From Thermomicrobiaceae bacterium (GTDB lineage Bacteria > Chloroflexota > Chloroflexia > Thermomicrobiales > Thermomicrobiaceae), in NCBI GenBank assembly GCA_014874455.1, contig JADBJL010000110.1:1-35590 (forward strand): a stretch of DNA of 35,590 nt, in the 5' to 3' direction. The position numbers and the translations under genes are program-made. How positions within the stretch are numbered: the first letter of the stretch is position 1; each line of letters begins with the position of its first letter. Below the pieces are notes generated by a model. The model had not been told where the DNA came from. It made no database searches and saw only the letters and a program-made list of their open reading frames with translations. This document shows positions 1 to 35,590 of the stretch, piece after piece.

Positions 1-794
1 CGCCGCTCGTCCTCTTCGTGCGAGGCGAGCTACGCCCCGAGGACGAGCAGGCCGTCGCGCTCGTCGGCACCCGCCGGCCCACCGCCTACGGCAAGGACGT
101 CGCCCGCCAGCTCAGCGGCGAGCTGGCCTCGCGCGGGGTGACGGTCGTCAGCGGGCTGGCACGGGGCATCGACCGCGTCGCGCACGAGGCGGCGCTCGAC
201 GCCGGAGGCCGGACGATCGCCGTCCTCGGCAGCGGCATCGATGTGATCTACCCGCCGGAGCACGCGCGGCTGGCCGAGCGGATCGCCGGGCAGGGCGCGC
301 TGCTCACCGAGTTCCCTCCCGGCGAGCAACCGATGGCGAAGAACTTTCCGGTGCGTAACCGGCTGATCAGCGGGCTGTCGCTGGGTGTGGTGGTCGTCGA
401 GGCGCCGCGCAAGAGCGGGGCACTGATCACCGCTAACTTCGCCGCTGACCAGGGGCGGACGGTCTACGCCGTGCCCGGCCCGATCTTCTCGCCGATGAGC
501 GCGGGGACGATCCAGCTCCTGCGCGAGGGAGCGACGCCGATCAGCGCAGCGGAAGACATCCTCCAGGATCTGCGGCTGGAGGCCCGCCAGCTCACGCTCG
601 AGGCCCGGGCCGTCTTGCCAGCTTCGCCCGAAGAGCGCGACGTCCTGGCTTACCTCAAGCCCGGCCCCTGCCATATCGACGAGCTGGCGGCGCAGCTCGG
701 CCTGGGGATCAGCCAGGTCAGCGCGTTGCTCATGCAGATGCAGCTCAAGGGACTCGTGCGCCACCTGGGTGCGCAGCACTATGCCGCGGCCTGA
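1..794 (+). CDS. dprA: DNA processing protein DprA, 5' end missing
   Basis: DprA (Smf) binds single-stranded DNA entering during natural transformation and loads RecA on it. The reading frame is open from base 3 at the window edge, so the start lies upstream and the first GTG inside (18) is only an internal valine. Visible motifs of the Rossmann-like DprA domain are GTRRPTAYG, VSGLARGID, GSGIDVIYPPEH, FPVRNRLISGLS and KSGALITANFAADQGR. The last 60 or so residues form the winged-helix DprA C-terminal domain (EERDVLAYLKPGPCHIDELA). It is followed by topA, a common pairing in bacteria. No terminator is evident after the stop. Family identity is certain; that this strain is competent is not shown. 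Confidence 0.95.
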   Translation, partial: PLVLFVRGELRPEDEQAVALVGTRRPTAYGKDVARQLSGELASRGVTVVSGLARGIDRVAHEAALDAGGRTIAVLGSGIDVIYPPEHARLAERIAGQGALLTEFPPGEQPMAKNFPVRNRLISGLSLGVVVVEAPRKSGALITANFAADQGRTVYAVPGPIFSPMSAGTIQLLREGATPISAAEDILQDLRLEARQLTLEARAVLPASPEERDVLAYLKPGPCHIDELAAQLGLGISQVSALLMQMQLKGLVRHLGAQHYAAA

Positions 795-1044
795 AACGGG
801 TGACCGGTCAGCGACCGCGCGATGTGGTATCCTCCGTGCTCCGGTACTGGCCACTGCGGCTCGGCAGAGATGGTAGGCTGGTGTGCGGCAGCCCGACATG
901 CGTCGGCGCAAGCGGATCGAGCGCGGTGGCTGGTACCGCCCGGGCTCTAGTGCGAATCGCCGAGACTGCGTGAACGGGTAGACATCCTCTTCAGATCTGG
1001 CTCGAAGATGACGATGACTGTGTGGTAGAGAACGTACGGGTAGG
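795..1044 (+). other. dprA-topA intergenic region
   Basis: This 250-base gap has no credible ORF. A TATCCT hexamer at 828-833 could be a -10 element, because the same hexamer occurs upstream of the genes at 28408 and 32295, but no convincing -35 is present. A GC-rich inverted segment around 921-945 (GGTGGC...TGGTACCGCC) superficially resembles part of a T-box antiterminator, but no stem I or specifier loop is visible. Confidence 0.4.
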
Positions 1045-3345
<2,301 letters not shown>

Positions 3346-3377
3346 AGGGGTACCGCCGTCCCATGCGCTGAACGGGG

Positions 3378-3408
3378 TAAAATTATATGGTTACGGCCAC
3401 GGTGGCCG
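3378..3408 (+). promoter_or_regulatory. Possible hslVU promoter with adjacent palindrome
   Basis: An AT-rich patch in otherwise GC-rich DNA offers TAAAAT (3378-3383) or TTATAT (3383-3388) as a -10. The -35 is poor for both. A short palindrome, CGGCCAC-G-GTGGCCG (3394-3408), sits at the expected transcription start and could be an operator or a leader hairpin. Confidence 0.45.
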
Positions 3409-3423
3409 CTCGGAGAGGTACGA

Positions 3424-3981
3424 GTGCGCATGGGTGAAGCCGCGACCTGGCGAGGGACGACGATCCTGGGTGTGCTCCGCGATGGCGTGGTCGCGATCGC
3501 TGGAGACGGGCAAGTAACCGCTGGTGAGGTCGTGCTCAAGCACCGGGCGCGTAAGATTCGCTCGCTGTACGATGGGCGCGTCGTCGCCGGGTTCGCCGGA
3601 GCGGTAGCCGATGCGCTGACGCTGTTCGACAAGTTCGAGCAGCATCTCAAAGCGTGGGACGGTGACTTGCGCCGGGCAGCGGTGGAGCTCGCGAAGGAAT
3701 GGCGTACGGATCGCTATCTCCGCCGCCTGGAGGCACAGCTCCTGGTCGCTGATGCTGGACAGTTGCTGCTGCTCTCCGGGGAGGGCGACGTGATCGAGCC
3801 GGACGACGGGGTGGCTGCCATCGGTACTGGAGGGCCGTACGCCGCCGCTGCCGCTCGAGCCCTCCTGCGCTACACCGACCTGAGCGCTCCCGAGATCGCC
3901 CGAGCGGCGATGCAAGTGGCCGCCGATCTCTGTATCTACACCAACGACCAGGTGACGCTGCTCACGGCGCCACCGGAATGA
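3424..3981 (+). CDS. hslV: ATP-dependent protease subunit HslV (ClpQ)
   Basis: HslV is the proteolytic dodecamer of the HslUV (ClpYQ) cytoplasmic protease. The protein is 185 aa from a GTG at 3424, or 183 aa from ATG 3430; GGAGAGGT at 3411-3418 could serve either. The N-terminal-nucleophile threonine is in WRGTTILGV (T12 from the GTG), so an 11-residue presequence must be removed, more than the single Met lost in E. coli HslV. Family motifs include [38 protein letters not shown] and CIYTNDQ. The stop is 16 bases before hslU, so the two are surely co-transcribed. Confidence 0.95.
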
Positions 3982-3997
3982 CAAGAGCACGAGGCTG

Positions 3998-5443
3998 ATG
4001 ATCGCTGAGATGACCACTAACGTGACCCGTATCCCGACCAATCGAGCACTCTTGACCCCAGCCCAGATCGTGGCTGAGCTGGATCGCTACATCGTCGGCC
4101 AGGAGCAGGCAAAGCGGGCCGTCGCCGTCGCGATCCGCAACCGCTGGCGCTGGCAGCAGCTCCCGGAGGACGTCCGGCGTGACATCGTCCCCAAGAATAT
4201 CCTGATGATCGGCCCGACCGGCGTCGGCAAGACGGAGATCGCCCGCCGCGTGGCCAAGCTGGTCGACGCGCCCTTCGTCAAGGTCGAAGCCACCAAGTTC
4301 ACCGAGGTCGGTTACGTGGGGCGCGATGTGGAGTCGATCATCCGCGAGCTGGTCGAGGTCAGCATCAGCATGCTGCACGGCGAGCGCCTGGAGGCTGTCC
4401 GCGACGAGGCTGCCCGAGCGGCCCTGCAGCGACTGGTCGACCTGCTGGTGGAGCAGCGCCAGCGCCGTCGCGATGCCGATGAGGACGAAGCCGGCGAGGT
4501 CTCGGAGGAGGGTGCGGCGGAGCGCCGCAAGCGCCGGGCCGCACTCAAGCGCCGGATGACCCGCCAGCGCCAGCACCTGCTCGACCTCTTGAGCCGCGAA
4601 GCGCTGGAGGACGAGACGATCGAGCTGGACATCGAGGGGGAATTCGACGTCTACTTCACGCCCGCGGACGGTAACGGGGCGGTGAGCCTCGAAGAGCTTC
4701 AGGATACCTTCACCGAGTTCCTGGAGAGCTTCCAGTCGCGCCGCCGGACGCGCCGGGTCTCGGTGCGCGAGGCGCGCCGCATCCTGACCCAGCAGGAGGC
4801 CCAGCGCTTGGTCGACTTCGACGCGGTCGTGGAGGCGGCCATCAAGCGGGCCGAAGAGAGCGGTATCGTCTTCATCGACGAGATCGATAAGCTGATCAGC
4901 CGCGACGGTGACTACGGCCCGGACGTCTCCGGCGAGGGCGTCCAGCGTGACCTGCTGCCGATCGTCGAGGGCTCGGTGGTGATGACGCGCTACGGCCCGG
5001 TTCGAACCGACCACATGCTGTTCATCGCCGCTGGCGCCTTCCACAACGCGAGCCCGTCCGACCTGATCCCAGAGCTACAGGGGCGTTTCCCGATCCGGGT
5101 CGAGCTCCAGCGGCTGAGCGAAGAGGATCTCTACCGGATCCTTACCGTGCCGGAGAACGCCCTCACGCGCCAGTATGCCGACCTGCTGCGCGTGGAAGGC
5201 GTGGAGCTCGAGTTCACCGAGGACGGCCTGCGGGAGATCGCCCGGCTGGCGGCTGAGGTGAACGCCCGGACGGAGGATATCGGTGCTCGCCGCCTCTCGA
5301 CCATCATGGAGCGGGTGCTGGAGGACGTCTCCTTCCACGCCGCTGACCTCGCCGGGCAGACGGTGCGCATCGACGCGGAGTACGTCCGGGCCCGCGTGGG
5401 CGACATCGTGGCGGATGAGGATCTGAGCAAGTTCATCCTGTAA
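3998..5443 (+). CDS. hslU: ATP-dependent protease ATPase subunit HslU (ClpY)
   Basis: This AAA+ unfoldase feeds substrates into HslV. It is 481 aa. Walker A is GPTGVGKT at residues 72-79, and Walker B is GIVFIDEIDKL near 288-298. Between them, about 140-280, lies the charged I-domain (RRKRRAALKRRMTRQRQ and on). RFPIRVEL, GARRLSTIME and the C-terminal EDLSKFIL, which inserts into HslV, are all present. Length and order are normal for the family. The ATG at 3998 has GAGG upstream. A strong hairpin follows the stop, ending the hslVU unit. Confidence 0.97.
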   Translation: MIAEMTTNVTRIPTNRALLTPAQIVAELDRYIVGQEQAKRAVAVAIRNRWRWQQLPEDVRRDIVPKNILMIGPTGVGKTEIARRVAKLVDAPFVKVEATKFTEVGYVGRDVESIIRELVEVSISMLHGERLEAVRDEAARAALQRLVDLLVEQRQRRRDADEDEAGEVSEEGAAERRKRRAALKRRMTRQRQHLLDLLSREALEDETIELDIEGEFDVYFTPADGNGAVSLEELQDTFTEFLESFQSRRRTRRVSVREARRILTQQEAQRLVDFDAVVEAAIKRAEESGIVFIDEIDKLISRDGDYGPDVSGEGVQRDLLPIVEGSVVMTRYGPVRTDHMLFIAAGAFHNASPSDLIPELQGRFPIRVELQRLSEEDLYRILTVPENALTRQYADLLRVEGVELEFTEDGLREIARLAAEVNARTEDIGARRLSTIMERVLEDVSFHAADLAGQTVRIDAEYVRARVGDIVADEDLSKFIL

Positions 5444-5446
5444 ACT

Positions 5447-5485
5447 CCGCTCGCAGCGGCTTACGGGTGGAGCCGCTGCGAGCGG
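5447..5485 (+). terminator. Strong hairpin after hslU
   Basis: A perfect 14-bp inverted repeat (5447-5460 with 5472-5485; CCGCTCGCAGCGGC and its complement) with an 11-base loop begins three bases after the hslU stop. No T-run follows, so it may work as a non-canonical terminator or protect the mRNA 3' end. Confidence 0.7.
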
Positions 5486-5523
5486 CCCCATCTGGGGGCA
5501 GCCCACCAACAGGGAGGTTTGGG

Positions 5524-6237
5524 GTGGGAAGCCCGAGCAGGTCGATCGAACGTATCTCGGTGCTGATCCCGGTCTACAACGAGGAGCGGACGATTCTCGA
5601 GCTGATCCGCCGGGTACGGGCGGTCGAGCTGCCCTACCGGCGCGAGATCGTCGTCGTCGACGACGGCTCGACTGATGGCACGCGCGAGGTGCTGGCCCGA
5701 GAGGCGGAGGGTGCCAGCGACCTCAAGCTCATCTTCCACCCTGTCAACCGGGGCAAGGGGGCAGCCGTCCGCACCGCGCTCGAGGCGGCCACCGGTGATG
5801 TGCTCATTATCCAGGACGCCGATCTGGAATACGACCCCCGCGACTACCCGGCATTGCTACGGCCGATCGTCGAGGGGCGAAGCCAGGTCGTCTACGGCTC
5901 GCGCTTCCTGGGCGAGCACAAAGCGATGTACTTCTGGCATGCGGTCGGCAACCGCTTCCTGACGCTGGTCACCAACCTGCTGTACGATACGACACTGACC
6001 GACATGGAGACCGGCTATAAGGTCTTCACGGCGGAGGTCGCCCGCCAGCTCCGCCTGCGCAGCGACCGCTGGGGGTTCGATCCCGAGATCACCGCGCAGA
6101 TCCTCAAGCGTGGCTACCGCATCTACGAGGTGCCGATCTCCTACAATGGTCGCGAGTACTGGGAAGGCAAGAAGATCACCTGGCGCGACGGGATAACGGT
6201 GCTGGTCACCCTGCTACGCTGTCGCTTGATGGACTGA
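5524..6237 (+). CDS. Family 2 glycosyltransferase, dolichol-phosphate-mannose synthase type
   Basis: The product (237 aa) is a cytoplasmic or membrane-associated GT-A fold glycosyltransferase that probably moves a sugar from a nucleotide-sugar to a polyprenyl phosphate. Motifs are ISVLIPVYNEERTI, the nucleotide-binding DDGSTDGT, IIQDADLEYDP (the DxD-like metal site), VVYGSRFLGEH and LTDMETGYKVF. No transmembrane helix is visible, so it is the short DPM1-like form. The start is GTG 5524, chosen because GGGAGG at 5512-5517 lies six bases upstream. A longer GTG frame from 5467 would start inside the terminator loop and is rejected. It is followed by a ROK kinase 36 bases later, so both may supply sugar for a surface glycan. 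Confidence 0.85.
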   Translation: MGSPSRSIERISVLIPVYNEERTILELIRRVRAVELPYRREIVVVDDGSTDGTREVLAREAEGASDLKLIFHPVNRGKGAAVRTALEAATGDVLIIQDADLEYDPRDYPALLRPIVEGRSQVVYGSRFLGEHKAMYFWHAVGNRFLTLVTNLLYDTTLTDMETGYKVFTAEVARQLRLRSDRWGFDPEITAQILKRGYRIYEVPISYNGREYWEGKKITWRDGITVLVTLLRCRLMD

Positions 6238-6273
6238 AGGGGGTCGGTAAGGTGACCAGGGGTGGGAGGCGGC

Positions 6274-7260
6274 ATGGCGAGACCGGCAGCGATCGCGATC
6301 GACTTCGGCGGTACCAACCTGCGAGCAGCCCTCGTCACGGCTGAGGGCGCGATCCTTCACCGTGTCAACACGCCGACCAGAGTGGAGGAAGGAGTCCAGC
6401 CGGTCATCGACCGGCTGGTCAACCTTGCGGAACAGGTGATCAGCGCCTCCGGAGCTGGCCCGGAGGTTCCTGTCGGCGTGGTCGCCCCTGGGCCGCTCGA
6501 TCCGGATGAAGGGGTCATCTATTTCGGGCCCAACCTGCCAGGCTGGCGCAACGTGCCGCTCCGGGCGATCCTGGCCGAGCGGCTGGGCCGGCGGATCGTG
6601 ATCGGCAACGACGGCAACGGAGCGGCCCTGGGCGAGGCGATCTTCGGAGCAGCCCGCGGTTGCCGCCATCTGATCCACCTGATGATCGGCACCGGACTGG
6701 GTAGTGGTATCATCTCGCATGGCCAGCTCATCGAGGGCTACCGTGGCCTGGGAGCCGAGGTCGGCCATCTGCCGGTCGACCCATACGGCCCGCGCTGCCA
6801 CTGCGGGGGAGCCGGTTGCCTGGAAGCGTACGTCAGCGGCTGGGCGCTGGCCCGGGACGGCGAGGCGCTGGCCCACTCCGGCCGCTCGGAGGCGATCCGC
6901 CGGGCGGCTGCCGGAGGGCCGGTCACGGCCGAGATGGTCACGGAAGCGGCACAGGCCGGCGACGAGGCAGCGCGCAGCGTCTTCGAGAGCGCCGGCCGGG
7001 CGCTGGCTGTGGGCCTCGCGGGGCTGGTCAACGTCTTCAACCCGGAGATGATCGTCATCGGTGGAGGGGTGGCCCGGGCCGGCGATCTGCTGCTGGAACC
7101 GCTCCGGCGTTGGCTTCGGTACTACGCCATCACCTACATCGTGGACACCGTCCGCGTTCTGCCATCGGCGCTCGGAGACGATGCCGGGGTCTACGGCGCG
7201 GCGGCGCGAGCTTTCCTGGTCTCGGGCGGGCCGTTCGCCGGTACGGTGCGGCTCGGCTGA
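6274..7260 (+). CDS. ROK-family sugar kinase (glucokinase-like)
   Basis: This is a 328-aa member of the ROK family, which phosphorylates glucose, N-acetylglucosamine, N-acetylmannosamine or fructose with ATP; some members are repressors. The phosphate loop is IAIDFGGTNLRAAL. The catalytic aspartate lies in GNDGNGAALGE. The zinc-binding signature is EVGHLPVDPYGPRCHCGGAGCLE, with the canonical CxCGxxGCxE core. There is no N-terminal helix-turn-helix, so it is an enzyme rather than a repressor. ATG 6274 is chosen because GGGAGG at 6264-6269 sits just upstream; a GTG at 6262 is possible. Glucokinase is the likeliest assignment, but the substrate cannot be read from sequence alone. Confidence 0.88.
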   Translation: MARPAAIAIDFGGTNLRAALVTAEGAILHRVNTPTRVEEGVQPVIDRLVNLAEQVISASGAGPEVPVGVVAPGPLDPDEGVIYFGPNLPGWRNVPLRAILAERLGRRIVIGNDGNGAALGEAIFGAARGCRHLIHLMIGTGLGSGIISHGQLIEGYRGLGAEVGHLPVDPYGPRCHCGGAGCLEAYVSGWALARDGEALAHSGRSEAIRRAAAGGPVTAEMVTEAAQAGDEAARSVFESAGRALAVGLAGLVNVFNPEMIVIGGGVARAGDLLLEPLRRWLRYYAITYIVDTVRVLPSALGDDAGVYGAAARAFLVSGGPFAGTVRLG

Positions 7261-7296
7261 GTGACCCGTAGCGGCCGCAGCGCGGCCGCGGGTCAC
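7261..7296 (+). terminator. Hairpin after the ROK kinase
   Basis: GTGACCC (7261-7267) pairs with GGGTCAC (7290-7296), and GCGGCCGC (7271-7278) pairs with GCGGCCGC (7282-7289), leaving a three-base loop and a three-base bulge. It begins directly after the stop codon and lacks a T-run, like the hairpin after hslU. Confidence 0.6.
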
Positions 7297-7319
7297 CGGG
7301 GACGTGAAAGGGGGCGCGG

Positions 7320-9122
7320 GTGAGGTCACCACCGGTGTCCGACCGCTCACCCGCCACGAGGAGCGGCAGGCTGACCCGTCGTCGGCTGCTTCGCTGGACA
7401 GGGGTTGCGCTCGCCCTCTCGAGCGGCGCTCTCTTCCTGGAGAGGACACAGCGAGCCAGGACACCAGCGCGCGTGGGTGAGCAGGCCGTCTCTCCCGCTC
7501 CTCAGGCCGCGACACCGGAAGGAACGCGCCCTGTCTCTGGTGTACCTCCCTCGCCGATCCCAACGCCAGCGCCACCGGTGGTCTTCTACCAGGGTGGCTT
7601 CGTCGTCGACCCGCAAAGCCACGACTTCAACGCGAATGCCGAGTGTGGTGGTGACCCCGAACTCTTCGGGGGCCTCGTCGCTCTCGACCCGGACTACGAG
7701 CCTGTCCCCGACTGGGCGGAGTCGTGGCAGCCGAGTGGCGACAGCCGCCGCTGGGTGTTCACCTTGCGCCGCAACCGCGCCGGCTGGTCGAACGGTGACC
7801 CGGTGCGGGCGCAGGACTTCGTCTGGTCATGGCGGCGGATGCTGGCACCGGAGACCGGAGCCCCGCAGGCAGCGCTCCTCTTCGACGTCGTCAACGCTCG
7901 GGCCGTGAACCAGGAGGGCGCTGACCCGGCCTCGCTCGGTATCCGCGCGCTCGACGACTGGACGCTCGAAGTCGAGCTCGAGCAGCCGCGCAGCTACTTC
8001 CCGGTGGTATTGGGCCTGCCAGGCTTGCTGCCCGCGCACCGCCCCTCAGTCGAGGCGTGGGGTGATCGCTGGACTGAGGCCGGCCACTGTGTCTCGAACG
8101 GCCCCTTCCAGCTCGTGGCCTGGGAACACGGCCGCTCCTTCGTCCTCACCCGAAACCCGTACTACTGGAACGGTGGCGTGCAGGTCGACCGCTGCGTGAC
8201 ACCGATCCTCGATGCCGACCAGGAGCTGGTCGCCTTCTTCCGAGGCGACCTCGATCTGTCCCCTGTTACCGTCAGGTCGCTCAGCTCGATCGTGCTCGAT
8301 CCCGTCCTGGGGCCGCAGCTCGTCCGTCCTATCGAGCCCGCCATCTGGTTGCTCGTGCCGAACACGCAGCGGCCGCCGTTCGACCAGCTTCCGGTACGCC
8401 GTGCCCTCGGGCCAGCGATCGATCGAGCGCGCCTGTGGCAGCTCAGCTACGGCGCGCTGGCGCCGGCCTCGTCTTTGATCCCGCCCGGTATGGCAGGCCA
8501 TCTCGAGGACGACGAGACCCTGGGCGGCCAGCAGTTCGATCCCGACCTGGCCCGGCAGTCGCTCGAGACCACGCCGTATCGTGACCCGGCCGCCTGGCCG
8601 CCAGTGACGCTGGATGTCCACGAGGGCCTGAGCCCGCAGGAGCGGGCGCTCGTCGAGGATCTCCTCGGCCAGCTCGCTGGGAATCTCGGGATGCCGCTCG
8701 CGCTGCGCGAGGTGCGGAGCCAGGAGTGGGGGCTGGTGCTCGAGCGAGGTGACTTCCACCTCCTCTGGCTGCGCTGGGATTTCCCTTATCCAGACCCGAG
8801 CGCCGGCTACGCGGCGCTGTTCGCGAGCGAGCGCCGCCACATCCGAGGGCTGGGCTGGGCTGACCCGAACTTCGATGCCCTCATCCGCCTGGGTGACCGC
8901 GAGACCGATCGATTGCGGCGGCTGGCGATCTATCGCCAGTGCGAGCGCATCTTGCAGGAGCAGGGTGTCTACGTACCGATCGGGTACCCGGTCAGCTCTC
9001 TGCTCGTCAAGCCCTGGGTGCGGGCGCTGCCGCGCAACCGTCAGGGTGAGCCGGTCGGCCCGAACCGGCTATTCAGCCGGTTCAAGTGGTATGTCTCGCT
9101 CGGGGAGCGAGGGCGTGGCTGA
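7320..9122 (+). CDS. Tat-exported oligopeptide-type ABC substrate-binding protein
   Basis: This 600-aa protein belongs to extracellular solute-binding family 5 (oligopeptide, dipeptide and nickel binders). The N-terminus reads LTRRRLLRWTGVALALSSGA, a twin-arginine signal (R20-R21) followed by a hydrophobic stretch without a lipobox cysteine, so it is exported folded. A proline/threonine linker (about 50-85) precedes the binding domain. Typical family stretches are WVFTLRRNRAGWSNGDPV, AQDFVWSWRRMLAP, VSNGPFQLVAWEHG and LTRNPYYW. GTG 7320 is chosen because GAAAGGGG lies a few bases upstream. No permease or ATPase genes flank it, so it is an orphan receptor here. The ligand is unknown. Confidence 0.88.
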   Translation: MRSPPVSDRSPATRSGRLTRRRLLRWTGVALALSSGALFLERTQRARTPARVGEQAVSPAPQAATPEGTRPVSGVPPSPIPTPAPPVVFYQGGFVVDPQSHDFNANAECGGDPELFGGLVALDPDYEPVPDWAESWQPSGDSRRWVFTLRRNRAGWSNGDPVRAQDFVWSWRRMLAPETGAPQAALLFDVVNARAVNQEGADPASLGIRALDDWTLEVELEQPRSYFPVVLGLPGLLPAHRPSVEAWGDRWTEAGHCVSNGPFQLVAWEHGRSFVLTRNPYYWNGGVQVDRCVTPILDADQELVAFFRGDLDLSPVTVRSLSSIVLDPVLGPQLVRPIEPAIWLLVPNTQRPPFDQLPVRRALGPAIDRARLWQLSYGALAPASSLIPPGMAGHLEDDETLGGQQFDPDLARQSLETTPYRDPAAWPPVTLDVHEGLSPQERALVEDLLGQLAGNLGMPLALREVRSQEWGLVLERGDFHLLWLRWDFPYPDPSAGYAALFASERRHIRGLGWADPNFDALIRLGDRETDRLRRLAIYRQCERILQEQGVYVPIGYPVSSLLVKPWVRALPRNRQGEPVGPNRLFSRFKWYVSLGERGRG

Positions 9123-9151
9123 GCAGGCGGCCGGTGACCAGAGCCCCACCG

Positions 9152-9180
9152 TTTCCAAGCCTCGACGACGGTGATACGAT
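9152..9180 (+). promoter_or_regulatory. Promoter for ilvE
   Basis: TTTCCA (9152-9157) and TACGAT (9175-9180) are separated by exactly 17 bases and lie about 80 bases before the ilvE start, in the only gap of that strand. It is a reasonable primary-sigma promoter. Confidence 0.6.
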
Positions 9181-9262
9181 CAGGAGACAGCAGCACCAGG
9201 ACGGTGCGCGAGAGACTGGCGACGGCGCCGCGGTCGGACAATAGCGCATCGAGGAGGGTCAC

Positions 9263-10210
9263 GTGAGCAGCGGGCACCCCACATACCTCTGGTGGAACGG
9301 CCGGCAGGTGCGTTGGGAAGAGGCGACGATCCACGTCACTGAGCTGGGCTGGTCGACGGTCGGCGCGGTGTTCGAGGGGATCCGGGCCTATTGGAACGAG
9401 GAGGCTGGCGAAGCCTACGTCTTTCGGCTGCGCGAGCATCTGGAGCGGCTCTCTCGCTCGATGAAGCTGGTACGGCTTCAGCAGAAGCATTCGCTCGAGG
9501 AGCTGACCGAGGCGATCTTGCGGCTCCTGCGCGATAACGAGTGCCGGGAAGACACCTACATCGCGCCGGTTGTCTATCGTGGCGCCGGGCCGCGGAGCTT
9601 CAGCGGCTTTAGCCCCGACTCGCAGATCTTCATCTCCACCCGCCCGATGCCGTCGCACCTGCTCACCGGCAAGGTGGTCAAGGCGCGGGTGAGCTCCTGG
9701 CGCCGTATCTCCGACGACGTGATGCCGCCGCGCATCAAGAACATCTCGAACTACCGCAATAGCCAGCTCGCCTCGATGGAGGCCGCACTGGACGGGTACG
9801 ACGTCGCCATCCTCCTCAACACGCACGGCAAGGTGGCTGAGGGGCCGGGCGCCTGCCTCATGCTCGTGCGTGACGGGAAGTTGATCACGCCCGACATCAC
9901 CAGCAGCATTCTCGAGAGCATCACCCGCGACGCGCTCATCCGGCTTGCCAGGGAGGAACTCGGCCTCGCCGTGGAGGAGCGGGCGGTCGATCGCACCGAG
10001 CTCTACATCGCCGACGAGGTCTTCCTCTGCGGCACAGCAGCCGAAATTACCCCGATCGTCGAGATCGACCACTACCAGGTCGGCGACGGAACGATCGGCC
10101 CGATCACCCGGCAACTCGAGCGGCTGTTCCACGACGTGCTGCGGGGCAAAGACGCTCGCCGGGCCGAGTGGCGGACGCCGGTGGGCCTGGCCCAACTGGC
10201 GCGGGCCTGA
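9263..10210 (+). CDS. ilvE: Branched-chain amino acid aminotransferase
   Basis: This 315-aa fold-type IV PLP enzyme transfers the amino group between glutamate and the keto acids of leucine, isoleucine and valine. Typical motifs are TVGAVFEGIRAYW, YIAPVVYRGAG, the PLP lysine K159 in RIKNISNYRN, EGPGACLMLV, SILESITRDALI and the phosphate-binding CGTAAEITPI. GTG 9263 has an ideal GAGGAGGG at 9250-9257. It is a single-gene unit convergent with the HAD gene. The related D-amino acid transaminase is a less likely alternative given the GIRAYW and GTAAEITPI forms. Confidence 0.92.
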   Translation: MSSGHPTYLWWNGRQVRWEEATIHVTELGWSTVGAVFEGIRAYWNEEAGEAYVFRLREHLERLSRSMKLVRLQQKHSLEELTEAILRLLRDNECREDTYIAPVVYRGAGPRSFSGFSPDSQIFISTRPMPSHLLTGKVVKARVSSWRRISDDVMPPRIKNISNYRNSQLASMEAALDGYDVAILLNTHGKVAEGPGACLMLVRDGKLITPDITSSILESITRDALIRLAREELGLAVEERAVDRTELYIADEVFLCGTAAEITPIVEIDHYQVGDGTIGPITRQLERLFHDVLRGKDARRAEWRTPVGLAQLARA

Positions 10211-10265
10211 GGTACGTGCTCGAGCTCGGATGCGGCCCTGACTGGCGACGGTGATGTACGGCCCT

Positions 10266-10985
10266 TCAGTCTTCAGACTGGCCGCTGAGGAGCGCCGTTA
10301 CTGTCGTGAGCGTGACGACGGGATCCGAGAGATCCGGTAGTACCGCGTCCGCCCCCGCCTCCTCCAGATCGAGGATGGCGTAGCGGCCGGTCGCCACCGC
10401 CAGCACCTTCGCCCCTGCCTCGTGAGCGGCGACGATATCGCGCGGCGTGTCTCCGATGAGGACGACGCGGTGAGGCGGGAAGTGCACGCCGTAGTAACGC
10501 TCGGCCTCGGCACATGCCAGCCGCACCAGCTCGCCGCGCGTGCGGGCCTGGTCGCCGTAGGCGCCGATGGGGAACAGCTCGTCGAGCCCGGCCGCCTCCA
10601 GCTTGGCGCGTGCCACCGGCCGGGCATTCCCGGTCAGCACCCCCAGCGCAAACCCGGCATCGCCGAGCGCCAGCGCCGACTCGACAGCTCCTGCCAGCAC
10701 CCAGCCCGTCCGATCGCCTGCCAGGACGCGGGCCGCGTAGCGCTCGCCCATCCGCTCCATCACGAGCGGGAGCTTCTGCTCGACTTCGAACGGCGAGACC
10801 CCCTCGCGCTCCAGCGCCAGCCGGGCGATCTCGCTATCCAGCATCCCCGCCAGCGGGACGCCGTCGAGGCTGATGAAGCGTCCGAAGACCTCGTTCATCG
10901 CCTCGACGAAGGCGCGCGCGTGCTCACGGTCGCCCGCGCGCAGCAGCGTACCGTCGATATCGAACAAGACCAGGCCGCGGGTCAT
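10266..10985 (-). CDS. HAD-superfamily hydrolase, phosphoglycolate-phosphatase-like
   Basis: A 239-aa HAD phosphatase. Motif I is LVLFDIDGTLL with both aspartates. Motif II is LTGNAR. Motif III is a lysine in the stretch after it (ARAKLEAAGL). Motif IV is LIGDTPRDIVAA. A helical cap lies between residues about 20 and 95, as in Gph and other small-molecule phosphatases. Its ATG overlaps the TGA of the upstream M20 gene (ATGA at 10982-10985), so translation is coupled. It is the last gene of an EamA-M20-HAD operon. The substrate is unknown; phosphoglycolate or another small phosphate ester is possible. Confidence 0.85.
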   Translation of the reverse strand: MTRGLVLFDIDGTLLRAGDREHARAFVEAMNEVFGRFISLDGVPLAGMLDSEIARLALEREGVSPFEVEQKLPLVMERMGERYAARVLAGDRTGWVLAGAVESALALGDAGFALGVLTGNARPVARAKLEAAGLDELFPIGAYGDQARTRGELVRLACAEAERYYGVHFPPHRVVLIGDTPRDIVAAHEAGAKVLAVATGRYAILDLEEAGADAVLPDLSDPVVTLTTVTALLSGQSED

Positions 10986-12331
10986 CCTGCCGTCACCCCA
11001 CCGGCGCTGTGGGCATGGCAGAAGCGGGTCACGACCTCGAACAACACCCGGACAGCGAACTCGAGCGTCGAGATCGAGATCCGCTCGTCATGGGCGTGGG
11101 CCAGGTCGAACTCTTCGGGGTGGTCGCGCATGGGCATGAAGCCATAGACCTTGATGCCCGGAAGGCTCTTGGCGTCGGTGCCGCCCGGCACGAGGTACGG
11201 CACGACCTCACTCCCCGGGTCGAGCTCCAACATGACGGCCCGGATCGTGTCGAACAGCGGCGAGGCGGGATCCGCTTCGAGCGCGCTGCTCTGGCCAGTC
11301 AAGTCGACCTTGACCAGCTCGCCGACGAGCGCTCGCACGTCGGCGGCGAAGGCTTCCGGGCTCTGACCGGGTAGGATCCGGCCGTCGACCTCGACCGTGA
11401 CCTCGGACGGGATCACGTTGATCCGGTGCCCGCCCTTGATTATCGTCGGTACCGCCGTGTTCCGGGTCATCGCATACAGCATCCGCCGCTCGGGCTCCTT
11501 GAGCGGCAGCGTTGCCAGGTTCTCCCAGGTAGGCTGGCGCAGTACCGCCTCGATCTGTCGCTCCAGTTCGCCACCGACTTTCAGCCCGATCGAGCGCAGC
11601 ATTCGCTCGACCGTTCGCGTCATCACGGTGGGGAAGGTGTAATCCGTGAGCGTCACCACTGCCTGGGCCGCGCGGCGCATGGCGGTATCCGGCTGCGGCA
11701 TCGAGGCATGCCCCGGCTCGCCACGAGCGGTCAGTCGCATGCGTGCGCCGCCCTTCTCTCCGGTCTGGCAGAGATAGAAGCGGTGGCCGGCTACTTCCAG
11801 GGCCGCGCCGCCCCCCTCGTTGATCGCGTACTCGGCGTCGATCAGCTCGCGCCGGTTCTGCCACATCCAGCCGGCACCGTAGCGGCCTCCCGCCTCCTCG
11901 TCGGCGAAGGTCGCCATGATCAGGTCGCGGTCGAGCGTCAACCCCGATCGTTTGACGAGCAGCATGACCATCAGCTCGCACGCGACCAGGCACTTCGTAT
12001 CGACGGCGCCGCGTCCCCAAACCCTTCCGTCGACGATCTCGCCCCCGAAGGGGTCGTGCGTCCACTTCTCCGGCTCGACGCTCACGACATCGCTGTGCGC
12101 CATGAGCAACAAGGGCCGCGCCCGGCCCTCGCCCCGGATGCGTGCCACCAGGTTGCCCCGCCCTGGCGCGCTCTCCACGACCTGGGCCTCGATCCCTTCG
12201 CGTTGGAGCATCGATGCAAGGTAGGCCGCGGCCGGCGTCTCGTTCCCCGGTGGGTTCACGGTATTGAAGCGGATGAGCGCTTGCAGGTGGCGTGTCACTT
12301 CGTCGCGTACCTGGTGCCAGGAGACTGTCAT
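10982..12331 (-). CDS. M20-family metallopeptidase / deacylase
   Basis: This 449-aa di-zinc hydrolase is of the ArgE/DapE/carboxypeptidase G2 family, which cleaves amide bonds of acylated amino acids or small peptides. Zinc ligands are seen in LLLMAHSDVV (H79), GRGAVDTK (D111), FADEEAGG (E145/E146) and, near the C-terminus, LAHAHDERI. A dimerisation lid lies roughly at residues 185-320. ATG 12331 is chosen over an in-frame TTG at 12340. It has GAGGAGGG upstream with about ten bases spacing and makes an exact ATGA overlap with the EamA stop. The exact substrate is not evident. Its coupling to a DMT-family permease suggests turnover of a transported amino-acid derivative. Confidence 0.88.
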   Translation of the reverse strand: MTVSWHQVRDEVTRHLQALIRFNTVNPPGNETPAAAYLASMLQREGIEAQVVESAPGRGNLVARIRGEGRARPLLLMAHSDVVSVEPEKWTHDPFGGEIVDGRVWGRGAVDTKCLVACELMVMLLVKRSGLTLDRDLIMATFADEEAGGRYGAGWMWQNRRELIDAEYAINEGGGAALEVAGHRFYLCQTGEKGGARMRLTARGEPGHASMPQPDTAMRRAAQAVVTLTDYTFPTVMTRTVERMLRSIGLKVGGELERQIEAVLRQPTWENLATLPLKEPERRMLYAMTRNTAVPTIIKGGHRINVIPSEVTVEVDGRILPGQSPEAFAADVRALVGELVKVDLTGQSSALEADPASPLFDTIRAVMLELDPGSEVVPYLVPGGTDAKSLPGIKVYGFMPMRDHPEEFDLAHAHDERISISTLEFAVRVLFEVVTRFCHAHSAGGVTAG

Positions 12332-13326
12332 GACTGCCAATCCCTCCTCGTCGATCGACCAGCCTTACCTCGTATGCTACCGCGCCTCAGTGTCGGATCC
12401 TGGTCTGCCCCGTGCTCCCGAGACGGCTTTGGGCGGTATCCCGTCGCGAGGCCGAGCAGCGCGCCAGCCGGCAGCCTGAGGAGCAGCACGGCCAGCACGA
12501 TCAAACCACCGCCGACCGCCTGGGGCCAGCCCAGCCGTTCGCCGAGCACGGTCGCCGCGAACAGCACGGCGAAGACCGGCTCCATCGTGCCCAGGATCGA
12601 GGCCAGCGTTGGCCCGATCCGCAGCGTACCGGCCAGGAAGAGCTGCACCGGCATGACGGTCGAGACGGTGACGATCAGGAGCAGCAGAAGCCAGCCTGCG
12701 GGTGCGAAGGAGGTGTCCAGCGAACCAGTCACGATCCCGAAACCGGCGAAGGCCAGCGCCATGAACGTCATGATCCAGGCACTGGCGACCGCAACCGCTG
12801 TCCCACGGAGAAGCCGGGTACTCAACACAACGTAGAGGGCATAGATGACACCGGAGGCCAGCGCGAAAACCAGGCCGCGCATATCCACGTCGCCGAGTGT
12901 GAACCCGAGGACGACGGCACAGCCGAGCACGGCTAGCGCCAGCGCCAGTGCCCGCTGGACGGTCAGCGGTTCCCGGAGGAGAAAGAGCGCCAGGAGCGCG
13001 ACGACAACCGGGTAGGTGTAGAACAGCACAGCGGCCGAGGTGGCTGGCGCGTAGCGCAGGCTGGAGAAGAAGAGCGCCGTGTTGCCAACGAAGCAGGTGC
13101 CCAAGAGGAGGAAGGAAAGAACGTGCCGGCCCGGCAACCCCAGGCGCTGGCGGGCAGCCAGCGTGCCCCAGACGACGAGCGCCGCCAGGCCGAAGCGCAG
13201 GGCGAGCAGGGTGGGCACGTTCAGCCCGGACGCATACGCCAGCTTGGTCAGTGTCGGCAGCGCGCCGAAGCCGACCGTCGAGAGCAGGACAGCCAGGCTC
13301 CCCCACACCTGTTGTCGGCGTGCCAT
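12328..13326 (-). CDS. EamA/DMT-family permease
   Basis: This 332-aa protein has about ten hydrophobic helices arranged as two EamA repeats, the drug/metabolite transporter fold that exports amino acids and other metabolites. Recognisable pieces are LRFGLAALVVWG, RYAPATSAAVLFYTYPV and GPTLASILGTMEPVFAVLFAA. It ends in a charged tail of about 40 residues after the last helix. ATG 13326 (MARRQQVWGSL) is preferred; the frame is open 96 bases further upstream, but that would translate through a 12-bp hairpin. Its stop overlaps the M20 start by ATGA, so it heads a three-gene operon. Confidence 0.85.
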   Translation of the reverse strand: MARRQQVWGSLAVLLSTVGFGALPTLTKLAYASGLNVPTLLALRFGLAALVVWGTLAARQRLGLPGRHVLSFLLLGTCFVGNTALFFSSLRYAPATSAAVLFYTYPVVVALLALFLLREPLTVQRALALALAVLGCAVVLGFTLGDVDMRGLVFALASGVIYALYVVLSTRLLRGTAVAVASAWIMTFMALAFAGFGIVTGSLDTSFAPAGWLLLLLIVTVSTVMPVQLFLAGTLRIGPTLASILGTMEPVFAVLFAATVLGERLGWPQAVGGGLIVLAVLLLRLPAGALLGLATGYRPKPSREHGADQDPTLRRGSIRGKAGRSTRRDWQS

Positions 13327-13685
13327 ACCGACTTCATCGGAGTGCGGCTGCACTCCGATGAGTGGACGAGTGCCCACGCTCGCACCCTTCTCCACTGCGG
13401 AGCTACTATCGGCTGACGGCACCGGATGACCGGTCTACCTCGCAAGCGTGCTTGCTGGTTCAGCGGCCCCTGCGCTCGCACGTCCCTTCAATCGCTCGGC
13501 TCGGTCGCCTGCGCGACTCCGAAGCCGTGCGAGCCTTCTCACCGGCGAGAAGCGGCGACGGGCGCCTGCGACTCCCAGCAATCGTAGCCGCTCGAGGGGA
13601 GGCTGGCGAGACCCGGCCAGGCCATCTGGCTGGCATTCGCCACGCTTTCAGTACAATAGCAACAGCGCGGCCTGAGAGGATGACG
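13327..13685 (+). promoter_or_regulatory. Divergent intergenic region, with TACAAT before the coiled-coil gene
   Basis: These 359 bases separate the EamA operon (-) from the coiled-coil gene (+). They hold the hairpin at 13334-13361, small palindromes (ACCGG-ATGA-CCGGT at 13421-13434 and GCAAGCGTGCTTGC at 13442-13455) and a good -10 hexamer TACAAT at 13652-13657. The matching -35 is weak. Long open frames here have no recognisable protein. Confidence 0.45.
13334..13361 (-). promoter_or_regulatory. Perfect hairpin just upstream of the EamA gene
   Basis: A 12-bp perfect inverted repeat (13334-13345 with 13350-13361, arms TCATCGGAGTGC and GCACTCCGATGA, loop GGCT) lies eight bases before the EamA ATG. 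It would cover the ribosome-binding area if transcribed, or it may be an operator. Confidence 0.6.
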
Positions 13686-14627
13686 ATGACGCTGAGTACC
13701 GACGATCTCCACGAGCTGATTCGCCTGCTGGAGCAGCACCCGGAGTGGCGCGCCGAGCTGCGACGCCTCGTGCTGACCGAAGAACTCCTCAGCTTGCCTG
13801 ACCTCACTCGAGAACTTGCTGACATCGTCCGCCGGATGGTGCAGCTCGAACAGCAAGGGCTGGAGCGTCTGGAGCGCCTGGAGGCGGCCCAGAGTCGCAC
13901 GGCTGAAGCCCTGGCCGGGCTGGCCGGGGCGCAGCAGCGCACCGAGGAGCGGCTCGAGGCGTTAACCGCCCGGGTTATTGACCTCACAGACCGGCTCGGG
14001 CAACTGACCGCCCGGGTGGACGACCTCGCAGAGCGCCTGGAGCAACTGACCGCCCGGGTGGACGACCTCGCAGAGCGCCTGGAGCGGGTCGAGGAGCAGA
14101 TTCTGCAGCTCACCGCCCGGGTCGACGACCTGACCATCCAGGTCAGTGTCCTGGTCAGGACGGTGCAGCGCATGGCCGACGATCTGGGCAGGCTCAAGGG
14201 CTGGGGTCTGGAGGAGCGCGCGCGGCGGAAGGCGCACGCCCTCTTCCGCAGGGTGATCCGCCGCCCGCGGCTCGTCTCCGAAGAGCGGTTCGCTCAATTG
14301 GTCGACGATGCCCAGGATCAAGGCATCCTCTCCCCAGAGGAGGCGGATCGTTTGATCGAGGCCGACGTCGTCGTCACCGGCCAGCGGCCCGAAGACCGGA
14401 GCGAGGTGTACCTGATCGCCGAGGTCTCCTGGGGCATCGGCGTGGAGGACGTGCAGCGGGCGCGGGAGCGGGCAGCGCTGGCGCGGCGCATCGGTCTACC
14501 TGCGGTCGCGACGGTCGTCGGTACGTGGGTGACGCCCGACGCCGAGCGGCTCATCCAGGACGACGGTACGCTGGTCGTCCTGGTCCGGCCAGACGACTGG
14601 ATACCTCGGGGGCCTCGGGAACTCTGA
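13686..14627 (+). CDS. Coiled-coil protein with a C-terminal PD-(D/E)XK-like domain
   Basis: The 313-aa product has three parts. Residues 1-60 are helical and acidic (LHELIRLLEQHPEWRAELRRL). Residues about 60-165 are a long coiled coil with near-identical 14-residue units of the type QLTARVDDLAERLE. The C-terminal 130 residues (RLVSEERFAQLVDDA, EADVVVTG, VYLIAEVSWGIGVEDVQRARERAALARRIG) look like a PD-(D/E)XK nuclease-fold domain. Such coiled-coil/nuclease-fold proteins are widespread and repeated in Chloroflexota and archaea, but have no established role. The usual ExK lysine is replaced (AEVS), so nuclease activity is doubtful. GAGAGG at 13674-13679 abuts ATG 13680 and is six bases from ATG 13686, so the latter is chosen. 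Confidence 0.75.
   Translation: MTLSTDDLHELIRLLEQHPEWRAELRRLVLTEELLSLPDLTRELADIVRRMVQLEQQGLERLERLEAAQSRTAEALAGLAGAQQRTEERLEALTARVIDLTDRLGQLTARVDDLAERLEQLTARVDDLAERLERVEEQILQLTARVDDLTIQVSVLVRTVQRMADDLGRLKGWGLEERARRKAHALFRRVIRRPRLVSEERFAQLVDDAQDQGILSPEEADRLIEADVVVTGQRPEDRSEVYLIAEVSWGIGVEDVQRARERAALARRIGLPAVATVVGTWVTPDAERLIQDDGTLVVLVRPDDWIPRGPREL
14001..14084 (+). repeat. Exact 42-bp tandem duplication in the coiled coil
   Basis: Two identical 42-base units (14001-14042 and 14043-14084) each encode 14 residues, QLTARVDDLAERLE. Diverged copies flank them on both sides (about 13961-14000 and 14109-14140). The exact DNA identity indicates a recent in-frame expansion of two heptads. Confidence 0.9.
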
Positions 14628-15078
14628 GCCACGCTCGCGCCAGAGAGCACCGAGACCCGGGCGTGCATGAGACGATGCCATTGCCCCGTGCGTTCGCGTC
14701 GAACCGTATCCGGCTGGCCGATCCTGCTTACCGCCTCATCGAACACCCTCGCGGCCTCGGTCGTCCTGCTGCTCCATGGCCAACTCGGGCTATGTCTCAC
14801 CGAGACCTCGTCCTAGCACACCGATACTAGGTCGCGCACGCACGACTGGTGCATCGGGACTAGGCACGATAGGTCATCGAAACGGATCGTGCTTCCCGGA
14901 ATACTCCCAGTAGCTGCAGGGGCAAACCCGTCGCGAGGCGGGGGCGCAAAGCCATGGGTCTCCAGAAGCGGGAGATCGCCAGGCTGCCAGCTTTGAAGGA
15001 ACAACCTTCATCGGTGGGTCGGCCTCACGGGGATGCCACCGCAGCGTGAGTGTGGCAATTACCGGCGAGGCGAGACAG
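14628..15078 (+). promoter_or_regulatory. 450-base leader region of the CAP-domain gene
   Basis: No gene is seen in this stretch. It holds a cyclic-di-GMP-I aptamer (14912-14992), then a small hairpin TGAAGG-AACAA-CCTTCA (14994-15010) and a longer-range pairing CGGTGG (15012-15017) with CCACCG (15036-15041), all before the start codon. I cannot name a convincing promoter upstream of the aptamer. Confidence 0.6.
14912..14992 (+). ncRNA. Cyclic-di-GMP-I (GEMM-I) riboswitch aptamer
   Basis: The core GGGGCAAACCC...GCGA...GGGCGCAAAGCCA is the class signature. P1 is AGCTGCAG (14912-14919) paired with CTGCCAGCT (14984-14992). The first helix CCCGTC-GCGA-GGCGGG closes on a GNRA tetraloop (14927-14942). 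The second helix runs GGGTCTCC...GGGAGATC (about 14956-14978) and is followed by GCCAGGCTGCC, equivalent to the conserved 3' strand. The expression platform that follows has no T-run, so control of translation is more likely than termination. It lies 87 bases upstream of the start of the secreted CAP-domain protein. Confidence 0.87.
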
Positions 15079-16068
15079 ATGACTCTCCACCGGCGTTGGT
15101 TCGTCCTCATCCTCGCGGTCGTGTCGGCGACCCTGCTTGTGCCGGCCACCGCGAGTGCAGTCTCTCCGACCGGCTACGAGGTGGCCCCCGTCTTCCAGCG
15201 CTTCTACGCGAGCTACGGCGGTGTCCCGACCTTCGGGTACGCCGTCAGCCCACCAGTCGTCGAGCAGGGGCGTCTCGTGCAGTACTTCGAGCGCCAGCGT
15301 TTTGAGTACCATCCGGAGTACACCGGCACCGAGTACGAGGTGCTGCTCGGCCTGCTCGGCCGGGAAATCGCCGAGCAAGAAGGACGTTCGTTCTCTCCGG
15401 CCGCGCCGCTGGCGGGCTACCGCTACGTCCCCGAGACGGGCCACAACATCGCCCCGCAGTTCCTCGGTTACTGGGAGTCACGAGGCGGCGTCCGCATCTT
15501 CGGCTACCCGATCACCGAGGCGTTTTGGGAGAATGGTCTCCTGATCCAGTACTTCGAGCGCGCGCGCTTCGAGTATCACCCGGAACTCGCCGGTCGTTCG
15601 GACGCGGTCTTGCTTGGTCTGCTCGGTCAGGTTGTCTGGCAGCAGCGCGCGCGAGACGCGCAGTATGCCGACGTCTCGCTGGCCCAGCAGCTCGCCGCGC
15701 TGCTCAACCAGGCGAGGCAGGAGGCTGGCCTTGCGCCTCTTCAGTACGACGCCACGCTCAGCCAGATCGCCCAGCTCCGCAGCGACGATATGGCGAAGCG
15801 GAACTACTTCTCGCACACGTCGCCCGAGGGCACGACAGTGTTCGACATGCTGGGCCAGTGGGGCGTCCCCTGGAGCTATGCCGGCGAGACGATCCAGCGC
15901 AACAACTACCCGCTCGAGGAGACGGCGGCCGAGGCCGCACGGTCTCTGCTCGCCAGCCCGGCCCACCGCGCAGTGATCCTCGACGCGCGGTTCACCCGCT
16001 TCGGCGTCGCGGAGAAGGTGAGTGCGGACGGGATCCACTACTATACTGTCATCTTCGTCCAAGCGTAG
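15079..16068 (+). CDS. Secreted CAP/SCP-domain protein with two FGYP-type repeats
   Basis: The product is 329 aa. A Sec signal peptide (RRWFVLILAVVSATLLVPATASA) is probably cleaved after A27. Two repeats of about 75 residues follow (about 30-185). Each has the form APxFxxxxxxxGGVxxFGYxxxxxxxxxGxLxQYFERxRFEYHPE and ends in LLGLLG, a module seen in Chloroflexota surface proteins. The C-terminal 130 residues are a CAP domain (LLNQARQEAGLAPLQYD, DDMAKRNYFSHTSPEG, SPAHRAVILDARFTRFG). ATG 15079 is chosen because it precedes the signal peptide and has GAGG upstream; GTG 15046 is an alternative. It is controlled by the upstream c-di-GMP riboswitch. A role in surface attachment or wall remodelling is inference. 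Confidence 0.85.
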   Translation: MTLHRRWFVLILAVVSATLLVPATASAVSPTGYEVAPVFQRFYASYGGVPTFGYAVSPPVVEQGRLVQYFERQRFEYHPEYTGTEYEVLLGLLGREIAEQEGRSFSPAAPLAGYRYVPETGHNIAPQFLGYWESRGGVRIFGYPITEAFWENGLLIQYFERARFEYHPELAGRSDAVLLGLLGQVVWQQRARDAQYADVSLAQQLAALLNQARQEAGLAPLQYDATLSQIAQLRSDDMAKRNYFSHTSPEGTTVFDMLGQWGVPWSYAGETIQRNNYPLEETAAEAARSLLASPAHRAVILDARFTRFGVAEKVSADGIHYYTVIFVQA

Positions 16069-16128
16069 CCGAGCGGCCGGCCGCGACCGCACCCGCCACG
16101 CGAGCCTGGTGACTTCCCCGTGAACGAT

Positions 16129-16200
16129 GGCAAGCACGGGCTTGCCGCTTGGCTCTGCTGGCGCGTGCTGTGGAGCGGCCACGCCGCATGGCCGGCGTGG
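16129..16200 (+). terminator. Two hairpins downstream of the CAP gene
   Basis: GGCAAGC-ACGG-GCTTGCC (16129-16146) and CCACGCCG-6 bases-CGGCGTGG (16179-16200) lie in the 288-base gap between the CAP and MgtC genes. Neither has a T-run. They may end the riboswitch transcript. Confidence 0.4.
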
Positions 16201-16356
16201 ATCGAGCCGCACCTGAGACGGTGAGCATGCCCCGGTTACAGCCGGCTGGAGCGGGTATCATTAGTCCAGTTCCTCCTCGCGGCCGATACGCGCATATGCA
16301 TCACGCATCGGCAGGCGAGAGACCGTGTCGCCAGCTTCTGCTTGAAGGAATACGCG

Positions 16357-16839
16357 ATGCTCTCCGAAACCGAGGCCGTCCTCCGTCTCATCCTCGCCAC
16401 CCTCCTCGGTGGCGCGCTAGGGTTCGAGCGTGAGCTCCGCGATAAGCCTGCTGGCTTGCGCACGCATATGCTCGTCGCCGAGGGCGCGGCGCTCTTCATG
16501 GTCGGCTCGATGCTGCTGGCCCAGGACTTCAGCCAGCCGGTCGCCGGTGGCTTGATCGATCCCTCGCGCATCGGCTCGACCATCGTGACCGGCGTAGGCT
16601 TCCTCGGCGGCGGGATGATCCTGCGCGCCCGGGATCGCGTGTACGGGCTGACGACGGCTGCCGGCATCTGGGTCGCCGCGGCGATCGGCATGCTGGTGGG
16701 AGCCGGCTACTACCTGGTCGCGGTCGCTGGCACGTTGCTCGGTATCGTCACGATCGTGCTCGTCCGCCGGGCCGAAGAGCGGATCGGCGCCGCGAAGGAG
16801 TCGGCACAACGCCCGCTCGGCCATGCCACCGATGACTGA
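16357..16839 (+). CDS. MgtC/SapB-family membrane protein
   Basis: The 160-aa protein carries the MgtC N-terminal membrane domain. It begins RLILATLLGGALGFERELRDKPAG, continues LRTHMLVAEGAALFMVG, then STIVTGVGFLGGGMILR and GLTTAAGIWVAAAIGMLVGAG, giving about five membrane helices. It stops without the C-terminal ACT-like cytoplasmic domain of Salmonella MgtC, so it is the short form. Family members relate to magnesium limitation and ATP-synthase regulation, but most homologs are uncharacterised. ATG 16357 is used, with AAGGA upstream. A TATCAT at 16256-16261 could be its -10. Confidence 0.88.
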   Translation: MLSETEAVLRLILATLLGGALGFERELRDKPAGLRTHMLVAEGAALFMVGSMLLAQDFSQPVAGGLIDPSRIGSTIVTGVGFLGGGMILRARDRVYGLTTAAGIWVAAAIGMLVGAGYYLVAVAGTLLGIVTIVLVRRAEERIGAAKESAQRPLGHATDD

Positions 16840-16979
16840 GCTGATGTGCCGAACGGGCGGGATGCCATCCTGGCGAAGGGGGCTGCCCTCGCCGCGCAGC
16901 GAACTCGACGGATCTCGCTCTGCGAGCGTCATCGGTAACGACCGCGATAGCAACGATCCGGCAGTGTGAAAGGTCGACC

Positions 16980-17348
16980 GTGATTCGGGTCAAGCGTGTC
17001 TACGAGTCACCAGCGGATGATGGGCACCGGTATCTCGTCGAGCGGCTCTGGCCGCGCGGCCTGCGCAAGGACGCATTGCCCCTGGATGGCTGGCTGCGCG
17101 AGGTCGCGCCGAGCGATGCGCTCCGCCGCTGGTTCGGCCATGACCCGGCGAAATGGGACGAGTTCCAGCGGCGCTACGCGGCCGAGCTGGACGCACGGCC
17201 GGACGCCTGGCGACCGCTGTTGGAGGCGGCCCGGCAGGGGCCGGTCACTCTGCTCTTCAGCGCGCGGGATACCGAGCACAACAACGCCGTGGCGCTGAAG
17301 ACGTACCTCGAATCCAAGCTCGCCTCCGCGGGGCCAGAAGACTGCTGA
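16980..17348 (+). CDS. DUF488-family protein (YeaO-like)
   Basis: The 122-aa protein matches the short DUF488/YeaO family. It starts IRVKRVYESPADDGHRYLVE, followed by RLWPRGLRKD, LDGWLREVAPSDALRRWFGHDP and a C-terminal strand-helix (VTLLFSARDTEHNNAVALK). The family is common and small, and its biochemical role is not established. GTG 16980 is used with GAAAGG upstream. It stands 140 bases after the MgtC-like gene and next to the decayed trmH remnant. Confidence 0.85.
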   Translation: MIRVKRVYESPADDGHRYLVERLWPRGLRKDALPLDGWLREVAPSDALRRWFGHDPAKWDEFQRRYAAELDARPDAWRPLLEAARQGPVTLLFSARDTEHNNAVALKTYLESKLASAGPEDC

Positions 17349-17374
17349 CGTACGGGCACTATCCCAACAGCTCT

Positions 17375-17905
17375 TCAGGATGAGGGCGTACGCCTCGTGC
17401 TCGAGCCAGCGGCGCAGGCGGGCTCGGCGCTCGGACTCACTGCGCGCTGGGGGCGGTAGTCGTGCCCGGCCAGCCGCCGCTGCCGCAGCGCCTCGGAGAG
17501 CGCGACGGCACAGGCCACCGAGATGTTCAGGCTGCGAACCATCCCCATCATCGGGATCAGGATGTTTTCGTCGGCGGCCGCCCGTGCCTCCTTCGAGACC
17601 CCCGCTGCTCGTTGCCGAAGACCAGCGCGGTCAGGCGGATCAGATCGAACTTGTGAAGGGGCGCGACTGTTCGCCGGGTCGCCGAAGTACGTCGCGTAGA
17701 TCGTCATGCCCTGGCACAGCACAGTCCGGTAGCAGGGCTCGATGCTCGGATGGACAATGATGCCGAGCCAGCGCAGCGCGTCGCCGGAGACGTTCCCTCG
17801 CAGTTCCGGCAGTTCCGCAACGGTGTACACCAGGTGAACGGCCAGCATGTCAGCAGCATCGCACGAGCGGAGGGCGGCGCTGACGTCGTGACGATGCGGG
17901 TTACA
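17375..17905 (-). pseudogene. trmH: Broken trmH/SpoU RNA 2'-O-methyltransferase
   Basis: Read on the minus strand, fragments of a SpoU-type tRNA (guanosine-2'-O)-methyltransferase follow one another in different frames. The first fragment runs from HDVSAALRSCDA through VHLVYTVAELPELRG to IYATYFGDPAN. FDLIRLTALVFGNEQRG is in a second frame. VSKEARAAADENILIPMMGM, RSLNISVACAV and EALRQRRLAGHDYRP are back in the first. SERRARLRRWLEHEAYALIL is in a third. Frame changes fall near 17658-17661 (G run), 17599-17603 (C run) and 17430-17445. The N-terminal 25 or so residues of a normal TrmH are missing, and the invariant LYEA is LSEA. Decay is the best explanation; repeated sequencing error is possible but less likely. 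Confidence 0.8.
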
Positions 17906-17907
17906 CT
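17880..17907 (+). promoter_or_regulatory. Probable promoter of the MidA-type gene
   Basis: CTGACG (17880-17885) and TACACT (17902-17907), spaced 16 bases, lie 23 bases before the ATG at 17931. The promoter sits inside the 5' remnant of the decayed trmH. Confidence 0.5.
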
Positions 17908-17930
17908 TGAGCCAGAGAGAGGCGACGGTG

Positions 17931-19166
17931 ATGGCTGCGGCGCGACCGAACGGCAACCCGAGGCTGGTCGAGCTGATCCGCACTGAGATCGAGCAGCACG
18001 GGCCGATCACCTTCGCCCGCTTCATGGAGCTGGCGCTCTATCACCCGGAGCACGGCTACTACTGGACGGCCCTCCGCGCCGGGCGTGGCGGCGACTTCCT
18101 CACCGCGCCGGAGACCCACCCGATCTTCGGCTGGACGCTGGCCCGGCAGCTCGACGAGCTCTGGTGCCTGCTCGACAACCCCGATCCGTTCACCCTGCGC
18201 GAGTACGGGCCCGGCGCTGGCACGCTCGCGGTCACTCTGCTGGAGGGCTTGGCCCGCACCGGCTCGCCGCTGCTCGACACACTCCGCTACCAGCCGGTGG
18301 AGCGCAGCCCTGTTGCCCTGGACGAGTTCTCCCGTCGCCTGGCCGCTGCCGGTTTCCAGCACCTCCTTGAAGAGCCGGCGAGCACAGTTCCGATCACCGG
18401 AGCGGTGCTGGCGAACGAGTTCCTCGACGCGCTGCCGGTGCACCGGGTGGCTTGCCGGAACGGCCAGCTCCTCGAGCTCTACGTGGGCTGGGAAGGTGGG
18501 GGCTTCGTCGAGGTCTCCGGCCCGCCCTCGACGCCCGCGCTCGCCGCCTACCTGGCAGAAGCCGGTATCTGCCTGCACGAGGGGCAGGTGACCGAGATCA
18601 ACCTGGAGATCGAGCCCTGGGTCGCGGAGATCGCCCACGCGCTGGGGCGCGGCTACGTCCTCGTCTTCGACTACGGCTACCCGACAGCCGAGCGCTACGA
18701 CCCAGGCCGCTTTCCCCACGGGACGCTCAAGACCTATCGGGGCCATACCGCCGGTGAGGATCCCTTCACAGCCGTGGGCGAGCAGGACATCACCGCTCAC
18801 GTCGACTTCACCGCGCTGGAGCGCGCGGCACGGCGGCATGGCCTGGCGGTGCTCGGGCTCGCCACGCAGGCGGAGTTCCTGGCCAACGCCGGGATCGGCG
18901 AGCTCCTGGTCGAGCTCCAGAGCCGTCCGGAGACGACGCTCGAGAGCTACCTCGCCGCCCGCGCCGCTGCGACGCGCCTGATCGACCCCGGCGGCATGGG
19001 CCGCTTTCGGGTGATGGTGCTGGGGAAGGGGGTTCCGAGCGTGCCGCTCCCGCGCGGCCTGCGCCCCCAGCGCTTGCTCGGCGTGCCGTCCGTGCGCCTG
19101 CGCTCTGGGCCGAGCCATCGCGAGCGCGGCGAACCCTCGAGTGGTTCTGGACTGCCGCTACCGTGA
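17931..19166 (+). CDS. MidA/NDUFAF7-type SAM-dependent protein methyltransferase
   Basis: This 411-aa protein belongs to the Methyltransf_28 (DUF185) family. Its eukaryotic member NDUFAF7/MidA methylates an arginine of a complex I subunit. Landmarks are FMELALYHPEHGYYW, GDFLTAPETHPIFG, the SAM-binding loop YGPGAGTLA, NEFLDALPVHRV, VLVFDYGYP, GTLKTYRGH and the signature GEQDITAHVDFTAL. A basic, probably disordered tail of about 45 residues follows. The start ATG 17931 has GAGAGAGG upstream. The bacterial substrate has not been established; complex I assembly is a reasonable guess by homology. Confidence 0.87.
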   Translation: MAAARPNGNPRLVELIRTEIEQHGPITFARFMELALYHPEHGYYWTALRAGRGGDFLTAPETHPIFGWTLARQLDELWCLLDNPDPFTLREYGPGAGTLAVTLLEGLARTGSPLLDTLRYQPVERSPVALDEFSRRLAAAGFQHLLEEPASTVPITGAVLANEFLDALPVHRVACRNGQLLELYVGWEGGGFVEVSGPPSTPALAAYLAEAGICLHEGQVTEINLEIEPWVAEIAHALGRGYVLVFDYGYPTAERYDPGRFPHGTLKTYRGHTAGEDPFTAVGEQDITAHVDFTALERAARRHGLAVLGLATQAEFLANAGIGELLVELQSRPETTLESYLAARAAATRLIDPGGMGRFRVMVLGKGVPSVPLPRGLRPQRLLGVPSVRLRSGPSHRERGEPSSGSGLPLP

Positions 19167-19210
19167 AGGACTCGGGCAGCACGACCGGCCAGCCTACCGA
19201 CAGCTCACCG

Positions 19211-20101
19211 TCACGCGAGCCCGAGCAGCGCCAGGCTGTCCCGCTGGGCGATCCGCTCGAGTTCCCGGATCGGCACCGGCGGGAGCCTGGTGCCTTCGAT
19301 CACGTCGTTGACCCGGTAGAGCGCGTCCAGCGTCTCGCGTGGCGTCGCGAACGGGTAGTCCGAGCCGAAGAGCAGCTTGTCGAGGACACCCCACTCGGTC
19401 GCCAGGCGCAGCGCATTGTAGTACGACCAGGGTCGATAGAACTGGGCCGAGATGTCGGCGTAGACGTTCGGGTGCTTGCGGATGACCACGCAGCAGTCGG
19501 CCTGCCAGGGATGCCCCATGTGGGCCATGACGATCTTCAGCGACGGGAACGCCATCGCTACCCGGTCGAGGTGCCGGGGATGGGCATAGTCGAGGTCGGC
19601 GAACTGCACCGGTGAGGTTCCCTGGTGGAAGAGGATCGGCAGGCCGAGTTCCTGCGCTCGCCGGTAGACTCGGAACGCCTCGGGGCTCAGTGGGTCGAAG
19701 TTCTGGTAGTTGGGGCCCAACTTGATACCCCGGAGACCCAGCTCCTGCGTCGCGCGCTCGATCTCGTCGAGTGCGCCAGGATCGTGCGGGTGCACCGAGA
19801 GGAAGCCGATCAGCTTGTCCGGGTAGGCGCGCACGAAGGCCGCCGTGTCGTCGTTGACCCGCCGTGCTTCGTACATGAGCTGCTCGATCCCTGACCCGTC
19901 GATGCGGCCGCCGCGAGGGTCGGCCGCGATGTTGAACACGATGGCGCGATCGACCGGCTCCATGGCTTCGAGATGGTCAGCCCAGGTGAACGAGGTCGGG
20001 ATCGCCTGGCCCGGTCGCCAGACCGGGCCGAACGAGCCGTCGGGCTCGTCCTGAGGCCGCTCACGGTGACGAGGCGTGTGGGTGTGCACGTCGATCAGCA
20101 T
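19211..20101 (-). CDS. Amidohydrolase-2 family metal-dependent hydrolase
   Basis: This 296-aa TIM-barrel enzyme is of the ACMSD/amidohydrolase-2 group (decarboxylases and hydrolases). Metal and catalytic residues are seen in LIDVHTHTP (HxH), LPILFHQGTS, IVMAHMGHPW and LLFGSDYPF (the final Asp). ATG 20101 is chosen because GGGGAGG lies six bases upstream and the family starts right at the HxH strand; the frame is open back to 20245 but that part has no homology. It has its own promoter and is not linked to a clear pathway here. The substrate is unknown. Confidence 0.85.
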   Translation of the reverse strand: MLIDVHTHTPRHRERPQDEPDGSFGPVWRPGQAIPTSFTWADHLEAMEPVDRAIVFNIAADPRGGRIDGSGIEQLMYEARRVNDDTAAFVRAYPDKLIGFLSVHPHDPGALDEIERATQELGLRGIKLGPNYQNFDPLSPEAFRVYRRAQELGLPILFHQGTSPVQFADLDYAHPRHLDRVAMAFPSLKIVMAHMGHPWQADCCVVIRKHPNVYADISAQFYRPWSYYNALRLATEWGVLDKLLFGSDYPFATPRETLDALYRVNDVIEGTRLPPVPIRELERIAQRDSLALLGLA

Positions 20102-20216
20102 CGGCGCCTCCCCATCTGCATCGGAGTGGACAGCGCGGAGAGCAGGCTCTTCCGCCGGTCGCACTATGCGGTCGGTGCTGTCTCGTCGGAACCGGATCAC
20201 CAGCCGGTGTGTGCCG

Positions 20217-20245
20217 ATCATAGGGGCGCAGTCGCCTGCGATCAA
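20217..20245 (-). promoter_or_regulatory. Promoter of the amidohydrolase
   Basis: On the minus strand TTGATC (20245-20240) and TATGAT (20222-20217) are separated by exactly 17 bases. The leader to ATG 20101 would be about 105 nt. Confidence 0.65.
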
Positions 20246-20324
20246 GCCGCCTCGGCCAGCAACCGGTTGGGGGATGGAATTCCTCTTTGGGGGACAGCCC
20301 TGAACCAGCGGGGAGGGACTCGCC

Positions 20325-21542
20325 TCAGAGCCGGTCGGCCCGACCGGCTACCGGGGCGGCGCCTCGTGAGCGCATCGCCGGGAGCTGCGCCAGGCGTTCG
20401 GCTGCCGCCTGGAGCGTCTCCAGGCGCTTGGCGAAGCAGAACCGGGCCAGCACCGGTGCCCGCGCCGGGTCGGCGTAGAAGGCCGAAGGCGGGATGGCGG
20501 CGACGCCGACCTCGGTGACCAGGTAGCGGCAGAGGCTGACGTCGTCGCGAAAGCCGAGGCCGCTCGCGTCGGCCAGCAGGAAGTAGCTGCCCCGGCAGGG
20601 GAGCACCGGCAGGCCGGCCGCCTCCAGCGCCTGGCGCAGCACCGCGCGCCGCTCGACGTAGGCTGCCGCCAGTTCGGCATAGTAGCCGGACTCCGCCGCC
20701 TGCTCCAGCGCCACCGCCATCGCCTCCTGGAACGGCGTAGCGGTGGCGAAGGTGATGAACTGGTGGGTGGCGCGGATCGCCCGGGTGAGCGGTGGCGAGG
20801 CGATGGCCCAGCCGACCTTCCAGCCGGTCATCGAGAAGGTCTTGCCGGTACTGTTCAGGGTGACCGTCCGCTCCCACATCCCCGGCAGGGTCGCCGGCGG
20901 GATATGAATGGTGCCGTCGTAGAGGATCCGGTCGTAGACCTCGTCGGTGATGGCCACGACGTCGTGCTCCTGGCACAGCGCGGCGATCAGCTCGAGTTCC
21001 TCGCGGCTGAAGACCTTGCCGGTCGGGTTGTGCGGCGTGTTAACGATGACGGCGCGGGTACGCGGGCCGAAGGCTGCCGCGAGTTCGTCCGGGTCGAAGC
21101 GCCAATCGGGCGGCCAGAGCGTCACCGGGCGGGGCACGCCTCCGGCGAAGCGGATCTGCGCGAGGTAGGCGTCGTAGAAGGGCTCGAAGACGATCACCTC
21201 GTCGCCGGGATCGACCAGGGCCAGCAGGGCCGCGTGGAGCCCCTCGGTCGCCCCAGTGGTGACCGTCACCTCGACCTCGGGGTCGACCGGGTGCCCGTAC
21301 GACTGCTCGAACGTCCGCGCGACCGCCTGGCGCAGCCGGGACAGGCCGTGGCTGGGCGCGTACTGGTTGAGGTCGGCGCGGATCGCTGCGACCGCGGCCT
21401 CCTTGACGAAGTCCGGCCCCGGGAAGTCAGGAAAGCCCTGCCCCAGGTTGATCGCCCCGTGGGCGATCGCCAGGCGAGTCATCTCGCTGAAGATCGTGAC
21501 GCCCAGCCCTTCGAGCCGGCGGGCTTCCGGTGCCCTTGCCAC
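20325..21542 (-). CDS. Class I/II aminotransferase, methionine/kynurenine type (YbdL-like)
   Basis: This 405-aa fold-type I PLP aminotransferase has INLGQGFPDFPGPDFV, LNQYAPSHGLSRLRQAV, TTGATEGLHAALLALVDPG, IVFEPFYDAYLAQIRFAGG, NTPHNPTGKVFSREEL and ITDEVYDRILYDG. The PLP lysine is K234 in NSTGKTFSMTGWKVGWA. These forms resemble E. coli YbdL (methionine aminotransferase) and kynurenine aminotransferases more than aspartate aminotransferases. The start lies 16 bases after the metE stop, so it belongs to the SAM-riboswitch operon. That supports a role in amination of 4-methylthio-2-oxobutyrate to methionine, the last step of methionine salvage. The specific substrate is inference. Confidence 0.85.
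   Translation of the reverse strand: MARAPEARRLEGLGVTIFSEMTRLAIAHGAINLGQGFPDFPGPDFVKEAAVAAIRADLNQYAPSHGLSRLRQAVARTFEQSYGHPVDPEVEVTVTTGATEGLHAALLALVDPGDEVIVFEPFYDAYLAQIRFAGGVPRPVTLWPPDWRFDPDELAAAFGPRTRAVIVNTPHNPTGKVFSREELELIAALCQEHDVVAITDEVYDRILYDGTIHIPPATLPGMWERTVTLNSTGKTFSMTGWKVGWAIASPPLTRAIRATHQFITFATATPFQEAMAVALEQAAESGYYAELAAAYVERRAVLRQALEAAGLPVLPCRGSYFLLADASGLGFRDDVSLCRYLVTEVGVAAIPPSAFYADPARAPVLARFCFAKRLETLQAAAERLAQLPAMRSRGAAPVAGRADRL
20329..20349 (-). terminator. Palindrome over the last codons of the aminotransferase gene
   Basis: AGCCGGTCGG-C-CCGACCGGCT is a perfect inverted repeat with 10-base arms, ending one base before the stop codon. It could form a stem of about nine pairs at the mRNA end. 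No T-run follows, so terminator function is tentative. Confidence 0.45.
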
Positions 21543-21558
21543 GGTGGTGCCTCCCCGG

Positions 21559-23850
21559 TCAGGTGACGCGGGCCAGGTAACGCTCCCGCATCCGGCGCGC
21601 CGCCTCGACCATGTTCTCCAGCGAGGGCCAGGCCTCCTCAGGCCGCCGCGTCTTCAGGCCGCAGTCGGGATTGACCCAGAGCTGCTCCGGGCTGAGGATC
21701 TCGACCGCCTTCAGGAGCAGCGACTCGATCTCCTCCACGCTCGGCACGCGAGCCGAGTGGACATCGTAGACGCCTGGCCCGATCTGCCGCGGGTAGCGGT
21801 GATCGAGGAAGGCGCGGAGCAGCTCGCCCTGGCTCCGGCTGTTCTCGATCGAGATCACGTCGGCGTCGAGCGCGTCGATCGCCTCGATGATGTCGTTGAA
21901 CTCGCTGTAGCACATGTGCGAGTGGATCTGCGTCTCGTCGGCCACACCGGAGGAGGCCAGGCGGAACGCCTTCACCGCCCAGTCCAGGTACTCGTCCCAC
22001 TCCTGTCGTCGCAGCGGCAGACCCTCGCGCAGCGCCGGCTCGTCGATCTGGATCATGGCGATCCCGGCGGCCTCCAGGTCGCGCACCTCGTCACGCAGCG
22101 CCAGCGCGATCTGGTAGGCGACCTCGCGTCGCGAGAGATCCTCCCGCACGAACGACCAGTTCAGCATCGTCACCGGCCCGGTCAGCATGCCCTTGACCGG
22201 GCGGGCGGTCAACGACTGGGCATAGCGGCTCACCTCGACGGTCATCGGCTTCGGCCGGTACACATCACCGAAGATGATCGGTGGCCGGGCCGCCCGGCTG
22301 CCGTACGACTGCACCCAGCCGTGTTCGGTGATCACGAAGCCCTGGAGCTGCTCGGCGAAGTACTCGACCATGTCCGAGCGCTCGAACTCGCCGTGGACGA
22401 GGACATCCAGCCCGATCTCTTCCTGGCGGCGGATCAGCGCGGCGATCTGCTCGCGGATGAAGCTCCAGTACTCCTCGTCGCTCAGCTTGCCGGCGCGCCA
22501 GCGCGCTCGCGCCGAGCGCACCTCCGGCGTCTGGGGAAAGCTCCCGATCGTCGTGGTCGGGAAGAGCGGAAGCTTGAACCGCTGCTGCTGGAGCGACGCT
22601 CGCACCTCGTAGGGCGAAGCCCGCTGAAAGTCGTCCTCAGTGAGCGCGGCCAGCCGCTCCTGCGTCGGCCGGTGGTGGAAGCGCGTGGAATCGAGCGCGA
22701 CGCGGAAGATCTCCGCGTTCTCCTCCAGCTCGTCGATGATGGCCGAGCGGCCTTCATTGAGCCCGCGGGTGAGTGTGACGACCTCCTCCAGGCGCTGCTC
22801 GGCGAAGGCCAGCAGTGCCGTCACCTCGGGCGGTAGCTGTGTCTCCAGCCGCACGTCGTGCGGCAGGTGCAGGAGCGAGCAGGAGGGTTGCACCCAGATC
22901 CGGTCGACCTCCACGTGCTCGGCGATCTCCTCGAGTAGCTCGAGCCCCTCCACCAGATTGGTGCGCCAGACGTTGCGCCCGTTGACCGCGCCAGCGCCTA
23001 GCACTTTGTTCTCCGGGAAGCCGTGCCGGTTGAGCAGTTCCCGGTTCGCTGGCGTGCGCACGAAATCGAGGCCGATCCCCTCGATCGGCAGGGCCATCAC
23101 CCGCTGCCAGCTCAGCTCGTCGAGGCTACCGAAATACGTCTGCAGCATGATCCGAGGGCGCCCATCGACGCGCGCGAGTTCGCGGTAGGCAGCGCTGAGG
23201 AGGTCGAGTTCCTCCTCGGTTCGATCTTGAACCAGTACTGGCTCGTCGATCTGCACCCACTCTGCGCCGTCGCGTCCCAGATGCCCCAGCACCTCGGCAT
23301 AGACCGGGAGCAGCTCCTGCAGGTGCTCGGCCAGTGGCTTGGTGTGACGCTTGCCGAGCAGCAGGAGCGAGACCGGGCCGAGGAGTACCGGCTTCGCCGG
23401 CCGGCCGAGCTGTGCGGTCGCCTCGGCGAACTCGTCGAACGGTTTGCTGCTCGCGATCCCCGCGACCGGTGCATCGAACTCCGGCACGAGGTAGTGGTAG
23501 TTGGTGTCGAACCACTTCGTCAGCTCGAGAGCGGGTACGCCAGGCGCCCCCCGCGCCATCGCGAAGTAGGTGGACAGGCTCACGGCCGGCCCCGGCGGGC
23601 CGAACCGCGGCGGGATCAGTCCCACCAGGCAGATCGCGTCCAGCACCTGGTCGTAGAAGCTGAAGTCGTTACAGGGGATCAGGTCGATGCCGGCGGCCTG
23701 TTGGGCGGCCCAAGCTGCCTGGCGTACCTCGCGCCCGGCCTGTTGGAGCGCGGCCTCGTCGATCTTCCCCGCCCAGTAGGACTCGACGGCCCGCTTCAAC
23801 TCGCGGTGCTTACCGATACGGGGGTATCCCAGGATCGAGCTCTTGGCCAT
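21559..23850 (-). CDS. metE: Cobalamin-independent methionine synthase
   Basis: This 763-aa enzyme methylates homocysteine to methionine using methyltetrahydropteroyl-triglutamate. The N-terminal domain opens SSILGYPRIGKHRELKRA, and the C-terminal barrel carries the zinc ligands H645 and C647 (HSHMCYSEF), E669 (ISIENSRS) and C730 (NPDCGLKTR). The spacing among C647, E669 and C730 is identical to the E. coli C643, E665 and C726 spacing. ATG 23850 has GGAGGGAG five bases upstream. A SAM-I riboswitch with an intrinsic terminator precedes it, so expression falls when SAM is plentiful. The organism also has a cobalamin adenosyltransferase gene at 28408, so B12 use and a B12-free methionine route coexist. 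Confidence 0.97.
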   Translation of the reverse strand: MAKSSILGYPRIGKHRELKRAVESYWAGKIDEAALQQAGREVRQAAWAAQQAAGIDLIPCNDFSFYDQVLDAICLVGLIPPRFGPPGPAVSLSTYFAMARGAPGVPALELTKWFDTNYHYLVPEFDAPVAGIASSKPFDEFAEATAQLGRPAKPVLLGPVSLLLLGKRHTKPLAEHLQELLPVYAEVLGHLGRDGAEWVQIDEPVLVQDRTEEELDLLSAAYRELARVDGRPRIMLQTYFGSLDELSWQRVMALPIEGIGLDFVRTPANRELLNRHGFPENKVLGAGAVNGRNVWRTNLVEGLELLEEIAEHVEVDRIWVQPSCSLLHLPHDVRLETQLPPEVTALLAFAEQRLEEVVTLTRGLNEGRSAIIDELEENAEIFRVALDSTRFHHRPTQERLAALTEDDFQRASPYEVRASLQQQRFKLPLFPTTTIGSFPQTPEVRSARARWRAGKLSDEEYWSFIREQIAALIRRQEEIGLDVLVHGEFERSDMVEYFAEQLQGFVITEHGWVQSYGSRAARPPIIFGDVYRPKPMTVEVSRYAQSLTARPVKGMLTGPVTMLNWSFVREDLSRREVAYQIALALRDEVRDLEAAGIAMIQIDEPALREGLPLRRQEWDEYLDWAVKAFRLASSGVADETQIHSHMCYSEFNDIIEAIDALDADVISIENSRSQGELLRAFLDHRYPRQIGPGVYDVHSARVPSVEEIESLLLKAVEILSPEQLWVNPDCGLKTRRPEEAWPSLENMVEAARRMRERYLARVT

Positions 23851-23889
23851 GTTACTCCCTCCATCCCCGTCGCTCTGATCGAGGGGGTC

Positions 23890-23914
23890 AAAAAACCTCC
23901 ACCCTGGGTGGAGG
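23890..23914 (-). terminator. Intrinsic terminator of the SAM riboswitch
   Basis: Minus-strand CCTCCACC-CAG-GGTGGAGG followed by six Ts (23895-23890), ending about 40 bases before the metE ATG. It is the only intrinsic terminator with a T-run noticed in the window. Its 5' arm is complementary to the aptamer's GGTGGAGGG. Confidence 0.9.
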
Positions 23915-23926
23915 GATGCTCGACAT

Positions 23927-24033
23927 CGCGCTCATCGTGCGGAGCCTCGCTCCGCCGGCATTGGCACCTGGCGCCTGCGCGCTGGTTGCCGGGCTTCCTC
24001 GGGCCGTCCCCTCCACCGCTCTGGATGAGCGCG
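23927..24033 (-). ncRNA. SAM-I (S-box) riboswitch upstream of metE
   Basis: Read on the minus strand, P1 is CGCGCTCATC (24033-24024) paired with GATGAGCGCG (23936-23927), a 10-bp helix. Inside are the class-defining blocks AGCGGTGGAGGG, GGCCCGAGGAAGCCCGGCAACC (written here as two overlapping parts, GGCCCGAGGAAGCCC and CCCGGCAACC), GTGCCAATGCC, and a P4 hairpin GCGGAGC-GAG-GCTCCGC. This is a complete S-box aptamer. It is followed by the terminator at 23914-23890. SAM binding should stabilise P1, permit the terminator and switch off metE and the aminotransferase. Confidence 0.95.
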
Positions 24034-24056
24034 GGTCAGATGCGCTTGTCTGCGAG

Positions 24057-24085
24057 ACAATAGCACGCCCCTGTCGGCACGTCAA
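24057..24085 (-). promoter_or_regulatory. Promoter of the metE operon
   Basis: TTGACG (24085-24080) and TATTGT (24062-24057) are separated by 17 bases on the minus strand. Transcription would start near 24050, about 17 bases before the SAM aptamer. Confidence 0.75.
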
Positions 24086-24177
24086 GCGCGAGCAGCCGAG
24101 GCCGCTCGCGCGAGCGTGTGGCGCCGTGTTTGCCGTCCGCTGGCGGGTTACCGGAGTGCCACGGGGACGGGTCACGG

Positions 24178-24224
24178 GGGCGAGCGGGCCGCGTGGCCGC
24201 GCACACCACCCGGCTCGCTCGCCC
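24178..24224 (-). terminator. Hairpin downstream of the NRAMP-like gene
   Basis: GGGCGAGCG (24178-24186) pairs with CGCTCGCCC (24216-24224), with a GC-rich inner region that can fold on itself. It starts 12 bases after the stop of the transporter gene. There is no T-run. Confidence 0.45.
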
Positions 24225-24235
24225 GGCCGGCTCCG

Positions 24236-25765
24236 TCAGAAAGTGACCAGCGCTGTTCCGGTCACCCGCTGCCAGACGAAGTTGAGGAAGAAGAACCCGA
24301 AGAAGATGATGTTCAATACCAGAACGACGTACGACCACCAGCGCATCCGCGCTGGCCCGGGCAGCTTGCTGTTGAGGTACATCAAAAAGAATGGGAAGAT
24401 AAGCACGCCCAGGTTCGACATGTTGGCTGAGATAAGGATCAGGTTGGTCGGCAGGGTCTGGAAGATCAGGAAGCTGATGACGATGGCCAGGGTGATCATG
24501 AATGGATAGTAGAAGCGCCGGGGGTCACCCGCGATCAAGCGCCGGAAGCCTGCACTGGTGCCGTAGAGCGCGTCAGCCATGTTGCGCACCAGCGATTCGA
24601 AGATACCGACCTGCGTCGAGAAGAGGATGAGGAAACCGATCAGCAACGCCCACAGGTACAGCACGGAGCTGTAGTGGCGCGACAGCACGTCGGCCGCGTA
24701 GGTCGGCATCGTCGCGCGGGTCGGCGGCTCAACGCCCGGCAGGCTCGCGAGGTGCGAGACCAGGATAGTCGTGAGGTACATCCCCAGGATGGCCCCGACG
24801 AAGAAGACCACCCACTGGTCGAGCATCAGCAGGCGGAACCAGCGCTTCCAGCGCCGGGCGTTCTCCGGGGTGTCGGGGAAGGTGACCCCGCTAGCCTTGA
24901 CCTCTTCCTGCCGGCCCCCGATCAAACCGGCGATGAAGCCGACGCGTGCGCCCATGCCGTATCCGTGGTCACGGTAGTAATTCAGGATGTACCAGTTGAG
25001 CCCGGAGGCGGCTGCCGTGAACCCTGCGAGCCCGCCGAGCAAGCTCGCGTCGACGCCCGACGGCGGCAACGCCGGGGTCAGGATCCCACGCAAGCCTTCC
25101 CACCACTTGCTCGCCGGTACGACGAAGAGGTCGACCAGCACCAGGGTCACCAGGATAAACCCGACCATGACCCAGTTGACGAGCTCCAGCGTGCGGGCAA
25201 TCTTCTGGCCGAAGAGAGTCATCACCAGCACCAGGCCCATCAGGGCGACTGCCAGCCAGCGGGCAGCCGTGCGCTCGCTGGGTTCGTCCACGAGGTTGCC
25301 GGTAAAGAGCACGTAGAGCCCCTCACCGGCGCCGGCTGCCCAGCCGCCCCAGATAAAGGCGAAGAATATGATGAACAGCGAGAGTGGCACCCAGAGTATG
25401 AAACCAGGTGGTACCCGGCCCCAACCCAGCACGGGCACCTCGCCGGTCGCCATGATGTAGCGGGCGATCTCGACGTTATAGAACGTCTGCAGCACGGCCG
25501 ACAGCAGGATGACCCAGCCCAGGCCGATGAAGCCGTATTGTCCCACGCCGAGCGGCCCCAGCAGCCATTCGCCACTGCCGATGGAGATGCCCAGCGCGAT
25601 CAAGCTCGGGCCGATCACCTTAACGATGAGGTCTTTCGTGCCGATCCGCGGTACCTTGAACACCTCCTCCGGCTCGGGCAAGTCGACGAGAACAAGCCCG
25701 GGCCGGCTGACACCGAGCTGAGACGTTTCGACCGCGACCCGGCCAGCATCACCTGCGCTCGTCAC
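24236..25765 (-). CDS. Non-canonical NRAMP-family transporter
   Basis: This 509-aa protein has about eleven membrane helices after a 50-residue N-terminus. The overall pattern and the GPSLIALGISIGSGEWLLGP first helix resemble the NRAMP (SLC11) family of divalent-metal/proton symporters. The canonical TM1 metal motif DPGN is replaced by GSGE. The TM6 MPH-type motif is also absent (GFTAAASGLNW). Metal selectivity, or even metal transport, therefore cannot be assumed. GTG 25765 is chosen for the perfect AGGAGGT five bases upstream. It has its own consensus promoter and a leader of about 270 nt. Confidence 0.75.
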   Translation of the reverse strand: MTSAGDAGRVAVETSQLGVSRPGLVLVDLPEPEEVFKVPRIGTKDLIVKVIGPSLIALGISIGSGEWLLGPLGVGQYGFIGLGWVILLSAVLQTFYNVEIARYIMATGEVPVLGWGRVPPGFILWVPLSLFIIFFAFIWGGWAAGAGEGLYVLFTGNLVDEPSERTAARWLAVALMGLVLVMTLFGQKIARTLELVNWVMVGFILVTLVLVDLFVVPASKWWEGLRGILTPALPPSGVDASLLGGLAGFTAAASGLNWYILNYYRDHGYGMGARVGFIAGLIGGRQEEVKASGVTFPDTPENARRWKRWFRLLMLDQWVVFFVGAILGMYLTTILVSHLASLPGVEPPTRATMPTYAADVLSRHYSSVLYLWALLIGFLILFSTQVGIFESLVRNMADALYGTSAGFRRLIAGDPRRFYYPFMITLAIVISFLIFQTLPTNLILISANMSNLGVLIFPFFLMYLNSKLPGPARMRWWSYVVLVLNIIFFGFFFLNFVWQRVTGTALVTF

Positions 25766-26042
25766 ACGACACCTCCTCGCTCATCACTCCATGCGCCAGG
25801 GCAAAGACGAGCTCTCCATCCCTGCTGGAGGGCGATCGAGCCTGCACACAGCGTCGCGCTCGACTGGCCAAGGCGGAGGAGACCGGGAGGTACGCTGCAC
25901 GGACACAGGCCGGGGCCGAGAGTGGGTCAGGGTGACCGCGCGCTGGCTGCACCGGCCTAAATGAATTGCGGGCCCCCGGCAGCAAGGCGATGCCATGTTC
26001 GTGCCAATCGATGCTGCTCCGGGCTCTCACACGGACGTGACG
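25766..26042 (-). other. Long 5' leader of the NRAMP-like gene
   Basis: About 270 transcribed bases lie between the promoter and GTG 25765 and contain no gene I can support. Possible helices include GCTCGTC (25812-25806) with GATGAGC (25785-25779), immediately before the Shine-Dalgarno sequence, and GCCCGGAGCAGC with GCTGCCGGGGGC near the 5' end. It does not match the yybP-ykoY, M-box or NiCo riboswitch signatures I know. Confidence 0.4.
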
Positions 26043-26071
26043 AGTGTAGTGGGCGCTGGCTCGCGTGTCAA
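26043..26071 (-). promoter_or_regulatory. Promoter of the NRAMP-like gene
   Basis: A perfect -35 TTGACA (26071-26066) and a -10 TACACT (26048-26043) with a 17-base spacer on the minus strand; the best promoter in the window. Confidence 0.8.
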
Positions 26072-26117
26072 TCGGTCGTGGTGGAGTAGTCTGCACGCTC
26101 GCGTCGCCAGTGCCGGG

Positions 26118-26123
26118 TACAAT
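26118..26123 (+). promoter_or_regulatory. -10 hexamer before the flavoprotein gene
   Basis: TACAAT lies 50 bases before the ATG at 26174. The matching -35 region is weak. It is divergent from the NRAMP-like promoter about 50 bases away. Confidence 0.4.
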
Positions 26124-26173
26124 CCGAAGTGCGGAGGACGAGGTGGCCGAATCGGAGTCCGGGAGGGAGAGCG

Positions 26174-27343
26174 ATGAGCCGGAGAGTCGTCGTCCTGGGT
26201 GCCGGGCCGGGTGGGCTGGCGGCAGCGCGAGCCCTGCGCCGCTACCTACCGCGAGAGGTCACCATCACGGTGGTCGACCGGGCCGATGAGCAACGCTTGG
26301 GGATCTCGCTCCTGCTGGTCATGCGTGGCTGGCGCAATCCCGCCGAGGTAAGCGTGCGCCCGGCTGACCTTCTCCGAGACGGTGTTTCGTTTCTCCAGGC
26401 GGAGGTCATCGGTCTCGATCCAGCCGGGCAGCGTGTCCATACCGACCGGGGCGAGCTTCCCTACGATGCGCTGGTCGTAGCGCTCGGCGCCGAGGTCGTG
26501 CCCGAGATGGTTCCCGGTCTGGAAGAGGCGATCACCGCGGGAGCCGCGGGGCACTTCTACACGCTCGGCGGCGCGCTCCAGCTCCGCGAGCGCCTCACCT
26601 GCTTCGCCGGGGGCCGGATCCTCGTGGTCGTCGCCCGGCTCCCCTACAAGTGCCCGCCGGCCCCGTACGAGGGGGCACTCCTGATCGCCGAGCGCCTGCG
26701 CGATCACGGGCTGAGCGACTCGTCGCGGGTCGAGCTGTTCACACCGGAGCCACAGCCGCTGGCAGTGGCTGGCCCGGCAGTGGGCCAGCAGCTCGCGGCT
26801 CTTCTGGCGGAGCGCGGCGTGGCCCTCCATGTCGGTCAGGAGCTGAGCGCGGTCGATACGGCGCGCCGCGAGGTCGTCTTCAGCTCTGGCACCCGCGAGC
26901 CGTTCGACCTGCTGGTCGTGATCCCGCCCCACCGGCCACCGGCCGTCGTGCGGGCGGCTGGCCTGGTCGGCGAGGCGGGATGGGTGCCGGTCGAGCTGCC
27001 GACGATGCGCACGCCAGTCGAGGCGGTCTGGGCGGTGGGCGACGTAACCGCCGTGAGGCTGCCGAGCGGCCTGCTGATGCCGAAGGCGGCCGTCTTCGCC
27101 CAGGAGCAGGGCGAGGCGGCCGCCCGCGATATCGCTCGCGCGCTGGGCGCGACGGTGCCGGAGCCGGAGGTCAGCGGGCGTGGCCGGTGCTGGTTCGTCA
27201 CCGGAGCGGGTGAGGCTGGCTACGTCGAGGGGGAGTTCCTCGCCGAGCCGACCCCCGTCGTCCGGCTGTATCCGCCGGCACCTGAGCACTTCCAGACGAT
27301 GGAGCAGGAACTGGCAGCCTGGAGCGCTCAAGGGCAGGGTTGA
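26174..27343 (+). CDS. FAD-dependent oxidoreductase, sulfide:quinone / flavocytochrome-c type
   Basis: This 389-aa flavoprotein starts with the FAD dinucleotide fold VVVLGAGPGGLAAARAL. It carries the sulfide-oxidoreductase motif LPYKCPPAPYEGA with C160, and a second cysteine C339 in GRCWFVTG. This matches the position of the redox disulfide in flavocytochrome c sulfide dehydrogenase (Cys161-Cys337) and two of the three cysteines of sulfide:quinone oxidoreductase. A third cysteine, C143, lies nearby. AVWAVGDVTA is the second FAD contact. It lacks the long C-terminal membrane-binding helices of typical SQR. ATG 26174 has GGGAGGGAGAG upstream. Oxidation of sulfide or a related sulfur compound is plausible; a generic NADH-type reductase is the alternative. 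Confidence 0.75.
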   Translation: MSRRVVVLGAGPGGLAAARALRRYLPREVTITVVDRADEQRLGISLLLVMRGWRNPAEVSVRPADLLRDGVSFLQAEVIGLDPAGQRVHTDRGELPYDALVVALGAEVVPEMVPGLEEAITAGAAGHFYTLGGALQLRERLTCFAGGRILVVVARLPYKCPPAPYEGALLIAERLRDHGLSDSSRVELFTPEPQPLAVAGPAVGQQLAALLAERGVALHVGQELSAVDTARREVVFSSGTREPFDLLVVIPPHRPPAVVRAAGLVGEAGWVPVELPTMRTPVEAVWAVGDVTAVRLPSGLLMPKAAVFAQEQGEAAARDIARALGATVPEPEVSGRGRCWFVTGAGEAGYVEGEFLAEPTPVVRLYPPAPEHFQTMEQELAAWSAQGQG

Positions 27344-27348
27344 CCGGG

Positions 27349-28134
27349 TCACTCGCCGTAGCCGCGGGCAGCCTGCGCCTCCAGGCCGAGCGTCCGCACG
27401 CCAGCGGTGGCTCCGCCGAGCATGAAGCCGATGTCGCTCCCGGCGGTCAGGAAGAGGAAGCCCTGCTCGGCCCGGCGCAGCGCATCTTCGGGGCTGTAGG
27501 CGGCGAAGCCGGCGATCTTGCCGGTATTGCGGCAGGCCTCGACGACCCGCTCGATGGCCCGGGCGTGACGGTCGTCTTCAGCCGCGCGCCGCGGGTCGAT
27601 GCCGAGCGAGAGCGCCAGGTCGGCCGGGCCGATCCAGCAGCCGTCGATGCCTGGCACCGAGAGAATCGCCTCGGCGTTGTCGACCGCCTGAATGCTCTCG
27701 ATCTGGACGGCGACGAACAGCTCGTCGTTGATCCGGTCAGGATAGTCGCTGCCGTAGACGCGGGCACGTCCCCAACCCCAGGAGCGACGGCCCCGCGGCG
27801 GAAGCAGGCAGGCATCGGCGACCGCCTGTGCTTCCTCGCGGGTGTGCACCATCGGGACGACGATGCCGAGCGCGCCTTCGTCGAGCAACCGGCCGATCAG
27901 GGTGTAGTCGTTGCGGGCGACGCGGGCCATCGGCACGGCGGTGCCGTGGGTCAGCGCCATCAGGGTGAGGACGGTCGACTCCGGGCTGAACGAACCGTGC
28001 TGGGTATCGATCAGGATGAAATCGACGCCGCAGCTCGCCAGCGCTTCACCCACCAGCGCTGAGCCGAGCTGCAGCGAGTAGCCGAAGGCCGGACGGCCCT
28101 GGAGCATCTTGTGCTTGGCGGTATTCGCGCGCAT
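27349..28134 (-). CDS. HpcH/HpaI-family class II aldolase
   Basis: This 261-aa metal-dependent aldolase is of the 2,4-dihydroxyhept-2-enedioate / 2-keto-3-deoxy-sugar-acid family, which reversibly splits pyruvate from longer keto acids. Motifs are FILIDTQHGSFS (catalytic His), a basic RVARND segment, GALGIVVPMVHTREEA, the metal ligand Glu in VAVQIES and the Asp in GCWIGPADLALSLG. ATG 28134 is chosen for GGAGG just upstream. Its stop lies only five bases from the stop of the convergent flavoprotein gene. The pathway is unclear from context. Confidence 0.88.
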   Translation of the reverse strand: MRANTAKHKMLQGRPAFGYSLQLGSALVGEALASCGVDFILIDTQHGSFSPESTVLTLMALTHGTAVPMARVARNDYTLIGRLLDEGALGIVVPMVHTREEAQAVADACLLPPRGRRSWGWGRARVYGSDYPDRINDELFVAVQIESIQAVDNAEAILSVPGIDGCWIGPADLALSLGIDPRRAAEDDRHARAIERVVEACRNTGKIAGFAAYSPEDALRRAEQGFLFLTAGSDIGFMLGGATAGVRTLGLEAQAARGYGE

Positions 28135-28407
28135 AGCCACCTCCACGAACCCCGATCCCGAACAGCACTGGCACCGGCCTACCACGGCAGCCGGTGAGCG
28201 CCCCGGTTACCCTACCGCAGCACGCCGATCTGCGAAAGGGCTGAGTGCCAGCACAAAGTGACCGCAGCGGCCGAACACCGCTGCGATCGTCCTGTGGTAC
28301 ACCCTCTCGGCAGCGGCATGCACCGGGTATCCTCACTGGCATACGCTCGGAGTCCGAGCGAGCACTGGTGCTCAGCGAGAGAGGCACCGACCGAAAGGGG
28401 GCCGGTT

Positions 28408-28936
28408 ATGTTCTACACGCGCAAGGGAGACCAGGGCTATACCGACCTGCTCGGCGGCCGTGTCCCCAAGTATGCCCCCCGCCCGGAGACGTACGGCACG
28501 CTCGACGAAGCCACGTCTGCCATCGGCCTGGCCCGCGCGCTCGCCGCCAGCCCGCGCACCAAGCAGATCCTGGTGCAGGTGCAGCGTGACCTCTACGTGA
28601 TGATGGCAGAGCTCGCCTTCGCCCCGGGCGTCGAGCAGCAGCGCTACCACATCACTGCCGAGCACGTGCAGCGCGTCGAGCACGAGACCGACCAGCTCAC
28701 GGCTGAGGTGCCGCTGGGACGGCACTTCATCCTGCCCGGCGACAGCGTAGCGGGGGCGGCGCTCGACCTGGCCCGCACGGTCGTCCGCCGGGCGGAGCGG
28801 CTCGTCGCCAAGCTGTACCACGAGGGCGAGGTGCACAACGACCAGCTCCTGCCGTACCTCAACCGGCTATCGTCGCTGCTCTTCATCCTGGCTCGCTTCG
28901 AAGACCGCGAGGCGGGCGTCACCCCCACGCCGGCCA
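28408..28936 (+). CDS. PduO-type ATP:cob(I)alamin adenosyltransferase, 3' end lost at an adapter
   Basis: The enzyme converts cob(I)alamin to adenosylcobalamin. About 176 native residues are present. They include YTRKGDQGYTDLLGG (the ATP-binding N-terminal loop), YGTLDEATSAIGLARAL, VQRDLYVMMAELAF, HFILPGDSVAGAALDLART, the VVRRAERL signature and YLNRLSSLLFILARFEDREAG. Family members are about 180-190 aa, so only the last few residues are lost. At 28937 the frame enters an Illumina adapter and reads on nonsensically to a stop at 29196. ATG 28408 has GAAAGGGGG upstream. TATCCT about 75 bases upstream may be the -10. Confidence 0.88.
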
Positions 28937-28957
28937 AGATCGGAAGAGCACACGTCT
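28937..28957 (+). other. Illumina sequencing-adapter sequence (assembly artefact)
   Basis: Twenty-one consecutive bases, beginning AGATCGGAAGAGC and ending ACACGTCT, are identical to the start of the standard TruSeq read-1 3' adapter. This is synthetic sequence, not genome. The join at this point is therefore artificial; bases may be missing, or the flanks may not be adjacent. Confidence 0.95.
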
Positions 28958-28963
28958 GGGCCA

Positions 28964-29638
28964 TCACCAGCCTTCAGGGATCCAGACTCCGAGCTGGGCC
29001 GCGTGCTCGCGGAGGTGGCCGGTGCGCCGGCGCAGCGCCTTGGCGAGCGTCCACTCCTCGCCGTCATGCTCGAAGACGGCCCCGCGCTGCTCGATCGGCA
29101 TCAACCGGACGATCGACGCGAAGGCGCGCCCTGCCACCCGCACCGCCGCGACCGGATCGGTCGGGAGATCGACCTTTAGGCGGCCATCCCTGCTGAGCCG
29201 CGAGGCGTACCAGATGTCGAGCTCGGCGACGTGGTGAAGGATCTCGTCCGGCGACCAGCCAGCCGGGGGCGCGGACGCTGCCTGCCAGGCTGGAAGGGCT
29301 AGCCGGTACAGCGCGACCAGCTCCGCCAGCGCAGCCTCCCCCACCCGGAGCGTCTCGTCGATGGCCTGCGCGCTTGGAGCCAGGCGGTCAGCCGCGAAGC
29401 AGGGACCGCGTCCTCCCGGCAGTGCTTCTCGCAGCTCGCTTACCCGGACTTCGATCGTCCCGCACGCCGGTGCCTGGAGACCGTGACGGCACAGCCAGTC
29501 CAGGTGCGCAGCGACAATCTCTGGAGCGATCTCGACGAGCCCGTCGAGGATCGTTGCCTCGAACTGGCAACCAGGCAGCTCCGGGACGAAGCCAAGGTAC
29601 GAAGCACTCCAGCGCTCGACGAGGAGAGCGAACGGCAC
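28964..29638 (-). CDS. HicB-like domain fused to a DinB-like domain
   Basis: This 224-aa protein has two parts. Residues 1-80 look like a HicB antitoxin fold (SASYLGFVPELPGCQFEAT, then a helix and APEIVAAHLDWLCRHG). The remainder is a DinB/YfiT-like four-helix bundle with histidines placed for metal binding (SPDEILHHVAELDIWYASRL, RRRTGHLREHAAQLG). No HicA toxin gene is adjacent. GTG 29638 has AGGAG seven bases upstream. It lies 27 bases after dcd and is probably co-transcribed with it. The stop codon is complete but only six bases from the adapter. DinB-type proteins include thiol-dependent transferases; the function here is unknown. Confidence 0.75.
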   Translation of the reverse strand: MPFALLVERWSASYLGFVPELPGCQFEATILDGLVEIAPEIVAAHLDWLCRHGLQAPACGTIEVRVSELREALPGGRGPCFAADRLAPSAQAIDETLRVGEAALAELVALYRLALPAWQAASAPPAGWSPDEILHHVAELDIWYASRLSRDGRLKVDLPTDPVAAVRVAGRAFASIVRLMPIEQRGAVFEHDGEEWTLAKALRRRTGHLREHAAQLGVWIPEGW

Positions 29639-29665
29639 CGCTCCGCTCCTGAAGACCGCCTCGCC

Positions 29666-30256
29666 TTACTCCCCGTTGCCCAGGAGGCTCAGCTCCTCGG
29701 CCAGCCGGCTCGGCTTGGGATCCCGCTGGCCGGCGTACTTGTTGCCTCGCTTCTTGCTGTAGGGCACCAGCGCGGGCGAACTGAGCTGTTCGAAGGTGAA
29801 GGAGCAGATGCGCATCCCGGGATAGAGCGCAACGGCCATCCGGCCGAGGTTGGAGAGCTCCATCGTCGCCGTACCCGCCCAGCCGGGCTCGAACACCGCC
29901 GCGGTGCTGTGGACAGTAATCCCGAGCCGGGCGATGCTGCTGCGCCCCTCGAGCCGGCCCACCAGGTCGTCCGCCAGTTCCAGGTACTCGAGCGTCGAGG
30001 CCAGGGCGAAGTCTCCCGCCTGCATGATGAAGGCTTCGCCCTCGGGCACGACGATCGTCCGCATCGCTTCGCCGATCGACTGGGGCTGGCGGGGATCGAT
30101 ATAGGAGAAGCGCGAGTGCTCGAAGACCATGAACGTGTTGCCCAGGCGCAAGTCGATGGAGCAAGAGCCGAGCTGCGTCTCCAGATCGGGCTCTGGAGTG
30201 ATCTTGATGCGACCGCTCTTCAGCGCGGCCAGGATATCGCGATCGGAGAGGATCAT
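29666..30256 (-). CDS. dcd: dCTP deaminase
   Basis: The 196-aa enzyme deaminates dCTP to dUTP, the route to thymidylate. It opens MILSDRDILAALKSG, followed by LGSCSIDLRLGNTF, the nucleotide-binding EGRSSIARLGITVHSTAAV, the catalytic glutamate in TATMELSNLG and ALYPGMRICSFTFEQL. A C-terminal lid of about 30 residues (YSKKRGNKYAGQRDPKPS) closes over the substrate. ATG 30256 is preceded by GGAGG. The related bifunctional dCTP deaminase/dUTPase cannot be excluded from sequence alone. It has its own promoter, divergent from the LCP gene. Confidence 0.93.
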   Translation of the reverse strand: MILSDRDILAALKSGRIKITPEPDLETQLGSCSIDLRLGNTFMVFEHSRFSYIDPRQPQSIGEAMRTIVVPEGEAFIMQAGDFALASTLEYLELADDLVGRLEGRSSIARLGITVHSTAAVFEPGWAGTATMELSNLGRMAVALYPGMRICSFTFEQLSSPALVPYSKKRGNKYAGQRDPKPSRLAEELSLLGNGE

Positions 30257-30328
30257 GGAACCTCCAGGACGCCGGTGCCCGGATCACCGGGACGCGGCAT
30301 GCCGACGCGCACCGACTGTACGTACGTG

Positions 30329-30357
30329 AGTATGCGCCGGGGCTGTGAGACCGTCAA
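30329..30357 (-). promoter_or_regulatory. Promoter of dcd
   Basis: Minus-strand TTGACG (30357-30352) and CATACT (30334-30329) with a 17-base spacer. An 8-base palindrome GTACGTAC follows in the leader. Confidence 0.6.
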
Positions 30358-30439
30358 GCCTGACGCATTCGAGCGACACGGGCCGGGATTCAGCGGGCGC
30401 TCGCGCCGGCCCCCTTCCCTTGCACGCGCTGGTGGCTGC

Positions 30440-30474
30440 TATACTCCACAACTGCCGTGCCGGCACGTGCCGGC
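30440..30474 (+). promoter_or_regulatory. -10 element and 16-bp palindrome before the LCP gene
   Basis: TATACT (30440-30445) is a strong -10 without a clear -35. It is followed at the expected start of transcription by the perfect palindrome GCCGGCACGTGCCGGC (30459-30474), a candidate repressor operator or leader hairpin, before the ATG at 30495. Confidence 0.55.
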
Positions 30475-30494
30475 GAGGCAAGGGAAGGGGTCGT

Positions 30495-32222
30495 ATGGAG
30501 GGCACCCCAGCGAATCCGCCGCCGGAACCGGCCCCGCTGGTCCGGTTGACGGCCGGGCAGATTCGCCAGGCACGGCAACGCCGCCAGGGGCATCCTGTAG
30601 GCGAGATGGAGCCGCCGGCCTCGGGGAGCGCGGCGGCGCTCACGGGCGTGCCCAAGGGGGCAAGACGTGGCCGTCGCTCGCGAGCGCGCGTCGCGGTGGG
30701 CCTCGTCAGCTTCACGCTCATTGCTGGCCTGCTGGTCTACCTTATCCCCATCGTCCTCGCTGCTCGCGACGCCTACGAGAAGATCTTCGTGACGCCGGCC
30801 CCGCGTCCTACCGTCGTCGTCAATCCGCAGGGAACGCCGGAACTCGTGTTCCCGACCCCGGGATCGGGGGAACCGCCGGTCCAGCTCCCCAACTGGGAGA
30901 AGAAAGACCGGATCAATATCCTCCTGCTCGGCGTCGACAAGCGCGAGTCGGAGGATGTGCCCCGCTCCGACACCATGATCATCGTCACCATCGACCCACT
31001 GACGCGCGACGTCGCGATGCTCTCGATCCCGCGCGACCTGCTGGTGACCATCCCCGGATACGGTGACACGAAGATCAACGCCGCGTATTCGTATGGCGCC
31101 CAGACCGAGGTGACCGGCCCCGGGCTGGTACGCGCGACCATCGAGTACAACTTCGGCATCCCGATCCACTACTTCGCGGAGGTCGACTTCGAAGGCTTCG
31201 TCAAGATCGTCGATACCCTCGGCGGCGTGACTGTCGATGTGCCAGCGCCGATCAAGGACGACGAGTACCCGGGCGAGCGCTACGACTACACGCGCGTCTA
31301 CTTTCCCACCGGTCTCCAGCACATGGACGGCCGTACCGCCTTGCGTTACGTGCGCACCCGGCACGACGACAACGACTTCGCCCGCGGGGCTCGCCAGCAA
31401 CAGGTGTTGCAGGTACTGCGCGAACAGGGTATCCGGCTCAACTTGATCGCCAGGGCGGACAAGCTCCTGGCCCAACTCGGCGATGCCGTGCGCACCGACC
31501 TGAGCCCGACCGAAGTCCTGGCGCTGGCCAAGCTCGGAACCGAGATCGACCGGAACAAGATCCGCACCTATAGCTTGCTCAACGCGACCTACTCGTATTG
31601 GGAGCCGGGGCAGCCCTACTACTTGATCCCGGACTGGGGCGCTATCCAGCACGTACTGAACGAGATGATGCCGCCGCGCGAGGGCCAGCCGGTTCCCCAG
31701 GTACGCGCAAGCGCTGTCCAGGTTCCGGAGCACGCTCCGGCGTTCGAACCGACTGTCCCGCCTGACGAGCCGCCACCGACGCCGGAAGCCGTCCCCACTC
31801 CGGCGGTCGAGGAACCCACACCGACCGAGCAGGTCACCCCCACTCCGGCCCCTGAGGAGGCAACGCCGCCAGCGGCGACAGCGACCCCGAGTGCCACGCC
31901 GACGGAAGAGTCGAACGCGCCCGTAGCCAATCCGGCGATCCTGGTGCAGAACGGTACCTTTACCGACGGGCTGGCTGCACAAGCCGCAGCGACCTTGCAG
32001 GCGCACGGCTTCACCAACGTGACCTACGCCCAGGCCCCGGACGCCGGCAACTATCCGACATCGCTGGTCATCGACTACTCCGGCAATCCCGACCTGGCGG
32101 TACAGGTCGCGGCCGTGCTCGGCCTGCCCCCCTCGGCAGCGATCGCTGGCGATCCCGCCTCGAGCGGTGGCTACGACATCGTCGTGATCCTCGGAGAGGA
32201 CGCGGCCGCCGCGTCGCAGTAG
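30495..32222 (+). CDS. LytR-CpsA-Psr (LCP) family cell-envelope protein with LytR_C domain
   Basis: This 575-aa single-pass membrane protein has a cytoplasmic basic N-terminus and one transmembrane helix at about 66-90. The extracellular LCP domain shows INILLLGVDKRESEDVPRSD, TMIIVTIDPLTRDVAMLSIP and TKINAAYSYG, and ends with YVRTRHDDNDFARGARQQ. These motifs carry the aspartates and arginines that bind lipid-pyrophosphate. A Pro/Thr/Glu-rich linker follows (about 405-475). The last 100 residues are a LytR_C domain (ILVQNGTFTDGLAAQAAATL). LCP enzymes attach glycopolymers to peptidoglycan or proteins. ATG 30495 has GGGAAGGGG upstream. Confidence 0.92.
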   Translation: MEGTPANPPPEPAPLVRLTAGQIRQARQRRQGHPVGEMEPPASGSAAALTGVPKGARRGRRSRARVAVGLVSFTLIAGLLVYLIPIVLAARDAYEKIFVTPAPRPTVVVNPQGTPELVFPTPGSGEPPVQLPNWEKKDRINILLLGVDKRESEDVPRSDTMIIVTIDPLTRDVAMLSIPRDLLVTIPGYGDTKINAAYSYGAQTEVTGPGLVRATIEYNFGIPIHYFAEVDFEGFVKIVDTLGGVTVDVPAPIKDDEYPGERYDYTRVYFPTGLQHMDGRTALRYVRTRHDDNDFARGARQQQVLQVLREQGIRLNLIARADKLLAQLGDAVRTDLSPTEVLALAKLGTEIDRNKIRTYSLLNATYSYWEPGQPYYLIPDWGAIQHVLNEMMPPREGQPVPQVRASAVQVPEHAPAFEPTVPPDEPPPTPEAVPTPAVEEPTPTEQVTPTPAPEEATPPAATATPSATPTEESNAPVANPAILVQNGTFTDGLAAQAAATLQAHGFTNVTYAQAPDAGNYPTSLVIDYSGNPDLAVQVAAVLGLPPSAAIAGDPASSGGYDIVVILGEDAAAASQ

Positions 32223-32294
32223 CGCTCCCCCAGTTCCGATATCCTTGCCGAGCGGGCGACTCCGCGATCGGACGAAGTGAGGAAAGGAGCGCCG

Positions 32295-33422
32295 ATGACC
32301 GGAGGGAGAGTCCGGCTCCTTTGGCTCCTTGCGCTTGCTAGCCTCCTGGTAGCCTGCGCCCGGCGTGCGCCTGGGACACCCACGACAGTACCAGAGACGC
32401 CCACTGCGGTACCCTCACCGACGCCCACGTCGACCGCCACGCCCCAGCCAACGCCGACCGCCACACCGACTCCTCTGCCGACGAGCGGCTACCTCGAGCT
32501 CGCCGGAGACCGGGTCGTCGGCGTCGTGGTGCTCGACCCACAGGACGATGCCCGCTACGCCGCGACCGCGACTGCGCTCTTCCGCCGCAGCGAGCGCGGC
32601 TGGGAGCGAGTGGGGCCGCTCCCCGGCCCGGGGACGCTCGTGTCGGCCCCGTCCGACCCCGCGACGCTGTATCTCGGTGACCACCCGCCCTGCTTTCAGG
32701 GCGGCGAGCCGGTCACGTTCTACCGCAGCCAGGACGGCGGCACGAGCTGGGAAGCGCTGGCCCAGGGCCAGGACGTTCGCCCGCTGCTCGTGCACCCTTC
32801 CGACCCGAATCTGGTCATCGGTGACCGTTGTCAGCTCGTCCTGAGCCAGAACGGTGGGGAGACCTGGGCCACGCTTCCGGGCGTCGAGGGGTTGACGGTC
32901 TTCGGCGCGGCGCTCGAGGGGACGAGCCTCTACGGCGTGTTGACCTCCGAGGGTGGCACCACCTGGCTGATGCGGTTCGACCTGTCCGACCCGAGGCGGC
33001 TCAGCCCGGGTGAGCGGCTGCTCGAGTTCTGGGGCGGCGGGACGGTGCTGGCACGAGGCGACCTGCTCCTGGTCGCCGAGCCGCGCGGTGTGCACATCAG
33101 CCACGACCGCGGCGCACGCTGGGAGTTCAGCCGGGCGGGCCTGGAGGACGTGACCATCTCGGTCGATCCGCTCACTGAATCGATCCCGACCGAGGAGCTG
33201 GCGCGCGGCTACGGGTTGCTTTCGGCTGCCGCCGATCCGGCTGACCCGCGCCACCTCTGGCTGGGAACGGTTCGCGGCCTGTACGAGAGCCTGGACGGTG
33301 GAGCGACCTGGCAGCGAGTCACCACGGTGCCGGCCACAGAGATCCGCGAGATTACGGTCGCCCGGGGAGGGAGCCTCCTCTACCTGGGGACACCGGAGGG
33401 GATCTTCGTCCTGCCAACCTAG
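32295..33422 (+). CDS. Lipoprotein with BNR/Asp-box beta-propeller repeats
   Basis: This 375-aa protein has a type II signal peptide with lipobox LVAC (C21). A stretch of about 45 residues rich in Thr and Pro (TPTSTATPQPTPTATPTP) probably spans the envelope. The rest is a beta-propeller with Asp-box (BNR) hairpins SQDGGTSWEAL, SQNGGETWATL, SHDRGARWEF and SLDGGATWQRV, like the sortilin/Ycf48-type photosystem-assembly folds, but specific function cannot be read. ATG 32295 has AGGAG five bases upstream. It follows the LCP gene by 72 bases and may be co-transcribed. GATATCCT near 32237 may be a separate -10. Confidence 0.8.
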   Translation: MTGGRVRLLWLLALASLLVACARRAPGTPTTVPETPTAVPSPTPTSTATPQPTPTATPTPLPTSGYLELAGDRVVGVVVLDPQDDARYAATATALFRRSERGWERVGPLPGPGTLVSAPSDPATLYLGDHPPCFQGGEPVTFYRSQDGGTSWEALAQGQDVRPLLVHPSDPNLVIGDRCQLVLSQNGGETWATLPGVEGLTVFGAALEGTSLYGVLTSEGGTTWLMRFDLSDPRRLSPGERLLEFWGGGTVLARGDLLLVAEPRGVHISHDRGARWEFSRAGLEDVTISVDPLTESIPTEELARGYGLLSAAADPADPRHLWLGTVRGLYESLDGGATWQRVTTVPATEIREITVARGGSLLYLGTPEGIFVLPT

Positions 33423-33425
33423 GCT

Positions 33426-33448
33426 GGCGAGCCGGGGAGCACCTCGCC
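33426..33448. terminator. Hairpin between convergent lipoprotein and argS genes
   Basis: GGCGAG (33426-33431) pairs with CTCGCC (33443-33448) across an 11-base loop in the 50-base gap between two convergent stops. It could serve both strands, but the stem is short and lacks T-runs. Confidence 0.35.
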
Positions 33449-33472
33449 GCGCCCGAGCGGGAGGCGCTGGCG

Positions 33473-35590
33473 CTACATCACCTCGGGCGCGGCGATGCCG
33501 AGCAGGCGCAGCCCGTTCGCCAGCGCCTGTCTGGTGGCCGCGACCAGCGCGATGCGCGCCGAGCGTTTCGGCTCCTCGGCCTGGAGCACCGGGCAGGCGT
33601 GATAGAAGTCGTTGAATCGGCGGGCGAGCTCGTAGACGTAGTTGGCGATGACCAGCGGCTTGTATTCATCGGCCGCCCGCTCGACCTCGTCCGGGAATGC
33701 GGCGAGCTGTTCGATGAGTTCCGTTTCCTGGGACACGAGATCGGTGAAGCTGTAGGGACCGCTAGGCAACGACTCGACCTTCTCCAGGATGCGGCAGGCC
33801 CGTGCGTGCGCGTACTGGATGTAGGGCGCCGCATGGCCGTCGAACGAGAGCGCCTCCTCGATGTCGAAGACGATCACCCGGTTGCTGTCGCGGGAAAGCA
33901 TGCCGTACTTGAGACTTCCCAGCCCCACCTGGCGCGCGACCTCGACTTTGAGGTCGGTCGGCAGGCCGGGGTTCTTCTCCTCGATGATCTCGAGCGCGCG
34001 CTCGAGCACCTGGCCAGCGATATCTTCGTAGAGGACCACGTTGCCTGCCCGGCTGCTCATCGCGCCGGTCGGCAGCATCACCATCTCGTAGGCGAGGTGG
34101 TAACACTTGGATGCCTGCTCGAAGCCCCACAGTTCCATGATCTTGAAGATCTGCTGCAGGTACAGGCTCTGGCGGACGTCCACTACCCAGATCGCCCGGT
34201 CGATGCCGTAGTGCTCGAACTTGCGCTTGGTGAGCGCCAGATCCTTGGTCGAGTAGAGCGTGGTGCCGTCGGAGCGGAGGATGGGGAGGGTGCGGTAGGT
34301 CTCCTTCTCCAGCCCCAGCTTCTCGTCGATCTTGACGACCGGAACCCCTTCGCTGATCTCGGCGATCCCGCGATCCAGGAGTTCCTTGACGATAGCGCGC
34401 CCCTCGTCCTCGACCTCGCTCTCGTAGAACCAGACGTCGAAGTGGATGTCGAGCTCGTCGTAGATACGGTGGAACTCCTCCATGCTCCAGGCGCGCGTCT
34501 CTTCCCACAGGGTGACGAACTCCGGATCCTTGCGCTCCCAGCGCTGGAAGGTCTCGCGCACTTCCTTCTGCCACTCGGGCACGTGGGGCCACCAGTCGAT
34601 CGTCGCCGCCAGCCGCTTCCAGCGCAGGTAGCGCTCTTCGAGATCCGGGAGCGAGAGCTGGCTCTCGCCGTCGAGCCCCTGCTCGGCCACCTTGCGGGCC
34701 TCGGCCAGCTCGTGCTCGAGCTGCTTACCCACGATGGGCCAGAACTGGACGATCGTCTGCTCGTCGTAGAAGGCGTCTGGCTTGATCTCACGCCCGTGGG
34801 CGATCTGGCCCAGCAGGTACGCCACGTCTTCGCCCACCTTGTGGGTACGCCAGAGCTCCTTGAGCATGCGGTCGATCGCCTGGACGAAGACCGGATCCTC
34901 CTTGGCTAGCTCGTTGAGCAGATCGACGACGTCCTGGCGGTAGTTGAGCCGGCGGTCGGCCTCGGTATAGATCTCCCCGAGCCAGCGGCCGCGCTGTGCC
35001 CGCGGCGGCTCCTCGCCGCGGTGGAAACGGAGGTAGCACCAGAGCGTCTTGATCACGTGGAGGCCGATGTCGCCGATGTAGTTCGCTGCCAGCACGTCGT
35101 AGCCGGCGAACCGCAGGATCCGGACGAGCGAGTCGCCGAGGGCGGCATTGCGGAGATGGCCCACATGGAAGGCCTTATGTGTGTTCGGCTGCGAGAACTC
35201 CACCATCACCCGGTCGGTCTTGGGGGTTCCGCGGCCGTAGTTCGATCCTTCGGAGATCGCAGCCTGCACGACGTGGTTCGAGAACTGGTTGACATCGTAG
35301 ATGATGTTGACATACCCATTCACCGCCTCGACGCGCGCGAAGCTGTTGCGCTGCGCCAGGCGCCGCGCGACTTCGTCGGCGATCGCCTGGGCACGCTCGC
35401 GGATGCGCTCTTGGACGAGGCGCCTGGCTTCCTTCTTCGGCAAGCCAGCGGTCAGGTGCTCGAGTTCCGCGCTGAGCTGCTCAGTCGCGATCTGGTAGCT
35501 GACTGACGAAGAGGTACCCCACACTCCCGCGAAGGGGATGGGGCGCATGTCGAGCCGGCGCCGGCCGTAGCCCAGTTCCTCGAGCACATC
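33473..35590 (-). CDS. argS: Arginyl-tRNA synthetase, 5' end beyond the window
   Basis: This class I synthetase charges tRNA-Arg. About 704 residues are visible and the frame is open to the right edge; the GTG at 35587 is probably internal. The N-terminal Add-1 domain (TSSSVSYQIATEQL, then AVNGYVNIIY) is mostly present. The catalytic domain has FSQPNTHKAFHVGHLRNAA with HVGH as the HIGH motif, and GAMSSRAGNVV as the KMSKS-equivalent loop, with lysine replaced as in many ArgRS. The all-helical anticodon domain ends in ALANGLRLLGIAAPEVM. An insertion-rich middle (residues about 175-370) makes it longer than E. coli ArgRS (577 aa). Confidence 0.95.
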   Translation of the reverse strand, partial: DVLEELGYGRRRLDMRPIPFAGVWGTSSSVSYQIATEQLSAELEHLTAGLPKKEARRLVQERIRERAQAIADEVARRLAQRNSFARVEAVNGYVNIIYDVNQFSNHVVQAAISEGSNYGRGTPKTDRVMVEFSQPNTHKAFHVGHLRNAALGDSLVRILRFAGYDVLAANYIGDIGLHVIKTLWCYLRFHRGEEPPRAQRGRWLGEIYTEADRRLNYRQDVVDLLNELAKEDPVFVQAIDRMLKELWRTHKVGEDVAYLLGQIAHGREIKPDAFYDEQTIVQFWPIVGKQLEHELAEARKVAEQGLDGESQLSLPDLEERYLRWKRLAATIDWWPHVPEWQKEVRETFQRWERKDPEFVTLWEETRAWSMEEFHRIYDELDIHFDVWFYESEVEDEGRAIVKELLDRGIAEISEGVPVVKIDEKLGLEKETYRTLPILRSDGTTLYSTKDLALTKRKFEHYGIDRAIWVVDVRQSLYLQQIFKIMELWGFEQASKCYHLAYEMVMLPTGAMSSRAGNVVLYEDIAGQVLERALEIIEEKNPGLPTDLKVEVARQVGLGSLKYGMLSRDSNRVIVFDIEEALSFDGHAAPYIQYAHARACRILEKVESLPSGPYSFTDLVSQETELIEQLAAFPDEVERAADEYKPLVIANYVYELARRFNDFYHACPVLQAEEPKRSARIALVAATRQALANGLRLLGIAAPEVM

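Follow-up and report, generated by a model that had tools for sequence, protein, structure and literature searches.

In Vibrio cholerae, the Vc1 riboswitch controls gbpA, the gene for a secreted chitin-binding colonization factor, and functions as an ON switch (PMC4744006). The Bc2 riboswitch of Bacillus thuringiensis is located upstream of cap, which encodes a collagen adhesion protein, and is likewise an ON switch, acting by transcription read-through (PMC6366702). The window analyzed here, a 35,590-nt stretch of DNA from a Thermomicrobiaceae bacterium (Chloroflexota), contains a c-di-GMP-I aptamer that precedes the gene of a secreted CAP-domain protein. Our preferred reading, to which we assign a probability of about 0.58, is that this aptamer belongs to a canonical c-di-GMP-I switch that occupies the leader (5') of one exported-protein gene and turns off its translation; that the RNA binds the ligand, that it acts on translation, and that it acts as an OFF switch are all inferred.

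The host, which the earlier note had described as a Chloroflexota-like organism, belongs to the same genus of the family Thermomicrobiaceae as Thermalbibacter longus (L161). This genus also includes an uncultured Thermomicrobiaceae bacterium (L160) with a 94% identical CAP protein. The genome of the host encodes four GGDEF domains, three EAL domains, and one PilZ domain. The three GGDEF domains that could be read for motifs retain GDEF, the RxxD I-site (inhibitory site), and the Asp by which diguanylate cyclases are distinguished from cGAMP cyclases. Because this Asp is kept in all three, cGAMP signaling was rejected. The switch would offer a specific c-di-GMP output for testing in a thermophilic, deeply branching lineage in which few c-di-GMP targets are known.

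Identity and class of the aptamer

A cmscan search of the whole window with curated thresholds detected two riboswitches (SAM-I and c-di-GMP-I clan). The SAM-I riboswitch (24031–23929, minus strand; 74.1 bits, cut-off 44.4) lies upstream of a metE-like gene (23850–21559, minus strand). The c-di-GMP-I aptamer was placed at exactly 14912–14992 on the plus strand, and the signature first noticed there is present, with GGCAAACC, a hairpin with a GNRA cap (GCGA), GCGCAAAGCC, and a closing P1 helix (AGCUG/CAGCU). Its score with RF03167 (c-di-GMP-I-GGC) was 62.0 bits, against a cut-off of 59; over the full length of the model (1–87), it scored 60.4 bits with RF01051 (c-di-GMP-I), well above the cut-off of 35. 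The E-value of 1.7e-12 over the whole window (RF03167), together with its occurrence only once in the genome of 3.37 Mb, excludes a chance match. The aptamer sequence is identical in genome G117 and retains a long invariant run in T. longus while the flanks diverge, that is, it is much more strongly conserved in both than the surrounding sequence. We consider the identification of this element as a riboswitch virtually certain.

The ligand-contact residues of Vc2 are G20, A47, and C92 (PMC4744006), and by alignment all three are canonical in the window aptamer. The equivalents of G20 and A47 are located at 14921 and 14948 (plus strand), with the same spacing of 27 as in Vc2 and Vc1 (PMC4744006), and the CC at 14987–14988 (plus strand) includes the equivalent of C92, the latter two residues being assigned from the alignment to the RF01051 and RF03167 consensus. 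The GCGA tetraloop of the first hairpin occupies 14933–14936 (plus strand). The P3 arm is short and lacks the 11-nt tetraloop receptor; a helical receptor (CU:AG / CC:GG) is possible alongside the GCGA loop. Among the aptamers of the class, an 11-nt-like receptor, as scored by a loose regular expression, accompanies 11 of the 12 GAAA loops and 0 of the 38 other GNRA loops. This apparent covariation of loop and receptor across the class fits a real tertiary fold.

Rfam scores the aptamer best as the GGC variant, 1.6 bits ahead of RF01051, and accordingly, the element could be read as one of the c-di-GMP-I-GGC variants that recognize another ligand. RF03167 is the best-scoring model and has a similarly short P3, but the visible difference that separates it from RF01051 is a single position, where the RF01051 consensus reads CGCAAA and the RF03167 consensus reads CGCGAA. 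The name GGC presumably reflects this difference between the consensus sequences. The window aptamer reads CGCAAA, with the A of RF01051 at position 47 instead of the G that marks RF03167, and the same A is present in 35 of 35 class matches above the RF03167 cut-off. The higher RF03167 score is more simply attributed to the short P3, from which the 11-nt receptor is missing. A variant with a different ligand was therefore rejected on residue 47, and we regard it as very improbable. Based on this residue, here and in the 35 class matches, the sequence is filed as an ordinary c-di-GMP-I aptamer, the GGC label being nominal. In this class, it appears that RF03167 picks up ordinary c-di-GMP-I aptamers whose P3 is short, a point that calls for caution when altered ligand specificity is deduced from the model.

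The CAP-domain protein and its association with the aptamer

The gene downstream of the aptamer (15079–16068, plus strand) encodes a 329-amino-acid secreted protein in which a signal peptide is followed by two LGFP-like (FGYP) repeats and then by a CAP domain. In agreement with the earlier observation that the next gene follows shortly after the aptamer, the best start is the ATG at 15079, 86 nt past the aptamer and 7 nt behind a Shine-Dalgarno (SD) sequence, GAGGC (15067–15071, plus strand), that is conserved as GAGGC/GAGGU; in T. longus, GTG occupies the aligned position. The proposed combination of two FGYP-type repeats with a CAP domain was borne out as well. The two repeats, FGYA/FGYP, cover approximately residues 31–183 (15169–15627, plus strand), and the CAP (SCP/PR-1) domain (PF00188; 15700–16053, plus strand) scored 71.4 bits against a cut-off of 21.1 (E = 1.5e-19). 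AlphaFold2 modeling with six sequences as input yielded a model of moderate quality (pLDDT 72, pTM 0.41). In Foldseek searches, the CAP domain matched the bacterial SCP proteins 4ifa and 4h0a and Borrelia BB0689 (4d53), and the repeats matched the C-terminal domain of Corynebacterium glutamicum mycoloyltransferase A, which we take to be an LGFP-repeat domain. Pfam returned no match to LGFP (PF08310) above the cut-off in the window protein, and the homolog in L018 scored 21.9 against a cut-off of 22. Given this borderline score and the structural match of the model, the repeats are best denoted LGFP-like, not members of LGFP.

The gene upstream of the aptamer (13461–14624, plus strand) encodes a coiled coil made up of a long heptad-like repeat (LTARVDDLAERLE...); it is conserved in the genus and matched no family above the Pfam cut-off among those shown.

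The aptamer is present in 31 of the 158 genomes of the class. In the genus of the host, it precedes the CAP gene in all three species that have this gene; the fourth genome of the genus, which is 81% complete, lacks a close CAP ortholog. Related CAP genes with an aptamer were identified in three other families. Full-length LGFP-like+CAP relatives with 43–47% identity are preceded by the aptamer in G098, which represents a different family of the order, and in G090, from a different family of the class, as are CAP-only proteins in G083 and G090. For the Thermomicrobium orthologs, which are 63–68% identical, a permissive Rfam scan likewise detected no aptamer, so that a diverged version was rejected, as was synteny of the locus because the neighbors are not shared. 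Thus, conservation of the aptamer upstream of orthologs holds throughout the genus of the host but does not extend to Thermomicrobium. The genomes of the Thermomicrobium orthologs (L110, L162, and L163) encode GGDEF proteins, and no c-di-GMP-I aptamer was found in them, which suggests that this riboswitch class was lost in the Thermomicrobium genera.

CAP proteins follow 7 of the approximately 45 aptamers of the class. With 93 CAP genes in the 31 aptamer-containing genomes, about 0.03 such pairings would be expected, or about 0.3 if only the secreted tenth of the genome were eligible; these expectations are based on assumed gene counts, and the seven cases are not all independent, three of them coming from one genus. 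Elsewhere in the phylum, a screen of 80 sampled loci with a small home-made CAP profile identified no CAP gene after an aptamer (0/80; Fisher p = 0.0006), and for these loci the pairing was ruled out. We consider it very probable that the riboswitch regulates the CAP gene.

Expression platform and direction of control

The expression platform looks translational. In all three members of the genus, the SD sequence GAGGC/U is predicted to pair with an anti-SD sequence, GCCUC (15022–15026, plus strand), over an inner GCCAC:GUGGC stem, and the listed pairs between 15022–15039 and 15052–15071 are standard in each of the three species, with no double compensatory changes. The inner stem of this hairpin involves GCCACCGCAGC (15035–15045, plus strand), which is invariant in the three species and complementary to the 5' strand of the aptamer, GCUGCAGGGGC. 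Because two of the three species have an in-frame start farther upstream, conservation of the 15035–15045 segment could be partly coding. No intrinsic terminator is evident by eye in the leader.

The duplex between the aptamer 5' strand and the platform has a z-score of –4.0 in the window (0/200 shuffles) and of –2.9 and –2.5 in the other two members of the genus. Perfect anti-core sequences, GGUUUGCC(C), directed against the aptamer core GGGCAAACC are present in the independent platforms of other genera (G110, G111, G109, and G113), and in G099, an altered core, GGGCACACC, is matched by GUGUGCCC in the platform. Across the class, the 5'-strand z-score is below –1.64 in 8 of the 31 leaders, related sequences included. 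When the aptamer was enforced, SD accessibility was 0.00–0.01, and none of 150 shuffled platforms was as low. That the enforced aptamer hides the SD sequence, and that part of the SD hairpin can base-pair with the 5' strand of the aptamer, suggest strand exchange and an OFF switch. Under this mechanism, the aptamer with bound c-di-GMP would keep its own 5' strand, GCCACCGCAGC would stay in the hairpin, and GCCUC would pair with the SD sequence GAGGC and block translation. Without the ligand, GCCACCGCAGC would invade the aptamer, the hairpin would open, and the CAP protein would be made.

The ligand-free state is predicted less consistently. Whether the SD hairpin opens varies with temperature and with the length of the folded flank. 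Distinct opening is predicted in one context (delta 0.48 at 60 °C; 1/150 shuffles), but it is weak or absent when 30–60 nt of coding sequence are included, especially in T. longus. Robust opening in the free state thus fails with the longer coding flank, and we lowered our estimate for the OFF direction for this reason. An accessibility screen of the 31 leaders of the class showed no consistent SD shift on ligand binding, ruling out a class-wide rule that the ligand hides the SD sequence.

Two other readings of the regulation were considered. The same riboswitch could be an ON switch through which c-di-GMP promotes expression of the CAP protein, as might be expected if this protein served adherence or biofilm formation, in line with the ON switches Vc1-gbpA (PMC4744006) and Bc2-cap (PMC6366702), both of which control surface proteins, and with the formation of the SD hairpin in most of the computed ligand-free ensembles. 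We nevertheless find the ON direction unlikely, considering that the SD sequence is fully hidden once the aptamer is enforced and that the strand-exchange segment sits within the SD hairpin, an arrangement that predicts OFF. Alternatively, control could be transcriptional, via a Rho-dependent or cryptic terminator, or the aptamer could be a relic that no longer regulates. The invariance of the long aptamer run between diverged flanks and the retention of the SD hairpin pairs render this decidedly unlikely, although the free-state prediction is not robust, Thermomicrobium orthologs manage without an aptamer, and only 11 of the 16 c-di-GMP riboswitches of Clostridioides difficile are functional (PMC6366702). 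A translational OFF switch remains the reading that we prefer.

Other targets and comparison with known systems

Other aptamers of the class are associated with genes for subtilases, beta-helix/pectate-lyase-like proteins, glycoside hydrolases, esterases, and TSP3-repeat proteins, and further with ECF sigma factors, one diguanylate cyclase, and one histidine kinase. By a crude measure, 38 of 52 downstream products contain an N-terminal hydrophobic segment. Each Thermomicrobiaceae genome with the aptamer has exactly one switch, and the targets are LGFP-like+CAP in the genus of the host, LGFP-like+beta-helix in G110, and beta-helix in G108, G112, G113, and G114; the LGFP-like+beta-helix genes of G109 and G111 are cut by contig ends. 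Tentatively, the class that includes Thermomicrobiaceae, and by inference also Chloroflexus, might possess a c-di-GMP-I secreted-protein regulon, with one switch per aptamer-containing Thermomicrobiaceae genome, an effector domain (CAP or beta-helix/pectate-lyase-like, with or without LGFP-like repeats) that varies by genus, and a common mechanism in which anti-core strand exchange conceals the ribosome-binding site at the temperature of growth; in this general form, we consider the proposal doubtful.

Several additional aptamer contexts were observed. In several genomes of family f8 (L105, L107, L108, and L031), a distinct aptamer form with the core GGGCAACT is located about 240–330 nt before ECF sigma factor genes. 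In six genomes of family f19, from another class of the phylum (L253, L254, L257, L268, L269, and L278), ruvB, encoding the Holliday junction helicase, directly follows c-di-GMP-I aptamers, in most cases the second member of two closely spaced tandem copies. RuvB was confirmed by Pfam in L254, and the aptamers were confirmed by cmscan in L254, L269, and L278; ruvB is an unexpected target for a c-di-GMP-I riboswitch. In L258 and similar f19 loci, c-di-GMP-I aptamers, often in tandem, precede genes for small secreted proteins whose sortase-domain score is borderline (26.5 against 26.6).

A literature search for the c-di-GMP riboswitch together with the CAP domain found no such paper. The CAP-domain family appears to be a new target of c-di-GMP-I riboswitches, the apparent wider secreted-protein regulon in the class likewise seems to be new, and the association of the aptamer with CAP genes would tie the CAP superfamily to c-di-GMP in bacteria. 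The claim of an undescribed pairing of the riboswitch with a secreted CAP protein is supported and absent from the literature searched, but control of surface proteins without a transcription factor, which had been put forward along with it, is already known for gbpA (PMC4744006) and cap (PMC6366702).

The CAP fold is shared with bacterial SCP/CAP proteins (4ifa, 4h0a, and 4d53; Pfam, Foldseek), which contain N-terminal domains of their own, whereas the window protein has two LGFP-like repeats ahead of the CAP domain. Like Vc1-gbpA, the window aptamer has the same three contact residues and lies directly upstream of the gene for one secreted surface protein. In contrast, Vc1 is reported as ON, its target GbpA is not a CAP-domain protein, and it combines a tetraloop with a receptor, whereas the window aptamer has GCGA without the 11-nt receptor. 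Bc2-cap is similar in that a c-di-GMP-I aptamer is located upstream of a surface protein gene, but cap, for collagen adhesion protein, is a coincidence of naming unrelated to the CAP/SCP/PR-1 domain. The class I riboswitches of C. difficile (PMC6366702) share the class and the OFF direction favored here; they act through transcription termination, whereas for the window a hidden ribosome-binding site is predicted.
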